This document shows positions 1 through 64,000 of a DNA stretch of 64,000 nucleotides, one piece after another. Origin of the DNA: Demequina pelophila (GTDB lineage Bacteria; Actinomycetota; Actinomycetes; Actinomycetales; Demequinaceae). Where the stretch lies: NCBI RefSeq assembly GCF_000971175.1, contig NZ_BBLY01000004.1, positions 368,298-432,297 of the forward strand, written 5' to 3'. The notes beneath the pieces were generated by a model, which did not search any database, had not been told where the DNA came from, and saw nothing but the letters and a program-made list of their open reading frames with translations. Each line of letters opens with the position of its first letter. Positions within the stretch are counted from its first letter, which is position 1. The position numbers and the translations under genes were made by a program.

Positions 1-91
1 GGGCGACCAGCTTGTCGACCCACGCGACCACGCGGGGGTCGGCGTCGGCGGGGGTGTTCACGGTGCGGGGCTCGTGCTCGGTGATGGTCAT
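1..91 (-). CDS. N-terminal fragment, possibly GTP-dependent PEP carboxykinase
   Basis: The window edge cuts this gene, leaving its first 30 codons. The start is ATG at 91 with an AGGGAGC ribosome binding site just upstream. The visible protein begins MTITEHEP and continues with a stretch ending ADPRVVAWVDKLVA. Actinobacterial GTP-dependent phosphoenolpyruvate carboxykinases open in a similar way: a disordered leader, then a helix of the type LLAWVEEVAAL. This is resemblance from memory over a short stretch, so the call is tentative. The divergent neighbour is a ramB-type regulator of acetate/propionate metabolism, which would suit a gluconeogenic or glyoxylate-cycle gene. Malate synthase or another acetate gene is the alternative. 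Confidence 0.4.
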   Translation of the reverse strand, partial: MTITEHEPRTVNTPADADPRVVAWVDKLVA

Positions 92-209
92 CGCTGCTCC
101 CTGATGGTTGGGGACTTCTGCTGCTCTGGAGAGGGCGGCGGTTCGGGAAGGGACCGCCTGGTTTCGACGCTAGAGGGGACGATGCGGGGATTGCGCGGGT
201 CTTTCGCGT

Positions 210-222
210 GAAGTTTGGCGAT
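210..222. promoter_or_regulatory. candidate RamB-like operator in divergent promoter region
   Basis: The 150-bp divergent region between the edge gene and the ramB-like gene contains GAAGTTTGGCGA. This resembles the AAAGTTTGCAAA-type sites bound by RamB in Corynebacterium. It lies about 20 bp before the regulator start, where autoregulation would be expected. The match is partial and rests on memory of the consensus. Confidence 0.3.
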
Positions 223-242
223 TCTTTCCGTAGGGTGAAGCC

Positions 243-1682
243 ATGCCGGATCTCGCCACGCTCGGGCGCCGCGTGCGCCACTTCCGGCTCGAGGCCGGGC
301 TCACCCTCGAGCAGCTGGGGCGCGACCTCGACGTCGCCCAGAGCCAGCTCTCGCTCATCGAGAACGGCCACCGGGAGCCCCGCCTCACGCTGCTGAGCGC
401 GCTGGCCGAGCGGCTGGGCGTGGGCGTGGGGGACCTGCTCGACGCGACGCCCCCGAGCCCGCGGGCCGCCCTGGAGATCGAGCTCGAGAAGGCCCAGGCG
501 AGCGCCGCGTACCGCGAGCTGGGGCTGCCCGAGCTCCGCGCCGGCCGGGCGCTGTCCGACGACGTGCTGGCCGCGCTGGTGGGCCTGCACCGCGAGCTCG
601 ACCGGCGCGCGCGGCTCGCGATCGCGACGCCGGAGGAGGCGCGCCGCGCCAACACCCGCCAGCGCATGCGCATGCAGAAGCGCGACAACCACCTGCCCGA
701 GATCGAGGCGCTCGCGAGCGAGGACGTGGCCGCCGCGGGGCACGAGGGCGGCGCGCTCACCCACCGCACGGTCACGCTCATGGGCGAGCGGCTGGGGCTG
801 TCCATCGTCCACGTCGACGACCTCCCGCACTCGGCCCGCTGCGTGCTCGACCTCGAGAGCGGCCGCATCTACATCCCCCCGGCCTCGATCCCCGGCGGGC
901 ACGGGCTGCGCTCGCTCGCGCTCCAGGCCATGGCGCACGTGCGCCTGGGCCACGGCGAGCCGCGCGACTACGCCGACTTCCTCGCGCAGCGCCAGGACGC
1001 GAGCTACTACGCCGCGGCGTGCCTCATGCCGACGGACGCGGCCGTCGCGTTCCTCGAGCGGGCCAAGCGCGATCGTGACATCGCGATCGAGGACTTCCGG
1101 GACGCGTTTGGCGTCACCCACGAGGCGGCCGCGCTGCGCTTCACCAACCTCGCGACCACGCACCTGGACATGACGCTGCACTTCCTGCGCGTCGCCGGCG
1201 ACGGCACCGTGGTGCGCGCCTACGAGAACGACGGCCTGCCGCTCCCGGTGGACGCCACGCGTGCCACGGAGGGTCAGGTGGTGTGCCGCGAGTGGAGCGC
1301 GCGGCGCGCGTTCGCCCGGACCACCCGCACCACCGAGTACTACCAGTACACCGACACCCCGGCGGGCACGTTCTTCGAGGCCACCCAGACGGGCGTCGCC
1401 GAGTCCGAGGAGTTCTCCATCACGCTGGGCGTGCCGTACCGGGAGTCCAAGTGGTTCCGCGGGCGCGACACCACCAACCGCGCGCAGTCGCGCTGCCCGG
1501 ACCTGAGCTGCTGCCGCCGGCCCGACGAGGAGGCGTCGCAGCGGTGGCGGGGGAGGGCGTGGGCGAGCGCCCGCGTCCACGCGCACATCTTCTCGCCCCT
1601 GCCGCAGGGCACGTATCCGGGGGTCGATGACCGCGAGCTGTACGCGTTCCTCGACTCCCACGCCGCCGACGGCGAGGAGTGA
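243..1682 (+). CDS. ramB: XRE-family short-chain fatty acid / acetate metabolism regulator, RamB type
   Basis: A 479-residue DNA-binding regulator. Residues 5-60 form an XRE helix-turn-helix (LGRRVRHFRLEAGLTLEQLG ... SLIENGHREPRLTLLSALAERLGV). The middle resembles the ImmA/IrrE-like region of this family (SLALQAMAHVRLGHG). The C-terminal third is the ScfRs-type domain with a cysteine cluster (SRCPDLSCCRR). This architecture is that of RamB, which controls acetate, glyoxylate and propionate genes in actinobacteria. The start is ATG at 243, preceded by GGGTGAAG. The gene is divergent from the edge gene, with the operator candidate between them. Family assignment is firm; identity with RamB itself is inferred. 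Confidence 0.85.
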   Translation: MPDLATLGRRVRHFRLEAGLTLEQLGRDLDVAQSQLSLIENGHREPRLTLLSALAERLGVGVGDLLDATPPSPRAALEIELEKAQASAAYRELGLPELRAGRALSDDVLAALVGLHRELDRRARLAIATPEEARRANTRQRMRMQKRDNHLPEIEALASEDVAAAGHEGGALTHRTVTLMGERLGLSIVHVDDLPHSARCVLDLESGRIYIPPASIPGGHGLRSLALQAMAHVRLGHGEPRDYADFLAQRQDASYYAAACLMPTDAAVAFLERAKRDRDIAIEDFRDAFGVTHEAAALRFTNLATTHLDMTLHFLRVAGDGTVVRAYENDGLPLPVDATRATEGQVVCREWSARRAFARTTRTTEYYQYTDTPAGTFFEATQTGVAESEEFSITLGVPYRESKWFRGRDTTNRAQSRCPDLSCCRRPDEEASQRWRGRAWASARVHAHIFSPLPQGTYPGVDDRELYAFLDSHAADGEE

Positions 1683-1686
1683 GCGG

Positions 1687-2223
1687 CTAGTCCTCCGCGG
1701 CCTGGCGCGCCCGGTAGGCGTGCACCGCCGCGCGGTTGGTGCACGTCGGGGAGCAGTACTTGCGCGACCGGTTGCGGGACATGTCGAGCACCACGCCCTC
1801 GCAGTCGTCCATGGCGCAGCGGTCCAGCCGGGTCATCTCGTCCGCGCGGATCACGTCGATCATCGCCATCGCTGTCTCGACCAGGATGCGCGCGTGCAGC
1901 GGGGCGTCGTCGCTCGTGCCGTGGATGTGCCAGTCGCGGCCGTCGTGGCGCACCAGCCGGGGGAGGGCGTGCTGCTCCGCGAGGATCGCGTTGACCAGCG
2001 GAACCGCCTCGTCCCGCGTGGCGCTGAAGAGCCGGCGCAGCGGCGTCCGGATCGCACGCACCCGCTCGAGGTCGCCCTCGCCGGGCGGCCGGCCCGAGAA
2101 CTCGAAGCGCGCGTAGAACTCCGTCAGATCCTCGAACGTCTCCAGCGTGTCCGGCTCGAGCTCCGAGTTGGCGAGGAACACGCCGGACTCCAGCGCCTCG
2201 ACGGTGTCACTGGCAAAACTCAT
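1687..2223 (-). CDS. ABATE / CGNR zinc-finger transcriptional regulator
   Basis: A 178-residue protein with an N-terminal ABATE-type stress-response region and a C-terminal CGNR-like zinc finger. The finger shows RCAMDDC, then RSRKYCSPTCTNRAAVHAYR, giving a C-x4-C ... C-x3-C metal site; the family CGNR tetrad appears here as CTNR. Such proteins are usually local repressors or activators of an adjacent gene. It is divergent from an EamA exporter with only 38 bp between the two start codons. There is no ribosome binding site: TAATGT at 2230-2235 (minus strand) lies 6 nt before the ATG, suggesting a leaderless transcript. It probably regulates itself and the exporter through the palindrome at 2252-2266. 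Confidence 0.85.
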   Translation of the reverse strand: MSFASDTVEALESGVFLANSELEPDTLETFEDLTEFYARFEFSGRPPGEGDLERVRAIRTPLRRLFSATRDEAVPLVNAILAEQHALPRLVRHDGRDWHIHGTSDDAPLHARILVETAMAMIDVIRADEMTRLDRCAMDDCEGVVLDMSRNRSRKYCSPTCTNRAAVHAYRARQAAED

Positions 2224-2224
2224 T

Positions 2225-2266
2225 TTGACACATTACCAGAGTGCGCGTACCGTCATGAGTCATGAC
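2225..2266. promoter_or_regulatory. overlapping divergent promoters with palindromic operator
   Basis: On the plus strand TTGACA (2225-2230), a 17-bp spacer and TACCGT (2248-2253) form a good sigma-70 type promoter. Its expected transcription start falls at the ATG of the EamA gene (2262). The minus-strand TAATGT (2235-2230) serves the CGNR gene. The perfect odd palindrome GTCATGAGTCATGAC (2252-2266) covers the plus -10 box and start site. A further TCATGAC half-site follows at 2275-2281. Occupancy of the palindrome would block the exporter promoter. Confidence 0.65.
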
Positions 2267-3329
2267 TGTTTTTGCTCATGACGCCGCCCGCGGGCGGCTG
2301 GCGGCCGGACTCGGCTTCGCGCTCGTCTCCGCGCTCTCGTTCGGCGCCTCGGGTTCGCTGGGGCGCGGCCTCATCGATGCGGGCTGGACCGCCGGCGCCG
2401 CGACGCTCGCGCGCGTGACCATCGCGGCGGTGGTGCTCGCCGTGCCCGCGTTGCTCGCGATGCGCGGCCGCTGGGGCGCGCTGCGCCACGGCTGGCGCCT
2501 CGTGGTCGCCTACGGCCTGTTCGCGGTGGCGGGCTGCCAGCTCTTCTACTTCATGGCCGTGACCCACCTCGACGTGGGCGTGGCGCTGCTCATCGAGTAC
2601 ATGGCGCCCGTCGCCGTGGTCGCGTGGCTGTGGGTCCGCCAGGGGCACCGGCCGTCGCCGCTGACGCTCGTGGGCGGGGCCGTCGCGCTCGGCGGCATGG
2701 CCCTGCTGCTCGACTTCCTGGGCGGCAGCGTCCACGTCGACGTCGTGGGCGTCGGTTGGGCGCTGCTCGCGATGGTCGGCGCGGCCGTGTACTTCGTGAT
2801 CGGCGGCGACAACTCCACCGGGCTGCCCCCGGTGATGCTCGCCTGGGGAGGCCTCGTGGTCGGCGGCGTCGCCCTGGCGCTCGCGGGCCTGGTGGGCCTG
2901 CCGATCGCGGCGACCACCGCATCGGTCGCGCTCGTGCCCGTCACCCTGCCGTGGTGGGGCGCCCTCCTGCTGCTCGGCGTCGTCACGGCGGCGGTCGCAT
3001 ACGTCACCGGCATCGCCGCGACGCGCCGCCTGGGCGCGCGCCTGGGCTCGTTCGTCGCCCTCATCGAGGTGGTCGCCGCCGCCGGATTCGCGTGGCTGCT
3101 GCTCGCGCAGGCGCCCGCGCCCGTCCAGTACGCCGGCGCCGCGCTCATCCTGGGCGGCGTCGTGCTCGTCAAGCTCGGCGAGCCCGGCGAGCCCGCGCTC
3201 GAGATCGCCCCGGACGGCACGTCCGACGCGGTGCCCGACACCGTGCCGGCCGAATTCGTCGCGGAGGCCCGTGCATCGTCCCTCGACAATCCCGCCATGG
3301 CGGAGGCGTCCCAGGCACAAGGCGGATAG
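2262..3329 (+). CDS. EamA/DMT-superfamily metabolite exporter
   Basis: A 355-residue integral membrane protein with two EamA repeats of about five helices each. The first begins RLAAGLGFALVSALSFGASG and the second follows the GWALLAMVGAAVYFVIGGD segment; the protein ends in a hydrophilic tail of roughly 50 residues. It is probably a drug/metabolite efflux carrier of the plasma membrane; the substrate cannot be read from sequence. The ATG at 2262 has no Shine-Dalgarno sequence and coincides with the predicted transcription start, so translation is probably leaderless. The divergent CGNR regulator is its likely local controller. Confidence 0.85.
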   Translation: MTVFAHDAARGRLAAGLGFALVSALSFGASGSLGRGLIDAGWTAGAATLARVTIAAVVLAVPALLAMRGRWGALRHGWRLVVAYGLFAVAGCQLFYFMAVTHLDVGVALLIEYMAPVAVVAWLWVRQGHRPSPLTLVGGAVALGGMALLLDFLGGSVHVDVVGVGWALLAMVGAAVYFVIGGDNSTGLPPVMLAWGGLVVGGVALALAGLVGLPIAATTASVALVPVTLPWWGALLLLGVVTAAVAYVTGIAATRRLGARLGSFVALIEVVAAAGFAWLLLAQAPAPVQYAGAALILGGVVLVKLGEPGEPALEIAPDGTSDAVPDTVPAEFVAEARASSLDNPAMAEASQAQGG

Positions 3330-3398
3330 ACCGGATAGACTGGGGTGCCGGTCGACGTCGTCCCGGCTCCCCCTTCTTCTCTCAGAAACGAGTTCCGG

Positions 3399-5300
<1,902 letters not shown>

Positions 5301-5308
5301 CCGGCGCG

Positions 5309-5330
5309 GGGGCGCCTTCCGGGGCGCCCC
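5309..5330. terminator. hairpin after typA
   Basis: GGGGCGCC and GGCGCCCC pair as an 8-bp GC stem with a 6-nt loop, starting 8 nt after the typA stop. There is no U tract, as is common in high-GC actinobacteria. Confidence 0.5.
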
Positions 5331-5359
5331 TACGGCCCTCACGAGCGCCCCTGCCGCCG

Positions 5360-5413
5360 TGGTGGTAGATCTGCGCACGAAGCGGCGCCACCTCGTGCGC
5401 AGATCTACCACCA
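5360..5413. repeat. long perfect inverted repeat (21-bp arms)
   Basis: Left arm 5360-5380 (core GTGGTAGATCTGCGCACGA) pairs perfectly with 5393-5413 around a 12-nt loop. With its AT-containing centre and absence of a U tract it does not look like an ordinary terminator. Its right arm abuts the 32-bp tandem array directly. The span 5301-5618 otherwise holds no gene; open frames across it are repeat artefacts. Confidence 0.8.
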
Positions 5414-5600
5414 GCGCCGGTGCGCGGGTGCGCGTCCACCCGCCAGCGCCGGTGCGCGGGTGCGCGTCCGCCAGCCAGCGCCCCTGCGAGGGTGCGCGTC
5501 CGCCAGCCGGCGCCGGTGCGGCTGTGCCTCCACCCGCCAGCGCCGGTGCGAGGGCGTGCCTCCACCCACCAGCGCCGGTGCGAGGGTGCGCATCCACCCG
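5411..5600. repeat. six tandem 32-bp units (minisatellite)
   Basis: Units at 5411-5442, 5443-5474, 5475-5506, 5507-5536 (30 bp), 5537-5568 and 5569-5600. Each begins CCAGCGCCGGTGCG (or a 1-3 base variant) and ends in TCCACCCG or TCCGCCAG. Units are contiguous with no spacers, so this is not CRISPR. The array stops 5 bp before a TACACT -10 box of the next gene and may affect its promoter. Confidence 0.85.
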
Positions 5601-5618
5601 CGTCCTACACTTGCCCCC

Positions 5619-5969
5619 ATGAGAGCCGCGCTGTCCTACGTCGTGCTCGCGGGGCTCGGCGCCATTGCCGCGCTGGTGGGAGCAGGGTCGCACCGCGCCT
5701 ACCCGATCGCGGGTCTGGTGCTGTGCCTGGCGATGATCGCGCTCGCGAGCGTGTTCGCGCGGGCCTGGCGCGGCTTCGCCGGGATTGCGGTACTGGGCGC
5801 GGCCTGGGCCATCGTCACCATCCCGCTCGCCATGGAGGGCCCCGGCGGCTCGTTCCTGGTCGTGGAGGACGCGTTGGGCCTCACCTGGGTCTTCGGCGGG
5901 GCGGCACTCATCGCCGCCGCGGCCGTCGTGCCCGGCAGGCTGCTGACGGGAGGACCCGATGTCCGCTGA
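5619..5969 (+). CDS. small integral membrane protein, unknown function
   Basis: I do not recognise a family for this 116-residue protein. It shows about four hydrophobic segments (residues roughly 5-22, 27-45, 50-68 and 84-104). The start is ATG 5619. There is no ribosome binding site, and TACACT at 5606-5611 lies 7 nt upstream, so a leaderless transcript is likely. Longer in-frame starts would run through the tandem repeat and are rejected. Its 3' end overlaps the VanW gene start by 11 nt, which suggests co-transcription and a possible envelope role. Confidence 0.7.
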   Translation: MRAALSYVVLAGLGAIAALVGAGSHRAYPIAGLVLCLAMIALASVFARAWRGFAGIAVLGAAWAIVTIPLAMEGPGGSFLVVEDALGLTWVFGGAALIAAAAVVPGRLLTGGPDVR

Positions 5970-7779
5970 CGACGACTCGACCGAGGTGCTGCCCGCCATG
6001 AATGGCGCGACGCAGCCCGGCTCGACGCCGCCCGGCGCGACGCCGCCCGGCGCGACGCAGCCCGGCTCGACGCCGCCCGGCGCGACGCAGCCGAGCGCCC
6101 CGAAGGGCGGCGGCTTCCGCTGGGGCCTGCTCACCATGGTGCTCGTGCTGCTGGTGCTCGCGGGCGGGTACTACGCGGCCGCGGCGTACACCGCCGAGCG
6201 GGTGCCCGCGGGCACGTCGGTGCTCGGCGTGGACATCGGCGGCCTCACCGAGCCCGAGGCCCGGGCCGCTCTCGACGGCGCGGCGGAGGAGGCGAACACG
6301 GCGCCGCTCGCGGTGACCGCCGGAGAGGCGGAGATCTCCCTCGACCCCGCCACGGCGGGCCTGGCGGTCGATGCGGGAGCGACGGTCGACTCGCTGATCG
6401 GCTTCACGCTCGACCCGTACGACATCTGGCGCGGCTTCTCCGGCGCGGACGCCCAGGTCGAGCCCGTGGTCGCGGTCGAGCGCGACGCCCTGACTGCGGC
6501 CCTCGACGACGCGGCGGACAGCCTGCGTGTCGAGCCCGTCGACGCGCAGGTCGCGCTCGACGGCACCCACGCCGCAGTGACGGCGGCTGTGGACGGCAGC
6601 GCCCTCGACGTCGACGCGACCGCGGACACGATCGTGGCCGCGTGGCCCACGGACGGCGTCGACGCCGCGATGACGGTCGAGGCGGCGGCGCTCACCACCG
6701 CGGCCGCCCAGGAGTACGCCCAGGAGCTCGACACCACGCTGCTCGCCGGCGACGTCACCCTCACCGGGCCTCGCGGGGACGTGGTGCTCACGCCCGCGGA
6801 CCTGGCCGGGTACGCGGAGGTCCGCGACGAGGGCGCCTCGTTCGACGTGGCCGTCAACGGCGAGCGCCTGGCGCGCGACCTCGCCGCGCGCACCCCCGAG
6901 CTCGAGAGCGAGTCGACCGAGCCGTCCATCGCCTTCGACTCCTCGCACCGGATCGACCTGGCGAACTCGTCGCCCGGCTCGAGCTCCACCTCGCTCGACG
7001 GCTCCGCGCTCGGCGAGACGGTGCTCGCCGCGGTGGCGGACCCGGAGCGCGCGGGCGAGCTGCCGTACGCGGACCCCGAGGAGGGGGAGGGCGACCTCGC
7101 GATCGACCTCGACGAGCTCTCGGAGGTGGTCTCGTCCTTCACCACCCCGCTGCCGTACGACCCGACGCGCACCAAGAACCTCGCCCGCGCGGGCGAGCTC
7201 ATCACGGGCGTCGTCATCCGGCCCGGCGAGCGGTTCGACCTCACCGAGGTGCTCGCGCCCATCAACGCGGCGAACGGCTACTTCGAGGCCGGCATCCTGG
7301 TCAACGGCATCCACACCACCGGCTTCGGCGGCGGGCTCTCCCAGGTGGCCACCACGACCTACAACGCGGGCTACTTCGCCGGCATGGAGGACATCGAGCA
7401 CCGGCCCCACTCGGTGTGGTTCGAGCGCTACCCGGCCGGCCGCGAGTCGACCATGTTCATCGGCTCGATCAACATGGTGTTCGAGAACTCGACGCCGTAC
7501 GCGCTGGTCATGAGCGCGTACGTCGACGGCGGCACCGAGTTCACCGTGGACATCTGGTCGACGCCCCACTTCACCGTGAAGACGTACGCCTCCGACAAGC
7601 GCAACGTGACCCAGCCCACCACGGTGGACGTGAGCGATTCGCGCTGCGAGCCGTCCACGCCCGGCCAGGCCGGCTTCACCATCACCAACACGCGCGAGGT
7701 GTACCTGGGCGACGAGCTGGTGGACACGACCGACTTCACCTGGACCTACCGGCCCGACAACGGAGTGAACTGCGTCTGA
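5959..7779 (+). CDS. VanW-family protein with putative peptidoglycan-binding domains
   Basis: A 606-residue envelope protein. A short cytoplasmic tail carries five PG[SA]T[PQ] pentapeptide repeats (residues about 18-42), encoded by 15-bp DNA repeats. A single membrane helix follows (about 53-75), then extracellular PG_binding_4-type repeats. The C-terminal VanW domain begins near TRTKNLARAGELI and includes the FGGGLSQVATTTYNAGYFAG motif. VanW occurs in some glycopeptide resistance clusters, but this chromosomal architecture is common in actinobacteria and does not imply resistance. The role in the cell wall is unproven. Confidence 0.88.
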   Translation: MSADDDSTEVLPAMNGATQPGSTPPGATPPGATQPGSTPPGATQPSAPKGGGFRWGLLTMVLVLLVLAGGYYAAAAYTAERVPAGTSVLGVDIGGLTEPEARAALDGAAEEANTAPLAVTAGEAEISLDPATAGLAVDAGATVDSLIGFTLDPYDIWRGFSGADAQVEPVVAVERDALTAALDDAADSLRVEPVDAQVALDGTHAAVTAAVDGSALDVDATADTIVAAWPTDGVDAAMTVEAAALTTAAAQEYAQELDTTLLAGDVTLTGPRGDVVLTPADLAGYAEVRDEGASFDVAVNGERLARDLAARTPELESESTEPSIAFDSSHRIDLANSSPGSSSTSLDGSALGETVLAAVADPERAGELPYADPEEGEGDLAIDLDELSEVVSSFTTPLPYDPTRTKNLARAGELITGVVIRPGERFDLTEVLAPINAANGYFEAGILVNGIHTTGFGGGLSQVATTTYNAGYFAGMEDIEHRPHSVWFERYPAGRESTMFIGSINMVFENSTPYALVMSAYVDGGTEFTVDIWSTPHFTVKTYASDKRNVTQPTTVDVSDSRCEPSTPGQAGFTITNTREVYLGDELVDTTDFTWTYRPDNGVNCV

Positions 7780-7848
7780 CGCCGCCCGCCGCTCGTCGTC
7801 GCCGGTAGAACCGGTGCGCGGGGGAGCGGAACCCGGGCGGCCCGGGGA

Positions 7849-7854
7849 TAGGAT
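7849..7854 (+). promoter_or_regulatory. -10 box of fdxA promoter
   Basis: TAGGAT lies 36 nt before the ferredoxin start, in the 110-bp gap after the VanW gene. No clear -35 box is visible. Confidence 0.4.
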
Positions 7855-7889
7855 GGATCGTCAGCCGCCCCCTGAACGGAGGAGATCCC

Positions 7890-8210
7890 GTGACGTACGT
7901 CATCGCGTTGCCCTGTGTCGATGTCAAGGACAAGGCATGCATCGACGAGTGTCCCGTGGACTGCATCTACGAGGGCGAGCGCAGCCTCTACATCCACCCC
8001 GACGAGTGCGTCGACTGCGGCGCCTGCGAGCCGGTGTGCCCGGTCGAGGCGATCTACTACGAGGACGACGTCCCCGACAAGTGGGCCGACTACTACAAGG
8101 CGAACGTCGAGTTCTTCTCGGAGATCGGCTCGCCCGGCGGCGCGGCCAAGATGGGCCTGATCGAGCACGATCACGACATCATCAAGGCGCTCCCGCCGCA
8201 GAACGGCTGA
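7890..8210 (+). CDS. fdxA: seven-iron ferredoxin, [3Fe-4S][4Fe-4S]
   Basis: A 106-residue bacterial ferredoxin. The first cluster region has CVDVKDKACIDECPVDCIYEG and the second CVDCGACEPVCPVEAI; together these give the ligands of one 3Fe-4S and one 4Fe-4S centre. The acidic C-terminal extension (PDKWADYYKANVEFF) is typical of actinobacterial FdxA. The start is GTG 7890 behind a GGAGGAG ribosome binding site. It is a cytoplasmic electron carrier; the redox partner cannot be told from context. dapC follows after 8 nt, probably in the same transcript. Confidence 0.96.
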   Translation: MTYVIALPCVDVKDKACIDECPVDCIYEGERSLYIHPDECVDCGACEPVCPVEAIYYEDDVPDKWADYYKANVEFFSEIGSPGGAAKMGLIEHDHDIIKALPPQNG

Positions 8211-8218
8211 CGCGCCCC

Positions 8219-9328
8219 ATGGGCCTCAGCCCCCGGGCGCTGCCCGACTTCCCCTGGGACTCGCTCGCGCCCTACCGCGCCCGCGCGGCCGCGCACCCGG
8301 ACGGGCTCGTCGACCTCTCCGTGGGCACCCCGGTCGATCCCACGCCCGCCGTGATCCGCGAGGCGCTCGTCGCCGCCGCGGACGCCCCGGGCTACCCGGC
8401 CACCCACGGCACGCCGGCGCTGCGCGAGGCCGTCGCGGCGTGGTTCGCGCGCCGTCGCGGCGCCCCTGGCGTCGACCCGGCCGCCGTGCTGCCCACGGTG
8501 GGCTCCAAGGAACTGGTCGCCACGCTGCCCGCCTACCTGGGCCTGGGGAAGGGCGACATCGTGGTCCATCCCCGCGCCGCGTACCCCACCTACGACGTGG
8601 GCGCCCGGCTGGCGGGCGCCACGGCGCTCGCGACGGACGACGTCGACGACTGGCGCGGCAACCCCGCCGTGAAGCTGGTGTGGCTGAACTCGCCGTCGAA
8701 CCCCACGGGCGCGGTGATGGACGCCGCGGCCATGGCGGAGGTGGTGGCCGCCGCGCGCGAGATCGGCGCGCTCGTGGCCTCCGACGAGTGCTACGCGGAG
8801 CTGGCATGGACCGATGCGCCGGTGCCCTCGGTCCTCGACCCGCAGGTGTGCGGCGGCTCCCACGAGGGCGTGCTCGCCGTGTACTCGCTGTCCAAGCAGT
8901 CCAACCTGGCCGGCTACCGCGCGGCCTTCACCGCCGGCGACCCGGCCGTGGTCGCCGCCCTGCTCGAGGTCCGCAAGCACGCGGGCCTGATCATGCCGGC
9001 GCCCGTGCAGGCGGCCATGACGGCCGCCCTGGGGGACGATGCGCACGTCGCCGAGCAGCGCGAGCGCTACCGCGCGCGTCGCGACACCCTGCTGCCCGCG
9101 GTCGAGGCGGCGGGCTTCCGCGTCGACCACTCGGTGGCGGGCCTGTACCTGTGGGCCACGCGGGACGAGGACTGCTGGGAAACCCTTGACCTTCTCGCGG
9201 GACACGGCATACTGGCGGCGCCGGGCGCGTTCTACGGCGAGGCGGCTCGCCGACACGTGAGGATTGCCCTCACGGCGAGGGATAACGCTGTCGCCTCGGC
9301 ATCCAGTAGGCTCGCAAAAGGTCGGTAA
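8219..9328 (+). CDS. dapC: succinyldiaminopimelate aminotransferase
   Basis: A 369-residue fold-type I PLP aminotransferase. It has the glycine-rich start of the family (VDLSVGTPVDPTP), the NSPSNPTG motif, SDECYAEL before the cofactor region, and SLSKQSNLAGYR with the Schiff-base lysine. It converts N-succinyl-2-amino-6-oxopimelate to N-succinyl-LL-diaminopimelate. dapD and dapE lie 3-4 kb downstream, which supports this call over a generic aminotransferase. The ATG at 8219 (MGLSPRALPDFPWDSL) fits actinobacterial DapC; open frame further upstream overlaps ferredoxin and is not used. Confidence 0.9.
   Translation: MGLSPRALPDFPWDSLAPYRARAAAHPDGLVDLSVGTPVDPTPAVIREALVAAADAPGYPATHGTPALREAVAAWFARRRGAPGVDPAAVLPTVGSKELVATLPAYLGLGKGDIVVHPRAAYPTYDVGARLAGATALATDDVDDWRGNPAVKLVWLNSPSNPTGAVMDAAAMAEVVAAAREIGALVASDECYAELAWTDAPVPSVLDPQVCGGSHEGVLAVYSLSKQSNLAGYRAAFTAGDPAVVAALLEVRKHAGLIMPAPVQAAMTAALGDDAHVAEQRERYRARRDTLLPAVEAAGFRVDHSVAGLYLWATRDEDCWETLDLLAGHGILAAPGAFYGEAARRHVRIALTARDNAVASASSRLAKGR
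9307..9312 (+). promoter_or_regulatory. candidate -10 box for gltA inside the 3' end of dapC
   Basis: TAGGCT lies within the last codons of dapC, about 70 nt before the citrate synthase start. TAGGCT is a recurrent -10 sequence in this window. The -35 box is unclear. Confidence 0.35.
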
Positions 9329-9383
9329 AAGCCCGAGGTGAGGCGCCCCCGACCGGCACATGGACGGTTTCGAAGGGGAACAC

Positions 9384-10676
<1,293 letters not shown>

Positions 10677-10739
10677 ACCCCGGGTCGGTCGCGTCGGCGC
10701 GCGGTGAGCGGCGGCGCGACACGACGAGGGGGTACGGCG

Positions 10740-11024
10740 ATGCCGATCGACGACGAGGCGCTGCGGCGCCAGGCGCGCAAGCGCGTGGAGGCCCGCAACG
10801 GCTTCTACTGGTACCTGGTGGTCTGCATCGTGGTGTGGGGCATGCTCACGCTCATCTGGTGGATGACCGGCGGCGGCTACTTCTGGCCCGCCTGGGCCAT
10901 GCTCGGCATGGGCATCGGCCTGATCTTCGCGGGTGCCGCGGCGTTCCTGCCCGGGCTGGGCCAGGTGACCGAGGACCGCGTCGAGCGCGAGTACCGCAAG
11001 CTCAAGCGCGAGCACGGGGAGTAG
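10740..11024 (+). CDS. 2TM domain protein
   Basis: A 94-residue protein with two closely spaced membrane helices (WYLVVCIVVWGMLTLIWWMTGG and FWPAWAMLGMGIGLIFAGAAAF), flanked by basic and acidic segments. This matches the small 2TM domain family of unknown function. In histidine kinases the same domain acts as a membrane anchor, but no kinase part is present here. The start is ATG 10740 behind GAGGGGG; an upstream in-frame start lacks a binding site. Confidence 0.75.
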   Translation: MPIDDEALRRQARKRVEARNGFYWYLVVCIVVWGMLTLIWWMTGGGYFWPAWAMLGMGIGLIFAGAAAFLPGLGQVTEDRVEREYRKLKREHGE

Positions 11025-11089
11025 CGCGCCCGGGCTCCGCGCGGGCACCGCGCCGGCACGGCACGGGCCCCGTCCGGGCCGACGCGCGC

Positions 11090-11965
11090 TCAGCCCGCCG
11101 GCACCCCGGCGAGCCGCACGCCCACGCCCGTGACGCCCTCGGGCGCGGCGACCTCGTCGCCGCCGCGAGCCCACGTCGACTCGCCGTGGACCACCGCGGT
11201 GACCGACTCCGGCCCCGCCACCGCGACCGCCCAGGCCGCGAACGCGTCGGCGGCCGTCGCATCGGCGCCGGTCACGTCGAGCCAGGTCTCCTCGGTGCTC
11301 GTGGTGACCACGCGGGCCGCGTAGGCGCCCGCGCCCCAGTCCTCGTCGAGGCGCGCCACGAAGGCCGCCCCGGTGGTGCCGGACGCCTCGCCCAGATCGC
11401 ACGTGACGGGCATGGCGCCCGAGTAGCCGCGCAGGGCGGACGCCCACAGCCGCGCCGACGCCTCGCGGGTGGCGTACGCATCCGGATAGGCCGAGCGCTG
11501 CACGCGCTGCGCCGCGACCGTCACCTCCATGTCCGTCCAGCCCTCCACGCGCACGAGCGCGGTGTAGAAGGCGTCGGAGGCGTAGTGACGGTCCTGGACC
11601 TGCTCCTCGGTGCCCCACCCCTGCGACGGCCGCTGCTGGAACAGGCCCAGCGAGTCGCGGTCGCCGTAGTCGACGTTGATGAGCGAGGACTCCTGCAGCG
11701 CCGTCGCGATGCCGATGGTCGCCCCGCGCGCGGGCAGCCCGAGCCGGGACGATGCGGCGGCCACCAGGGCGGCGTTGTCCGCCTGGGCGGCGGCCAGGGA
11801 GTCCGTCGCCGGGGCGTCGGAGCCGTCGTCGAGCGTGACGGTGCAGCGCCCGGACGGCGTCCGCTCGGGCGTGGCGCGCCACAGGTGGAGCGCGTACGCG
11901 GCCCCCATGCCCGTGGCGACGAGCGCCACGACCGCGGTGACGGTCGCGGCGCGGCGTCCCGCCAC
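11090..11965 (-). CDS. membrane-anchored lysozyme-fold-like protein
   Basis: A 291-residue protein with an N-terminal membrane anchor or signal (residues about 6-26). A region with ATALQESSLINVDYGDRDSLGLFQQRPSQGWGT follows. The ALQES Glu, GLFQ and SQGWG pattern resembles transglycosylase/lysozyme-like folds of actinobacterial envelope proteins, some of which databases label heavy metal transporter without good reason. Peptidoglycan cleavage is possible but unproven. It starts with GTG one base after the dapD stop on the same strand, so the two are probably co-transcribed. Confidence 0.6.
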   Translation of the reverse strand: MAGRRAATVTAVVALVATGMGAAYALHLWRATPERTPSGRCTVTLDDGSDAPATDSLAAAQADNAALVAAASSRLGLPARGATIGIATALQESSLINVDYGDRDSLGLFQQRPSQGWGTEEQVQDRHYASDAFYTALVRVEGWTDMEVTVAAQRVQRSAYPDAYATREASARLWASALRGYSGAMPVTCDLGEASGTTGAAFVARLDEDWGAGAYAARVVTTSTEETWLDVTGADATAADAFAAWAVAVAGPESVTAVVHGESTWARGGDEVAAPEGVTGVGVRLAGVPAG

Positions 11966-11966
11966 G

Positions 11967-12914
11967 CTAGTTCGCGTGGAGCGCGGCGTTGAGCTCGACG
12001 CCCTTGCCCTCGCGCTGGACGGCCTCGAGGGCGCCCGTGACGGAGTTGCGGCGGAACAGGATGCCGTTCCGGCCGGCCAGGTCGCGCGCCTTGACGGTGA
12101 CGGGGGCGCCGTCCTCGTCGGTGACGCCCACGAGGCGCACCTTCGAGCCGGCGGTGACGTACAGGCCCGCCTCGACGATGCAGTCGTCGCCCAGCGGGAT
12201 GCCCAGGCCGGAGTTCGCGCCCAGCAGCGACCGCTCGCCGATCGAGATGACCTCCTTGCCGCCGCCGGACAGGGTGCCCATGATCGACGCGCCGCCGCCC
12301 ACGTCGGAGCCGTCGCCCACGACCACGCCCGCGGAGATGCGGCCCTCGACCATGGACACGCCCAGCGTGCCGGCGTTGAAGTTGCAGAAGCCCTCGTGCA
12401 TGACCGTGGTGCCCTCGGCCAGGTGCGCGCCCAGGCGCACGCGGCCGGCGTCGGCGATGCGGACGCCCGTGGGCACCACGTAGTCGACCATGCGGGGGAA
12501 CTTGTCGACGCCGTGGATGGTGAGCTGGCGGCCGGCCGCGCGGAAGCGCAGGCGCACCTGGTCGAACGTCGCGACGGCGCACGGACCCTCGGAGGTCCAC
12601 ACGACGTTGGTGAGCGCGCCGAAGATCCCGTCGAGGTTGAGGCCGTGCGGGCGGACGATGCGGTGGCTGAGCAGGTGCAGGCGCAGGTAGGCGTCCTCGA
12701 CCGAGGCGGGCGCCTCGTCCAGGTCGATCACCGTGCGGACCGCGCGGACGGTGACGTCGCGGAGATCGTCCGTGCGCTGCGCGGTCTCGAGCTGGGCCGC
12801 GAGGGCGTCGTCGTCGCCCGGCTCGCCCAGGGCGGGGGAGGGGTACCAGGCATCGAGCGCCGTGCCCGTCGCGTCGTAGGTGGCCAGTCCGAATCCGTAT
12901 GCGGGTCGCGTCAT
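11967..12914 (-). CDS. dapD: tetrahydrodipicolinate N-succinyltransferase
   Basis: A 315-residue enzyme of the succinylase route to diaminopimelate, using succinyl-CoA. The C-terminal half is a left-handed beta-helix with hexapeptide-type repeats ([51 protein letters not shown]). The N-terminal half is the actinobacterial DapD form. TACGCT lies 6 nt before the ATG with no ribosome binding site, so the mRNA is probably leaderless. It is divergent from dapE with 68 bp between, so lysine-pathway genes share one promoter region. Confidence 0.95.
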
Positions 12915-12982
12915 GGCACCAGCGTACGGTCCCGGTGCGGCGGGTCCCGGGAGGCCCCGGTTGGCGTGGTTAGGCTGAGGCC

Positions 12983-14077
12983 ATGACGCACCTGGATCTG
13001 GCCGCGGACGTGACCGAGCTGGCCAAGGCGCTCGTCGACCTCCCCTCCGTCTCCGGCAACGAGGACCGCATCGCCGACGCGGTCGAGGAGGCGCTCGCCG
13101 CCTGCGCGCACCTCGAGGTGATCCGGGACGGCAACGCGATCGTCGCGCGCACGCACCTGGGCCGCGCGGAGCGCGTGGCCATCGCCGGCCACCTCGACAC
13201 CGTGCCCATCAAGGGCAACGTGCCCGGGCACTGGTCCGAGGACGGCGACGTGCTGTGGGGCCGCGGCTCGGTCGACATGAAGGCCGGCGTCGCGGTGCAG
13301 CTGTCGCTCGCGGCCGCGCTCACCGCGCCCACGCGGGACATCACCTGGATCTTCTACGACCAGGAGGAGGTCGAGGCGGTCCGCAACGGACTCGGCCGCC
13401 TGGTCCGCGAGCACCCCGAGCTCATCGAGGCCGACTTCGCGGTGCTGTGCGAGCCCACCCAGGGCGTCATCGAGGGCGGCTGCAACGGCACCCTGCGCGC
13501 CGAGGTGACGGTGCCGGGCCGCGCCGCGCACAGCGCGCGGGCCTGGAAGGGCGTCAACGCGATCCATCGCGCGGCCCCGCTGCTGGCCGCCCTGGCCGCG
13601 CACGAGCCCGAGACCCACCTGGTCGACGGGCTCGAGTACCGCGAGGGCACCAACGCGGTGGGCATCCGCGGCGGCATCGCCGGCAACGTCATCCCCGACG
13701 AGTGCGTGGTCACCGTCAACTACCGCTTCTCCCCGCGGTGGAGCCTCGAGGAGGCCCAGGCCCGGCTCGAGGCCGTCGTCGCCGGCGCGGGCCTCGAGGA
13801 CTTCTCGCTGCGCTTCACCGACCTGTCCGGCGCCGCCCGGCCGGGGCTCGACGCCCCCCTCGCCGCATCGTTCGCCGATGCGGTGGCCGCCACCGGTGTG
13901 GCCGCGCCGCGCGCGAAGCAGGGCTGGACGGACGTGGCCCGCTTCGGCGACCTGGGCATCCCCGCCGTCAACTACGGCCCCGGCGACCCCGAGCTCGCGC
14001 ACGCCGACGACGAGCGGTGCCCCGCCGAGGAGATCCGCCTGTGCCGTGCCGGCCTGGAGGCCTGGCTCACCGCCTGA
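12983..14077 (+). CDS. dapE: succinyl-diaminopimelate desuccinylase
   Basis: A 364-residue M20-family metallohydrolase that releases succinate to give LL-diaminopimelate. Zinc-ligand motifs are visible: [17 protein letters not shown] and the catalytic FYDQEEVEA pair. The dimerisation domain lies in the middle ([22 protein letters not shown]). TAGGCT ends 6 nt before the ATG with no Shine-Dalgarno sequence, consistent with leaderless transcription. With dapC and dapD it accounts for three consecutive steps of the pathway. Confidence 0.95.
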
Positions 14078-14095
14078 CACCGTCCGGAGGACACC

Positions 14096-14836
14096 ATGAC
14101 CGACTACCGCAAGGGGCCCGTGCTGCTGCGCGGGCGCAACGTCCCCACCACGTCGACCTCGGGGCGGCTGCTCGACGAGCAGCACCGTCCCGACTGGTTG
14201 CACGAGGACCCGTGGCGGGTGCTGCGCATCCAGTCCGAGTTCGTCGAGGGCTTCGGCGCGCTCGCGGAGCTGGGCCCGGCGGTCTCCGTGTTCGGCTCGG
14301 CGCGCTCGAAGCCCGGCCACCCCGACTACGCGCTGGGGGAGCGGGTGGGCCGGCTGCTGGTCGAGGCGGGCTACGCCGTCATCACCGGCGGCGGCCCCGG
14401 CGTGATGGAGGCCGCGAACAAGGGTGCGGCGGACGCGGGCGGCGTGTCCGTGGGGCTCGGCATCGAGCTGCCCTTCGAGCAGGGCGTCAACGAGTACGTG
14501 AACCTGGGCATCAACTTCCGCTACTTCTTCGCGCGCAAGACCATGTTCGTCAAGTACGCGCAGGGGTTCGTGGCGCTGCCCGGCGGCATGGGCACCCTCG
14601 ACGAGCTGTTCGAGTCGCTCACCCTGGTCCAGACGCGCACCATCCGGCGCTTCCCCATCGCGCTGGTGGGCACCGCGTACTGGGGCGGGCTGGTGGACTG
14701 GCTGCGGGACTCCGTGGCCGCCGACGGAAAGATCGCGCCGCACGACCTCGAGCTGTTCCACGTCACGGACGACATCGAGGAGGCCGTGGAGATCGTCACC
14801 GCCGGCGCGCACGGCGGGGACGGCGCGGCCGCCTGA
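14096..14836 (+). CDS. LOG-family Rossmann-fold protein (TIGR00730)
   Basis: A 246-residue protein with GGGPGVMEAANKGA and PGGMGTLDELFE, the nucleotide-monophosphate site of the LOG family. Members are cytokinin riboside 5'-monophosphate phosphoribohydrolases or related nucleotide N-glycosidases; the old label lysine decarboxylase is misleading. GGAGGACACC precedes the ATG. It follows dapE by 18 nt, a pairing common in actinobacteria, without a known reason for the link to lysine synthesis. Confidence 0.85.
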   Translation: MTDYRKGPVLLRGRNVPTTSTSGRLLDEQHRPDWLHEDPWRVLRIQSEFVEGFGALAELGPAVSVFGSARSKPGHPDYALGERVGRLLVEAGYAVITGGGPGVMEAANKGAADAGGVSVGLGIELPFEQGVNEYVNLGINFRYFFARKTMFVKYAQGFVALPGGMGTLDELFESLTLVQTRTIRRFPIALVGTAYWGGLVDWLRDSVAADGKIAPHDLELFHVTDDIEEAVEIVTAGAHGGDGAAA

Positions 14837-14867
14837 CACCGCCTTCGCGCGGTCCGCGGCGCGGGAT

Positions 14868-14897
14868 TTGGGGGCGGTCGGTGGCTCCCCGTAGAAT
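14868..14897 (+). promoter_or_regulatory. promoter of the DUF3117 gene
   Basis: TTGGGG (14868-14873) and TAGAAT (14892-14897) with 18-bp spacing. The -10 hexamer is one of the best in the window, suggesting strong constitutive expression. Confidence 0.55.
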
Positions 14898-14952
14898 TAG
14901 CGGAACGCGCCGCGGTCCCGTGGCGCGCCGAGCACCCGAGGAGACACGCACG

Positions 14953-15120
14953 ATGGCTGCTATGAAGCCCCGCACCGGTGACGGCCCGATGGAGGTCGTG
15001 AAGGAGGGTCGCAGCTACGTCATGCGGGTCCCGCTCGAGGGCGGCGGTCGCCTCGTGGTCGAGATCACGGCCGACGAGGTCAAGGAGCTCGGCGACGCGC
15101 TCCACGGCGCGCTCCAGTAA
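14953..15120 (+). CDS. DUF3117 small conserved protein
   Basis: A 55-residue protein MAAMKPRTGDGPMEVVKEGR followed by a beta-rich stretch RSYVMRVPLEGGGRLVVEIT and a helix TADEVKELGDALHGAL. It is conserved across actinobacteria as DUF3117; the function is unknown to me. It has its own promoter with a TAGAAT -10 box, a GAGGAGAC ribosome binding site and a strong following terminator, all pointing to high expression as a monocistronic unit. It is easily missed because a longer shadow frame covers it. Confidence 0.9.
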   Translation: MAAMKPRTGDGPMEVVKEGRSYVMRVPLEGGGRLVVEITADEVKELGDALHGALQ

Positions 15121-15135
15121 GACGACTCGCTCGTA

Positions 15136-15155
15136 CCGGGGCCGCAAGGCCCCGG
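15136..15155 (+). terminator. GNRA-loop hairpin terminator
   Basis: CCGGGGCC and GGCCCCGG form a perfect 8-bp stem closed by a GCAA tetraloop, 16 nt after the DUF3117 stop. Confidence 0.65.
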
Positions 15156-15217
15156 CGCGAGACGACGCCGCGGCGGGCCGGGCCGTGCCCGCCGCTGTCT
15201 GTGCTTGATCGGCGCGC

Positions 15218-15847
15218 TCAGCCCTTGATCGCGGCGAGCAGGCCGTCGCCGGCCGTGAGCATGGCGACGGTGAGCGACTCGTGCTCGCGCACGGTGCGCA
15301 GGGTCTCGCGGATCGCGGTGGTGTCCTGGTCCCGCTGCGCGGGGTCCGCGACGCGGCCGTGCCACAGGGCGTTGTCGATCACCAGCAGGCCGCCCACGCG
15401 CAGCAGCCGCAGCGCGTGGCCGAGGTAGGCGGGGTATTCGGACTTGCGCGCGTCGATGAAGACGATGTCGTAGCCCCCGTCGGTGAGGCGGGGGAGCACG
15501 TCGAGCGCGCGGCCGGTGATGAGCCGGGCGCGCTCGGGCGCGAAGCCCGCGGCCTGCAGCGTGCGACGGGCGGCCTTGTGATGCTCGGGCTCGACGTCGA
15601 TGGTCGTCACGACGCCCGACGGCGCCATGCCGCGCAGCAGGTACGTCGTGGACACGCCGGCGCCGGTGCCGATCTCCACGGCGGTGGTGGCCCGCATCGC
15701 GCGCGCGAGCACCTCCAGCGCGCGGCCGGCGCCCGGCAGGACGGGCACGCATCCCAGCTGGTCCGCGACGTCGCGCGCGGCGAGCACCACGCGGTCCTCC
15801 TCGACGAAGTCCTCCGCGTATGCCCAGTTCGCTGCCTCGGTGCCCAT
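15218..15847 (-). CDS. class I SAM-dependent O-methyltransferase
   Basis: A 209-residue methyltransferase of the catechol-O-methyltransferase/caffeoyl-CoA type. Motif I is [17 protein letters not shown], the acidic loop is TTIDVEP and the metal-binding Asp region is [16 protein letters not shown], followed by [25 protein letters not shown] lies before the ATG at 15847. A homologue sits divergent from sigE in mycobacteria (Rv1220c position), and the same arrangement is present here. The substrate is unknown. Confidence 0.88.
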
Positions 15848-15918
15848 GTTGCCTCCTTAGGGGGACAGCGTATCCGGCGGTCTCCCTGCATCCTCTCAGG
15901 GAACTGCCAGGTTGCGGT

Positions 15919-15946
15919 GGGAACATGGGTGAAGCACCACCCGTTG
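15919..15946 (+). promoter_or_regulatory. ECF SigE-type autoregulatory promoter
   Basis: GGGAAC (15919-15924) followed by an 18-bp gap and CGTTG (15942-15946; GTT at 15943). This matches the GGAAC-N(17-18)-GTT pattern of SigE/SigH-type ECF promoters. The expected start site near 15952 lies before the ribosome binding site GGAGGGC (15957-15964). It supports autoactivation and fixes the sigE start at 15973. Confidence 0.7.
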
Positions 15947-15972
15947 ACGCAACCGAGAAGGAGGGCAGCGCG

Positions 15973-16554
15973 ATGACTCAGACGGCCGAGATCCGCACGG
16001 TCGCGCCCGGCGCGCCCGAACTGACCTGGGAGCGCATCGTCGAGGACCACTCGGCGCGCGTCTACCGCCTGGCGTACCACCTCACCGGCAACCAGCACGA
16101 CGCCGAGGACCTCACCCAGGACGTGTTCATCCGCGTCTTCAACTCGCTGTCGCAGTACAAGCCCGGCACCTTCGAGGGCTGGCTGCACCGCATCACCACC
16201 AACCTGTTCCTCGACCGCATGCGCCGCAAGAAGCGCATCCGCTTCGACTTCATGGCGGACGACGATGCGGGGGTCGCGACCTCCGACAGCTTCGACCGCC
16301 ACGAGCGGTCGGGACAGCCCGAGGACGCGTTCGACATGTCCCACCTGGGCGACGACATCATCGCCGCCCTCGCGGACCTGCCGCCGGAGTACCGCGCGGC
16401 CGTGGTGCTGAGCGACATCGAGGGCCTGTCCTACGAGGAGATCGCGACGACGCTCGGCATCAAGCTGGGCACCGTGCGCTCCCGCCTGTCGCGGGGCCGC
16501 GCGCGGCTGCGGACGGCGCTGGCGCACCGAGCCCCGTCGAGGAGCGGCGCGTGA
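15973..16554 (+). CDS. sigE: ECF sigma factor, SigE-like
   Basis: A 193-residue extracytoplasmic-function sigma factor. Sigma-2 shows [27 protein letters not shown] and [19 protein letters not shown]; sigma-4 shows [41 protein letters not shown]. The order O-methyltransferase, sigE, anti-sigma, htrA, tatB matches the mycobacterial SigE envelope-stress locus. The upstream in-frame ATG at 15925 lies inside the promoter and is rejected in favour of ATG 15973. Confidence 0.95.
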
Positions 16555-17393
16555 CGGGACGGCACCTGGGAGATCGCGTCCACGACCTCCTCGACCACCG
16601 CCTGTCGCCCGCCGCGACCGCCGAGGCCATGGCGCACCTCGACGGTTGCGCCGAGTGCCGGCTGCGGTGGCACGACCTGCGGCTCGCGCGGGAGGCGCTG
16701 CACTCCTCCGAGGCGGGCATCGACGTGTCCTTCGCGCAGCGGCTGCTCGACCGCGAGCACATGGCGAGCGTGGCGAGCCGCGAGGACGACCGCCGCGCGC
16801 GGGCCGCGTGCGGGCGGGACCGTCGGCCGGTCCTGCTCGCCGCATCGTCCGGCCTGCTGCTCACGGCACTGCTGGGCGCGGCATACGTGGCCGGCGCCCC
16901 CGCGGACCTCGACCCGGACCTCTCCGCATCGGCCGACGGCACCCTGAGCGTCGCGCAGGGCGACTCCGAGGTGGTGCGCAACGGCGAACTGCCCGGCGAA
17001 TGGATCTATCCCGACTGGACGGCCGCGGACCTCATCGCGCAGCGCTCGTGGGTCAGCGCCTCCGACGGCTCGGAGGTGCTGGTCCTCAACCTGGTCGCGC
17101 GCGGCCGGGCCGTGACGGTGCTCCAGCAGCGCGGCCGCCTCGACACGGCCGCGCTCGACGCGGTGTCCACGGCCAGCGTGGGCGACGTCGACGCGTATGT
17201 GGTGCGGTCCGACCCGCCCGTGCTGGTGTGGCAGGACGGCGCCCTGGTGCTCGCCGCCGAGTGCTCCTGCGCGATGCCCACGCTCGAGAGCGTGGTCGAG
17301 GCCTTCCCCGCGAACACCGAACCCGGACCCTTCGAACAGATCCGCACCGGACTCGGCGTCTTCGTCGACGCCCTCACCGGTCAGACCACCTAA
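16551..17393 (+). CDS. rseA: transmembrane zinc-finger anti-sigma factor
   Basis: A 280-residue partner of SigE. The cytoplasmic N-terminus holds a ZAS-type motif H29-x3-C33-x2-C36 ([13 protein letters not shown]). One membrane helix follows (about residues 92-115, [21 protein letters not shown]), then an extracytoplasmic domain of about 165 residues. It would hold SigE inactive until envelope stress releases it, possibly by proteolysis. The GTG start overlaps the sigE stop by 4 nt, so translation is coupled. The periplasmic part is larger than in mycobacterial RseA; its fold is not recognised. Confidence 0.85.
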
Positions 17394-17404
17394 GGAAGCA
17401 GGAC

Positions 17405-18982
17405 ATGAACGACAACCCGTTCGCGCCTCCGCGCGACCTCTCCACGCCCTCCTCCAACGCGCCGCGCGATGACGCCGCCACGCGTCCCGAGGGCGGCCCG
17501 ACCGTGCAGCGCGAGGGCGCGTTCGACGCCGCGCGCCGCGACGAGCGCGCGGGTGAGGACACGGACTTCACGAACGACACCATCGAGCTCACGCCGGGCT
17601 CGCACTACCCGCCGTCCGTGCCGCTGTCGGCGCGGTCGGAGGCGACGGCGTCGCCGTACGCGGGCTCCGCGTTCGGCGCGCCGCAGTACGCCCGGCCCGG
17701 CGCCGCGGGACCCGGCTACGGCCCGGCGAGCCACGCCCAGGGCGGGTACACGCAGCCGCAGTATGCCGCGCCGCAGTACGCCCAGCCCGGCCCCGCGCAC
17801 GCGGCCGGTGGAGGCTCCTACGGCACCCCGCATCGTCCCCAGGCGCCCGTGGGGCGCGTGCGCCGCGGCACCATCGCCGGCATCGCGGCGGGCGCCCTGA
17901 TCCTGGGCGGCGCCGGCGGCTTCGGCGGCGCCTATCTGTTCGATTGGCTCAACCCGGCCGGCTCGTCCTCGGCGACCACGTCGGCCTCGACGCTGCCCGC
18001 CTCGAGCTCGTCGACCCTCGACCGCGCCGACTCGAACACGGTCGCGGCCATCGCGGAGGCGGCGATGCCGTCCGTGGTGTCGCTCGAGATCATCCAGAAC
18101 GGCCAGCGCGCGTCGTCGGGGTCGGGCTTCATCATCCGTGAGGACGGCTACGTCCTCACCAACAACCACGTCATCGAGGACGCGCCGTCCGGCGGCATCC
18201 AGGTGCTCATGAGCGACGGCTCGATCTACGCGGGCACGCTCGTGGGCGCGAGCCCCGAGTACGACCTCGCGGTCGTCAAGATCGACGCGCAGGACCTCAC
18301 CGCGATCGCGCTGGGCGACTCCGACGCGCTCGTCGTGGGCGACGACGTGGTCGCGGTCGGTTCGCCGCTGGGCCTCGACTCCACGGTGACCACCGGCATC
18401 GTGTCCGCCCTCCACCGTCCCGTGACCGCGGGCGACGCCTCCTCGACGGCGTTCATCGACGCGATCCAGACCGACGCGGCCATCAACCCCGGCAACTCCG
18501 GCGGCCCGCTGCTCAACGCCGCGGGCGAGGTGATCGGCATCAACTCCGCCGTGGCCGCGCTGCCCGGCGCCACCCAGACGACCGGCGCCGGTTCCGTGGG
18601 CCTGGGCTTCGCGATCCCGTCGAACCAGGCGCGCCGCACGGCCGAGGAGATCATCGAGACCGGCGAGGCGACCTACCCCGTCATCGGCGTGCTGCTCGAC
18701 GCCTCCTACACGGGCGAGGGCGTGCGCGTGGGCGACGTGCCGTCCGGCAGCCCGGCCGACGAGGCCGGCATCGAGGCGGGGGACGTCATCACCGGCATCG
18801 AGGGCCGCGTCATCACGCGCTCCGACGAGCTGATCGTCGCCATCCGCGCGATGGCGCCGGGCGACGACGTCACCTTCCTCATCGACCGCGACGGTTCCGA
18901 GATCGAGATCGACGTGACCCTGGTGACCGACGCCGAGGTCAACTACGGCGATCAGGGCGTGACTTCTCCCCGGGAGCGCTAG
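17405..18982 (+). CDS. htrA: HtrA/DegP-type membrane-anchored serine protease
   Basis: A 525-residue S1C protease. A long cytoplasmic P/Q/G-rich tail (to about 152) with QPQYAAPQYAQ-type repeats precedes a membrane helix (about 155-180). The trypsin-like domain has the triad His255 (LTNNHV), Asp287 (EYDLAVVKID) and Ser365 (NPGNSGGPL), and one PDZ domain follows (about 425-510, VPSGSPADEAGIEAGDVITGIEG). It is probably the quality-control protease of the SigE stress response. AGGAAGCA precedes the ATG, 11 nt after the anti-sigma gene. Confidence 0.93.
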   Translation: MNDNPFAPPRDLSTPSSNAPRDDAATRPEGGPTVQREGAFDAARRDERAGEDTDFTNDTIELTPGSHYPPSVPLSARSEATASPYAGSAFGAPQYARPGAAGPGYGPASHAQGGYTQPQYAAPQYAQPGPAHAAGGGSYGTPHRPQAPVGRVRRGTIAGIAAGALILGGAGGFGGAYLFDWLNPAGSSSATTSASTLPASSSSTLDRADSNTVAAIAEAAMPSVVSLEIIQNGQRASSGSGFIIREDGYVLTNNHVIEDAPSGGIQVLMSDGSIYAGTLVGASPEYDLAVVKIDAQDLTAIALGDSDALVVGDDVVAVGSPLGLDSTVTTGIVSALHRPVTAGDASSTAFIDAIQTDAAINPGNSGGPLLNAAGEVIGINSAVAALPGATQTTGAGSVGLGFAIPSNQARRTAEEIIETGEATYPVIGVLLDASYTGEGVRVGDVPSGSPADEAGIEAGDVITGIEGRVITRSDELIVAIRAMAPGDDVTFLIDRDGSEIEIDVTLVTDAEVNYGDQGVTSPRER

Positions 18983-18999
18983 CCGCCACAATAGGTCCC

Positions 19000-19386
19000 A
19001 TGCTGGACATCAACGGCGGCGAGTTCGTCGTCCTCGTGCTCGTCGCGATCGTGGTCGTGGGCCCCGAGCGCCTGCCCGAGTACGCCCGCCAGCTCCGGAC
19101 GCTGGTCGTGCGCGGCCGCGACCTGCTGACCGAGAGCAAGCAGACCATCCGTGCGGAGATGGGGGACGAGGTCGACTGGCGCGAGCTGGATCCGCGCCAG
19201 TACGACCCCCGTCGCATCGTCCGCGAGGCGCTCGCCGAGCCGTCGGCGTCCGATGTCGCGGCGCGGCGGGCGGGCGCGTCGGGCGGTGTGGCCGGGGCGA
19301 CCGGCGCGGGCGCTGCTGGAACCACCGGCGTGCGCGCCGCGGAGGCGACCCCTGGCCGGGCGCCGTTCGACTCCGAGGCCACCTGA
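19000..19386 (+). CDS. tatB: Sec-independent protein translocase subunit TatB-like
   Basis: A 128-residue protein with an N-terminal membrane helix (about 7-23, GEFVVLVLVAIVVVGPERLP). The GPERLP hinge is diagnostic of TatA/B, and an amphipathic helix and a low-complexity Ala/Gly tail follow. Position after htrA matches the mycobacterial sigE-rseA-htrA-tatB order, hence TatB rather than TatA. CACAAT (18987-18992) lies 7 nt before the ATG and there is no ribosome binding site, implying a separate leaderless transcript. Confidence 0.85.
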   Translation: MLDINGGEFVVLVLVAIVVVGPERLPEYARQLRTLVVRGRDLLTESKQTIRAEMGDEVDWRELDPRQYDPRRIVREALAEPSASDVAARRAGASGGVAGATGAGAAGTTGVRAAEATPGRAPFDSEAT

Positions 19387-19453
19387 CGCATCGTCCAGGG
19401 GTGCGCCGCCCCTGCGTCCGCCGGCCCGACACCCGCCCCCGCGCCCGTGCGTC

Positions 19454-19586
19454 CGGGACACTGAGGACCGCTGGGAGGCGCCTTCTGCGTCCTGCGGGAC
19501 CGTGTGGACCGCGGGCGGGCGGGAGGACCGGTCCAGACTGTCCCGCAGCGAGCAGATCGCGGCATCTGGCGGTCCTCAGTGTCCCG
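19454..19586. repeat. nested inverted repeat (cruciform-like element)
   Basis: The outer arms CGGGACACTGAGGACCGC (19454-19471) and its exact complement (19569-19586) enclose an inner stem 19492-19511 with 19529-19548 (20 bp, two mismatches). The outer-arm motif GGACACTGAGGACC resembles the GGGCACTGAGCACC arms of the hairpins at 35.5-37.6 kb. The gap 19387-19699 contains only this element and the adjoining microsatellite. Confidence 0.75.
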
Positions 19587-19592
19587 AACCCC

Positions 19593-19645
19593 GAGGCGGG
19601 GCGAGGCGGGGCGGGGCGAGGCGAGGCGAGGCGAGGCGAGGCGAG
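19593..19645. repeat. GAGGC / GAGGCGGGGC microsatellite
   Basis: A run of GAGGC pentamers with interspersed GGGGC, lying immediately after the nested inverted repeat and about 55 bp before trpS. Such runs slip easily in replication; length variation between strains is likely. Confidence 0.8.
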
Positions 19646-19699
19646 ACGACAACGTGACGCGGCGCATCGTCCCACGTCAGGCTTGGCACAATGGTCCGC

Positions 19700-20710
19700 A
19701 TGACTCAGCGCGTGTTCTCGGCCATGCAGCCCACCTCGGACTCCCTCCAGCTCGGCAACTACCTGGGCGCGCTGGTGCAGTGGGTGAAGCTGCAGGACAC
19801 GCACGACGCGATCTACTCGGTGGTGGACCTCCACGCGCTCACCGTCTCGCCGGAGCCGGAGCTGCTGCGCTCGCGCACCCGGGCCACCGCCGCCCAGTTC
19901 CTGGCCGCGGGCGTGGACCCCGACCGGTCGCTGTGCTTCGTGCAGTCGCACGTGCCCCAGCACGCCGAGCTCGCGTGGATCCTGTCCACCTTCACCGGCA
20001 TGGGCGAGGCCGGCCGCATGACCCAGTTCAAGGACAAGTCCGCGAAGGTGGGGGAGTCGGGCACCAACGTGGGCCTGTTCACCTACCCGATCCTCATGGC
20101 CGCGGACATCCTGCTGTACGACACCAACGTGGTGCCCGTGGGCGAGGACCAGCGCCAGCACCTGGAGCTGTCGCGCGACCTGGCGCAGCGCCTCAACGGC
20201 CGCTTCGGCGACGGCACGGTGGTGGTGCCCGAGCCGCACATCGTGAAGTCGACCGCGAAGATCTACGACCTGCAGGACCCCACGGCCAAGATGTCGAAGT
20301 CCGCGGTGAGCCCCAAGGGCACCATCGAGATCCTCGAGGACCCCAAGAAGGTCGCCAAGAACATCAAGTCCGCGACCACGGACTCGGGCTCGGAGATCCG
20401 CTTCGACCGCGAGGCGAAGCCGGGCGTGGCGAACCTGCTCACCATCTACTCGGCGCTCGACGGCCGCTCCGTCGAGCAGCTCGAGGCCGACTACGAGGGC
20501 AAGATGTACGGCCACCTCAAGGTGGACCTCGCGGACGTGGTGGTCGAGTACCTCACGCCCATCCGCGAGGCCGCGCTCGACTGGATCGAGTCGCCCGATC
20601 GCCTCGACGAGGTGCTCGCCCAGGGTGCCGCGAAGGCCTCGGCCCTCGCGCAGGGCACCCTGGACCGGATCTACGATCGACTGGGACTGGTGCCCGCGCT
20701 GCACCGCTGA
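19700..20710 (+). CDS. trpS: tryptophanyl-tRNA synthetase
   Basis: A 336-residue class I aminoacyl-tRNA synthetase charging tRNA-Trp. The HIGH-equivalent is in [16 protein letters not shown] and the KMSKS loop is [14 protein letters not shown]; the tryptophan pocket region is [31 protein letters not shown] (19687-19692) lies 7 nt before ATG 19700 with no ribosome binding site. The ATG at 19691 overlaps this -10 box and is therefore unlikely to be the start. Confidence 0.95.
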
Positions 20711-20733
20711 GACCACGGCCGAGGGGGAGCGAC

Positions 20734-21660
20734 ATGGCGGACGACGACAGCCTCAAGGACAGGGCCGCCGTGCTCGTCGAGCGCGGCAAGGACCTCAAGA
20801 CCCGCTGGGAGGAGTCCTCCTGGGGCAAGGGCCTCAAGCGCTTCTCGCTCCAGAACGGCAACGTGCTCGCCGCGGGCGTCGCGTTCTTCTCGCTCGCGTC
20901 CGTCGCCGCGGGGCTCGTGGTCGCGACCACGGTCGCGACGGTGCTGCTGGCCGGCAACGACGACCTGCGCTCCTCCCTGATCGACTACCTCGCCGAGGCC
21001 GTCCCCGGCCTCATCAACACCGGCGACACGACCGGCATCATCGAGCCCGACGACCTGGGCGCGGGCAGCGCGGCCTCCCTGACCGGCATCGTCGGCATCG
21101 TCTCCTTCCTCATCCTCATCAACACCGCGACTCGGTTCGTCACCGGCCTGCGCTCCAGCCTGCGCACCATGCTGGGCGAGGAGGTGGCGTCGCCGGTCGT
21201 GGGCAAGCTGCGGGACCTCGCCGCGCTGATCGGCCTCATAGTGGTCGCGCTCGTGGGCGTCACCATCCAGGTGGTGGTCTCGGGCGCGGCGGAGTGGTTC
21301 GCGGAGTTCATCGGCGTCGCCATGCCCCCGTGGTCGCTGCGCGTCATCGCGTTCGTCGCCGGCGTCGTTGCGGACATGCTCTACGTGATCCTCGCGATGA
21401 TGCTGCTGGGCGGCGCCGCGTGGTCGCGCCGGCTGCTGGGCATCGTGCTGGTGGCGGGCCTGGGCATCGGGATCCTGCGCCTGGGCGTCACGCTCGTGGT
21501 GAGCGGGTCGGTGAGCAACCCGGTGCTCGCGCCGTTCGCCGCGATCATCACGCTCATGGTGTTCGTGCAGTACGTCAACCGCATCATCCTCACGTGCGCC
21601 GCCTGGCTGGGCGCGCACGACCTCCCGCCCGAGCAGGCGCGGCAGGTCGCGGAGGTCTGA
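20734..21660 (+). CDS. YihY/virulence factor BrkB family membrane protein
   Basis: A 308-residue polytopic protein with about six membrane helices. The family pattern is visible in NVLAAGVAFFSLASVAAGL (residues about 44-62) and the later FAAIITLMVFVQYVNRIILTCAAWLGA. These proteins have no settled function; the old name ribonuclease BN is wrong. GAGGGGGAGC precedes the ATG. It follows trpS by 23 nt, as in several actinobacteria, so they are probably co-transcribed. Confidence 0.88.
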   Translation: MADDDSLKDRAAVLVERGKDLKTRWEESSWGKGLKRFSLQNGNVLAAGVAFFSLASVAAGLVVATTVATVLLAGNDDLRSSLIDYLAEAVPGLINTGDTTGIIEPDDLGAGSAASLTGIVGIVSFLILINTATRFVTGLRSSLRTMLGEEVASPVVGKLRDLAALIGLIVVALVGVTIQVVVSGAAEWFAEFIGVAMPPWSLRVIAFVAGVVADMLYVILAMMLLGGAAWSRRLLGIVLVAGLGIGILRLGVTLVVSGSVSNPVLAPFAAIITLMVFVQYVNRIILTCAAWLGAHDLPPEQARQVAEV

Positions 21661-21671
21661 ACCGCCACGCA

Positions 21672-21711
21672 CGAGGGGCCGGGGACGATGCGCATCGTCC
21701 CCGGCCCCTCG
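21672..21711. terminator. perfect 40-bp palindrome, bidirectional terminator
   Basis: Each 20-nt half is the exact complement of the other; the centre reads GGGGACGATGCGCATCGTCC. It sits between convergent genes (YihY/BrkB on plus, sdhB on minus), 11 and 15 bp from their stops. The centre is an inverted pair of the GGACGATGC oligomer that recurs through the window. Confidence 0.8.
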
Positions 21712-21726
21712 CACGAATTCAGGAGG

Positions 21727-22494
21727 CTAGAACTCCCCGGTGGTGAGCGCCTTCTTGACCTCGGAGATCGCCTTGGTGACCTCGATGCCGCGCGGGCACG
21801 CCTCGGTGCAGTTGAACGCGGTGCGGCACTTCCACACGCCGGCCTTGTCGTTGAGCACCTCGAGGCGCTCCCACTGGCCCTCGTCGCGCGAGTCGAAGAT
21901 GAACCGGTGCGCGCCCACGATCGCCTGGGGACCGAAGTACTGGCCGTCGGTCCAGAACACCGGGCAGCTCGTGGTGCACGCGGCGCACAGGATGCACTTG
22001 GTGGTGTCGTCGAACTTCTGACGGTCGGCGGGGGACTGGAGCCGCTCGCGCTCGGGCACGGCGCCCGTGGGCATGAGGAACGGCATGATCTCGCGGTAGG
22101 AGGCGAAGAACGGCTCCATGTCCACGATGAGGTCCTTCTCCACCGGCAGGCCCTTGAGCGGTTCGACGATGATCGGCTTGGCCGGGTTGAGGTCCTTGAG
22201 CAGCGTCTTGCACGCGAGGCGGTTGCGGGCGTTGATGCGCATCGCATCCGAGCCGCACACGCCATGGGCACACGAGCGGCGGAACGCGAGCGAGCCGTCC
22301 TGCTCCCACTTGATCTTGTGCAGGGCGTCGAGCACGCGGTCGGTCGCGTGCGCCTCGATGGTGAACTCCTGCCAGTACGACTCGCCCGGGCCGTGCTCCT
22401 CCGTGCCCTCGGGGATGGTGCGGAGGATGCGCAGGGTGACCGTGATGGCGGGGATCTCGCCCGCGGGGGCGGAGGACTCGGCGGTGGCCGTCAT
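21727..22494 (-). CDS. sdhB: succinate dehydrogenase iron-sulfur subunit
   Basis: A 255-residue electron-transfer subunit of complex II. The plant-type 2Fe-2S site is SCAHGVCGSDAM with the later RLACKTL cysteine. The C-terminal domain has CILCAACTTSCP and CRTAFNCTEACPRGI for the 4Fe-4S and 3Fe-4S clusters. It is the last gene of sdhCDAB; its ATG is one base after the sdhA stop. The palindromic terminator follows. Confidence 0.96.
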   Translation of the reverse strand: MTATAESSAPAGEIPAITVTLRILRTIPEGTEEHGPGESYWQEFTIEAHATDRVLDALHKIKWEQDGSLAFRRSCAHGVCGSDAMRINARNRLACKTLLKDLNPAKPIIVEPLKGLPVEKDLIVDMEPFFASYREIMPFLMPTGAVPERERLQSPADRQKFDDTTKCILCAACTTSCPVFWTDGQYFGPQAIVGAHRFIFDSRDEGQWERLEVLNDKAGVWKCRTAFNCTEACPRGIEVTKAISEVKKALTTGEF

Positions 22495-22495
22495 C

Positions 22496-24262
22496 TCAGT
22501 ACTTCCTCTCCATGGGCTGGTACGTGGTGATCACGACGGGCTTGGTGTCGAGACGCACCCCGTCCGCGGTGCCGTACGCCATCGTGTGGTGGAGGAACTT
22601 CTCGTCGTCGCGCTTGGGGAAGTCCTCGCGGTAGTGGCCGCCGCGCGACTCCTCGCGCGCGAGGGCGCCCGCGATGACCACCTCGGACAGGTCGATGAGG
22701 AACTTCAGCTCGATCGCCTCGAGCAGGTCCGTGTTGTAGCGCGTGCCGCGGTCGTGGATGCCCACGTTCGCGTAGCGCGCCTTCACGTCCGCGATCACGC
22801 CGCGCGCCTCCTCGAGGCTGTCCGCGTCGCGGAACACCTGGACGTTGCGGTCCATCGTCTCCTGGAGCGCCTTGCGCAGGTCCGCGACCCGCTCGGTGCC
22901 CGCGCCCACGGAACCCCGCAGGGTGGCGACCAGGGTCTCCACCCCGGACGCCGCATCGTCCGCCATGACGGGGACCGATGCGACGGTCGCCGCGTGCTCG
23001 GCCGCGGCGATTCCCGCGCGGCGGCCGAAGACGTTGATGTCGAGCAGCGAGTTGGTGCCCAGGCGGTTCGCGCCGTGGACGGACACGCACGCGCACTCGC
23101 CGGCGGCGTAGAGGCCGGTGACGGGCTCGCTGTTGGAGCGCAGCACCTGGCCGGTGACGTTGGTGGGGATGCCGCCCATGGCGTAGTGCGCGGTGGGGTA
23201 GACCGGCACCGGCTCGGTGTACGGCTCGACGCCCAGGTAGGTGCGCGCGAACTCGGTGATGTCCGGCAGCTTCTCGTCGATGTGCGCGGGCTCGAGGTGG
23301 GTGAGGTCCAGGAGCACGTAGTCCTTGTGGGGGCCGGCGCCGCGGCCCTCGCGCACCTCGTTGGCCATCGCGCGCGCCACCATGTCGCGGGGCGCGAGGT
23401 CCTTGATGGTGGGGGCGTAGCGCTCCATGAAGCGCTCGCCCTCGGAGTTGCGCAGGATGCCGCCCTCGCCGCGGGCCGCCTCGGACAGCAGGATGCCCAG
23501 GCCCGCGAGGCCCGTCGGGTGGAACTGGAAGAACTCCATGTCCTCGAGCGGCAGGCCCGCGCCCAGCGCGATGGCCATGCCGTCGCCGGTGAGCGTGTGC
23601 GCGTTGGAGGTGGTCTTGAAGACCTTGCCCGCGCCACCGGTCGCGAACACGACGGACTTGGCGGCGAACGTGTGGATCTCGCCGGTCGCGAGCTCGAGCG
23701 CGACGACGCCGGTGACGGAGACCTCCTCGCCGGCCGGGGTGGCCTGCGGGTCCTTGTCGAGGATGACGTCGAGCACGTAGAACTCGTTGAAGAACTCGAC
23801 CCCCTGCTTGATGCACTGCTGGTACAGCGTCTGCAGGATCATGTGGCCGGTGCGGTCCGCGGAGTAGCACGCGCGGCGCACGGCGGCCTCGCCGTGGTTG
23901 CGGGTGTGGCCGCCGAACCGGCGCTGGTCCACCTTGCCCTCGGGCGTGCGGTTGAACGGCAGGCCCATCTTCTCGAGGTCGAGCACCGCGTCGATGGCCT
24001 CGCGGCAGAGGATCTCGGCCGCGTCCTGGTCCACCAGGTAGTCGCCGCCCTTGATGGTGTCGAACACGTGCCACTCGGCGGAGTCGTCCTCGACGTTGGC
24101 GAGCGCGGCCGCCATGCCACCCTGCGCCGCACCGGTGTGCGAGCGGGTGGGGTAGAGCTTGGTCAGCACCGCGGTGCGGGACCGCTCGGAGCTCTCCAGG
24201 GCGGCACGCATGCCGGCGCCGCCGGCGCCGACGATGACGACGTCGTACTCGTGGTGGGTCAT
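22496..24262 (-). CDS. sdhA: succinate dehydrogenase flavoprotein subunit
   Basis: A 588-residue FAD enzyme oxidising succinate to fumarate. It has the dinucleotide fold [18 protein letters not shown], the covalent-FAD region [14 protein letters not shown] with the flavinylated histidine, [21 protein letters not shown], and the active-site Arg segment in [12 protein letters not shown]. The ATG at 24262 overlaps the sdhD stop (ATGA), so the open frame further upstream is not coding. Confidence 0.96.
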
Positions 24263-24708
24263 GCAACATCCTCGCAGAAGGTGGGCAGCAGGTCGGGGTC
24301 CGCCCCGGCCGGGCACGGGTCGAAGGTGAACAGCACGAGGGTGCCGAGCACGATGACCACCAGGGTGGCCGTCCCGAGCAGCGAGTGCAGGAGCTTCCGG
24401 GACCCCGGACGTCGAGCGTAGTCGTTGATGAGCAGGCGCATCCCGTTGAAGCCGTGGAGCATCGCCAGCACCAGCATGGTGAAGTCGAACCACTGCCAGA
24501 ACGGGTGCGCGAGCTTGCCCGCGACGAACGCGAAGTCGATCTGGCTGATGCCGTCGCCCGTCATGAGGTTGACGAACAGGTGGGTGACGATCAGCACGAG
24601 CAGGATGGGCCCGGAGACGCGCATGAACACCCACGACCACTTCTCCGCGTTGTTGCGGCTGCGGCCGGACGGGGTCCGGGGCTCCTTGAGCTGGGGAGCG
24701 GTCATCAT
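24259..24708 (-). CDS. sdhD: succinate dehydrogenase membrane anchor subunit
   Basis: A 149-residue membrane anchor with three helices: about 27-47 ([21 protein letters not shown]), 72-93 ([21 protein letters not shown], containing the haem/quinone-site His) and 108-130. Two adjacent start codons exist, ATG 24708 and ATG 24705. GGAGG is only 3 nt from the first, so the second may be preferred. Both overlap the sdhC stop, giving coupled translation. Confidence 0.92.
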
Positions 24709-25076
24709 GCACCTCCGAAGACGTGGCCCAGGTGGCGCCACAGGAACGGCACCATGACGACGGCGGTCACACCCCACACGACCCAGACGAGCTGGCGCTG
24801 GTGGCGCACGGCCCAGGTCGAGCGGTCGACCGCGATGATCCGCAGGCCGTTGAGCCCGTGGATGAGGATCGCGCCCACGAGGCCGGCCTCGACGAGCCCG
24901 AAGACGGGCGTCTTGTAGGTGCCGATGACCTCGTTGTACGCCTCGGGCGAGACGCGGACGAGCGCGGTGTCGATCACGTGCACGAGCAGAAAGAAGAAGA
25001 TCGCGACGCCGGTGGCGCGGTGGACGACCCACATCCACATGCCTTCGTGGCCACGATAGAGGGTGGTGGGTGACAC
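24705..25076 (-). CDS. sdhC: succinate dehydrogenase cytochrome b556 subunit
   Basis: A 123-residue membrane subunit. [22 protein letters not shown] carries the family SGxxL-type helix and haem His, followed by [19 protein letters not shown] and a third helix. With SdhD it binds haem and the quinone. The start is GTG 25076 behind AAGGAGAA. It is the first gene of the operon; TGGACG and TAGGAT (minus strand, 25131-25136 and 25109-25114, 16 bp apart) form the likely promoter. Confidence 0.92.
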
Positions 25077-25108
25077 GGTTCTCCTTCGAACGACCTGGCT
25101 TGACGGTC

Positions 25109-25136
25109 ATCCTAGTGTGGTCCTCAGCAACGTCCA
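25109..25136 (-). promoter_or_regulatory. predicted sdhCDAB promoter
   Basis: Reading the minus strand, TGGACG (25136-25131) and TAGGAT (25114-25109) with a 16-bp spacer, about 33 nt before sdhC. Divergent manC must use overlapping DNA. Confidence 0.45.
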
Positions 25137-25154
25137 GCGCCTTTGGGGGATCCC

Positions 25155-26225
25155 GTGTCACAAGCCGTCAACGATTTCGTCACCGTCATCCCGGCCGGGG
25201 GCGTGGGGTCGCGGCTGTGGCCCCTGTCCCAGCCGCATCGTCCCAAGTTCCTCCTGGATCTGCTGGGCACGGGCGCGACGCTCATCCAGGACACGGTCGC
25301 GCGCGTGCTGCCCCTGTCGGAGCGCGTGGTGATCGTGACCGGCGAGCGCCACGCCCCGGGCGTCGCGGCCCAGGTGCCGGACGTGCCCGCGGAGAACCTG
25401 GTGACCGAGCCGAGCCCGCGCGACTCGATGGCCGCGATCGCGCTGGCCGCCGCGCTCATCGAGGAGCGGTGGGGCGCGCGCGTCATGGGCTCCTTCGCCG
25501 CGGACCACATCATCCCGGACGCCGAGGCGTTCCGCGCCACGGTCGCGCAGGCCGCCGCGGCGGCGGAGCTGGGCAAGGTCGTGACCATCGGCATCACGCC
25601 CACGGAGCCGTCGACCGCCTTCGGCTACATCGAGATGGGAGAGCCGCTCGCCGGCGAGGCCCGCCACGTGGTCGCCTTCACCGAGAAGCCCGACGCGGAG
25701 ACCGCGGCGGCCATGCTCGAGCGCGGCGGCTTCGCGTGGAACGCCGGCATGTTCGTGGTCCGCACCGACGTGCTGCTGGGCCACCTCGACCGGCTCCAGC
25801 CCACGCTCGCGGCGGGCGTGCGCGAGATCGCGGCCGCCTGGGACGGCGACGACCGGGCCGAGGTGCTCGGCCGCGTGTGGCCCACGCTCACCAAGATCGC
25901 GATCGATCACGCCATCGCGGAGCCCGTGGCCGCGGAGGGCGGCGTCGCCGTCGTCCCGGCGAGCTTCGAGTGGCACGACGTGGGCGACTTCGACTCGCTC
26001 GCCGAGCTCTCCGGCGCGGGCGAGGGCGCGATCGCGATCGGCCGCGAGGCGGCCGTGGGGCTCGTGGGCGCCACGGGCGCCGTGGTCGTGGGCGGCACCA
26101 AGCCCGTGGTGGTCGTGGGAGTGGACGATGCGGTGGTGGTCGAGTCCGAGGAGGCCATCCTGGTGACCACGCGCGCCGCGGCGCAGCAGGTCAAGGGCGC
26201 GGCGGCCGCGCTCGCGCAGGGGTGA
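25155..26225 (+). CDS. manC: mannose-1-phosphate guanylyltransferase
   Basis: A 356-residue nucleotidyltransferase making GDP-mannose for mannosylation and glycolipids. The signature VIPAGGVGSRLWPLSQPHRPKFLLDL lies at residues about 10-35; FTEKPD and WNAGMFV are the later motifs. The C-terminal left-handed helix is short and there is no isomerase domain. GTG 25155 with GGGGGA upstream is preferred over a TTG four codons earlier. It is divergent from sdhC. Confidence 0.93.
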   Translation: MSQAVNDFVTVIPAGGVGSRLWPLSQPHRPKFLLDLLGTGATLIQDTVARVLPLSERVVIVTGERHAPGVAAQVPDVPAENLVTEPSPRDSMAAIALAAALIEERWGARVMGSFAADHIIPDAEAFRATVAQAAAAAELGKVVTIGITPTEPSTAFGYIEMGEPLAGEARHVVAFTEKPDAETAAAMLERGGFAWNAGMFVVRTDVLLGHLDRLQPTLAAGVREIAAAWDGDDRAEVLGRVWPTLTKIAIDHAIAEPVAAEGGVAVVPASFEWHDVGDFDSLAELSGAGEGAIAIGREAAVGLVGATGAVVVGGTKPVVVVGVDDAVVVESEEAILVTTRAAAQQVKGAAAALAQG

Positions 26226-26360
26226 CCTGCGTCACTTTTTGCCGAACTGTTGCATCCCGGGCTCCCGAAGCACCGTTTTTTGCGCCGTTGCCGACTTACC
26301 ATGACGGCACGACCCAGTGAGGCGCGCCCCCGCGCCCTGTGTAGTAGTGAGGAAACACCC

Positions 26361-27443
26361 ATGAAGACGTTTACCCGTGTGAGCGCACTCGCGGCCGTCG
26401 CGGCCCTCTCGCTCGCCGCGTGCGGCGCCGCCCCCGAGGACGAGGAGACCACCTCGGCCGAGGACACCGCCGCCGCCGAGGAGACCACCGAGGCCGCGGA
26501 GGCCGTCGACTTCAAGGCCTGCATGGTCTCGGACGAGGGCGGCTTCGACGACGCCTCGTTCAACGAGTCGGCCTACGACGGCGTCCAGCGCGCGGCCGCG
26601 GAGCTCGGCATCGAGCACGCCGAGGCCGAGTCGACCGCCGAGTCCGACTACGCCCCCAACCTCGAGGCCCAGGTGGCCGCGGGCTGCGACCTGATCATCA
26701 CGGTCGGATTCAACCTCGGTGACGCGACGGCCGAGGCCGCCGCGGCGTACCCCGACACCCACTTCGCGATCGTCGACTTCGGCTACGACGAGCCGATCGA
26801 CAACGTCAAGTCGCTCTACTTCGACACCGACGAGGCCGCGTTCCTCGCCGGCTACGCGGCCGCGGCCGCGTCGGGCTCGGGCACCGTGGGCACCTTCGGT
26901 GGCATGAACATCCCCACCGTCACCATCTTCATGGACGGCTACCTGGCCGGCGTGAACTACTACAACGAGGAGAACGGCACCGACGTGACCGTCCTCGGCT
27001 GGGACGGCGCGGACGGCTCCTTCACCGGTGACTTCTCCGACCAGTCGAAGGGTCAGAACACCACGCAGGGCTTCCTCGACCAGGGCGCGGACATCGTCAT
27101 GCCCGTCGCCGGCCCCGTGGGCCTCGGCGCCGCGTCGGCGATCCAGTCGGCCGGTGGCGCGTGGCTGATCGGCGTGGACTCCGACTGGACCGAGTCGGCC
27201 CCGGAGTACGCGGACATCGTGTTCACCTCGGTGCTCAAGAACATCTCGAACGCCGTGTTCGACACCATCGAGGCCACCATGGCCGAGTGGTCGAACGAGC
27301 CGTACCTGGGCACCCTCGAGAACGAGGGCGTCGGCGTCGCCGACTTCGCCGAGGGCACCGTCTCGGACGAGGTCCTCGCGGCCCTCGAGGAGATCAAGGC
27401 CGGCATCATCGCGGGCGACATCGAGCCGTCGACCGCCGGCTGA
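26361..27443 (+). CDS. BMP-family nucleoside-binding lipoprotein of an ABC transporter
   Basis: A 360-residue lipoprotein with signal peptide and lipobox LAAC (Cys about 20), an acidic Thr/Glu linker, then a BMP/PnrA-like periplasmic-binding domain (VSDEGGFDDASFNESAYDGVQRAAAELG ... FLDQGADIVMPVAGPVGLGAASAI). These proteins bind purine and other nucleosides for ABC import. The genes that follow (two permeases, cdd, deoA, add) support nucleosides as substrate. GTGAGGAAAC precedes the ATG. A strong hairpin separates it from the ATPase gene, probably keeping binding-protein levels higher. Confidence 0.92.
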   Translation: MKTFTRVSALAAVAALSLAACGAAPEDEETTSAEDTAAAEETTEAAEAVDFKACMVSDEGGFDDASFNESAYDGVQRAAAELGIEHAEAESTAESDYAPNLEAQVAAGCDLIITVGFNLGDATAEAAAAYPDTHFAIVDFGYDEPIDNVKSLYFDTDEAAFLAGYAAAAASGSGTVGTFGGMNIPTVTIFMDGYLAGVNYYNEENGTDVTVLGWDGADGSFTGDFSDQSKGQNTTQGFLDQGADIVMPVAGPVGLGAASAIQSAGGAWLIGVDSDWTESAPEYADIVFTSVLKNISNAVFDTIEATMAEWSNEPYLGTLENEGVGVADFAEGTVSDEVLAALEEIKAGIIAGDIEPSTAG

Positions 27444-27473
27444 TAGCACCCTGACGGGCGTCACGCCCGGCTC

Positions 27474-27516
27474 CACACGAGGGGCGTACCGCGCAACGCG
27501 GTGCGCCCCTCGTGTG
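27474..27516 (+). terminator. internal operon terminator/attenuator hairpin
   Basis: Arms 27474-27493 and 27497-27516 pair over 20 bp with a single G-U wobble and a 3-nt loop; TTTG follows. It lies between the binding protein and the transporter ATPase and would allow partial read-through. The remainder of 27444-27639 shows no gene. Confidence 0.75.
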
Positions 27517-27639
27517 TTTGACTAGGCCCGGCGCGTCGAGGGCGCGCGTACGAGGCGCGTTCCCCGGCGCACTCGTGCTTGACTGGGAAGGGCCTTCGCG
27601 CGAAGGCGCGCGACGTAGCGAGACAAAAAGGGGACGCCA

Positions 27640-29153
<1,514 letters not shown>

Positions 29154-29157
<4 letters not shown>

Positions 29158-30371
29158 GCGACCAGACCACCGCGACCGAGGCTCCGCAGCAGGAGCGGCC
29201 CGGACGCGCATCGACCGTCCTGCGGGAGATCCTCTCGAGCTCGACGCTCGTGGTCGTCATGGCCGTCGTCGCGTCGCTGCTCATCGGAGGCGTGCTCATC
29301 GTCCTCGTCGACGAGGGCGTCCAGGAGGCGGCGGGCTACTTCTTCTCGCGCCCGGGCGACACCTTCACGGCGATCTTCGACGAGCTGGGCGCCGCGTACT
29401 CCGCGATGTTCACCGGCGCGGTGCTCAACCTCGACGCCGACACGTTCGCCCAGACGATCCGCCCGTTCACCCAGACCCTCACCATGGCGACGCCGCTGAT
29501 CTTCGCCGGCCTGGGCCTGGGCATCGGCTTCCGTGCCGGCATGTTCAACATCGGTGCCCAGGGCCAGCTGCTCATCGGCGCCACGGTGGGGGCGTACATC
29601 GGCTTCACCTGGGACCTGCCGTGGGGCCTGCACCTGCTGGTCGCGATCCTCGGCTGCCTCGTGGGAGGCGCGTTCTGGGGCTTCATCCCCGGCATCCTCA
29701 AGGCCCGCACCGGCGCGCACGAGGTGATCGTCACGATCATGCTCAACTACGTCGCGCTCAACCTGGTGGCGTGGCTGCTCACGTTCGACGCGTTCCAGCG
29801 CGAGGGCAGCAACAACCCCATCTCCCCGATCGTCGCGGAGACGGCGCAGTACCCGAAGATCCTGGGCTCCCAGTTCAACCTGCACCTGGGCTTCCTGTTC
29901 GCCCTCGCATGCGCGTTCGGCGTCTGGTGGCTCATGGAGCGCTCGACGCTCGGCTTCGAGCTGCGCGCGGTGGGCGCGAACGCGAACGCAGCCCGCACCG
30001 CGGGCATGAACGTCACGCGCGCGACCGTGCTGGTCATGGTGATCGCGGGTGCCCTCGCGGGTCTCGCGGGATCCGCCCAGGTGCTGGGCACGGAGAAGGT
30101 GCTCACCACGGCCACGGCCGGCTCGCTCGGCTTCGACGCCATCACCGTCGCGCTGCTGGGCCGGTCGCGGCCGCTCGGCACCGTCCTGGCGGCGATCCTG
30201 TTCGGCGGCCTGCGCGCCTCCGGCCCGACCCTTCAGGTCCAGGCGGGGCTGCCCGTCGACATCGTGTTCGTCATCCAGGCGCTCATCGTGCTGTTCATCG
30301 CGGCGCCGCCGCTGGTGCGGTCGATGTTCCGCCTCCCCGCCCCGGCCATTGAGAAGGAGGTGGCGGCGTGA
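29154..30371 (+). CDS. nucleoside ABC transporter permease 1
   Basis: A 405-residue BPD_transp_2-type permease with about ten hydrophobic segments. The conserved core is FRAGMFNIGAQGQLLIGA followed by KARTGAHEVIVTIMLNYVAL. The GTG start overlaps the ATPase stop by 4 nt. It would pair with the next gene as a heterodimeric channel for the BMP-type nucleoside importer. Confidence 0.92.
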
Positions 30372-31651
30372 GCGCCTCGACCCTCGACGCCCCCGCGACG
30401 CCCGAGACCGCGCCCCGCTCCAAGGACTGGCGCGCGTCGATCGCCCTGGGCGTCATCGCCCTCATCTCGCTCGTCGTGTTCGGCTTCGGCTCCGCGTCCG
30501 GCGCGGACACCACGTTCGTCGTGGCCCGCAGCACCGACTTCTTCGAGGTCCCCGGCTTCACGCTGCCGTCGCAGCTCGCGGCCATCCTGCTGTCCGTCGT
30601 CGGGCTGGCGCTCGCCGGGTACACGGCGTTCCAGGCGAACCAGTTCCGCAAGGTGGGCATCTGGGTGCCGGTGGTCTACGGCATCGCGATCATGGGCGCG
30701 CTGCTCACGTGGGCCGGCGCGGGCCGCGACGCGACGTCGATCCAGCTCACGGGCCTGCTGACCTCGTCGCTGTTCCTGGCCGTGCCGCTCGTGTTCGGCT
30801 CGCTCGCGGGCACGCTGTGCGAGCGCTCCGGCATCATCAACATCGCGATCGAGGGCCAGCTGCTCGCCGGTGCCTTCCTCGCGGCGCTGGTCGGCTCGGC
30901 CGTCGGCAACGCCTACGCGGGCCTCATCGCCGCGCCCATCGCGGGCGCCCTGGTCGGACTGCTGCTTGCGATCTTCGCGACCAAGTACTGGGTCAATCAG
31001 ATCGTGGTCGGCGTGGTGCTCAACGTCCTGGTCGTGGGACTGACGAGCTTCTTCTTCTCCACCGTGATGTCCGACAACCCGGACCTCAACCGCCCGCTGG
31101 GCCTGGCCTCGCTGCCCATCCCGGGCCTGTCCGGCATCCCCGTGATCGGCCCGGTGCTGTTCAACCAGAACCTGCTGGTCTACATCCTCTACGTGGTGGT
31201 CATCGTCCTGCAGATCATGCTCTTCCGGTCGCGCTGGGGCCTGCGCGTGCGCGCCGTGGGCGAGCACCCCAAGGCCGCCGACACGGTGGGCATCAAGGTC
31301 AACCGCACCCGCGTGCGCAACACCGTCCTGGGTGGCGCCGTCGCGGGTCTGGGCGGCGCGTTCTTCACCGTCGCGTCGGGCCTCGCCTTCGGCAAGGAGA
31401 TGACCGCCGGCAAGGGCTATATCGCGCTCGCCGCGATGATCCTGGGCCGGTGGAGCCCCAAGGGCGCGCTCGCCGCGGCCCTGCTGTTCGGCTTCGCTGA
31501 CGCGCTGCGCGTGCAGCTGGGCATCATCGGCTCGTCGATCCCGTCGCAGTTCCTCGCGATGACCCCGTACCTGGCCACGATCTTCGCGGTCGCCGGCCTG
31601 GTGGGCCACTCGCGCCCGCCGGCCGCCGAGGGCATCCCGTACAAGAAGTGA
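30368..31651 (+). CDS. nucleoside ABC transporter permease 2
   Basis: A 427-residue second permease with the matching core LCERSGIINIAIEGQLLAGAF and IFATKYWVNQIVVGVVLNVLV. It also carries extra N-terminal helices compared with permease 1. The GTG start overlaps the previous stop by 4 nt, and its own stop overlaps the cdd start, so transport and deamination are translationally linked. Confidence 0.92.
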   Translation: MSASTLDAPATPETAPRSKDWRASIALGVIALISLVVFGFGSASGADTTFVVARSTDFFEVPGFTLPSQLAAILLSVVGLALAGYTAFQANQFRKVGIWVPVVYGIAIMGALLTWAGAGRDATSIQLTGLLTSSLFLAVPLVFGSLAGTLCERSGIINIAIEGQLLAGAFLAALVGSAVGNAYAGLIAAPIAGALVGLLLAIFATKYWVNQIVVGVVLNVLVVGLTSFFFSTVMSDNPDLNRPLGLASLPIPGLSGIPVIGPVLFNQNLLVYILYVVVIVLQIMLFRSRWGLRVRAVGEHPKAADTVGIKVNRTRVRNTVLGGAVAGLGGAFFTVASGLAFGKEMTAGKGYIALAAMILGRWSPKGALAAALLFGFADALRVQLGIIGSSIPSQFLAMTPYLATIFAVAGLVGHSRPPAAEGIPYKK

Positions 31652-32049
31652 CCGTGGACATCGACTGGGAGCTCCTGCGCGCCAAGGCGCGGGAGGCGAG
31701 CGAGCGGGCGTACGCGCCGTACTCGAAGTATCGCGTGGGCGCCGCGGCGGTCACGGACACGGGCGCGGTGGTGACCGGCGCCAACGTCGAGAACGCGAGC
31801 TACGGGCTCACCCTGTGCGCCGAGTGCGCGCTCGTGTCGAAGCTCCACACCGACGGCCTGGGGTCCCGGCTCGTGGCCTTCGCGTGCGTCGACGCGGCCG
31901 GCGCGGTGCTCCAGCCGTGCGGTCGCTGCCGGCAGCTGCTCTACGAGTTCGGCGGCCCCGCGCTGCTCATCGATGGTCCCGACGGGACCCTCACCCTGGA
32001 CGACCTACTGCCGTGGGCCTTCGGCCCGCAGCACCTCGAGGAGGACTGA
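31648..32049 (+). CDS. cdd: cytidine deaminase
   Basis: A 133-residue tetrameric-type zinc enzyme converting cytidine and deoxycytidine to uridine forms. The active site is NVENASYGLTLCAECAL with the catalytic Glu, and PCGRCRQLLYEF supplies the other zinc cysteines. YSKYRVGAA is the substrate loop. The ORF begins GTG (V-D-I-D) overlapping the permease stop. Confidence 0.96.
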   Translation: MTVDIDWELLRAKAREASERAYAPYSKYRVGAAAVTDTGAVVTGANVENASYGLTLCAECALVSKLHTDGLGSRLVAFACVDAAGAVLQPCGRCRQLLYEFGGPALLIDGPDGTLTLDDLLPWAFGPQHLEED

Positions 32050-32050
32050 C

Positions 32051-33352
32051 ATGGCCGAGCGCCACGACGCCGTCGACATCATCAAGACCAAGCGCGGCGG
32101 CGGCACCCTCGCCGACGACCAGATCGATTGGGTGGTCGACGCCTACACGCGCGGCGTCGTGGCCGACGAGCAGATGAGCTCGCTCGCCATGGCCATCCTG
32201 CTGCGCGGCATGACCCGTGAGGAGATCTCCCGCTGGACCGCCGCGATGATCGCGACGGGGGAGCGGCTCGACTTCTCGTCGCTGTCGCGCCGCACCGCGG
32301 ACAAGCACTCGACCGGCGGCGTGGGCGACAAGATCACCCTCCCGCTCGCCCCGCTCGTCGCCGCCTGCGGCGTCGCGGTGCCGCAGCTCTCGGGACGCGG
32401 CCTGGGCCACACCGGAGGCACCCTCGACAAGCTGGAGGCCATCCCCGGCTGGCGCGCCGCGCTGTCCAACGAGGAGATGATGCGCCAGCTCGAGGACGTG
32501 GGCGCCGTCATCTGCGCGGCCGGCTCCGGCCTGGCCCCCGCCGACAAGAAGCTCTACGCCCTCCGCGACGTCACCGGGACGGTCGAGGCCATCCCGCTCA
32601 TCGCATCGTCCATCATGTCCAAGAAGATCGCCGAGGGCACGGGCGCGCTCGTCCTCGACGTCAAGGTGGGCACGGGCGCGTTCATGAAGACCGAGGCCGA
32701 CGCGCGCGAGCTCGCGCGCACCATGGTGGACCTGGGGACCGATGCGGGGGTCGTCACGACCGCCCTGCTCACCGACATGTCGACGCCCCTGGGCCGCGCG
32801 TGCGGCAACGGCCTCGAGGTCGCCGAGTCCGTCGAGGTGCTCGCCGGCGGCGGCCCCGCGGACGTCGTCGAGCTCACGCTCGCCCTCGCCCGCGAGATGC
32901 TCGCCGGCGCCGGGGTCACGGACGTGGACCCGGCCGACGCGCTCGCCGACGGCCGCGCGATGGACGCGTGGCGGCGCATGATCGCGGCCCAGGGCGGCGA
33001 CGTCGACGCGCCGATGCCCGACGCCCCGCACGTCGAGGAGGTCCGCGCCGAGGCCGACGGCGTCATCACCCGCATGGACGCCATGGGCGTGGGCGTGGCC
33101 GCGTGGCGCCTGGGCGCCGGGCGCGCCCGCAAGGAGGACCCGGTGCAGGCCTCCGCGGGCGTCTACCTGCACAGGACGCTGGGCGAGGAGGTCAAGGCGG
33201 GCGACGTCATCATGACGCTGCACACCGAGACGCCGGAGCGCATGCCGCGCGGCCTCGCCGCGCTCGCGGACGCCTGTGACGGCGCCGGCACGGTCGAGGT
33301 GACGCCCGGCGGGTCCGTCGAGCGCCGCCTCGTCATCGACCGCATCGCCTGA
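32051..33352 (+). CDS. deoA: pyrimidine-nucleoside / thymidine phosphorylase
   Basis: A 433-residue phosphorylase releasing thymine or uracil and (deoxy)ribose-1-phosphate. It shows TADKHSTGGVGDKITLPLAP, the family phosphate-site signature, and SGRGLGHTGGTLDKLEAIPG. The C-terminal alpha/beta domain carries RKEDPVQASAGV. ATG 32051 begins 1 nt after the cdd stop. Its product can be channelled to deoC after mutase action. Confidence 0.95.
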   Translation: MAERHDAVDIIKTKRGGGTLADDQIDWVVDAYTRGVVADEQMSSLAMAILLRGMTREEISRWTAAMIATGERLDFSSLSRRTADKHSTGGVGDKITLPLAPLVAACGVAVPQLSGRGLGHTGGTLDKLEAIPGWRAALSNEEMMRQLEDVGAVICAAGSGLAPADKKLYALRDVTGTVEAIPLIASSIMSKKIAEGTGALVLDVKVGTGAFMKTEADARELARTMVDLGTDAGVVTTALLTDMSTPLGRACGNGLEVAESVEVLAGGGPADVVELTLALAREMLAGAGVTDVDPADALADGRAMDAWRRMIAAQGGDVDAPMPDAPHVEEVRAEADGVITRMDAMGVGVAAWRLGAGRARKEDPVQASAGVYLHRTLGEEVKAGDVIMTLHTETPERMPRGLAALADACDGAGTVEVTPGGSVERRLVIDRIA

Positions 33353-33353
33353 C

Positions 33354-34328
33354 ATGGGCTGGACGCTCACGGCCGTGGCCGCCCGCCTGGGCGGGCGGCT
33401 GCGCATGCCGGAGCGTCTGGCCGACGAGCCCGCCTCGTCCGAGCCGCTCGTCGCCCGCGCCTTCGCGCGGGCCCTCGAGCGGTCCTCCGGGGCCGATGCG
33501 AAGGCCCTCCTGGTCGCGCGCGACCAGATGGGGGACGATGCACGGGTCCTCGACCGCGCGGTCGCCTCCGGGGCGCCGCTGTCGGCCATCGCGGCCCTCG
33601 CCGCCGCGTGGGACGGCCTCGACCCCGAGCCGCGGCGGATCATCGCCGAGCCGGTGCCGGCCCGCATGGGCCCGGTGCGCTGGGGACGCGTCGATGCCGT
33701 CCAGGTGGACCAGACCACGTGCGGCGCCGCCGTGATGGCGACCATGCTGCTCATGGGCGACCCGTTCGTGGGGCTGTGGCTCGCGACCGGGCGCACGCTG
33801 GCCTCGTACATCCCGCCCGAGGCGCTCCACGTCCAGGCCGAGGGTCTGCCCGCCCGCACCATCGAGGACCGGTGGCACGCCCTGCAGCGGGTGCTGCACG
33901 CGGTGACCACCGCATCGGCCGTGGGGCCGGTGGCCTGGCCCAAGTCGCTCGGGACCCCGCCGTGGAAGGTCGACGACCGCACCCGCTTCGCGGGGCTGCG
34001 CTTCGCCGGCGGCATGGTCGACGACTCGTCGCCCGAGGCGCTCGCGCCGGCGCTCGTGCACGTGCGCCGCGCGCTCGCGGACGGGATTCCCGTGCCCATG
34101 TTCACGGCCGGCGACTCGCGGCTGGGCATCGACACGGTGATCCCGCGCCACGTGGTGCTCATCGTGGGCGACACCGGCGACGGGCTGCTGGTCTACGAGC
34201 CCGGGGCCGGCGCGGTGCTGCCGCTGCTCGACGCGGACCTGAGGCCCGGCGGCGAGCGTCACCCGGCGCTGGGCAACTGGACGCGCGCCGCGTGGCTCGT
34301 GCTGCCGGTGCCCGTGCGGCGAGGATGA
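33354..34328 (+). CDS. unrecognised protein with C39/papain-like cysteine-peptidase signature
   Basis: I do not recognise the family of this 324-residue protein. Around residue 120 it has VDQTTCGAAVMATMLLMGDP, the Q-x3-C-G-A-A pattern of C39-like and related papain-fold peptidases. PRHVVLIVG (residues about 262-270) could supply the histidine and VYEPGAG the third polar residue. There is no signal peptide or membrane helix. The ATG lies 1 nt after the deoA stop and a leaderless add follows, so it is embedded in the nucleoside salvage operon without an obvious link. It could be a peptidase, a transglutaminase-like enzyme or an inactive relative. Confidence 0.6.
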   Translation: MGWTLTAVAARLGGRLRMPERLADEPASSEPLVARAFARALERSSGADAKALLVARDQMGDDARVLDRAVASGAPLSAIAALAAAWDGLDPEPRRIIAEPVPARMGPVRWGRVDAVQVDQTTCGAAVMATMLLMGDPFVGLWLATGRTLASYIPPEALHVQAEGLPARTIEDRWHALQRVLHAVTTASAVGPVAWPKSLGTPPWKVDDRTRFAGLRFAGGMVDDSSPEALAPALVHVRRALADGIPVPMFTAGDSRLGIDTVIPRHVVLIVGDTGDGLLVYEPGAGAVLPLLDADLRPGGERHPALGNWTRAAWLVLPVPVRRG

Positions 34329-34354
34329 GGCCCCGGCGCGATTAGCCTGGTGCC

Positions 34355-35425
34355 ATGACTCTCACCTCTGACGAGATCCTCGCCCTGCCCAAGGTCGTCC
34401 TGCACGACCACCTCGACGGCGGGCTGCGCCCGTCGACGCTCATCGAGCTCGCCGCCGCGATCGGCCACGAGCTCCCGTCGACCGACCCCGACGAGCTGGG
34501 CCGCATCTTCGCGGAGAACGCCAACTCCGGCGACCTGGTTCGCTACCTCGAGGCCTTCGCGCACACGACCGCCGTCATGCAGACCGCGGAGAACCTCACC
34601 CGCGTCGCGCGCGAGGCCGTCGTGGACCTCGCGGCCGACGGCGTCGTCTACGCGGAGCTGCGCTACGCGCCCGAGCAGCACGTGGCCGGCGGCCTGTCGC
34701 TGCAGGAGGTCGTCGAGGCGGTCCAGTCGGGCATCGAGGAGGGCGTCGCGGAGGCGCTCGAGGCGGGTCGCGCCATCCGTGCGGCCGCGATCCTCGACGC
34801 GATGCGCCACCTGGACCGCTCGGTCGAGATCGCCCAGCTCGCGATCGCGAACCGCGGCACCTGCTGCGTGGCGTTCGACATCGCGGGCCCCGAGGCGGGC
34901 TTCCGCCCGTCGCTGCACCGCGAGGCCTTCCAGATCCTGCGCGAGGCGCACATGCCCGTCACCATCCACGCGGGCGAGGCCGACGGCGCCGAGTCCGTGG
35001 GCGAGGCGCTGGGGCTCGGCTCGGCGCGACGCCTGGGCCACGGCGTGCGCATCCACGAGGACATCGAGGGCCTCGACACCGACGAGCCGGCGCTGGGCAT
35101 CATCGCCCGCCACGCGCTCGACCAGCAGATCCCGCTCGAGTGCTGCCCGACCTCCAACGTGCAGACCGGCGCCGCGCCGTCCGTGGCCGAGCACCCCATG
35201 CACGCGCTGCGCGACCTGGGCTTCGCCGTGACGGTCAACACCGACAACCGCCTGGTCTCGGGCGTGTCCATGTCCTCCGAATTCGCGGCGCTGAGCGAGG
35301 CGGGCTGGACCGTCGAGGACCTCTTCGAGGCCACCCTCGCCGCCGCCTGGGCCGCGTTCCTGCCCTACGACGAGCGCGCCGACCTGGCCGAGCTCGTCAT
35401 CGAGGGCTACGGCATCGACCTGTAG
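34355..35425 (+). CDS. add: adenosine deaminase
   Basis: A 356-residue zinc enzyme deaminating adenosine and deoxyadenosine. KVVLHDHLDGGLRPSTL holds the metal HxH; HAGEADGAESVGEAL the catalytic His/Glu; LGHGVRI, ECCPTSNVQT and VNTDNRLVSG the remaining motifs, with DN replacing the usual DD. The HDHLDG opening rather than HVHLDG is common in actinobacterial Add. TAGCCT ends 6 nt before the ATG without a Shine-Dalgarno sequence, suggesting its own leaderless mRNA. Confidence 0.94.
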   Translation: MTLTSDEILALPKVVLHDHLDGGLRPSTLIELAAAIGHELPSTDPDELGRIFAENANSGDLVRYLEAFAHTTAVMQTAENLTRVAREAVVDLAADGVVYAELRYAPEQHVAGGLSLQEVVEAVQSGIEEGVAEALEAGRAIRAAAILDAMRHLDRSVEIAQLAIANRGTCCVAFDIAGPEAGFRPSLHREAFQILREAHMPVTIHAGEADGAESVGEALGLGSARRLGHGVRIHEDIEGLDTDEPALGIIARHALDQQIPLECCPTSNVQTGAAPSVAEHPMHALRDLGFAVTVNTDNRLVSGVSMSSEFAALSEAGWTVEDLFEATLAAAWAAFLPYDERADLAELVIEGYGIDL

Positions 35426-35459
35426 GTCGCGTTCTGCGCCGCTTCTGCGCCTCGCTTTT

Positions 35460-35524
35460 GCGCCCCCGGAGGTGCTCAGTGCTCATTACCAGCACTTTTG
35501 GGCACTCAGCACCTCCGGGGGCGC
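35460..35524. repeat. REP-like hairpin copy A
   Basis: Arms 35460-35482 and 35502-35524 (23 nt, one mismatch) include the shared core AGGTGCTCAGTGC with its complement. The loop is 19 nt. It lies between convergent add and the AbiEi/DUF559 gene and may also act as a bidirectional terminator. Confidence 0.8.
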
Positions 35525-35534
35525 AGCTGCTTCC

Positions 35535-36479
35535 TCATAGCCTCGCCCCCACCACGGCGAGCAGCCGCTCCCGGCACCACTCGGGCCGGAGGGTGATGTC
35601 ACTCCAGCCGAAGCCCACGGTGGCGTAGCCGGCCGCTGCGAGGTTGGTTCGCCGGGCACGGTCCTTGTCGAGGGCGGCGCGCGTCGAGTGATAGCGGTTG
35701 CCATCGAGTTCCACCGCGATCCTCGCGCGCCGGTGCAGCATGTCGGGCGTGACCCGGCCCGACGGAAGCATCAGCGGCACCTGCCACTCGAACTCGCGGA
35801 ACCGCGCTCCCGTGAAGGTCTCGTGCTTCGCCCGCACCTCGAGCGGCGAGGTCGCGCCCTCCGCGAACCAGCCCAGCACTCGTTCGAGGTCGCGGCGCCC
35901 GGGCAACCGGGACGTGCGATCGAGTTCGGCGCGCACCTGACGCCACGTGCACGCGCGCGCCCAGAGCGCCTCCCACAGGATGCTGCGACGGCCGCTCGGC
36001 GGGGCGTACCTCCACGCGTCGAGCAGCGCACGAGGCATGGGCGAGGTGAACACCCCTCTCGCCATGATGCGGGAGTGGAGCGGGCCTGTCTGGTGCAGTC
36101 GAACCCACGGCGGTACGTCGAGGCGGCGGCCGTGGGGGACGACGAAATCGAGCCGATCCGGCGGAGGCAGCGCCGGCGCGTACAGGTGAAGCGCGCCCGC
36201 GCCCGTGACCGCGCCGGCGGGTTGCCACAGGCCGAGTGCCTCGGCGAGCACCAGCACATTCTCCGAGTGGGCCGTGCCGCAGTAGACCCCGGTGAGCAGG
36301 CGAGTCGCGGCGCCACCCTCGATGGCGTGGTCGAGCTGGCGCCGTGACCACCGATGGACGAGCTCGTCTCGCCCGTACGCATGGGCATTGGTCTCGAGGA
36401 ACTCGGCGATCCGCGTGGGCGCGTAGCCGGGGCTGGGGTCGGGCGCGGGGTCGGGATCGGGGCCGGGCGATAGGAGCAT
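35535..36479 (-). CDS. AbiEi-like antitoxin N-domain fused to DUF559 (Vsr-like) nuclease domain
   Basis: About 314 residues from ATG 36479; an in-frame ATG at 36617 would add 46 mostly Arg/Pro residues and looks non-coding. The N-terminal part (PTRIAEFLETNAHAYGRDELVHRWSRRQLDHAIEGG ... LLTGVYC) resembles the AbiEi winged helix. The C-terminal part (RIAVELDGNRYHSTRAALDKDRARRTNLAAAGYATVGFGWSDI) is the DUF559 fold related to very-short-patch endonucleases. Such stand-alone proteins are scattered through actinobacteria with unknown role. No cognate toxin gene is adjacent. REP-like hairpins lie on both sides, and GC-skewed, repeat-rich flanks suggest a transferred cassette. Confidence 0.75.
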   Translation of the reverse strand: MLLSPGPDPDPAPDPSPGYAPTRIAEFLETNAHAYGRDELVHRWSRRQLDHAIEGGAATRLLTGVYCGTAHSENVLVLAEALGLWQPAGAVTGAGALHLYAPALPPPDRLDFVVPHGRRLDVPPWVRLHQTGPLHSRIMARGVFTSPMPRALLDAWRYAPPSGRRSILWEALWARACTWRQVRAELDRTSRLPGRRDLERVLGWFAEGATSPLEVRAKHETFTGARFREFEWQVPLMLPSGRVTPDMLHRRARIAVELDGNRYHSTRAALDKDRARRTNLAAAGYATVGFGWSDITLRPEWCRERLLAVVGARL

Positions 36480-36618
36480 GAGCCCAGGCAACAACCGCCG
36501 TACCTCAGTCCGCAGCGCACGTGGCGCGGTCTGTGGACGGACGGCGCTCGCGCGGGGCTGTGCACGCCGGCTCCGGGCGCGGACGGGAGGGGCCAGCCGC
36601 CGACGGCTGCGCCTCATC

Positions 36619-36663
36619 AGGTGCTCAGTGCCCGAATCGAGTGATTCTGGGCGCTGAGCACCT
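36619..36663. repeat. REP-like hairpin copy B
   Basis: AGGTGCTCAGTGCCC (36619-36633) pairs with GGGCGCTGAGCACCT (36649-36663), one wobble, 15-nt loop. Its core is shared with copies A and C. Confidence 0.8.
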
Positions 36664-36825
36664 CCCGGGGCGTACCGGTACCCGGGGCCGGGCGCATCGG
36701 TGCGGGCCGGGCGGGCCGGCCGGGTCGGCGCGGGACCGCGAGCCTGGGGCCTCCCGCACCCGGCGTCCCGGGTGCGGGGGACTTAGGCTGGTGCGCGGAC
36801 CATCCACCCTGCTTTGGAGACGATC

Positions 36826-37497
36826 ATGACCCTCACCCGCGCCGAGCTGGCCCAGTACGTCGACCACACCCTGCTCAAGCCCGAGTCCACCCCCGCGGAC
36901 GTCGAGGCCGTCATCGCGGAGGGCGCCGAGCTGGGCGTCTTCTCCGTGTGCGTGTCGCCCTCGATGCTGCCCGTGACCACCCCCGAGGGCGTCGCGGTCG
37001 CCACCGTGTGCGGCTTCCCGTCGGGCAAGCACCAGTCCGCCATCAAGGCCGCCGAGGCCGCGCTGTCGATCGAGCAGGGCGCCGACGAGGTCGACATGGT
37101 GATCGACGTCGCCGCCGCGCTCGCGGGCGACTTCGATGCCGTCCAGGCCGACATCGCGGCCGTGCGCGCCGCGGTGCCCGCCGGCAAGATCCTCAAGGTC
37201 ATCATCGAGTCCGCGGCGCTCACCGACGAGGCGATCGTGGGCGCGTGCCGCGCCTCCGAGGCCGCGGGCGCGGACTTCGTCAAGACCTCGACCGGCTTCC
37301 ACCCGGCCGGCGGCGCCTCGGTCGAGGCCGTGCGCCTCATGCGCGAGACCGTGGGCGACCGCCTGGGCGTCAAGGCCTCGGGCGGCATCCGTACGTGGGA
37401 CGCCGCGGTCGCGATGATTGAGGCCGGCGCGTCGCGCCTGGGCCTGTCGGGCACGGCCGCTGTGCTCGACGGCTCGGAGGCCACCGGCTCGTACTGA
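36826..37497 (+). CDS. deoC: deoxyribose-phosphate aldolase
   Basis: A 223-residue class I aldolase cleaving deoxyribose-5-phosphate to acetaldehyde and glyceraldehyde-3-phosphate. VDHTLLKPE opens the barrel, [10 protein letters not shown] and [14 protein letters not shown] hold the active lysines (Schiff base in VKTSTGF), and VKASGGIRT is the phosphate loop. ATG 36826 has GGAG 7 nt upstream; the TTG four codons earlier contains that site and is rejected. A TAGGCT -10 box lies at 36784-36789. Hairpins B and C bracket the gene. Confidence 0.95.
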
Positions 37498-37559
37498 GTC
37501 TCAGCGGCGCGCTCCCGCCGCCCCGCCGCCCCGCCGCTGCGCCCAAGTTGCGCTCCACG

Positions 37560-37604
37560 AGGTGCTCAGTGCCCAAAACCAGTCGAAATGGGCACTGAGC
37601 ACCT
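37560..37604. repeat. REP-like hairpin copy C
   Basis: AGGTGCTCAGTGCCCA (37560-37575) and its perfect complement (37589-37604) with a 13-nt loop, in the gap after deoC. Confidence 0.82.
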
Positions 37605-37628
37605 CCTGGGGCGTTCGCGGCGGCGGCT

Positions 37629-37720
37629 GGCGCGCGCGGCGGCTGCTGAGGCGCGCGGGCTGAGACCGGGGCGCGCTGGGAGGTGCTGGGCGCGCGCGGC
37701 GGCGGCTGAGGCGCGCGGGC
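37629..37720. repeat. direct repeat of a 32-bp GC block, 60-bp period
   Basis: GGCGCGCGCGGCGGC-type blocks at 37629-37660 and 37689-37720 differ by one base and are 60 bp apart. The gap between deoC and the next gene (37498-37743) holds this repeat and hairpin C, no gene. Confidence 0.65.
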
Positions 37721-37743
37721 CGCCGCCGCCGCGCGCCGGTCGG

Positions 37744-39561
37744 CTAGATCCCCAGCGCCCGCTCGACGTCCTTGCGCAGCGCCGCCATCGTGGCGGTGGC
37801 CTCGAGCCGCGCCTCGTAGACGTCGCCCTCCACGGGGACGATGACCTCGAGGTACGCCTTGACCTTCGGCTCCGTGCCGGAGGGCCGCACGATCACCCGC
37901 GCGCCTGACTCCGCCGCGAGGTGCAGGCCCGTGGTGCCGGGCAGCCCGCGGAAGCCCTGCGACATGTCGTCGGTCGCGACCACCGGCGAGCCCGCGAGGG
38001 TCTCCGGGGGAGCGGACATGAGCCGGTTCATGGTCTCCGGGATGAGCGCCAGGTCCGCGTACCGGGCCGACACCTGCGAGGTGAGGTACACGCCGTACTC
38101 GCGCGCCAGGTCGTCGATCGCGTCCGCGAGCGTCCGCCCCGCCTCCTTGAGCTCCGCCACGAAGTCCGCCAGCAGCAGCGCCGCGGAGATGCCGTCCTTG
38201 TCGCGCACCAGTTGGGGCGCCACGCAGTAGCCCAGCGCCTCCTCGTAGCCGAACACCAGGTCCTTCGCGCGCCCGATCCACTTGAATCCGGTGAGCGTGT
38301 TCGCGTGCGACAGGCCATGACGGGCCGCGATCGCGGCGAGCTGCTGCGACGACACGATCGAGTTGGCCAGCACCTGCACCTGGTTGGGCACGCGGTCCGC
38401 GGCGCACCGCTCGGCGACGCGCTCGCCCAGCAGCGAGCCCACCACGTCGCCGTGCAGCATGGTCCACGCGCCGTCGACGACCGTGGCGACCGCGCAGCGG
38501 TCCGCGTCGGGGTCGTTCGCGATCACCACGTCCGCGCGCACGGAGCGCGCGAGCTCGAGCGACAGGTCGATCGCGCCCTTCTCCTCCGGGTTGGGGAAGT
38601 CGACGGTGGGGAAGTCGGGGTCGGGCTGCGCCTGCTCCGGCACCGTGTGGAGGTCGGTGAAGCCGGCGGCGCGCAGCGCGCGCTCGACCGTCTCGCCGCC
38701 CACGCCGTGCAGGGGAGTGAGGACGATGCGCGTGGCGGCCCGGCGGGCGGCCACGGCCTCGGCCTCGGTGGCCTCGGCGTCGGCGGACGAGTCGACCTCG
38801 CCGGCGGACGAGTCGACCTCGCCGGCCGACGAGCCGGCCTCGCCATCCTGCGCACCCGCCGCGGGCACGAGCGCCGCGACCTGCGCCACGTACTCGTCGA
38901 TCACGCCCTCGCCCAGCACGGTCCAGCCCTCGTCCGCGCGCTCCACGGAGGCGACGGACGGGACGGCCGCGATGTGCGCGGCGATCTCCGCGTCGTAGGG
39001 CGGCACGATCTGCGCGCCCTGGCCCTCGTCGCCCACGATGCGTCCGCCCAGGTAGACCTTGTAGCCGTTGTCCTGGGGCGGGTTGTGGGAGGCGGTGACC
39101 ATGACGCCGGCGTCGGCGTCGAGGAAGCGCGTCGCGAACGCGAGCACCGGCGTGGGCAGGGTGCGGGGCAGCAGCAGCGCCTCGTGGCCCGCGGCCGTCA
39201 TGACCGCCGCGGTGTCGAGCGCGAACTCGCGCGAGCCGTGGCGCGCGTCGTAGCCGATGGCCACGCGGCCCGGTCCCTCGACGCCCTCGGCGGCCAGCGC
39301 ATCGGTCATGTAGCGCGCCAGCCCGGCGGCCGCGCGGATGACCACGGCGCGGTTCATCCGGTTGGGGCCCGCCCCGATCCGGCCGCGCAGGCCCGCGGTG
39401 CCGAACTCGAGCGTGCCGCGGAAGCGGTCCGCGAGGTCCTCGAGGGCCTCCGGCACGCCGGTCGCGGCGGCGTCGATGACGGCGCGCAGCTCGTCGCGGG
39501 TGGCGTCGTCAGGGTCGTCGGCCAGCCAGGCCTGGGCCCGCGAGATCAGCTCGGTGGGCAT
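37744..39561 (-). CDS. phosphohexomutase (phosphomannomutase/phosphoglucomutase, PmmB type)
   Basis: A 605-residue alpha-phosphohexomutase. FGTAGLRGRIGAGPNRMN is the N-terminal motif, VTASHNPPQDNGYK holds the phosphoserine, NDPDADRCA the metal ligands and VRPSGTEPKVKAYLE the phosphate-binding C-domain. Long members like this include enzymes that also act as phosphopentomutases, which would link deoA and punA products to deoC; that role is inferred from the neighbours. An acidic Ser/Ala insert encoded by three 21-bp tandem repeats (38781-38843) interrupts domain 2. Confidence 0.88.
   Translation of the reverse strand: MPTELISRAQAWLADDPDDATRDELRAVIDAAATGVPEALEDLADRFRGTLEFGTAGLRGRIGAGPNRMNRAVVIRAAAGLARYMTDALAAEGVEGPGRVAIGYDARHGSREFALDTAAVMTAAGHEALLLPRTLPTPVLAFATRFLDADAGVMVTASHNPPQDNGYKVYLGGRIVGDEGQGAQIVPPYDAEIAAHIAAVPSVASVERADEGWTVLGEGVIDEYVAQVAALVPAAGAQDGEAGSSAGEVDSSAGEVDSSADAEATEAEAVAARRAATRIVLTPLHGVGGETVERALRAAGFTDLHTVPEQAQPDPDFPTVDFPNPEEKGAIDLSLELARSVRADVVIANDPDADRCAVATVVDGAWTMLHGDVVGSLLGERVAERCAADRVPNQVQVLANSIVSSQQLAAIAARHGLSHANTLTGFKWIGRAKDLVFGYEEALGYCVAPQLVRDKDGISAALLLADFVAELKEAGRTLADAIDDLAREYGVYLTSQVSARYADLALIPETMNRLMSAPPETLAGSPVVATDDMSQGFRGLPGTTGLHLAAESGARVIVRPSGTEPKVKAYLEVIVPVEGDVYEARLEATATMAALRKDVERALGI
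38781..38843. repeat. three in-frame 21-bp tandem repeats inside the phosphohexomutase gene
   Basis: Units 38781-38801, 38802-38822 and 38823-38843; the first two are identical and the third differs at three bases. They encode repeats of GEVDSSA-like heptads in a surface linker. Confidence 0.85.
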
Positions 39562-39562
39562 G

Positions 39563-40360
39563 TCACATCCCCTTCACGATCGCGGCGAGCAGCGCGGAGA
39601 TGCGCGGGCCGGCGTCGCGGCCGGCGTCGAGCACCTCCTGGTGGTCCAGCGTGTCGCCGCCGATGCCCGCGGCCAGGTTGGTGACCAGCGACAGGCCCAG
39701 GATCTCGAGCCCGACCTCGCGGGCGGCGATCGCCTCGAGCACGGTCGACATGCCCACGAGGTTGGCGCCCAGCACGGCCGCCATCCGCACCTCGGCGGGC
39801 GTCTCGTACTGCGGGCCGGTGAACTGCGCGTACACGCCGTCCGGCAGCGAGCCGTCGATCGAGAGGGCGAGCTCGCGCAGGCGCGGCGAGTAGACGCGCG
39901 ACATGTCGACGAAGGTCGCGCCCTCGAGCGGGGTCTGGCCGGTGAGGTTGATGTGGTCGTCGAGCAGCACCACGGAGCCGGGGCCCACCTCGGGGCGGGT
40001 CGAGCCGCAGCCGTTGGTGAGCACCAGCTGGGTGCAGCCCGCGGCGGCGGCCATGCGGATCGCGTGCGCGACCTTGCCCGCGTCGCGCACCTGGTAGTAG
40101 TGCTGGCGGGCGCCCAGCACCAGCACGCGCTTGCCGGTGGGGGAGAGCAGCGAGCGGAACACCGGATGGTGGCCGGGGACCACGTGGGCGTCGAAGCCCG
40201 GGATGTCGGTGGCGTCCACGCGGGCCACCTCGTCGCCGATCAGGTCGGCCGCGCCGCCCCAGCCGGAGCCCAGGACCAGCGCGATGTCGTGCTTCTCGAC
40301 GCCGGTGGCGGCGCCCAGGATGGCGGCGGCCTCGGCCGCGTACTCGTGTGCGTGAGTCAT
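39563..40360 (-). CDS. punA: purine nucleoside phosphorylase
   Basis: A 265-residue trimeric-type PNP (MTAP/PNP family). Visible are VLGSGWGGAAD, VPGHHPVFRS, LTNGCGSTRPEVGPGS and GMSTVLEAIAAREVGLEILGLSLVTNLAAG. It phosphorolyses inosine and guanosine to base and ribose-1-phosphate. TAGGCT lies 6 nt before the ATG with no Shine-Dalgarno sequence. It heads a two-gene unit with the mutase (1-nt gap), as in the Mycobacterium deoD-pmmB pair. Confidence 0.94.
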   Translation of the reverse strand: MTHAHEYAAEAAAILGAATGVEKHDIALVLGSGWGGAADLIGDEVARVDATDIPGFDAHVVPGHHPVFRSLLSPTGKRVLVLGARQHYYQVRDAGKVAHAIRMAAAAGCTQLVLTNGCGSTRPEVGPGSVVLLDDHINLTGQTPLEGATFVDMSRVYSPRLRELALSIDGSLPDGVYAQFTGPQYETPAEVRMAAVLGANLVGMSTVLEAIAAREVGLEILGLSLVTNLAAGIGGDTLDHQEVLDAGRDAGPRISALLAAIVKGM

Positions 40361-40432
40361 GCTCCGAGCCTAACCGCGCGCCGTCCCGGTGCCTCGGGCA
40401 GGGCGGCCCCTTTCCTGCGGTTAGATGGGGTC

Positions 40433-41824
40433 ATGTCCCCACGCATCGTCATCGTCGGCGGCGGGCCGGGCGGCTACGAGGCCGCCCTGGTGGCCGCGAA
40501 GGCCGGCGCCTCCGTCACCCTGATCGAGCGCCACGGGCTGGGGGGCAACGCGGTCCTCACCGACGTGGTGCCGTCCAAGACCGTCATCGCGACCGCCGAG
40601 CTGCTCACCATCGCGGAACGCGCCCCGGAGCTCGGGGTGCGGCGCGCGGACGGCGGCCCGCTCGCCGACGACCTCACGGTGGACATGGGCGCCGTCAACG
40701 CCCGCGTGCGGGCGCTGGTGAGCCGCCAGAGCGAGGACATCGCCGCGCGGCTCGAGCGCGACGGCGTGCGCGTGGTCGCCGGGGCGGCGCGGCTCGCGTC
40801 GCCCTCCCGGGTGGTGGTGGACGATGCGGGGGAGACGTTGGCCTTCGACGCCGACGCGATCCTGCTGGCCGTGGGCGCCCGCCCGCGCATCGTCCCCGGA
40901 TGCGAGCCGGACGGCGAGCGGGTGCTCACCTGGACCCAGCTGTACGACCTCGAGGAGCTGCCCGAGCACCTCGTGGTGGTGGGCTCGGGCGTGACCGGAG
41001 CCGAGTTCGCCGGCGCCTACCGGCTGCTGGGCTCCGCGGTGACGCTGGTCGCCTCGCGCGACCGGGTGCTGTCGCGCGAGGACCCCGACGCGTCCGAGCA
41101 CCTGACGGAGGTGTTCCGGCGCCGGGGCATGACGCTCGTCGGCGGCCGTGCCGCGCGGGTCGAGCGCGTGGGCGACGGCGTGGAGGTGACGCTCGAGGAC
41201 GGCACGGTCGTCGCGGGCAGCCACTGCCTGATGGCGGTGGGCTCGGTGCCGAACACCTCGGACCTGGGGCTCGAGGAGGCGGGCGTCGAGGTCGACGAGC
41301 GCGGGCTCATCCGCGTCGACCGGGTGTCCCGCACCACCGCGCGCGGCGTGTACGCGGCCGGCGACTGCACGGGCGTGCTGCCGCTGGCGAGCGTCGCGGC
41401 CACCCAGGGCCGCATCGCGATGGCGCACGTGCTGGGCGACGCGGTCACCCCGCTGGACCTGTCGCTGGTCGCCTCGAACGTGTTCACCGCGCCGGAGATC
41501 GCGTCCGTGGGCGCCTCGGAGGCGGAGCTCGAGGAGCGCGGGCTGTTCTACCGGGTGTCTCGGCTGGACCTCGCGGGCAACCCCCGCGCCAAGATGCTGG
41601 GCATCGACGAGGGCTTCGTGAAGATCTTCGGCCACACCGTCACCGGCCAGGTGTTCGGGGCCGTGGTGGTGGGCCCGCGGGCGAGCGAGCACATCTACCC
41701 GCTGTCGCTCGCGGTCGCGCATCACCTCACGGTGGACGATGTGGCGGCCGCCTTCACGGTCTACCCCTCGCTCAGCGGCACGGTCTCCGAGGCGGCGCGG
41801 CGCCTGCACTTCATGGACCGGTAG
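40433..41824 (+). CDS. lpdA: NAD(P)H-quinone reductase, LpdA type
   Basis: A 463-residue flavoprotein of the pyridine nucleotide-disulfide reductase family: FAD motif IVIVGGGPGGYEAALVAAK, NAD motif VVVGSGVTGAEFAGAYRLLG, and the YAAGDCTG FAD segment. The redox CxxxxC of dihydrolipoamide dehydrogenase is missing: the equivalent stretch is GLGGNAVLTDVVPSKT. That places it with Rv3303c-type quinone reductases, not true lipoamide dehydrogenases. TTAGAT ends 6 nt before the ATG; leaderless start likely. It is divergent from punA. Confidence 0.88.
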   Translation: MSPRIVIVGGGPGGYEAALVAAKAGASVTLIERHGLGGNAVLTDVVPSKTVIATAELLTIAERAPELGVRRADGGPLADDLTVDMGAVNARVRALVSRQSEDIAARLERDGVRVVAGAARLASPSRVVVDDAGETLAFDADAILLAVGARPRIVPGCEPDGERVLTWTQLYDLEELPEHLVVVGSGVTGAEFAGAYRLLGSAVTLVASRDRVLSREDPDASEHLTEVFRRRGMTLVGGRAARVERVGDGVEVTLEDGTVVAGSHCLMAVGSVPNTSDLGLEEAGVEVDERGLIRVDRVSRTTARGVYAAGDCTGVLPLASVAATQGRIAMAHVLGDAVTPLDLSLVASNVFTAPEIASVGASEAELEERGLFYRVSRLDLAGNPRAKMLGIDEGFVKIFGHTVTGQVFGAVVVGPRASEHIYPLSLAVAHHLTVDDVAAAFTVYPSLSGTVSEAARRLHFMDR

Positions 41825-41869
41825 CGCGGCCGCCCGACGAGGCCGCAGGGACGCACCGGCCCGCGCGGC

Positions 41870-43657
41870 CTACTCGGCGTCGACGATCTCGCAGATGAGC
41901 GTGCCGGCGGAGACGCCGCCGCCCACGGCGGCGGCCAGCGCCTTCACCGTGCCGGCGCGGTGCGCGACCAGCGGCTGCTCCATCTTCATGGCCTCGAGCA
42001 CCACGATCAGCTCGCCCTCGGCGACCACGGCGCCCTCCTCGACCGCGACCTTGACGATGGTGCCCTGCATGGGGGACGCGAGGGCCGTGCCGTTGGCGGC
42101 GCGCGCGGGTCCGGACGAGGACCGGCGCATCGGCCGCCTGCCCGCCTGGCGCGCTCCCGCGCGGCCAGCCTGGGCGAGCGACGCGGGCAGCACCACCTCG
42201 AGGCGCTTGCCGCCCACCTCGACCACGACGCGCTCGGTGGCGGGGGCCTCCTCGGCGGGTTCGGCCGGAGCCGGGGCGGCGTCGGCCGAACCCAGCGCGG
42301 CCACCGCATCGGCGAACCCGGTCTCGATCCACGTGGTGTAGACGCCGAACCCGTCCGTCGCGGTGAACTCCGGGGCGTCGAGGACCGCGCGGTGGAACGG
42401 CAGCACGGTCGGGATGCCCTCGACCTTCATCTCCGCGAGCGCGCGGCGCGCACGGGCGAGCGCCTGGTCGCGGGTCGCGCCGGTGACGATCACCTTGGCG
42501 ATCATCGAGTCGAACGCGCCGGACACCGTGTCGCCCTCGCGCACGCCGGCGTCGACGCGCACGCCGGGGCCGGAGGGGAAGTGCAGCGTCGCGAGGCGGC
42601 CGGGCGCGGGCATGAAGCCGCGCGCGGGGTCCTCGCCGTTGATGCGGAACTCGAGGGAGTGGCCGCGCACCTCGGGGCGCAGGTCCGCGATGGACTCGCC
42701 GGCCGCGACGCGGAACTGCTCGAGCACCAGGTCCACGCCGGTGACCTCCTCGGTCACGGGGTGCTCGACCTGGAGGCGCGTGTTGACCTCGAGGAAGCTG
42801 ATGGTGCCGTCCGCGCCCACCAGGAACTCGCACGTCCCGGCGCCCTGGTAGTGAGCCTCGCGCAGGATCGCCTCCGACGCGGCCACGAGGCGCGCGTTCT
42901 GCTCGTCGGTGAGGAACGGCGCGGGCGCCTCCTCGACCAGCTTCTGGTGACGGCGCTGCAGCGAGCAGTCGCGGGTGGAGACCACCGCGACGTTGCCGTG
43001 CGCGTCGGCCAGGCACTGGGTCTCGACGTGTCGGGGGCGGTCGAGGAAGCGCTCGACGAAGCACTCGCCGCGGCCGAACGCGGCGACCGCCTCGCGGGTC
43101 GCCGAGTCGAAAAGCTCCGGGATCTCCTCAAGAGTGCGGGCGACCTTGAGGCCGCGGCCGCCGCCGCCGAACGCCGCCTTGATGGCGACCGGGAGGCCGT
43201 GCTCGCGCGCGAAGGCGACCACCTCGTCGGACGATGCGACGGGGTCCGGGGTGCCGGGCACCAGCGGGGCGCCGGCGCGCTGGGCGATGTGGCGGGCGCT
43301 CACCTTGTCGCCCAGGCCGTCGATCGCCTCGGGGGAGGGGCCGATCCACGTGAGGCCCGCGTCGATGACGGCGCGCGCGAAGTCGGAGTTCTCGGCCAGG
43401 AAGCCGTAGCCGGGGTGGACCGCCTGGGCGCCGGAGCGGCGCGCGGCGTCGATGATCTTCGCGATGTCGAGGTACGTCTCCCGCGCGGTCGCGCCGCCGA
43501 GCGCGTACGCCTCGTCGGCCAGGGCCACATGCGGGGCGTGGCGGTCGGGGTCGGCGTACACGGCGATGGACCGCAGGCCCGCGTCGGCGCAGGCGCGGAC
43601 GATGCGGACCGCGATCTCGCCGCGGTTGGCGACGAGCACGGAGGAGAAGGCAGTCAC
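41870..43657 (-). CDS. acyl-CoA carboxylase alpha chain (biotin carboxylase + BCCP)
   Basis: A 595-residue AccA3-type subunit. The biotin carboxylase domain covers about 1-450 ([34 protein letters not shown]). A linker rich in Ala/Pro follows, and the biotinyl domain ends the protein with EAMKM, the biotinylated Lys being about 37 residues from the C-terminus. It supplies carboxybiotin to AccD for malonyl- or methylmalonyl-CoA. GTG 43657 is preceded at 6 nt by TACGGT and lacks a ribosome binding site. Confidence 0.95.
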
Positions 43658-43827
43658 CCGGAAACCGTAGCGCGCGTACCGGGCCCTTCCGTGGCGCCCC
43701 GGGCGGCGCCGCGCAAGTTTGGGCGTGGCGATAAGGCCGATGCGGGGCGTTTGTGGGGAACGACAACGCCCGAGGGGTTTTGCGCGCCTTGCCCCGCCGG
43801 GCTTGTGAGCCGCCTACAAACAGGCGC

Positions 43828-44469
43828 TCAGCCGCGGAGCTCGTGGAAGGGCACCTCGAGCTCGAGGAGCAGGGTGCGCAGCAGCGGCAGGCTCACGCCG
43901 ACCACGCCGTGGTAGTCGCCCTCGATCGCCTCGACGTAGGGGCCGCCCAGGCCGTCCACCGTGAACGCGCCGGCGACGCGCAGCGGCTCGCCGGTGGCCA
44001 CGTACGCCTCGATCTCCGCGTCCGAGAGGTCCGCGAAGCGCACCACGGTCGAGGAGGTGGCGCCCAGCGTGGCCCCCGTGCCCGCTTCGCGGTCGTCGAC
44101 CAGCCAGTGGCCGGTGTGGAGCACTCCCTGGCGGCCGCGCATCGAGCGCCACCGCTGGATCGCGACGTGCGCGTCCGCGGGCTTGCCCATCACCTCGCCG
44201 TCGAGCTCGAGCATCGAGTCGCAGCCCAGCACGATCGCGTCGGTGTCCCACTCCCCGGCCACGTCCTCGGCCTTGGCCCGCGCGAGGGCGAGCACCGCAT
44301 CGGCCGGGGTCAGGTCGCCCCATCCCGCGGCGAGGTGCGTCTCCCGCGTGGAGGCGAGAACCGCGTCCTCGTCGACCTCGGAGACGATCACCTCGGGGTC
44401 GACACCCGCGGAGCGCAGGGTCGACAGGCGGGCGGGGGAGGCGGAGGCGAGCACGAGCGCGACGGGCAT
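43828..44469 (-). CDS. maf: Maf nucleotide pyrophosphatase
   Basis: A 213-residue house-cleaning pyrophosphatase. LVLASASPARLSTLRSAG is the Maf N-terminal signature, VSEVDED follows, and VLGCDSMLELDGE and FTVDGLGGPYVEAIEGDYHGVVG are the later motifs. It hydrolyses non-canonical or selected NTPs. The location next to acyl-CoA carboxylase genes is conserved in actinobacteria. TAGGCT lies 6 nt before the ATG, so the mRNA is probably leaderless. A GAGC...GGCTC hairpin follows the stop on its strand. Confidence 0.93.
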   Translation of the reverse strand: MPVALVLASASPARLSTLRSAGVDPEVIVSEVDEDAVLASTRETHLAAGWGDLTPADAVLALARAKAEDVAGEWDTDAIVLGCDSMLELDGEVMGKPADAHVAIQRWRSMRGRQGVLHTGHWLVDDREAGTGATLGATSSTVVRFADLSDAEIEAYVATGEPLRVAGAFTVDGLGGPYVEAIEGDYHGVVGVSLPLLRTLLLELEVPFHELRG

Positions 44470-44561
44470 GACGCGAGCCTATCCCCGGCTCGGCGGCGGG
44501 CCGTGACGCATGCGGGGGCGCCGCGCGGCGCGGGCCGCCCACGATAGGGTGTGGCGTCACG

Positions 44562-45041
44562 ATGCGAAATGGGGTGTCCATGGACGGGCGCGATGAGCTG
44601 CTCGACGCGGCCTGCGAGGACCTGCTGCGCTACCTGCGCCGGTCGATGCCGCGCCAGACCGAGCGCGTGGCGGGCGAGGGCCTCACCCTCCACCAGTTCC
44701 GCGCGCTCATCATCGTGTACTCGGACGAGGGCTGCACCACGACGGATCTCGCGGACGCGGTGGACGTCCACCCGTCGGTGGCGACCGGCATCGTCCAGCG
44801 GCTCGTGACGCGCGGCTTCTTCCGCCGCGTCGAGGACCCCGAGGACCGGCGCATCCGCCGCCTCTACCTGACCGACGAGGGCCGGGCGCTGGCCGAGGAG
44901 GTCGCGGGCACCGCGCGGGCGACGCGCCGTCGCCAGCTCGAGGTGCTCGACGACGCGCAGCTCGCTCAGCTGCGCACGATCCTCGCGACGCTCGTCGACG
45001 GCGTCGAGCAGGAGCGCGCCGAGCGCCGCGAGAGCGTCTGA
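44562..45041 (+). CDS. MarR-family transcriptional regulator
   Basis: A 159-residue winged-helix regulator: LTLHQFRALIIVYSDEGCTTTDLADAVDVHPSVATGIVQRLVTRGFFRRVEDPEDRRIRRLYLTDEG is the full MarR DNA-binding region. ATG 44562 follows a TAGGGT box (44545-44550) by 11 nt; ATG 44580 with GGGG upstream is an alternative start. Neighbours are divergent maf and convergent feoC, so the target is not obvious. Ligand unknown. Confidence 0.88.
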   Translation: MRNGVSMDGRDELLDAACEDLLRYLRRSMPRQTERVAGEGLTLHQFRALIIVYSDEGCTTTDLADAVDVHPSVATGIVQRLVTRGFFRRVEDPEDRRIRRLYLTDEGRALAEEVAGTARATRRRQLEVLDDAQLAQLRTILATLVDGVEQERAERRESV

Positions 45042-45117
45042 CGCGCCGCGGCGCGGCACAGCACGGCCGGACGCCGCGCGGCCGGACACCGCACGGCCTA
45101 GCGCGGCACCGCGCGGC

Positions 45118-45327
45118 TCAGCGCGAGAAGGGGCAGCCCGCGCAGCCGGGCTTCGAGGCGGGCACGCACGTGCCGCAGGCCTCGGCGGGTGCGAGCACCA
45201 GCCCCATCCGCGCGGCCTCGTCCGCGACCGCCTGGGCGACGTCGACGCGGATCGCGAGCGTGCGCGCGGCCTGACGGGGGGACTCCCCGGCCGCGAGCCG
45301 CTCCATGACCGCGCCGAAGACGCTCAC
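45118..45327 (-). CDS. feoC: FeoC-like small cysteine protein
   Basis: A 69-residue protein starting at GTG 45327, overlapping the feoB stop (GTGA). A predicted winged-helix-like part (FGAVMERLAAGESPRQAARTLAIRVDVAQAVADEA) is followed by a C-terminal cluster CGTCVPASKPGCAGC. The last gene of Feo operons often encodes FeoC, a small protein with a cysteine cluster that modulates FeoB. Assignment rests on position and this cysteine pattern; sequence similarity to enterobacterial FeoC is not evident by eye. Confidence 0.65.
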   Translation of the reverse strand: MSVFGAVMERLAAGESPRQAARTLAIRVDVAQAVADEAARMGLVLAPAEACGTCVPASKPGCAGCPFSR

Positions 45328-47219
45328 AGCAGTCGACCCACCTGGAACACGGCCGTCGCGAGCACGTACGCGAGGGCGAACTGGGCGCCGGCCGCGCCCG
45401 CGGTCCACCGCCATCCATAGAGGCGGCGCTGCTCCGCGAGGGTGGCGAGGCACGGCAGGTAGCCGAGCACGAACACCATGAAGGCGAGCGCCGCGGCGCC
45501 CGGGGAGCCGCCGGAGGTCTCCACGAGGGTCGCGCGGATGCGCTCGCCCAGCGTGGTGGCCTCGGCGGAGTCGGACGAGTCGCCCGGGTCCTCGACGGAG
45601 TACGCCTGGGCGAGCGCGCCCACGACGACCTCCTTGGCGGCGACGCCGGCCACCAGAGACGAGGCGATGCGCCAGTCGTCGAGGCCCATCGGGGCGAACG
45701 CGGGGGCGACGGCCTGCGCGGTGGCGCCGTAGAGCGAGTCCTCGATGGGCACCTCGGTGGGGGCGTGGTCCCCGTGGACCGGGATCGCCTGCAGCACCCA
45801 CAGCAGCGCCACCGCGGCGAGGATCACGGTGCCGGCCTTGCGCACGAAGGACAGCACGCGGGTCCACACTCCCGCCACGAGCGTGCGCAGGTGCGGCCAC
45901 TGGTAGTCCGGCAGCGCGATGAGGAGCGGCTCGGGGCGCAGGTCGCGCATCACGGTGCGGCGCGCGACCAGCCCGCCGAGCACCACGAGCGCGATGGACG
46001 CGACGTACATGCCGAACACCACCGTGCCCGCGTGGCCGGGGAAGAACGCGTGCGCGAGCAGCAGGTAGACGGTCAGGCGCGCGGTGCACGTGGTGAGCGG
46101 CACCAGCAGGCCGGTGAGCAGGCGCTGGCGGGCGTGGGGGAGCACCGCGGTGGCGCTCACGGCCGGCACGTTGCACCCGAAGCCCACGATGAGCGGCAGC
46201 ATCGCGCGGCCGTCGAGGCCGATCGCGCGCATCGCGCGGTCGGTCACCACCGCGACGCGGGCGAGATACCCCGAGGACTCGAGGATGGTGACGGACGCGA
46301 AGATGAGCGCCATGAGCGGGATGAAGGACAGCACGGTCGCGACGCCCGCGAGCAGGCCACCGGTCGCGAACGAGCCGACCCACGCGGGCGCGCCCAGCGA
46401 GGCGAGCCCCGCCGCGACGGACTCCGCCACGGGGCCGTCGATGAGCCCGGCGGCCGCGTCCATGAGGGGGGTCGCCACGACGGTGGTGAGCTGCAGCACC
46501 GCCCACACGACCGCGAGGAACGCCGGCACGCCGGCCCAGGGGTTGAGGAGTACCCGATCGACGCGATCGGTGAGGGTGTGACGGTGCTCGTCGACCGGGA
46601 GCGCGGCGTCCGCGACGCGCTCGACCCAGTCGAACAGGTCCTGCGCGTGGGCGAGGTTGTCCTCGAGGTCCGCGTCGGGGGCCGGCGGCGGGACGTCGAC
46701 CACGTGCGTCGGGCGGTGCAGGGCGTTCGCGACGGCCTCGGCCAGCCCGTCGAGTCCGGCGCGCGAGCGGCCGTTGACGGCCACGACCGGCACGCCGAGC
46801 GAGGCGCGGAGCGCCTCGACGTCGGGGGCCTGGCCGCGCGAGGCGGCGAGGTCCGTCATGGTGAGCGCCACGACCACGGGACGTCCGGCGCGGGCCACCT
46901 GGCCCAGGACGTACAGCGAGCGGCTCAGCGCGGTCGCGTCGACCACCACGACCGCGAGGTCGTGCGCGTCGTCGCGCACCGCGGAGGCGGCCACCTGCTC
47001 GTCGGGGGAGCGGGCGATGAGCGAATAGGTGCCGGGCAGGTCCACCAGGGTGACCGGCGCATCGGCCGGGGTCCACGTGCCCTCCATGAGCTCGACCGTG
47101 GTGCCGGGTGCGTTGACCACGTGCTGGCGCGAGCCGGTGAGCGCGTTGAAGAGCGTCGACTTGCCCACGTTGGGGTTGCCGACCAGCAGGACCGATGCGG
47201 TGCGCGTCGCGGTGGTCAT
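45324..47219 (-). CDS. feoB: ferrous iron transporter FeoB
   Basis: A 631-residue Fe(II) permease. The N-terminal G domain has GNPNVGKSTLFNALTG, DLPGTYSL and TMTD; the C-terminal membrane domain contains the two gate repeats (SLGAPAWVGSFATGGLLAGVATVLSFIPLM and the later CTARLTVYLLLAHAFF), with conserved cysteines in VGFGCNVPAV. ATG 47219 overlaps the feoA stop. The length is at the short end for FeoB. Regulation follows from the DtxR box before feoA. Confidence 0.94.
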   Translation of the reverse strand: MTTATRTASVLLVGNPNVGKSTLFNALTGSRQHVVNAPGTTVELMEGTWTPADAPVTLVDLPGTYSLIARSPDEQVAASAVRDDAHDLAVVVVDATALSRSLYVLGQVARAGRPVVVALTMTDLAASRGQAPDVEALRASLGVPVVAVNGRSRAGLDGLAEAVANALHRPTHVVDVPPPAPDADLEDNLAHAQDLFDWVERVADAALPVDEHRHTLTDRVDRVLLNPWAGVPAFLAVVWAVLQLTTVVATPLMDAAAGLIDGPVAESVAAGLASLGAPAWVGSFATGGLLAGVATVLSFIPLMALIFASVTILESSGYLARVAVVTDRAMRAIGLDGRAMLPLIVGFGCNVPAVSATAVLPHARQRLLTGLLVPLTTCTARLTVYLLLAHAFFPGHAGTVVFGMYVASIALVVLGGLVARRTVMRDLRPEPLLIALPDYQWPHLRTLVAGVWTRVLSFVRKAGTVILAAVALLWVLQAIPVHGDHAPTEVPIEDSLYGATAQAVAPAFAPMGLDDWRIASSLVAGVAAKEVVVGALAQAYSVEDPGDSSDSAEATTLGERIRATLVETSGGSPGAAALAFMVFVLGYLPCLATLAEQRRLYGWRWTAGAAGAQFALAYVLATAVFQVGRLL

Positions 47220-47437
47220 GCCGCCTCTACCTCGATGTGGCGGGAGGTGGTCGCGTCGATCGCGAGGCGCGCGGCGCCGATGGCGACGATGCGCGCGCCG
47301 GCCGCGCCGACCCCGGCGAGGCGGATGCGGGCGCCCGGGCGCAGGCCCATCTCGCGCAATCGGAGGGCGACGGTGGACTCGGCGCTGATCGCGCGGACGC
47401 GGGCCACGGTGCCCGCGGTGCAGTCGGAGAGGTTCAC
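47216..47437 (-). CDS. feoA: ferrous iron transport protein FeoA
   Basis: A 73-residue SH3-like protein (LREMGLRPGARIRLAGVGAAGARIVAIGAARLAIDATTSRHIEV), accessory to FeoB. GTG 47437 is preceded at 6 nt by TACGAT and lacks a ribosome binding site; leaderless initiation is likely. The overlap with feoB (ATGA type) couples translation. Confidence 0.92.
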   Translation of the reverse strand: MNLSDCTAGTVARVRAISAESTVALRLREMGLRPGARIRLAGVGAAGARIVAIGAARLAIDATTSRHIEVEAA

Positions 47438-47455
47438 CCGACCATCGTATTTGTG

Positions 47456-47474
47456 GAAGGTGAGCCTTGCCTAA
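47456..47474 (-). promoter_or_regulatory. DtxR/IdeR iron box controlling feoABC
   Basis: On the minus strand TTAGGCAAGGCTCACCTTC. Compared with the DtxR/IdeR consensus recalled as TTAGGTTAGGCTAACCTAA, 14 of 19 positions agree. It overlaps the -35 region of the feoA promoter (TACGAT -10 at 47449-47444), so Fe-loaded DtxR would repress. It also covers the DUF218 stop codon. Confidence 0.75.
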
Positions 47475-48067
47475 TGCGGAAGGTCCCGGCTCCCGCGGTC
47501 GCGCAGGATCTCGCCGAACGCCTTCCACGTGGCGGGCAGCTCCCGGACGTAACCGATCGCGGTGTGGCGCCGCGCGAGCACGTCGGGGAATGTGCCCTGG
47601 ACCTCGAGCCCCGTGGAGCGGCACAGCCACATCGCGCGCGGCACGTGGAACTCCTGGGAGCACACGATGACGGAATGCAGGCCGCGCTCGCGCGCGTTGA
47701 GGGCCGAGGCGCGGGTGTCGTGGCCCGAGCGGTCGAGCACCAGGGCCTCCTCGGGCACGCCCAGCTCGCGGGCGGTGCGTGCCATCGCCGCCGTCTCGTC
47801 GAGGCCCTCGCGGTTGCTGCCCGCGCCCGTGAGCACCAGCAGGGGCACCAGGCCGCGGTGGTACAGGGCTGCGCCCGCCTCGACGCGCTGACGCAGGAAG
47901 CGGGACGGGCGGCCGTCGGGCCACACCCGGGCGCCCAGCACGAGCGCCGCGTCGGCCGGACGGAAGGCGTCGCTGTCGACGTGGTGACGCGAGCCGTGCG
48001 ACCGCAGGCGCGCATAGGCCTGCGGCGCGGCCGCGGCGGCGGCCAGGACCCTCAGCGCGCGGCTCAT
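47471..48067 (-). CDS. DUF218 / YdcF-SanA family protein
   Basis: A 198-residue protein: ADAALVLGARVWPDGRPSRFLRQRVEAG starts the DUF218 fold, followed by LLVLTGAGSNREGLDETAAMARTARELGVPEEAL and VIVCSQEFHVPRAMWLCRSTGLEV. An N-terminal hydrophobic stretch (ALRVLAAAAAAPQAYA) may anchor it. The family acts in envelope integrity or sugar/phospholipid handling without a defined reaction. ATG 48067 overlaps the accE stop, so it is the last cistron of the accD-accE unit. Confidence 0.8.
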   Translation of the reverse strand: MSRALRVLAAAAAAPQAYARLRSHGSRHHVDSDAFRPADAALVLGARVWPDGRPSRFLRQRVEAGAALYHRGLVPLLVLTGAGSNREGLDETAAMARTARELGVPEEALVLDRSGHDTRASALNARERGLHSVIVCSQEFHVPRAMWLCRSTGLEVQGTFPDVLARRHTAIGYVRELPATWKAFGEILRDRGSRDLPH

Positions 48068-48315
48068 CGCAGCGAGTGACGCCAGGCGGCGTCGCCCCGG
48101 TCGAGCGGGAGCGCGGGGCGCGGGCCCTGCATCGTCCGGCTGCGATCCATCCACGCGGACGTGGGCGCGGCGGCCCGCTCCGCGTCGGCGCTCGCGGAGG
48201 ACATGGCGACCACGCCCGCGATGAGCGCGGCGAGCTCGGACTCGTCGGGGGTGCCGCGCACCACCCGCACGCCGGCGGGGAGCGACCCGCGCACGCCGTT
48301 CGCCGCGTCGCTCAC
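48064..48315 (-). CDS. accE: acyl-CoA carboxylase epsilon subunit
   Basis: An 83-residue small protein between accD and the DUF218 gene. It contains [25 protein letters not shown], the AccE signature (ELAAL...V), and a tail with W and basic residues (AAWRHSLR). AccE subunits stabilise actinobacterial carboxylase complexes. GTG 48315 overlaps the accD stop by 4 nt. Too short and in the wrong frame of larger shadow ORFs, so easily missed. Confidence 0.85.
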
Positions 48316-49892
48316 AGCGGGATGTTCCCGTGCTTCTTGGGCGGCATCGACGCGCGCTTGGTGCGCAGCGCCCGCAGCGCGCGCACGACCTCGGCGCGGG
48401 TCTGCGACGGCTCGATCACCGCGTCGACGTAGCCGCGATCGGCGGCGTCGTAGGGGTTGACGATCTGCTCCTCGTACTCGTCGACCAGGCGCGCGCGCTC
48501 GGCCTCGACGTCCTCGCCCCGTTCGGCCGCGTCCGCCAGCGTGCGGCGGTGGAGGATGTTGACGGCGCCGGACGCCCCCATCACCGCGACCTGCGCGGTG
48601 GGCCAGGCGAGGTTGACGTCCGCGCCCAGCTGCTTCGAGGCCATGACGATGTAGGCGCCGCCGTAGGCCTTGCGGGTGATGACGGTGACGAGCGGGACGG
48701 TCGCCTCGGCGTACGCGTAGATGAGCTTGGCCCCGCGGCGGATGATGCCCTGGTGCTCCTGGCTCACGCCCGGCAGGAAGCCCGGCACGTCCACGAGCGT
48801 GATGACCGGGATGTTGAACGCGTCGCACGTGCGCACGAACCGCGCGGCCTTCTCGGAGGCGTTGATGTCGAGCGTGCCCGCCATCTGCATCGGCTGGTTC
48901 GCCACGATGCCCACGGAGTGGCCCTCGACGTGCCCGAAGCCCACCACCACGTTGGGTGCGAACAGCGGCTGGATCTCGAGGAACGCGGCGTCGTCGACGA
49001 TCGCCTCGATCACGGCGTTCATGTCGTACGGCTGGTTCGCCGAGTCCGGCACCAGCGCGTCGAGCGCGAGGTCCTCATCGGTGGCGGCGAGGTCCGTCTC
49101 CGCGTCCCAGCTGGGCGCGTCGGTGAGGTTGTTCTGCGGCAGGTACTGCAGCAGATGCTGGACGTACTCGATCGCGTCGTCCTCGTCCTGCGCGAGGTAG
49201 TGGGCCACGCCGGACTTCGCGTTGTGGGCCTGCCCGCCGCCCAGCTCCTCGAACGTCACCTCCTCGCCGGTGACGGACTTGATGACGTCCGGGCCGGTGA
49301 TGAACATCTGCGACGTCCCGTCGGCCATGACGATGAAGTCGGTGAGCGCGGGGGAGTAGACCGCGCCGCCGGCCGAGGGCCCCAGGATGAGCGAGATCTG
49401 CGGGATCACGCCGGATGCGGCCACATTGCGGCGGAAGATCTCCGCGAACTGCGTGAGCGCCGCGACGCCCTCCTGGATGCGCGCGCCGCCGCCGTCGGAG
49501 ATGCCGATGAGCGGCACGCCCGTGCGCAGCGCGAAGTCCTGGATCTTGGCGATCTTCTGGCCGTGCACCTCGCCCAGCGAGCCGCCGAACACCGTGAAGT
49601 CCTGCGAGTAGACGGCCACCTGGCGGCCGTCGATGGTGCCGTAGCCGGTGACCACGCCGTCGCCGTACGGGCGCGACCGGTCGAGGCCGAAGGTGCGCGA
49701 GCGGTGCCGGGAGAGACGGTCGAGCTCGGTGAAGGAGCCCTCGTCGAGCAGCTGAGCGATGCGCTCGCGAGCGGTCTTCTTGCCGCGCGCGTGCTGGCGC
49801 TCCTGGGCCTTCTCCTCGGGTGCGTCGACGGCCGCCGCCGTGCGGTCGCGCAGCTGCTCCAGCGCCTCTGCCGTGCTCTTCGCGGGCGTCAT
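48312..49892 (-). CDS. accD: acyl-CoA carboxylase beta chain (carboxyltransferase)
   Basis: A 526-residue AccD5/PccB-type carboxyltransferase with both crotonase-like halves. [42 protein letters not shown] is the N-half CoA site; [48 protein letters not shown] the C-half. With the biotinylated alpha chain at 41870-43657 and AccE it would carboxylate propionyl- and/or acetyl-CoA. It is divergent from birA, which biotinylates its partner. GGGAGA precedes the ATG. Confidence 0.95.
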
Positions 49893-49938
49893 CGTCGTGC
49901 TCGTCTCCCTCGTGTCGACTGGCGGCTAGCCTAGCCCG

Positions 49939-50772
49939 GTGACCACCCCACCGGCCGATGCGGTCGCCCGCTCGCGCCGTCCGCTCGCCGCCGCGACGCT
50001 CGCCGGGCGCGTGCCGTCGCCCCGGGTGGAGGTGCTGGAGAGGTCCCCGTCGACCAACACCCGGCTGCTGGCCGATGCGACGGCGGACCCGGGCGCCTGG
50101 CCCCACCTCTCCGTGCTGGTCGCCGACCACCAGACCGCCGGCCGCGGCCGGGCGGGCCGCGGCTGGGTGACGCCGCAGGGCGCGGCCCTCACCGCATCGT
50201 TCCTGCTCCGGCCCGACGTCCCGCGCGAGGCGCTGGGCTGGGCGCCGCTGGTCACCGGGCTGGCCGCGGCGCGCGCGCTGCGCCGTCTGGGCGTGGGCGC
50301 GTGGCTCAAGTGGCCCAACGACGTGGTGGTCGAGGCGGGCGCCCGCGACATCCCCGGGTGGGGGAGATGGCGCAAGGCCGCGGGCATCCTGTGCGAGGTG
50401 GCGGGGGACGATGCGGTGGTCGCCGGGGTGGGCATCAACGTGTCGCAGGCGGCGGGAGAGCTGCCCGTGCCGCACGCCGCGTCGCTCGCGACGCTGGGCG
50501 CGACGGCGCTGGACCGAGGCGCGCTGCTGTCCCTGCTCGCGGCGGAGGTGCGCGACGCGGTGGCGCGGTGGCAGGCCGGGGGAGACGTGCGCGGCGAGGT
50601 CGAGGCGGTCACCGCGACCCTCGGATGGGACGTCGCGGTGGACGTGCCCGGAGGGGCGCCGGTCGTGGGCCGGGCGGCGCGTCTGACCCCCGACGGCGCG
50701 CTGGTGGTGACCGGCGCGCGTGGCGGGGAGCGCATCGTCCTCGCGGGCGACGTGCGCGTGCGGCGAGGCTGA
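49939..50772 (+). CDS. birA: biotin--[acetyl-CoA carboxylase] ligase
   Basis: A 277-residue biotin protein ligase without the N-terminal repressor helix-turn-helix, so an enzyme only (group I). ERSPSTNTRLL, DHQTAGRGRAGRGW with the GRGRxGR motif, WPNDVVV and GILCEV form the catalytic domain; a C-terminal SH3-like part follows. TAGCCT ends 6 nt before GTG 49939 with no ribosome binding site. It is divergent from accD. Confidence 0.94.
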   Translation: MTTPPADAVARSRRPLAAATLAGRVPSPRVEVLERSPSTNTRLLADATADPGAWPHLSVLVADHQTAGRGRAGRGWVTPQGAALTASFLLRPDVPREALGWAPLVTGLAAARALRRLGVGAWLKWPNDVVVEAGARDIPGWGRWRKAAGILCEVAGDDAVVAGVGINVSQAAGELPVPHAASLATLGATALDRGALLSLLAAEVRDAVARWQAGGDVRGEVEAVTATLGWDVAVDVPGGAPVVGRAARLTPDGALVVTGARGGERIVLAGDVRVRRG

Positions 50773-50814
50773 CCGCCAGAACCGTTTCACTGCCAGGCCA
50801 TTCCCGCGGGCGAT

Positions 50815-50847
50815 GACAGTTCGTGCGGCGGCGCCGACAGGTTGTGC
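50815..50847. promoter_or_regulatory. operator pair 1 of the GH3 island
   Basis: Two 12-bp boxes in direct orientation, GACAGTTCGTGC (50815-50826) and GACAGGTTGTGC (50836-50847), 21 bp apart. The same spacing occurs at 54.2 and 60.9 kb. TTGACA at 50862 lies downstream. The gap 50773-51040 holds no gene. Confidence 0.7.
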
Positions 50848-51040
50848 GCGGGGCGGGACCATTGACACGTGTCTCGCAATGATGTGTCCGTCGGTGCCAC
50901 ATCGTGGCGGTGCCGGTGTTTGTACAACGCAGTCCGAACAACATCTGACACGGGTCGGCCCGTCACCCCACTCGCACTTCGCCCTCTGCGGTGCTGTGCG
51001 CGGGGGCGGAGGGCCGGCGCGCGCTCAGCAAGGAGTCATA

Positions 51041-54022
51041 GTGAGTACCAAATCGGCTAAGAAGCCGCCGATGTCCAACAAGAAATACCTGTCCATCTGG
51101 ATCCCGATCACGGCCTTCCTCACCATCCTCGTGGTGGGCGGCAACATGGCCCTGAGCGTCTGGGGCGGCTGGGTCAACACCGTCCTGGGTGACGGCACCT
51201 ACGAGATCACCCCCGCCGAGGGCACCGAGGACTGGGACACCGACTACAACAAGTCGTCCTACGACTCGTACGACGACCTCAAGGCGGACGCCGACGTCGT
51301 CATCCAGAAGCTCGTCTCCGAGGGCGCGGTCCTCGCGAAGAACGAGGGCGCGTCGCTGCCGCTGACCTCGGGCGCGAAGATCACGATGCTCGGCCGCACC
51401 TCGGCCGACCCGGTCTACGGTGGCGCGGGCTCGTCCTCGATGGACAACTCGGCCAACGTCAACGCGTACGAGGGCCTGGCCTCGGCCGGCTTCGACATCA
51501 ACGACACCGCGTACGCGATGTTCGAGAAGTTCGCGACCGACCACGCCGACCCGAACGGCGAGTTCGGCCGCGGCTACATCACCATGGACGACCCGTCGAC
51601 TGCCACCTACGGCATCGGCGAGATGCCCGTCGAGATGTACTCCGACGAGGTCACCGCCTCGTTCTCCGAGTACTCCGACGCGGCCGTCGTGGTCATCGGC
51701 CGTCCGGCCGGTGAGGGCGGCGACCTGACCCAGGACATGATCAACGTGGTCAACACCGCCGGCGTCGACTCGCGTGCGCTCGAGGGTGAGCACCAGCTGC
51801 AGCTCAACCAGGACGAGCGCGACATGATCGAGCTCGCCAAGGCGAACTTCGACAACGTCGTGGTCCTGGTCAACGCCTCGACCTCGATGGAGCTGGGCGA
51901 CCTGCACGACGACGCGGACATCGACTCGATCGTCCTCATGGGCGGCCCCGGTGCCACCGGTTACCACGCGATCGGCCAGCTCCTCGTGGGTGCGACCAAC
52001 TTCTCCGGTCACACCACGGACCTGTGGGCGCGCGACTTCTCGGCCGACCCGACCTTCGTCAACTTCGGCCACTTCCAGTACGACAACGTGAACTCGCCCA
52101 CCGGCGTCGGCACGTTCGTCCAGTACGAGGAGGGCATCTACTTCGGCTACCGCTACTACGAGACCGCTGCGGTCGAGGGCTTCATCGACTACGACGAGGC
52201 CGTCGTGTACCCGTTCGGCTACGGCCTGTCGTACACCGACTTCTCCTGGGAGATCGCCGGCCACGACTTCGGTGGCGTCGACGGCGAGATCTCCGTGGAC
52301 GTGACCGTCACCAACACCGGTGACGTCGCGGGCAAGGACGTCGTCCAGCTGTACTACTCGGCCCCCTACACCCCGGGCGGCATCGAGAAGGCCCACGTCG
52401 TGCTCGGTGACTTCGCCAAGACCGGCGAGCTCGCCCCCGGCGCCTCGGAGACCGTCACCGTGACGTTCGCCGTCGAGGACATGGCCTCGTACGACTACAA
52501 GAACGAGAAGGCGTACGTGCTCGACTCGGGCGAGTACCAGATCCTGGTTCAGCAGGACTCGCACCACCTCGCGGAGGGCGTTGAGGCGCTCACCTACGAG
52601 GTCGACGACACGATCGTGTTCTCGGGCGACAACACCCGCGCCACGGACGAGCAGCCCGTCACCAACCTCTTCGACGACGTGAACGTCATGTTCACCGACG
52701 TCGCCGAGGAGGGCAAGGCTCTCAACATGACGCGTGCCGACTTCGCCGGCACCTTCCCGACCGCTCCCGAGGGCGCGGACTTCGTCGCCACCGACGAGAT
52801 CGTCGCGGACTTCGAGCGCTTCGACTCGGCCGCTGCCGCGGCCGCGTTCGAGGGCGAGATGCCCGTCACCGGTGCGGACGGCGGCCTCCAGCTGGTCAAC
52901 CTCCGTGGTCTCGACTACAACGACCCGCTGTGGGACGAGCTGCTCGACCAGCTCACCGTCGAGGAGATGACCTCGGTCATCCTCAACGGCGCGTACAACA
53001 CCGCCGCGATCGAGTCCATCGCGAAGCCCGCGACCGTCGACCTCGACGGCCCGCTCGGCTTCTCGTCGTGGCTGAACGACTTCTACAACGGCGTGCCCTA
53101 CCCCACGCCGTACCTCATCGCGCAGACCTGGAACGTCGACCTGCTGGTCGAGCAGGGCGAGATGCTGGGCGAGGAGTCGCTCTTCCTGGGCAACAACGGC
53201 TGGTACGCACCGGGCGTCAACATCCACCGCTCGCCCTTCGCGGGCCGTAACTTCGAGTACTACTCGGAGGACCCGTACCTCTCGGGCGTGCTCGCCCGCG
53301 AGGTGTCGAACGGCACCATGAGCAAGGGTCTGTACACCTTCATCAAGCACTACGCCGTGAACGACCAGGAGACCAACCGCGTCGCCAACGGTGTCGCCAC
53401 CTGGGCGAACGAGCAGGCCATGCGCGAGATCTACCTCAAGGCCTTCGAGATCCCCGTCAAGGAGGTCGTCGGCGAGGTTCCCTTCATCGCGGATGAGGAC
53501 GGCACCTGGGCCACCGCCGAGGTGGGTCAGACCGCCATCATGAGCTCCTTCAACCGCGTGGGCTCCGTGTGGGCCGGCGGCTCGATCCCGCTCATGGACA
53601 CCGTCCTGCGCGGCGAGTGGGGCTTCGAGGGTGAGGTCATCACCGACTTCAACGCGAACGAGTACATGTACCCGGACATGGCCGTCGAGGCCGGCTCGGA
53701 CATCATGCTCACGTTCGAGCCCTGGAAGCAGCTCGATGACGTGAGCTCGGCCTGGGCGGTCACGAACCTGCGCGAGTCGATCCACAACATCCTGTACGCG
53801 ACGGTGAACTCCAACGCCATGAACGGGATCGCGCCGAACTCGACGGTCACGATCATCGCTCCGGAGTGGCACCTGTACCGCTGGATCATCACCGCGGCGC
53901 TGAGCCTCGGCATCGTCGGCCTCGTCGGCATGATCGTCGTGCGCGTCCGTCGCCACGGCTCGTCGGTGCCGGTCGCCGAGGTGACCGAGTCCGACGCCCC
54001 GAAGGCGCCGGCCGGCGTCTGA
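51041..54022 (+). CDS. double-membrane-anchored GH3 glycosidase with permuted domains (paralogue 1)
   Basis: A 993-residue protein from GTG 51041 (AAGGAG upstream). A basic cytoplasmic end precedes helix 1 (about 18-40). The usual GH3 C-terminal sandwich comes first (AKNEGASLPL, IGRPAGEGGD with the candidate acid/base Glu), then an Fn3-like domain (YPFGYGLSYTDF, VTNTGDVAGKDVVQLYYSAP). The TIM barrel comes last (LDGPLGFS, GRNFEYYSEDPYLSG, IKHYAVNDQETNR, nucleophile Asp in EVITDFN). Helix 2 (about 945-965) and an Arg tail end it. Reversed order is known in some clostridial and other GH3 enzymes; the two anchors are noteworthy. Substrate not predictable. Confidence 0.9.
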   Translation: MSTKSAKKPPMSNKKYLSIWIPITAFLTILVVGGNMALSVWGGWVNTVLGDGTYEITPAEGTEDWDTDYNKSSYDSYDDLKADADVVIQKLVSEGAVLAKNEGASLPLTSGAKITMLGRTSADPVYGGAGSSSMDNSANVNAYEGLASAGFDINDTAYAMFEKFATDHADPNGEFGRGYITMDDPSTATYGIGEMPVEMYSDEVTASFSEYSDAAVVVIGRPAGEGGDLTQDMINVVNTAGVDSRALEGEHQLQLNQDERDMIELAKANFDNVVVLVNASTSMELGDLHDDADIDSIVLMGGPGATGYHAIGQLLVGATNFSGHTTDLWARDFSADPTFVNFGHFQYDNVNSPTGVGTFVQYEEGIYFGYRYYETAAVEGFIDYDEAVVYPFGYGLSYTDFSWEIAGHDFGGVDGEISVDVTVTNTGDVAGKDVVQLYYSAPYTPGGIEKAHVVLGDFAKTGELAPGASETVTVTFAVEDMASYDYKNEKAYVLDSGEYQILVQQDSHHLAEGVEALTYEVDDTIVFSGDNTRATDEQPVTNLFDDVNVMFTDVAEEGKALNMTRADFAGTFPTAPEGADFVATDEIVADFERFDSAAAAAAFEGEMPVTGADGGLQLVNLRGLDYNDPLWDELLDQLTVEEMTSVILNGAYNTAAIESIAKPATVDLDGPLGFSSWLNDFYNGVPYPTPYLIAQTWNVDLLVEQGEMLGEESLFLGNNGWYAPGVNIHRSPFAGRNFEYYSEDPYLSGVLAREVSNGTMSKGLYTFIKHYAVNDQETNRVANGVATWANEQAMREIYLKAFEIPVKEVVGEVPFIADEDGTWATAEVGQTAIMSSFNRVGSVWAGGSIPLMDTVLRGEWGFEGEVITDFNANEYMYPDMAVEAGSDIMLTFEPWKQLDDVSSAWAVTNLRESIHNILYATVNSNAMNGIAPNSTVTIIAPEWHLYRWIITAALSLGIVGLVGMIVVRVRRHGSSVPVAEVTESDAPKAPAGV

Positions 54023-54085
54023 CGGTCCTGAGGAGGGGTGGCGGGCCGGCCTCGGCCGTCCCGCACCCGCCTCGGGGAGTCTCTG

Positions 54086-54131
54086 AGGCCCCGCCTCTTC
54101 ACCCCACCTTGGGAGTGCAGAGGCGGGGCCT
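54086..54131 (+). terminator. terminator after GH3 paralogue 1
   Basis: AGGCCCCGCCTCT and AGAGGCGGGGCCT form a perfect 13-bp stem with a 20-nt loop, followed by TTGCTTGTTCTT. Confidence 0.75.
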
Positions 54132-54208
54132 TTGCTTGTTCTTGATTCATCCTTTTTGGTCCCGCGCGCCCCAAAGGTCACGGCCGGATAACGGACATCC
54201 CGGGCCGC

Positions 54209-54241
54209 GACAGAGTATGCACACCAGGTGACAGGTTGTGC
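54209..54241. promoter_or_regulatory. operator pair 2 of the GH3 island
   Basis: GACAGAGTATGC (54209-54220) and GACAGGTTGTGC (54230-54241), again 21 bp apart in direct orientation, 243 nt before the GH3 lipoprotein start. The gap 54023-54483 contains the terminator and this operator, no gene; a nominal open frame across it has no start signal. Confidence 0.7.
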
Positions 54242-54483
54242 CGCCTCCGGCCGCACCGGCTGCGCCCGTTGGTGTGATGAGACCCGGCGCACACACCCCC
54301 GCCGCCACCGTGCCAACGACGACCCGGACGATGACTCGGACGACGACGTTCACGGCGACTGAGGGGGATGCGTGTTGTCCGACATCACACACGCTCGAGG
54401 GTCTTCACCGGCATCGCTGCCAGCGGTGGCCCTCGGGGGGCATCCCGCCCGGGACCGCCCGGAACAGGAATGAGGAGACCTTG

Positions 54484-56877
54484 TTGAAGAACAAGAAGTC
54501 GATGGGCGCGCTGGCGTTCGTCGGGCTCGCAGCGATGACGCTCGCGGGCTGCACGGGACAGAGCGAGACCGAGGAGACCACGTCGGCCGGCGCCCCGCAG
54601 GAGCAGCCGACCGACGCCTACGTGACCCACGAGGCCACCGACGGCAAGACCACCTTCACCGTGGTCACCAACCCGGGCGACGGCCCGGTCCTCTCGTACG
54701 GCGCTGACAGCGATGTCACGCTGCTCGAGGAGGAGATCGACGGTGCGACCTACGCGTTCAAGGACATGAACGGCAACGGCGAGCTGGACGTCTGGGAGGA
54801 CTGGCGCGTCGAGGCCACCGAGCGTGCCGCGGACCTCGCGTCGCAGATGTCGATCGAGCAGATCGCGGGCCTGATGCTCTTCAGCTCGCACGAGTCGTCG
54901 CCGCAGGACGGACTCACCGACAACCAGAAGACCTACCTGTCGGAGTCGCACCTTCGCGCGGTCCTCAACGCGGCCGGCTCGGACGCCGAGCCCACCGTCA
55001 AGTGGGTCAACGAGATGCAGGCCTACGTCGAGTCCCTCGCGACCGACGACGCCGTGTACGTGCCCGTCAACTTCGCCTCGGACCCGCGCTCGACCGCCGG
55101 CTCCGGCGGCTACAACGCCGCGGGCGAGGACATCTCGCGCTGGCCCTCCAACCTGGGTCTCGCGTCGACCTTCAACGTCGAGCACACCGAGAACTTCGCG
55201 GAGATGGCCTCGGCCGAGTACCGCGCGCTGGGCATCACCACCGCGCTGTCGCCGCAGGTCGAGCTCGCGACCGAGCCCCGCTGGCTGCGCGTGGGCGGCA
55301 CCTTCGGTGAGGACCTCGACCAGGCCACCGAGCTCACCCAGGCCTACACCGATGGCTTCCAGGGCTCCGGCGGCACGGACGAGTGGGGCTCGGAGTCCGT
55401 CAACGGCATGATCAAGCACTGGGCCGGCGACGGCCCGGGCGAGGGCGGCCGCGAGGGCCACACCTACGTGGGCAAGTACGGCGTCTACCCGGGCGACAAC
55501 TTCGACGAGCACCCCGAGGTCTTCCTCGGCGCGCTCAACTCGTCGGCCGTCATGACCGCGTACTCGATCGCCCTCGACGGCGACGGTGAGCCGCTCTTCA
55601 CCGACCGCACCGGCACGGCGTACGACGCCGACCGCATGGCGATCCTCCGTGAGGAGAACAACTACGACGGCGTCATCGTCACGGACTGGGGCGTCATGAG
55701 CGGCTCCAACGACGAGGGTGCCTTCTTCGGCATGGCGTGGGGCGCGGAGGACCTGACCCCCGCCGAGCGCTACGTCAAGGTGCTGGGCACCGGCCACGAC
55801 ATGTTCGGTGGCGTCAACGACGCGACCTACATCCTCGAGGCCGCCGAGCTCTGGCAGGACCTCTACGAGGCCGGCGACCTCGAGATCGACGCGGAGACCC
55901 GCTTCCAGGAGTCGGGCGCCCGCATCCTCTCGATGTTCTTCAACCCGGGCCTGTACGAGAACGCGTTCCTCGACCTCGACAACTCGCTCGAGGTGCTCGC
56001 GTCCGAGGACAAGGTTGCCGCCGGCTACGCGGCGCAGCTCGACTCGATCGTCATGCTGAAGAACGACGGCGAGACGATCGCCGCCGGCGAGGCCGGCGAC
56101 TGGTCGGACAAGACGGTCTACATCCCGCAGTCGTACGACCTCGGCATGCCCGGCCTGTTCGGCCCCGGCACCTACACCCACGGCCCGACCATCGACATCG
56201 AGACCGCCGAGCAGTTCTTCGCCGCCGTGGTCACCGACGAGGTCGAGCTGGACGAGAACGACCAGGTCGTCTCGTACACCGCCCCCGACCTGTCCGACGT
56301 GGACCTCGTCCTGGTCGGCATGGACTCGCCGTACAACGGCGACATCTTCAGCGCCTCGGGCCACGACTCGGAGACCGACGAGTGGTACCCCTTCTCGCTC
56401 CAGTACCGTCCGTACACCGCTGACGGCGAGAACGTCCGCCAGGTGTCGATCTCGGGTGACATCCTCGAGGACGGCACCAAGGAGAACCGCTCCTACTTCG
56501 GCAACACCTCGCGGATCTCGAACGAGGCCGACCTCGACGCGTTCGAGCGCGCCGTGGACGCCGTCGAGGCGTCGGGCAAGGACATCCCGGTGATCACCGC
56601 CCTCAAGGCGATCAACCCGGTCGTCCCGGCCGAGTTCGAGGCCGACTCCGACGCGATCCTGGTCAGCTTCGGCACCAACGACCAGGCGATCATCGAGGTC
56701 GCGCTGGGTCTGCACGAGCCGGCCGGCCGCCTGCCGATCCAGTTCCCCGCCGACATGGACACCGTCGAGGCGCAGTTCGAGGACGTCGCCAAGGACATGA
56801 CCCCGTACACCGACGCCAACGGCAACGCGTACGACTACGGCTTCGGCCTCAACTACTCCGGCCCCATCGCCGGCTGA
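54484..56877 (+). CDS. GH3 family glycosidase lipoprotein
   Basis: A 797-residue lipoprotein. AGGAGACC lies before two adjacent TTG codons (54481, 54484); the second has better spacing. The signal peptide ends in LAGC (Cys about 20). After a Thr/Glu linker comes an EF-hand-like loop (DMNGNGELDVWED), then the canonical GH3 order: barrel with IKHWAGDGPGEGGREG and nucleophile Asp in GVIVTDWG, then the C-terminal sandwich (MLKNDGE, LVGMDSPYNGD, FGTNDQAIIEVALGLHEPAGRLPIQFP). It would act on the outer face of the membrane, presumably as an exo-glycosidase of the beta-glucosidase type. Confidence 0.9.
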   Translation: MKNKKSMGALAFVGLAAMTLAGCTGQSETEETTSAGAPQEQPTDAYVTHEATDGKTTFTVVTNPGDGPVLSYGADSDVTLLEEEIDGATYAFKDMNGNGELDVWEDWRVEATERAADLASQMSIEQIAGLMLFSSHESSPQDGLTDNQKTYLSESHLRAVLNAAGSDAEPTVKWVNEMQAYVESLATDDAVYVPVNFASDPRSTAGSGGYNAAGEDISRWPSNLGLASTFNVEHTENFAEMASAEYRALGITTALSPQVELATEPRWLRVGGTFGEDLDQATELTQAYTDGFQGSGGTDEWGSESVNGMIKHWAGDGPGEGGREGHTYVGKYGVYPGDNFDEHPEVFLGALNSSAVMTAYSIALDGDGEPLFTDRTGTAYDADRMAILREENNYDGVIVTDWGVMSGSNDEGAFFGMAWGAEDLTPAERYVKVLGTGHDMFGGVNDATYILEAAELWQDLYEAGDLEIDAETRFQESGARILSMFFNPGLYENAFLDLDNSLEVLASEDKVAAGYAAQLDSIVMLKNDGETIAAGEAGDWSDKTVYIPQSYDLGMPGLFGPGTYTHGPTIDIETAEQFFAAVVTDEVELDENDQVVSYTAPDLSDVDLVLVGMDSPYNGDIFSASGHDSETDEWYPFSLQYRPYTADGENVRQVSISGDILEDGTKENRSYFGNTSRISNEADLDAFERAVDAVEASGKDIPVITALKAINPVVPAEFEADSDAILVSFGTNDQAIIEVALGLHEPAGRLPIQFPADMDTVEAQFEDVAKDMTPYTDANGNAYDYGFGLNYSGPIAG

Positions 56878-57024
56878 AGCGCCCCGTGACCCGGGTGGCG
56901 GGCGGCAGCGCCTCCCGCCACCCGGGCACCCCGGGCCGGATCCCCGCGATGCGGGTTTCGGCACATCCCCGCCTTACCATTGCCGCCGGACAATTCGACG
57001 GCAGATCCACGTGAAGGAGAAGAC

Positions 57025-57429
57025 ATGTTCAACAACAAGGTGCGCGCCGCCGGCCTCGCTCTGCTGCTCGCCGCGGGCGGCTCGTTCGCCCTCACCGGCT
57101 GCGCGGGCGACGACTCGTCGGCCGAGGCCGCCGTCGAGGTCGCGGACGTCGACGTGGCGACCGACCTCGAGACCGCCCGCCAGGCCGTCCTCGACGCGCT
57201 CGCGGACGACGACTGGGCCCAGGTCATGCTGGCCTCGGACGTCGAGGGCCCGACCGTCAAGTACGGCCTCATGGTGATGCCGTTCGTCAAGACCGACGCC
57301 GCCTCGCGCGTCACCGGCACGGTCGACATCGTCGACGGTGACCAGTTCAAGATCGAGGCCGACTCGGCCGAGACCGGCACCACCTGGCAGATCGACCAGG
57401 ACGGCACCATCACCGAGGTCGCCGAGTAA
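57025..57429 (+). CDS. small lipoprotein of unknown function
   Basis: A 134-residue protein with signal peptide and lipobox ALTGC (Cys about 26), then an acidic domain of about 105 residues containing TARQAVLDALADDDWAQVMLASDV and VDIVDGDQFKIEADSAETGTTW. It resembles no family I recognise. AAGGAGAAGAC precedes the ATG. It lies between the GH3 lipoprotein and GH3 paralogue 2 on the same strand, probably in one transcript, and may be an accessory sugar-binding or stabilising factor; that is inference from position. Confidence 0.75.
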   Translation: MFNNKVRAAGLALLLAAGGSFALTGCAGDDSSAEAAVEVADVDVATDLETARQAVLDALADDDWAQVMLASDVEGPTVKYGLMVMPFVKTDAASRVTGTVDIVDGDQFKIEADSAETGTTWQIDQDGTITEVAE

Positions 57430-57474
57430 CACCCGGCACCACCCTCGTCCTCTCCGGACCCTGGAGGGGCTCGT

Positions 57475-57492
57475 CCGGCCGGCAACGGCCGG
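57475..57492 (+). terminator. short GNRA hairpin after the small lipoprotein
   Basis: CCGGCCG and CGGCCGG enclose a GCAA tetraloop. Stem of 7 bp only, so read-through into the next GH3 gene is plausible. Confidence 0.4.
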
Positions 57493-57640
57493 GCGGGCCC
57501 CCTTCCCGGGAGAGTCGGCCAGGGCACTCGCAGCGTCATCGCCGACGCCTCGCCTCCGGTGAGCGCGCCGCCCCGCTGCCACGGGGATCCACAGCGGTCC
57601 CGGTAGATCCCCATTCATCAGTTTCTGAAGGAGCACTGCA

Positions 57641-60637
57641 GTGAAGTCTCGTCCGTCCACGGACGACGCGCCGAAGAAGGCGCGGATGTCCAACAAGAAG
57701 TACCTGGCGATCTGGGTGCCGGTGATCGCGTTCCTGACGGCGCTCACCGTCATCGCGAACATGGCCCTGGTGATCGCGGGCGGCTGGGTCGCCTCGCAGC
57801 TGGGCTCCGGCACCTACGAGTTCACCAACTCGCCCGAGTCCGAGAACTGGGACACGAACTACTACGAGTCGGACTTCGCCGACATCGACGAGGTCAACGC
57901 CGCGGCCGAGGCTCTCGTCGAGGAGATCGCCGCCAGCGGCATCGTCCTCGCGAAGAACGACAACGCGGTGCTCCCGCTCGACGCCGGCGCGCAGCTGACC
58001 ATGCTCGGTCGCGCCGCCGCGGACCCGGTCTTCGGTGGCTCGGGCTCCGGCTCGGTCGACACCCACTCCGCGGTGACCGCGCGTGGCGGTCTCGAGAACG
58101 CGGGCTTCTCCATCAACGAGAGCGTCTACGACGCGATCGCGGAGTACGCGGCCGAGAACAAGCGCGGCCACGTCTCGATGGACGACCCGATGGGCTCGAC
58201 CTACACGATCGGCGAGATGCCCGTCGAGGGCTACGAGGCGCAGTCCTCGACCTTCGCGCAGTACGACGACGCGGCCGTCATCGTCATCGGCCGTCCCGGC
58301 GGTGAGGGCGGTGACCTCGCGAAGGACATGCTGGACATCGCGAACTCGGACAACATCGACCCGCGCGCCCAGGAGGGTGAGCACCAGCTCGAGCTCAACC
58401 AGGACGAGAAGGCGCTGATCGCCCTCGCCAAGGAGAACTTCGACACCATCGTCGTCGTGGTCAACGCCTCCACCACCATGGAGATGGGCGACCTGCAGAA
58501 CGACCCCGAGATCGACGCGATCCTGCTCGCCGGCTCGCCCGGCGCGACCGGCTTCAACGCGCTCGGCTCGATCCTCAACGGTGACGTCAACCCCTCGGGC
58601 CGCACCGCGGACCTGTGGGCCGCCGACTTCACCGCGGACCCGACGTACGTGAACTTCGGCGACTACCGCTACACCAACCTGTCGCCCAGCTACCCCGTGC
58701 CGGTCGCCGAGCGCACCAACGAGTACGACTACGCCCCGTTCGTCAACTACGCCGAGGGCATCTACTACGGCTACCGCTTCTACGAGACCGCTGCGGTCGA
58801 GGGCTTCATCGACTACGACGAGGCCGTCGTCTACCCGTTCGGCTACGGCCTGAGCTACACCGACTTCGCGTGGGACGTGGCGAACGTCGACGCGGGCGAC
58901 GTGGACGGCACCATCGCCGTGACCGTGGACGTCACCAACACCGGTGACGTGGCCGGCCGCGACGTGGTCGAGCTCTACTACTCGGCCCCCTACACCCCGG
59001 GCGGCATCGAGAAGTCGGCCGTCGTGCTCGGCGGCTTCGCCAAGACCGGCGTGCTCGAGCCCGGCGCCTCGGAGACGGTCACCATCGAGCTGACCGTCGA
59101 GGACATGGCGTCGTACGACTACCAGAACCACCAGGCGTACGTGCTCGAGGCCGGCGACTACCAGATCACCGTCCAGACCGACTCGCACACCCTCGCCGAG
59201 GGCGCCGAGCCCTTCGTCTACACCGTCGCCTCCGACGTCGTCTTCTCGGGCGACGACCACCGCGCGTCGGACCTGACCGAGGTCACCAACCTCTTCGACG
59301 ACGTCTCTGAGGCGTTCACCACCACCGGCGAGGCCGGCAAGATCCAGCTCATGTCGCGTGCGGACTTCGCGGGCACCTTCCCGGTCGAGCCCACGGGCGA
59401 CATGCTCGTCGCGAACGACGCCGTGATCGAGGGCTTCGCGCCCTACGACTACGAGGCCGCGGCCGAGGCGTTCGAGGGCGAGATGCCCACCACCGGCGCC
59501 TCCTCCGAGCTCGCGCTCATCGAGATGCGCGGTCTGGCCAAGGACGACCCGCAGTGGGAGACCCTGCTCGACTCGCTCACGGTCGCCGACATGTCGTCGA
59601 TGCTGCTCAACGGCGCCTACAAGACCGAGGGCATCGCCTCGATCGCCAAGACGGCCACGATGGACCTGGACGGCCCCGCGGGCTTCTCCTCCTTCCTCGA
59701 CTCCTCCGTCAACGGCACCGCCTACCCCTCGGAGGCGCTCATCGCGCAGACCTGGGACCTCGAGATCGGCGCCAAGATGGGTGTCATGCTCGGCAACGAG
59801 GCGCTCGAGAAGGGCATCTCCGGCTGGTACGCGCCGGCGGTCAACCTGCACCGTTCGCCCTTCGCCGGTCGTAACTTCGAGTACTACTCGGAGGACCCGT
59901 TCCTCTCGGGCGCGCTGCTCACCGCCGTCGCCAACGGCATCGGCACCAAGGGTGTCTACACCATGGTCAAGCACTACGCGCTGAACGACCAGGAGGACAA
60001 CCGCATCGCCAACGGCGTCGCCGTGTGGGCCGACGAGCAGACCATCCGCGAGATCTACCTCAAGCCGTTCGAGATGGGCGTCAAGAACATCACGATGGAC
60101 GTCAAGTACATCTCGGACGACCAGGGCACCGTGTCGGAGACGACCATCGGCGCCATGGGCATCATGAGCTCCTTCAACCGCGTGGGCGCCACCTGGGCCG
60201 GCGGCTCGAAGGCGCTGATGAACGATGTGCTGCGTGAGGAGTGGGGCTTCGAGGGTTACGTCATCTCGGACTTCAACCTCTACCCGTACATGAACCCCAA
60301 CCAGTCGATCGACGCGGGCACCGACCTGACGCTGACGCTGGCGCCCATGAAGACCTTCCACGACTCGACGTCGGCCAAGGCGGTCACGGACATTCGCAAC
60401 GCCACGCACAACGTGCTCTACGCGGTCGCGAACTCCAACCTGACCAACGGCATGGCGCCGGGCGCGACGGTCACGTACACCCCGCCCATGTGGGTCTACA
60501 TCCAGATCATCACGACCGTCGTGGTGGGCCTCGGCATCGTCGGCCTCATCGGCATGGTCGCGGTGCGCGTGCGCCGCAACCGCGGCGGCGTGCCGGTCGC
60601 GGAGGTCACGGAGACCAAGGTCACCGAGACCGTCTGA
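57641..60637 (+). CDS. double-membrane-anchored GH3 glycosidase with permuted domains (paralogue 2)
   Basis: A 998-residue paralogue of the 51041-54022 product with the same layout: basic N-end and SNKKYLAIWVPVIAFL helix, sandwich with IGRPGGEGGD, Fn3-like part, barrel with LDGPAGFS, GRNFEYYSEDPFLSG, VKHYALNDQEDNR and nucleophile Asp in GYVISDFN, then a C-terminal helix and VRVRRNRGGVPVAEVTE tail shared with paralogue 1. GTG 57641 follows GAAGGAGCA. Some stretches are identical in DNA to paralogue 1 (50 nt at 58781-58830), indicating recent duplication or gene conversion. No 21-bp-spaced operator precedes it, so it probably reads from the upstream unit. Confidence 0.9.
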   Translation: MKSRPSTDDAPKKARMSNKKYLAIWVPVIAFLTALTVIANMALVIAGGWVASQLGSGTYEFTNSPESENWDTNYYESDFADIDEVNAAAEALVEEIAASGIVLAKNDNAVLPLDAGAQLTMLGRAAADPVFGGSGSGSVDTHSAVTARGGLENAGFSINESVYDAIAEYAAENKRGHVSMDDPMGSTYTIGEMPVEGYEAQSSTFAQYDDAAVIVIGRPGGEGGDLAKDMLDIANSDNIDPRAQEGEHQLELNQDEKALIALAKENFDTIVVVVNASTTMEMGDLQNDPEIDAILLAGSPGATGFNALGSILNGDVNPSGRTADLWAADFTADPTYVNFGDYRYTNLSPSYPVPVAERTNEYDYAPFVNYAEGIYYGYRFYETAAVEGFIDYDEAVVYPFGYGLSYTDFAWDVANVDAGDVDGTIAVTVDVTNTGDVAGRDVVELYYSAPYTPGGIEKSAVVLGGFAKTGVLEPGASETVTIELTVEDMASYDYQNHQAYVLEAGDYQITVQTDSHTLAEGAEPFVYTVASDVVFSGDDHRASDLTEVTNLFDDVSEAFTTTGEAGKIQLMSRADFAGTFPVEPTGDMLVANDAVIEGFAPYDYEAAAEAFEGEMPTTGASSELALIEMRGLAKDDPQWETLLDSLTVADMSSMLLNGAYKTEGIASIAKTATMDLDGPAGFSSFLDSSVNGTAYPSEALIAQTWDLEIGAKMGVMLGNEALEKGISGWYAPAVNLHRSPFAGRNFEYYSEDPFLSGALLTAVANGIGTKGVYTMVKHYALNDQEDNRIANGVAVWADEQTIREIYLKPFEMGVKNITMDVKYISDDQGTVSETTIGAMGIMSSFNRVGATWAGGSKALMNDVLREEWGFEGYVISDFNLYPYMNPNQSIDAGTDLTLTLAPMKTFHDSTSAKAVTDIRNATHNVLYAVANSNLTNGMAPGATVTYTPPMWVYIQIITTVVVGLGIVGLIGMVAVRVRRNRGGVPVAEVTETKVTETV

Positions 60638-60644
60638 ATCTGAT

Positions 60645-60715
60645 CGGCGGGGCCGCCACCGCGGCCCCGCCGGCACCCTCGAGGGCCCCCGCTCCCACCG
60701 GAGCGGGGGCCCTCG
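60645..60715 (+). terminator. tandem hairpin terminator
   Basis: Two consecutive perfect hairpins, 60645-60656/60661-60672 (12 bp) and 60680-60695/60700-60715 (16 bp), both with CACC loops, directly after the GH3 stop. Confidence 0.75.
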
Positions 60716-60864
60716 TCCCATGTCCGGGGACGGGCCGCGACAACGGCGTGTCGCCTGGAAAGGGACGATGCGCGGGCCGGGGGAGGGTCCGAGGCGCCAG
60801 GCTTTCCTCGGGCCGGCGGTGGCTCCGTCCCGCGCCCCTCGACGGGCCGTTTCCACGGGCCCGC

Positions 60865-60897
60865 GACAGGTTGTGGCCCGCACGCGACAGGTTGTGC
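60865..60897. promoter_or_regulatory. operator pair 3 of the GH3 island
   Basis: GACAGGTTGTGG (60865-60876) and GACAGGTTGTGC (60886-60897), 21 bp apart, 166 nt before the next GH3 start. This is the most symmetric copy of the box pair. The gap 60638-61062 contains the tandem terminator and this site, no gene. Confidence 0.75.
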
Positions 60898-61062
60898 CGG
60901 GGCCCCATTTCAGGCGCGAGCGCGATGCCTACGATGACGCATCGCCACCACGCAGCCGTGGGGGCGGAACCGTCACAACGACGTCACGACAATTCACTGC
61001 CAGGCGCTGCATGCGGCCTTCCGGGCCGCGCGGCACCTGCACACCGACGCGAAGGATCCATC

Positions 61063-63495
61063 ATGACCATGGAGCTCACCCTGGCCGAGAAGGCGGCGCT
61101 GCTGAGCGGGCAGAGCGTGTGGGAGTCCCGCGCCGTCCCGCGCGCCGGGATCCGCGCCCTGAACCTCTCCGACGGCCCGCACGGCATCCGCAAGCAGCTG
61201 GGCTCGGGCGACCACCTGGGCATCAACGGCTCGGCCCCCGCCACCTGCTTCCCGACCGCGGCGACCGTCGCGAACTCGTGGAACCCGGAGCTCGCCGAGC
61301 TCGTGGGCGAGGCGCTGGGCGCCGAGGCCGCCGCGCTCGACGTGGACGTCGTGCTGGGCCCCGGCCTCAACATCAAGCGCTCGCCGCTGTGCGGCCGCAA
61401 CTTCGAGTACTTCTCGGAGGACCCGTACCTCTCGGGCAAGGTCGCCGCCGGCTACGTGCGCGGCATCCAGTCGCAGGGCGTCGCCGCGTGCCCCAAGCAC
61501 TTCGCCGCGAACAGCCAGGAGCTGCGCCGCCTCGCGAGCGACTCCGTGGTCGACGAGCGCACGCTGCGCGAGATCTACCTCACCGCGTTCGAGATCGTCG
61601 TGCGCGAGGCCGCGCCCAAGACCATCATGTCCGCGTACAACCGCGTCAACGGCACCTACGCCCACGAGAACGCGCACCTGCTCCAGGAGATCCTCCGCGA
61701 CGAGTGGGGCTTCGACGGGCTGGTCGTCTCCGACTGGGGCGGCTCGAACGACGCCGTCGCGGCCGCGCAGGCCGGCGGCACGCTCGAGATGCCGTCGCCG
61801 GGTCTCGACTCCGCGCGTCAGCTGATCGCCGCGGTCGAGGAGGGGCGCCTGTCCGAGGAGGACCTCGACGCCCGCGTGGCGGAGGTCATCGCGCTCGTCG
61901 AGCGCGTCGACCCCGCGCTCGCCCGCAAGGTCGACGACGCGGCCCACCACGCGCTCGCACTGCGCGTCGCGCAGGAGAGCCAGGTGCTGCTGCGCAACAC
62001 CGGCGTGCTCCCGCTCGCCCAGGGGACCAAGGTCGCCGTCGTCGGCGACTTCGCGAAGACCCCGCGCTACCAGGGCGCCGGCTCCTCGCTCGTCAACCCC
62101 ACCCAGCTCGACACGGCCCTCGAGGCCATGGCCGGCACCGGCCTGGAGATGACCGCGTACGCGCAGGGCTTCCACCGCCTGGGCGGTCAGGACGAGGCGC
62201 TCGCGGCGGAGGCCGTCGAGGCCGCCCGCGGCGCCGACGCCGTGCTGCTCTACCTGGGCCTCGACGAGACCAGCGAGTCCGAGGGCAACGACCGCACCCA
62301 CATGCGCCTGCCCTCCAACCAGATCGCGCTGCTGGCGCGCCTGCGCGAGGTCAACGAGAACGTGGTGGTCATCCTCTCCGCGGGCTCCGCGATCGAGATG
62401 CCGTGGCTCGAGGACTGCGCCGCCCTGGTGCACGGCTACCTGGGTGGACAGGCCGGCGCGGCCGCCGCCCTCGACGTGGTCACCGGCACGATCAACCCGT
62501 CGGGCCGCCTCGCCGAGACCTACCCCGTGCGCCTCGAGGACAACCCGAGCCACCGCTACTACCCGGGCCGCGGCGAGACCGCCGAGTACCGGGAGGGCCT
62601 CTTCGCCGGCTACCGCTACTACGCGACCGCGCAGGTGCCGGTGCTGTTCCCGTTCGGCTTCGGCCTCAGCTACACCTCGTTCGAGTACAGCGACCTCGCG
62701 GTGACCGATGCGGGGGTCACCTTCACGCTCGAGAACACCGGGGACGTGGCGGGCGCCGAGGTGCCGCAGCTGTACATCGGCCGCGAGGGCGCGGGCGTCC
62801 ACCGCCCGGTGCGCGAGCTCAAGGGCTTCGCCAAGGTCGCGCTCGAGCCGGGGGAGAAGACCACGGTCACGCTGCCCTTCGACGCGTACACCTTCCGCCA
62901 CTACTCGGTGGCGCAGGGCCGCTGGGCCGTCGAGTCCGGCGAGTACACGGTGTCCGTGGGCGCGAGCGTCGAGGACGTGCGCCTCACCGCCACGCACACG
63001 GTCGAGGGCGACGCGGCACCGGTCGACCGCCGCGACGAGCTGCCCTCGTACCACGCCGCCACCGTGACCGACGTGTCCGACGAGGAGTTCGAGGCCCTGC
63101 TGGGCCGCGAGCTGCCCGCCTCGACCCCTGGTGCCGGCGCGCCGCTGGGCCTCAACTCGCCCCTGCTCGCCATGCACGAGGCCCGCAACCCCGCGGCCCG
63201 CTTCGCGGCGTCGACGCTCAAGCGTCTGATCGACCGCTCGCAGCGCAAGGGCAAGCCGGACCTCAACCTGTACTTCCTCTACAACATGCCGTTCCGCTCC
63301 ATCGCGAAGATGACGAACGGTGCCGCGTCGATGGAGATGGTGGAGGCGATCGTCACGATCGTCAACGGCCGCTCCTTCGCCGGCATCGGCGCTCTCGCCT
63401 CCGGCGCCGTGCGCAATGCGCGCGAGTCGAAGGCCATGGCCGCCGACCTCACCCACCCGACCCCGCAGGCGTCGCAGCCTGCCTCCAACCGCTGA
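61063..63495 (+). CDS. cytoplasmic GH3 beta-glucosidase-type enzyme
   Basis: An 810-residue enzyme with no signal peptide. Canonical order: barrel with LSDGPHGIRKQ, GRNFEYFSEDPYLSGK, CPKHFAANSQELRR and nucleophile Asp in GLVVSDWGG; then the sandwich with DETSESEGNDR (candidate acid/base Glu); then an Fn3-like domain (FPFGFGLSYTSFEYSDL) and a helical tail of about 110 residues. It would hydrolyse short beta-glucosides after uptake. AAGGA lies 7 nt before ATG 61063. The next gene starts 12 nt later. Confidence 0.93.
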   Translation: MTMELTLAEKAALLSGQSVWESRAVPRAGIRALNLSDGPHGIRKQLGSGDHLGINGSAPATCFPTAATVANSWNPELAELVGEALGAEAAALDVDVVLGPGLNIKRSPLCGRNFEYFSEDPYLSGKVAAGYVRGIQSQGVAACPKHFAANSQELRRLASDSVVDERTLREIYLTAFEIVVREAAPKTIMSAYNRVNGTYAHENAHLLQEILRDEWGFDGLVVSDWGGSNDAVAAAQAGGTLEMPSPGLDSARQLIAAVEEGRLSEEDLDARVAEVIALVERVDPALARKVDDAAHHALALRVAQESQVLLRNTGVLPLAQGTKVAVVGDFAKTPRYQGAGSSLVNPTQLDTALEAMAGTGLEMTAYAQGFHRLGGQDEALAAEAVEAARGADAVLLYLGLDETSESEGNDRTHMRLPSNQIALLARLREVNENVVVILSAGSAIEMPWLEDCAALVHGYLGGQAGAAAALDVVTGTINPSGRLAETYPVRLEDNPSHRYYPGRGETAEYREGLFAGYRYYATAQVPVLFPFGFGLSYTSFEYSDLAVTDAGVTFTLENTGDVAGAEVPQLYIGREGAGVHRPVRELKGFAKVALEPGEKTTVTLPFDAYTFRHYSVAQGRWAVESGEYTVSVGASVEDVRLTATHTVEGDAAPVDRRDELPSYHAATVTDVSDEEFEALLGRELPASTPGAGAPLGLNSPLLAMHEARNPAARFAASTLKRLIDRSQRKGKPDLNLYFLYNMPFRSIAKMTNGAASMEMVEAIVTIVNGRSFAGIGALASGAVRNARESKAMAADLTHPTPQASQPASNR

Positions 63496-63507
63496 GGGGA
63501 ACCCTTC

Positions 63508-64000
63508 ATGTCCACCATCACCGCCGCGCTCGGCAAGCTCTGGGCGCCCGTGGCGCGCCTGTGGAAGAACTTCGAGACCAAGCGCCCCACCACCGCGCAG
63601 TTCCTCATGTTCTTCCTGCTCAGCAACGGTGTCACCGTGCTGCAGCTGGTGCTCATGCCGGTCATCAAGAGCTGGTTCTACAACACCGACCTGGTCAACA
63701 CCGCGTTCCAGATCTGGCCCGTGGGCTCCAACCTCGACGGCTCGCAGTACTACATCTTCGACTACCCGGCCGGCCCCGTGGACGCGGACGGCATGGGCGG
63801 CGGCCTCGCGTACTTCCTCGCGGTGCAGATCACCATCGCCATCGCGCAGGTCATCAACTTCTTCGCCCAGCGCTCCATCACGTTCAAGGCGAACAACTCG
63901 ATGGCGAAGGCCGCGTTCTGGTACGTCATCGCCTACATCCTCATCACCATCGGTGCGGCGGCCGCGCAGGGCTTCTACAAGGTCCCGATCTACTCGTTCT
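63508..64000 (+). CDS. GtrA-like membrane protein, cut by window edge
   Basis: The gene starts at ATG 63508 with GAGGGGAA upstream and is open to the window edge (164 codons). Helices are visible at about 33-53 (AQFLMFFLLSNGVTVLQLVL), 99-117 and 134-152. QVINFFAQRSITFKA matches the hallmark of GtrA-type membrane proteins (NF-x2-QR-x2-TFK). The extracytoplasmic loop (about 60-98) is longer than in typical GtrA. GtrA relatives are linked to transfer of lipid-linked sugars across the membrane. Co-transcription with the GH3 gene before it (12-nt gap) suggests a shared role in glycan metabolism; the exact function is unknown. Confidence 0.6.
   Translation, partial: MSTITAALGKLWAPVARLWKNFETKRPTTAQFLMFFLLSNGVTVLQLVLMPVIKSWFYNTDLVNTAFQIWPVGSNLDGSQYYIFDYPAGPVDADGMGGGLAYFLAVQITIAIAQVINFFAQRSITFKANNSMAKAAFWYVIAYILITIGAAAAQGFYKVPIYSF

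Follow-up and report, generated by a model that had tools for sequence, protein, structure and literature searches.

Paired boxes ahead of GH3 genes of Demequina pelophila: a putative operator of a nearby GHKL-LytTR two-component system

Introduction

The LytTR regulators are best known for the control of virulence, competence, and bacteriocin production, and the operator rule given for them consists of two direct repeats of 9–10 bp, 11–12 bp apart (PMC4064291, PMC2766830). The repeats described for SilA are 10 bp long, with a spacer of 11 bp and a position 10 that is invariably G (PMC2766830), while the LytTR 9-mers presented in PMC6193735 are mostly 12 bp apart and mostly 10 bp before the −35 region, a geometry that implies about 33 bp from the repeat to the −10 element. 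The same source describes the LRS of Streptococcus mutans (HdrRM and BrsRM), in which LytTR regulators lacking the phosphorylation aspartates are partnered by a membrane inhibitor and autoregulated; their direct repeats, in most cases separated by 12 bp, immediately precede a promoter (PMC6193735). Among Firmicute polysaccharide loci, the table entry for Roseburia gpPUL Ros-7 includes both a histidine kinase and a response regulator of the LytTR type, as found here, but differs in listing GH25, GH43, and GH51 together with ABC and GPH transporters, and that table gives no operator (PMC5320581).

No description of the operator reported below, or of such control of GH3 genes, was found in the open-licence literature searched. 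The stretch analyzed (64,000 nucleotides of the D. pelophila genome, hereafter the window) carries paired boxes that, judged from sequence, are very probably an activator operator through which a nearby AgrA/ComE-type GHKL-LytTR two-component system would control GH3 genes, a GtrA/GT2 pair, and sometimes an esterase gene. Computation established where the sites lie, that they and their exact spacing are conserved, that in Demequina they occur together with the regulator, and that a −10-like element follows at a fixed distance.

Paired boxes and genes of the locus

Three pairs of boxes, all on the plus strand and each with a period of exactly 21 bp, are found in the window (Table 1), and the coordinates of a preliminary description of this DNA, which had set such pairs at 50815/50836, 54209/54230, and 60865/60886 before GH3 units, were reproduced. 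The proximal box, GACAGGTTGTGC, is the same in the three pairs, as had been noted, and this exact 12-mer occurs at three places only, both in the window, in agreement with the earlier reading, and in the 2.68-Mb genome as a whole; the expression 'directly repeated 12-mers' holds for the 21-bp period but describes the upstream box only loosely, since the distal copies have 2, 3, and 1 mismatches to GACAGGTTGTGC. The half-site is 10 bp long, ACAGGTTGTG, with an 11-bp spacer. From operator to gene, the distance is 194 bp for GH3a, 240 bp for GH3b, and 166 bp for GH3d, and a matrix scan of the gap upstream of GH3c found no box pair there. In none of 300 first-order Markov windows did three 21-bp pairs share one downstream 12-mer (maximum of two, in 28 of the 300); the real window reached four by the same statistic at spacings of 15, 20, and 25, and the in-window statistic is therefore suggestive, the randomized windows are not decisive, and the decision rests on other genomes. 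A role of the locus in glycan use is plausible, although no sugar transporter was seen among the genes of the locus that were examined, and the GtrA-like and GT2 genes in the set hint that glycans are assembled as well as cut.

Table 1. Features of the locus; coordinates are window positions unless a contig (C8) is named.
Feature	Coordinates	Strand	Remarks
Operator 1, distal half-site GACAGTTCGTGC	50815..50826	+	PWM 16.7
Operator 1, proximal half-site GACAGGTTGTGC	50836..50847	+	PWM 21.6
Predicted −10 hexamer TGATGT, operator 1	50880..50885	+	34 bp after proximal 9-mer
GH3a, permuted GH3 (GH3_C - Fn3 - GH3_N)	51041..54022	+	hydrophobic segments close to either end; start codon by eye
Operator 2, distal half-site GACAGAGTATGC	54209..54220	+	PWM 13.4
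Operator 2, proximal half-site GACAGGTTGTGC	54230..54241	+	PWM 21.6
Predicted −10 hexamer TGTGAT, operator 2	54273..54278	+	33 bp after proximal 9-mer; TG one base before
GH3b, GH3, lipoprotein-like	54481..56877	+	one N-terminal hydrophobic segment; start codon by eye
GH3c, permuted GH3	57641..60637	+	hydrophobic segments near both ends; own operator not found
Operator 3, distal half-site GACAGGTTGTGG	60865..60876	+	PWM 16.7
Operator 3, proximal half-site GACAGGTTGTGC	60886..60897	+	PWM 21.6
Predicted −10 hexamer TACGAT, operator 3	60930..60935	+	34 bp after proximal 9-mer
GH3d, canonical GH3	61063..63495	+	no hydrophobic segment
GtrA-like gene	63508..64000, continuing beyond the window end to G000:C8:432485	+	GtrA 24.2 bits, under the 26.1 cut-off
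GT2 gene	outside window		after the GtrA-like gene
GHKL kinase	C8:433585-434916, outside window	-	
LytTR response regulator	C8:434913-435623, outside window	-	

Promoter geometry and the direction of control

The promoters, including their −10-like hexamers, were predicted from sequence. A TNNNNT hexamer starts 32–34 bp past the proximal 9-mer in 26 of the 28 sites from Demequina and in 28 of the 34 others, against means of 2.2 and 2.9 sites, respectively, for any three neighboring offsets elsewhere (maxima of 14 and 7), and G occupies position 10 of both half-sites in all 28 Demequina sites. A sigma-70 scan found no promoter; because it requires A as the second base of the −10 hexamer, it would overlook those put forward here and was not counted as evidence. 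In repeat length, spacing, and distance to the predicted −10 element, the sites match published LytTR promoters, and with the AgrA/ComE/SilA-type operators they share direct repeats of 9–10 bp, the 21-bp period, about 33 bp to the −10, and the guanine at position 10. The repeat itself, ACAGGTTGT, differs from the PMC6193735 repeats compared with it, many of which resemble ACCACTTAT.

The same geometry bears on the direction of control. That the LytTR regulator binds these sites as a repressor, with a kinase signal lifting the repression, has precedents in PlnD, which is termed a repressor in PMC2714321, and in bsaA, described as derepressed once AgrA leaves the DNA (PMC4227749); it is nevertheless unlikely here, where the sites lie upstream of the predicted −35 region, at the distance seen in LytTR-activated promoters, whereas the bsaA site lies downstream of its promoter (PMC4227749). 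We infer activation rather than repression, and the steps of binding, phosphorylation, and transcription start as follows: a membrane GHKL histidine kinase would sense a signal and phosphorylate the LytTR regulator, probably at Asp57; a regulator dimer would bind both 10-bp direct half-sites on the same face of the DNA, some 50 and 71 bp before the transcription start, and assist RNA polymerase at promoters that combine a poor −35 with a −10-like hexamer. GH3a, GH3b-GH3c, and GH3d-GtrA-GT2 are the predicted units that would be switched on, probably joined by a secreted esterase encoded elsewhere in the genome.

The candidate regulator

The kinase-regulator pair is encoded 1.3–3.3 kb beyond the window end, about 4–6 kb past operator 3, and the regulator, whose gene adjoins that of the GHKL kinase, is the sole LytTR protein of the genome, its LytTR domain lying 5.7 kb from operator 3. 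It combines a receiver (Response_reg) with a LytTR domain, as do the AgrA/ComE/SilA-type regulators, which likewise have a GHKL kinase as partner, and its LytTR part aligns to AgrA (3bs1 and 4xqq; E of 7e-5). Among 12 of the 20 Demequina regulators, which were aligned, Asp57 is present in all 12; with the AgrA FFRCHNS motif mapped by eye, of the AgrA residues that contact DNA (R198, N201, and S202) R198 corresponds to R186 in 12 of 12 and N201 to N189 in 11 of 12, while the S202 position is occupied by C or P; the H200 position is occupied by N. A predicted structure of the regulator had a pLDDT of 83.9 and a pTM of 0.54, and no conclusion was drawn from this model. AgrB (PF04647), the peptide processor of agr-type quorum sensing, had no match in the genome, a weak test, as the model matched 1 of 14 control genomes and none above its cut-off.

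Unlike the LRS regulators, the protein has a receiver domain with the phosphorylation aspartate (D57 in the 12 aligned regulators) and a GHKL kinase, and its own gene is preceded by the pair in only 1 of 20 genomes (G017, 19.5 bits), so that general autoregulation was not seen; assignment to the LRS was rejected on the Response_reg domain, the kinase, and D57.

The preliminary description had instead favored a regulator of the AraC family bound to both half-sites on one DNA face. Proteins of that family are able to bind direct repeats about 21 bp apart, and the genome has three AraC-type (HTH_18) matches; these sit on contigs C3, C5, and C11 and none of the three on C8, the contig of the window, while the regulator gene accompanying the sites is of the LytTR type, and repeat length, spacing, and distance to the −10 agree with published LytTR promoters. 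An AraC-type regulator is thus very improbable, and the likely regulator, the LytTR protein, was missed in the earlier reading because its gene lies past the window end.

Conservation within Demequina

A LytTR gene is present in 20 of 44 Demequina genomes, one in each, and the pair lies ahead of the first GH3 gene of the LytTR locus in all 20 (17 by matrix scan, plus G060, G014, and G034); GH3d is preceded by the pair in 9 of the 20. GH3c-like proteins with at least 59% identity occur in 20 genomes and, fragmented, in G060, a set equal to the 20 LytTR genomes plus G007, and the next best reach at most 45%. G007 was scored as LytTR-negative; each of its three exact sites precedes a GH3 gene, and its contig stops inside the kinase gene. 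In G019 a site precedes a GtrA-like gene and a LytTR gene was not detected.

When the tested genome was left out of the matrix, a spacing of 21 was the best in 27 of 54 GH3 upstream regions (25.9–41.0 bits), and the other 27 gave at most 7.5 bits at any spacing from 13 to 30; since the 28 pairs behind the Demequina matrix had themselves been found at spacing 21, this test depends in part on that choice. For the locus esterase, spacing 21 was the best in 4 of 8, weakly (13.6–25.2).

Specificity of the pattern

In its loosened forms, the pattern gives counts close to those of reversed controls. In the own genome, the single box with one mismatch is not enriched, having 12 matches where its reversed control has 17, and the degenerate pair pattern with three mismatches had 9 against 6; across the genus, the pair pattern with one mismatch had 61 matches against 54, and it matched 9 of 24 LytTR-negative Demequina genomes. 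The pattern therefore discriminates only if exact or placed in the locus. As to whether the pair falls at random positions, a check raised in the preliminary description, the exact and strong matches precede GH3 and related genes, and the loosened ones do not stand out from their controls.

Several matches were set aside. A recurring sequence like GCGATGTCGAACAGGTTGTG, found in many genomes, was judged to be coding because it recurs and, in the case of G011, because of an open frame, and the exact match in the LytTR-negative G006 belongs to this type; a minus-strand match inside GH3d is conserved along with the coding sequence, the G030 repeat sits inside an open frame, and the matches in G058 and G001 (423466) have no related gene in view.

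Sites in other taxa

Outside the genus, 65 loci were taken from the 80 best among 380 regulator relatives, mostly actinomycetes, Bifidobacterium included. With the Demequina-trained matrix at 23 bits or more, these loci have 26 sites at spacing 21 and four at 28 other spacings between 12 and 40. Among 34 sites of at least 20 bits, a GH3, GtrA, or GT2 match starts within 600 bp downstream in 29, and the regulator in one; 37 of the 65 loci have no site of 20 bits. In the order, the exact pattern matched 34 of 396 genomes, against one for the reversed control. GH3 or GtrA-like genes lie next to the site in 12 of 15 out-of-genus loci inspected (which leave out G056, G169, and G240), the exceptions, with no related gene next to them, being G387, G403, and one of two G241 sites.

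The survey for LytTR genes covered 42 of the 396 genomes, namely all 18 out-of-genus positives and 24 chosen unmatched genomes of genera g20 and g38, and found such a gene in 16 of the 18 against 12 of the 24; G387 and G240 have a pattern match without it. Genus g20 was equated with Bifidobacterium on the strength of one site that matches a B. callitrichidarum site letter for letter. The order-wide pattern is of Demequina and Bifidobacterium-like origin and the matrix applied to the 65 loci of Demequina origin, and the Demequina and Bifidobacterium sites are related, hence not independent samples.

The 21-bp spacing, proposed earlier as a check on the operator, is thus kept in related upstream regions of both Demequina and other taxa and, with the sites before GH3 genes, supports the shared operator and the GH3-centered regulon of the preliminary description. 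An RNA element of the transcripts, or the copied promoter of duplicated GH3 genes without a common regulator, is a scarcely credible reading of the boxes: the downstream genes in the window are indeed related GH3 genes, but the boxes, placed before the −10-like element, fall outside the predicted transcript, the pair is also seen ahead of unrelated genes (GtrA-like, esterase), and the three spacers and 60-bp flanks are dissimilar (13–24 of 60 positions identical), which rules out a recently copied promoter.

Implications

Known AgrA/ComE/SilA-type systems act on virulence, competence, or bacteriocin genes, whereas the putative targets here are GH3, GtrA/GT2, and esterase genes. A wider reading is tentative and rather doubtful: a cross-phylum phosphorelay cassette of GHKL kinase, LytTR regulator, and 21-bp operator might remodel the envelope glycans of the cell itself, with membrane-anchored permuted GH3 enzymes trimming what GtrA/GT2 add, under one operator grammar from Demequina and Cellulomonas relatives to Bifidobacterium and gut Firmicutes. 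In summary, the data point to one LytTR system marking glycosidase and glycosyltransferase genes in many actinomycetes, Bifidobacterium among them, and in a few gut Firmicutes; its operator is defined well enough to be searched for and tested, and it would provide a candidate regulator and reporter-ready promoters for these GH3 genes, as well as a handle on the signal of the kinase.

Paired boxes and genes of the locus

The three box pairs of the preliminary description lie at the coordinates it gave, with a period of 21 bp and one downstream (proximal) box common to all three, and the claim that this box is found nowhere else in the window stands, since the exact 12-mer occurs at three places there and at these same three only in the genome. 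The term repeated 12-mers suits the downstream copies, which are identical, but not the upstream (distal) boxes, which differ by 2, 3 and 1 bases. The pairs are best read as the predicted operator of the GHKL kinase and LytTR (AgrA-type) response regulator encoded just past the window end; no LytTR protein other than this regulator was found in the genome. An esterase gene (PF00756) elsewhere in this genome is preceded by a fourth pair, which is weaker. A genome-wide count of the single box with one mismatch allowed shows no enrichment: 12 matches, vs 17 for the reversed pattern used as control. Three pairs sharing one downstream 12-mer arose in 0 of 300 randomised windows, and the same pair statistic at spacings of 15, 20 and 25 gave four in the real window itself; the in-window statistics are equivocal, and a comparison between genomes was therefore required.

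The hydrophobic segments of GH3a and GH3c suggest membrane anchoring at both ends. The top-scoring solved structures for the window GH3 proteins are named beta-glucosidases and none of these proteins reaches an NCBIfam equivalog cut-off; their predicted function is assigned at the family level only. No sugar transporter was found among the genes examined at this locus.

Paired boxes and genes of the Demequina pelophila locus
Feature	Position	Strand	Remarks
Operator 1	50815/50836	+	
Operator 2	54209/54230	+	
Operator 3	60865/60886	+	
Fourth pair	G000:C4:55341-55371 (L015:1501-1531)	-	
GH3a	51041-54022	+	permuted GH3 domain order; hydrophobic segment near both ends
GH3b	54481-56877	+	lipoprotein-like
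GH3c	57641-60637	+	permuted GH3 domain order; hydrophobic segment near both ends
GH3d	61063-63495	+	canonical GH3, without hydrophobic segment
GtrA-like gene	3' of GH3d, crosses window end		24.2 bits, under the 26.1 cut-off
GT2 gene	3' of GtrA-like gene, past window end		
Kinase (GHKL domain) and response regulator (LytTR domain)	1.3-3.3 kb past window end	opposite	

Conservation within Demequina

A LytTR gene is present, in single copy, in 20 of 44 Demequina genomes, and the comparison covered the present locus and the regions around the 19 other regulators. The gene order (GH3 genes, GtrA, GT2, kinase, regulator) is conserved across these regions. In some genomes extra DNA separates GT2 from the kinase, amounting to about 7 kb in each of G014 and G034, and eight genomes have an esterase homologue in this interval. 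A pair is located upstream of the first GH3 gene of the locus in all 20 LytTR genomes (17 from a matrix scan of upstream regions; G060, G014 and G034 found separately), upstream of GH3d in 9/20, and upstream of the regulator's own gene in one (G017, 19.5 bits). The 21-bp spacing is kept in related upstream regions, as the preliminary description had proposed to check: it is the best spacing in each of the 27 GH3 regions with a pair among 54 scanned, the other 27 reaching at most 7.5 bits over spacings 13-30. In genome G007, which scored as LytTR-negative, three exact sites precede GH3 genes, and the contig stops inside the kinase gene.

For the locus esterase, 21 is the best spacing in 4/8 genomes. 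Genome G026 carries one pair before a homologue of the D. pelophila esterase (54% identity) and another before a GtrA-like gene (32% identity); a pair also precedes a GtrA-like gene (31%) in G019, in whose 230-contig assembly no LytTR gene was detected. In drafts L068 (G026), L075 (G060) and L071 (G065) the frames of regulator, kinase or GH3 are disrupted, perhaps by sequencing errors, and in G027 (L077:17717, L099:9875) an extra GH3-like gene and the regulator gene are oriented divergently, and a paired box lies in the gap that separates the two.

Specificity of the pair pattern

With one mismatch, the degenerate pair pattern gave 61 matches in the 44 genomes vs 54 for the reversed control, and it also matched 9/24 LytTR-negative Demequina genomes; with two mismatches, 16 of 59 genomes had a match, and likewise 16 for the control. 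The 31 exact matches fall in 20 genomes, namely 18 LytTR genomes, G007 and G006. Because loose matches resemble the reversed control and exact ones track LytTR genomes, the pattern is informative when exact or in place, and uninformative when loose. False matches come from a recurring sequence that resembles the proximal box and is judged to be coding; it lies at G000:C11:493825-493855 and at comparable positions elsewhere. The G006 match is of a recurring coding type.

Occurrence outside the genus

Across the order, exact matches occur in 34 of 396 genomes (16 within the genus, 18 outside), and the reversed control in one. GH3 or GtrA-like genes come next at 12 of 15 out-of-genus loci inspected, which leave out the matches of G056, G169 and G240 and the second matches of G241 and G297; no related gene is next at the other three (G387, G403 and one of two G241 sites). 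A LytTR gene is present in 16/18 matched out-of-genus genomes vs 12/24 unmatched genomes from two genera.

Relatives of the regulator were limited to the best 80 of 380 loci, 65 of them outside Demequina; in these 80, many with short flanks, the neighbours include GH3 (67/80), kinase (79/80), GT2 (44/80) and GtrA (34/80). At a threshold of 20 bits, a matrix built from 28 Demequina pairs detects 34 sites with spacing 21, which lie in 28 of the 65 outside loci (none in the other 37), vs 10 for the 28 remaining spacings taken together; the figures are 26 vs 4 at 23 bits and 18 vs 1 at 26 bits. The site-bearing loci belong to Bifidobacterium (13), Tessaracoccus (3), Oerskovia (2), Cellulomonas (2), Firmicute MAGs (2) and, with one each, Xylanimonas, Pengzhenrongella, Sanguibacter, Schaalia, Actinomyces and Faecalibacterium. 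Within 600 bp downstream, a match to GH3, GtrA or GT2 follows 29 of the 34 sites, and the regulator follows one; none of these was seen for four, two of them at cut loci. Locus L125, from a MAG labelled Treponema, holds regulator, kinase, GH3c-, GH3d-, GtrA- and GT2-like genes in a single run, either an inter-phylum transfer or a misbinned contig, and no 20-bit site was found there with this matrix.

Promoter geometry and predicted regulation

This type of switch is already known. No description of the regulon or its spread was found in the open-licence PMC literature searched, where the nearest system found is a Roseburia polysaccharide locus whose gene list includes a LytTR regulator (PMC5320581). 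The repeats bound by LytTR regulators are 9 bp long with 12 bp between them or, for SilA, 10 bp long with 11 bp between them (PMC2766830, PMC4064291), and in published LytTR promoters the repeat mostly lies 10 bp ahead of the -35 element and thus about 33 bp ahead of the -10 (PMC6193735). No AgrB match was found in the genome, the profile model barely matching its control genomes either. Asp57 is invariant in all 12 of the 20 regulators that were aligned. A TNNNNT hexamer begins 32-34 bp past the proximal 9-mer at 26/28 Demequina sites and 28/34 others, any three adjacent offsets elsewhere giving means of 2.2 and 2.9 and maxima of 14 and 7, respectively; at the three Firmicute sites the hexamers are TATAAT, TATATT and TATAAT, at 32, 32 and 33 bp. 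This geometry of repeat and hexamer favours a predicted role of the regulator in activation.
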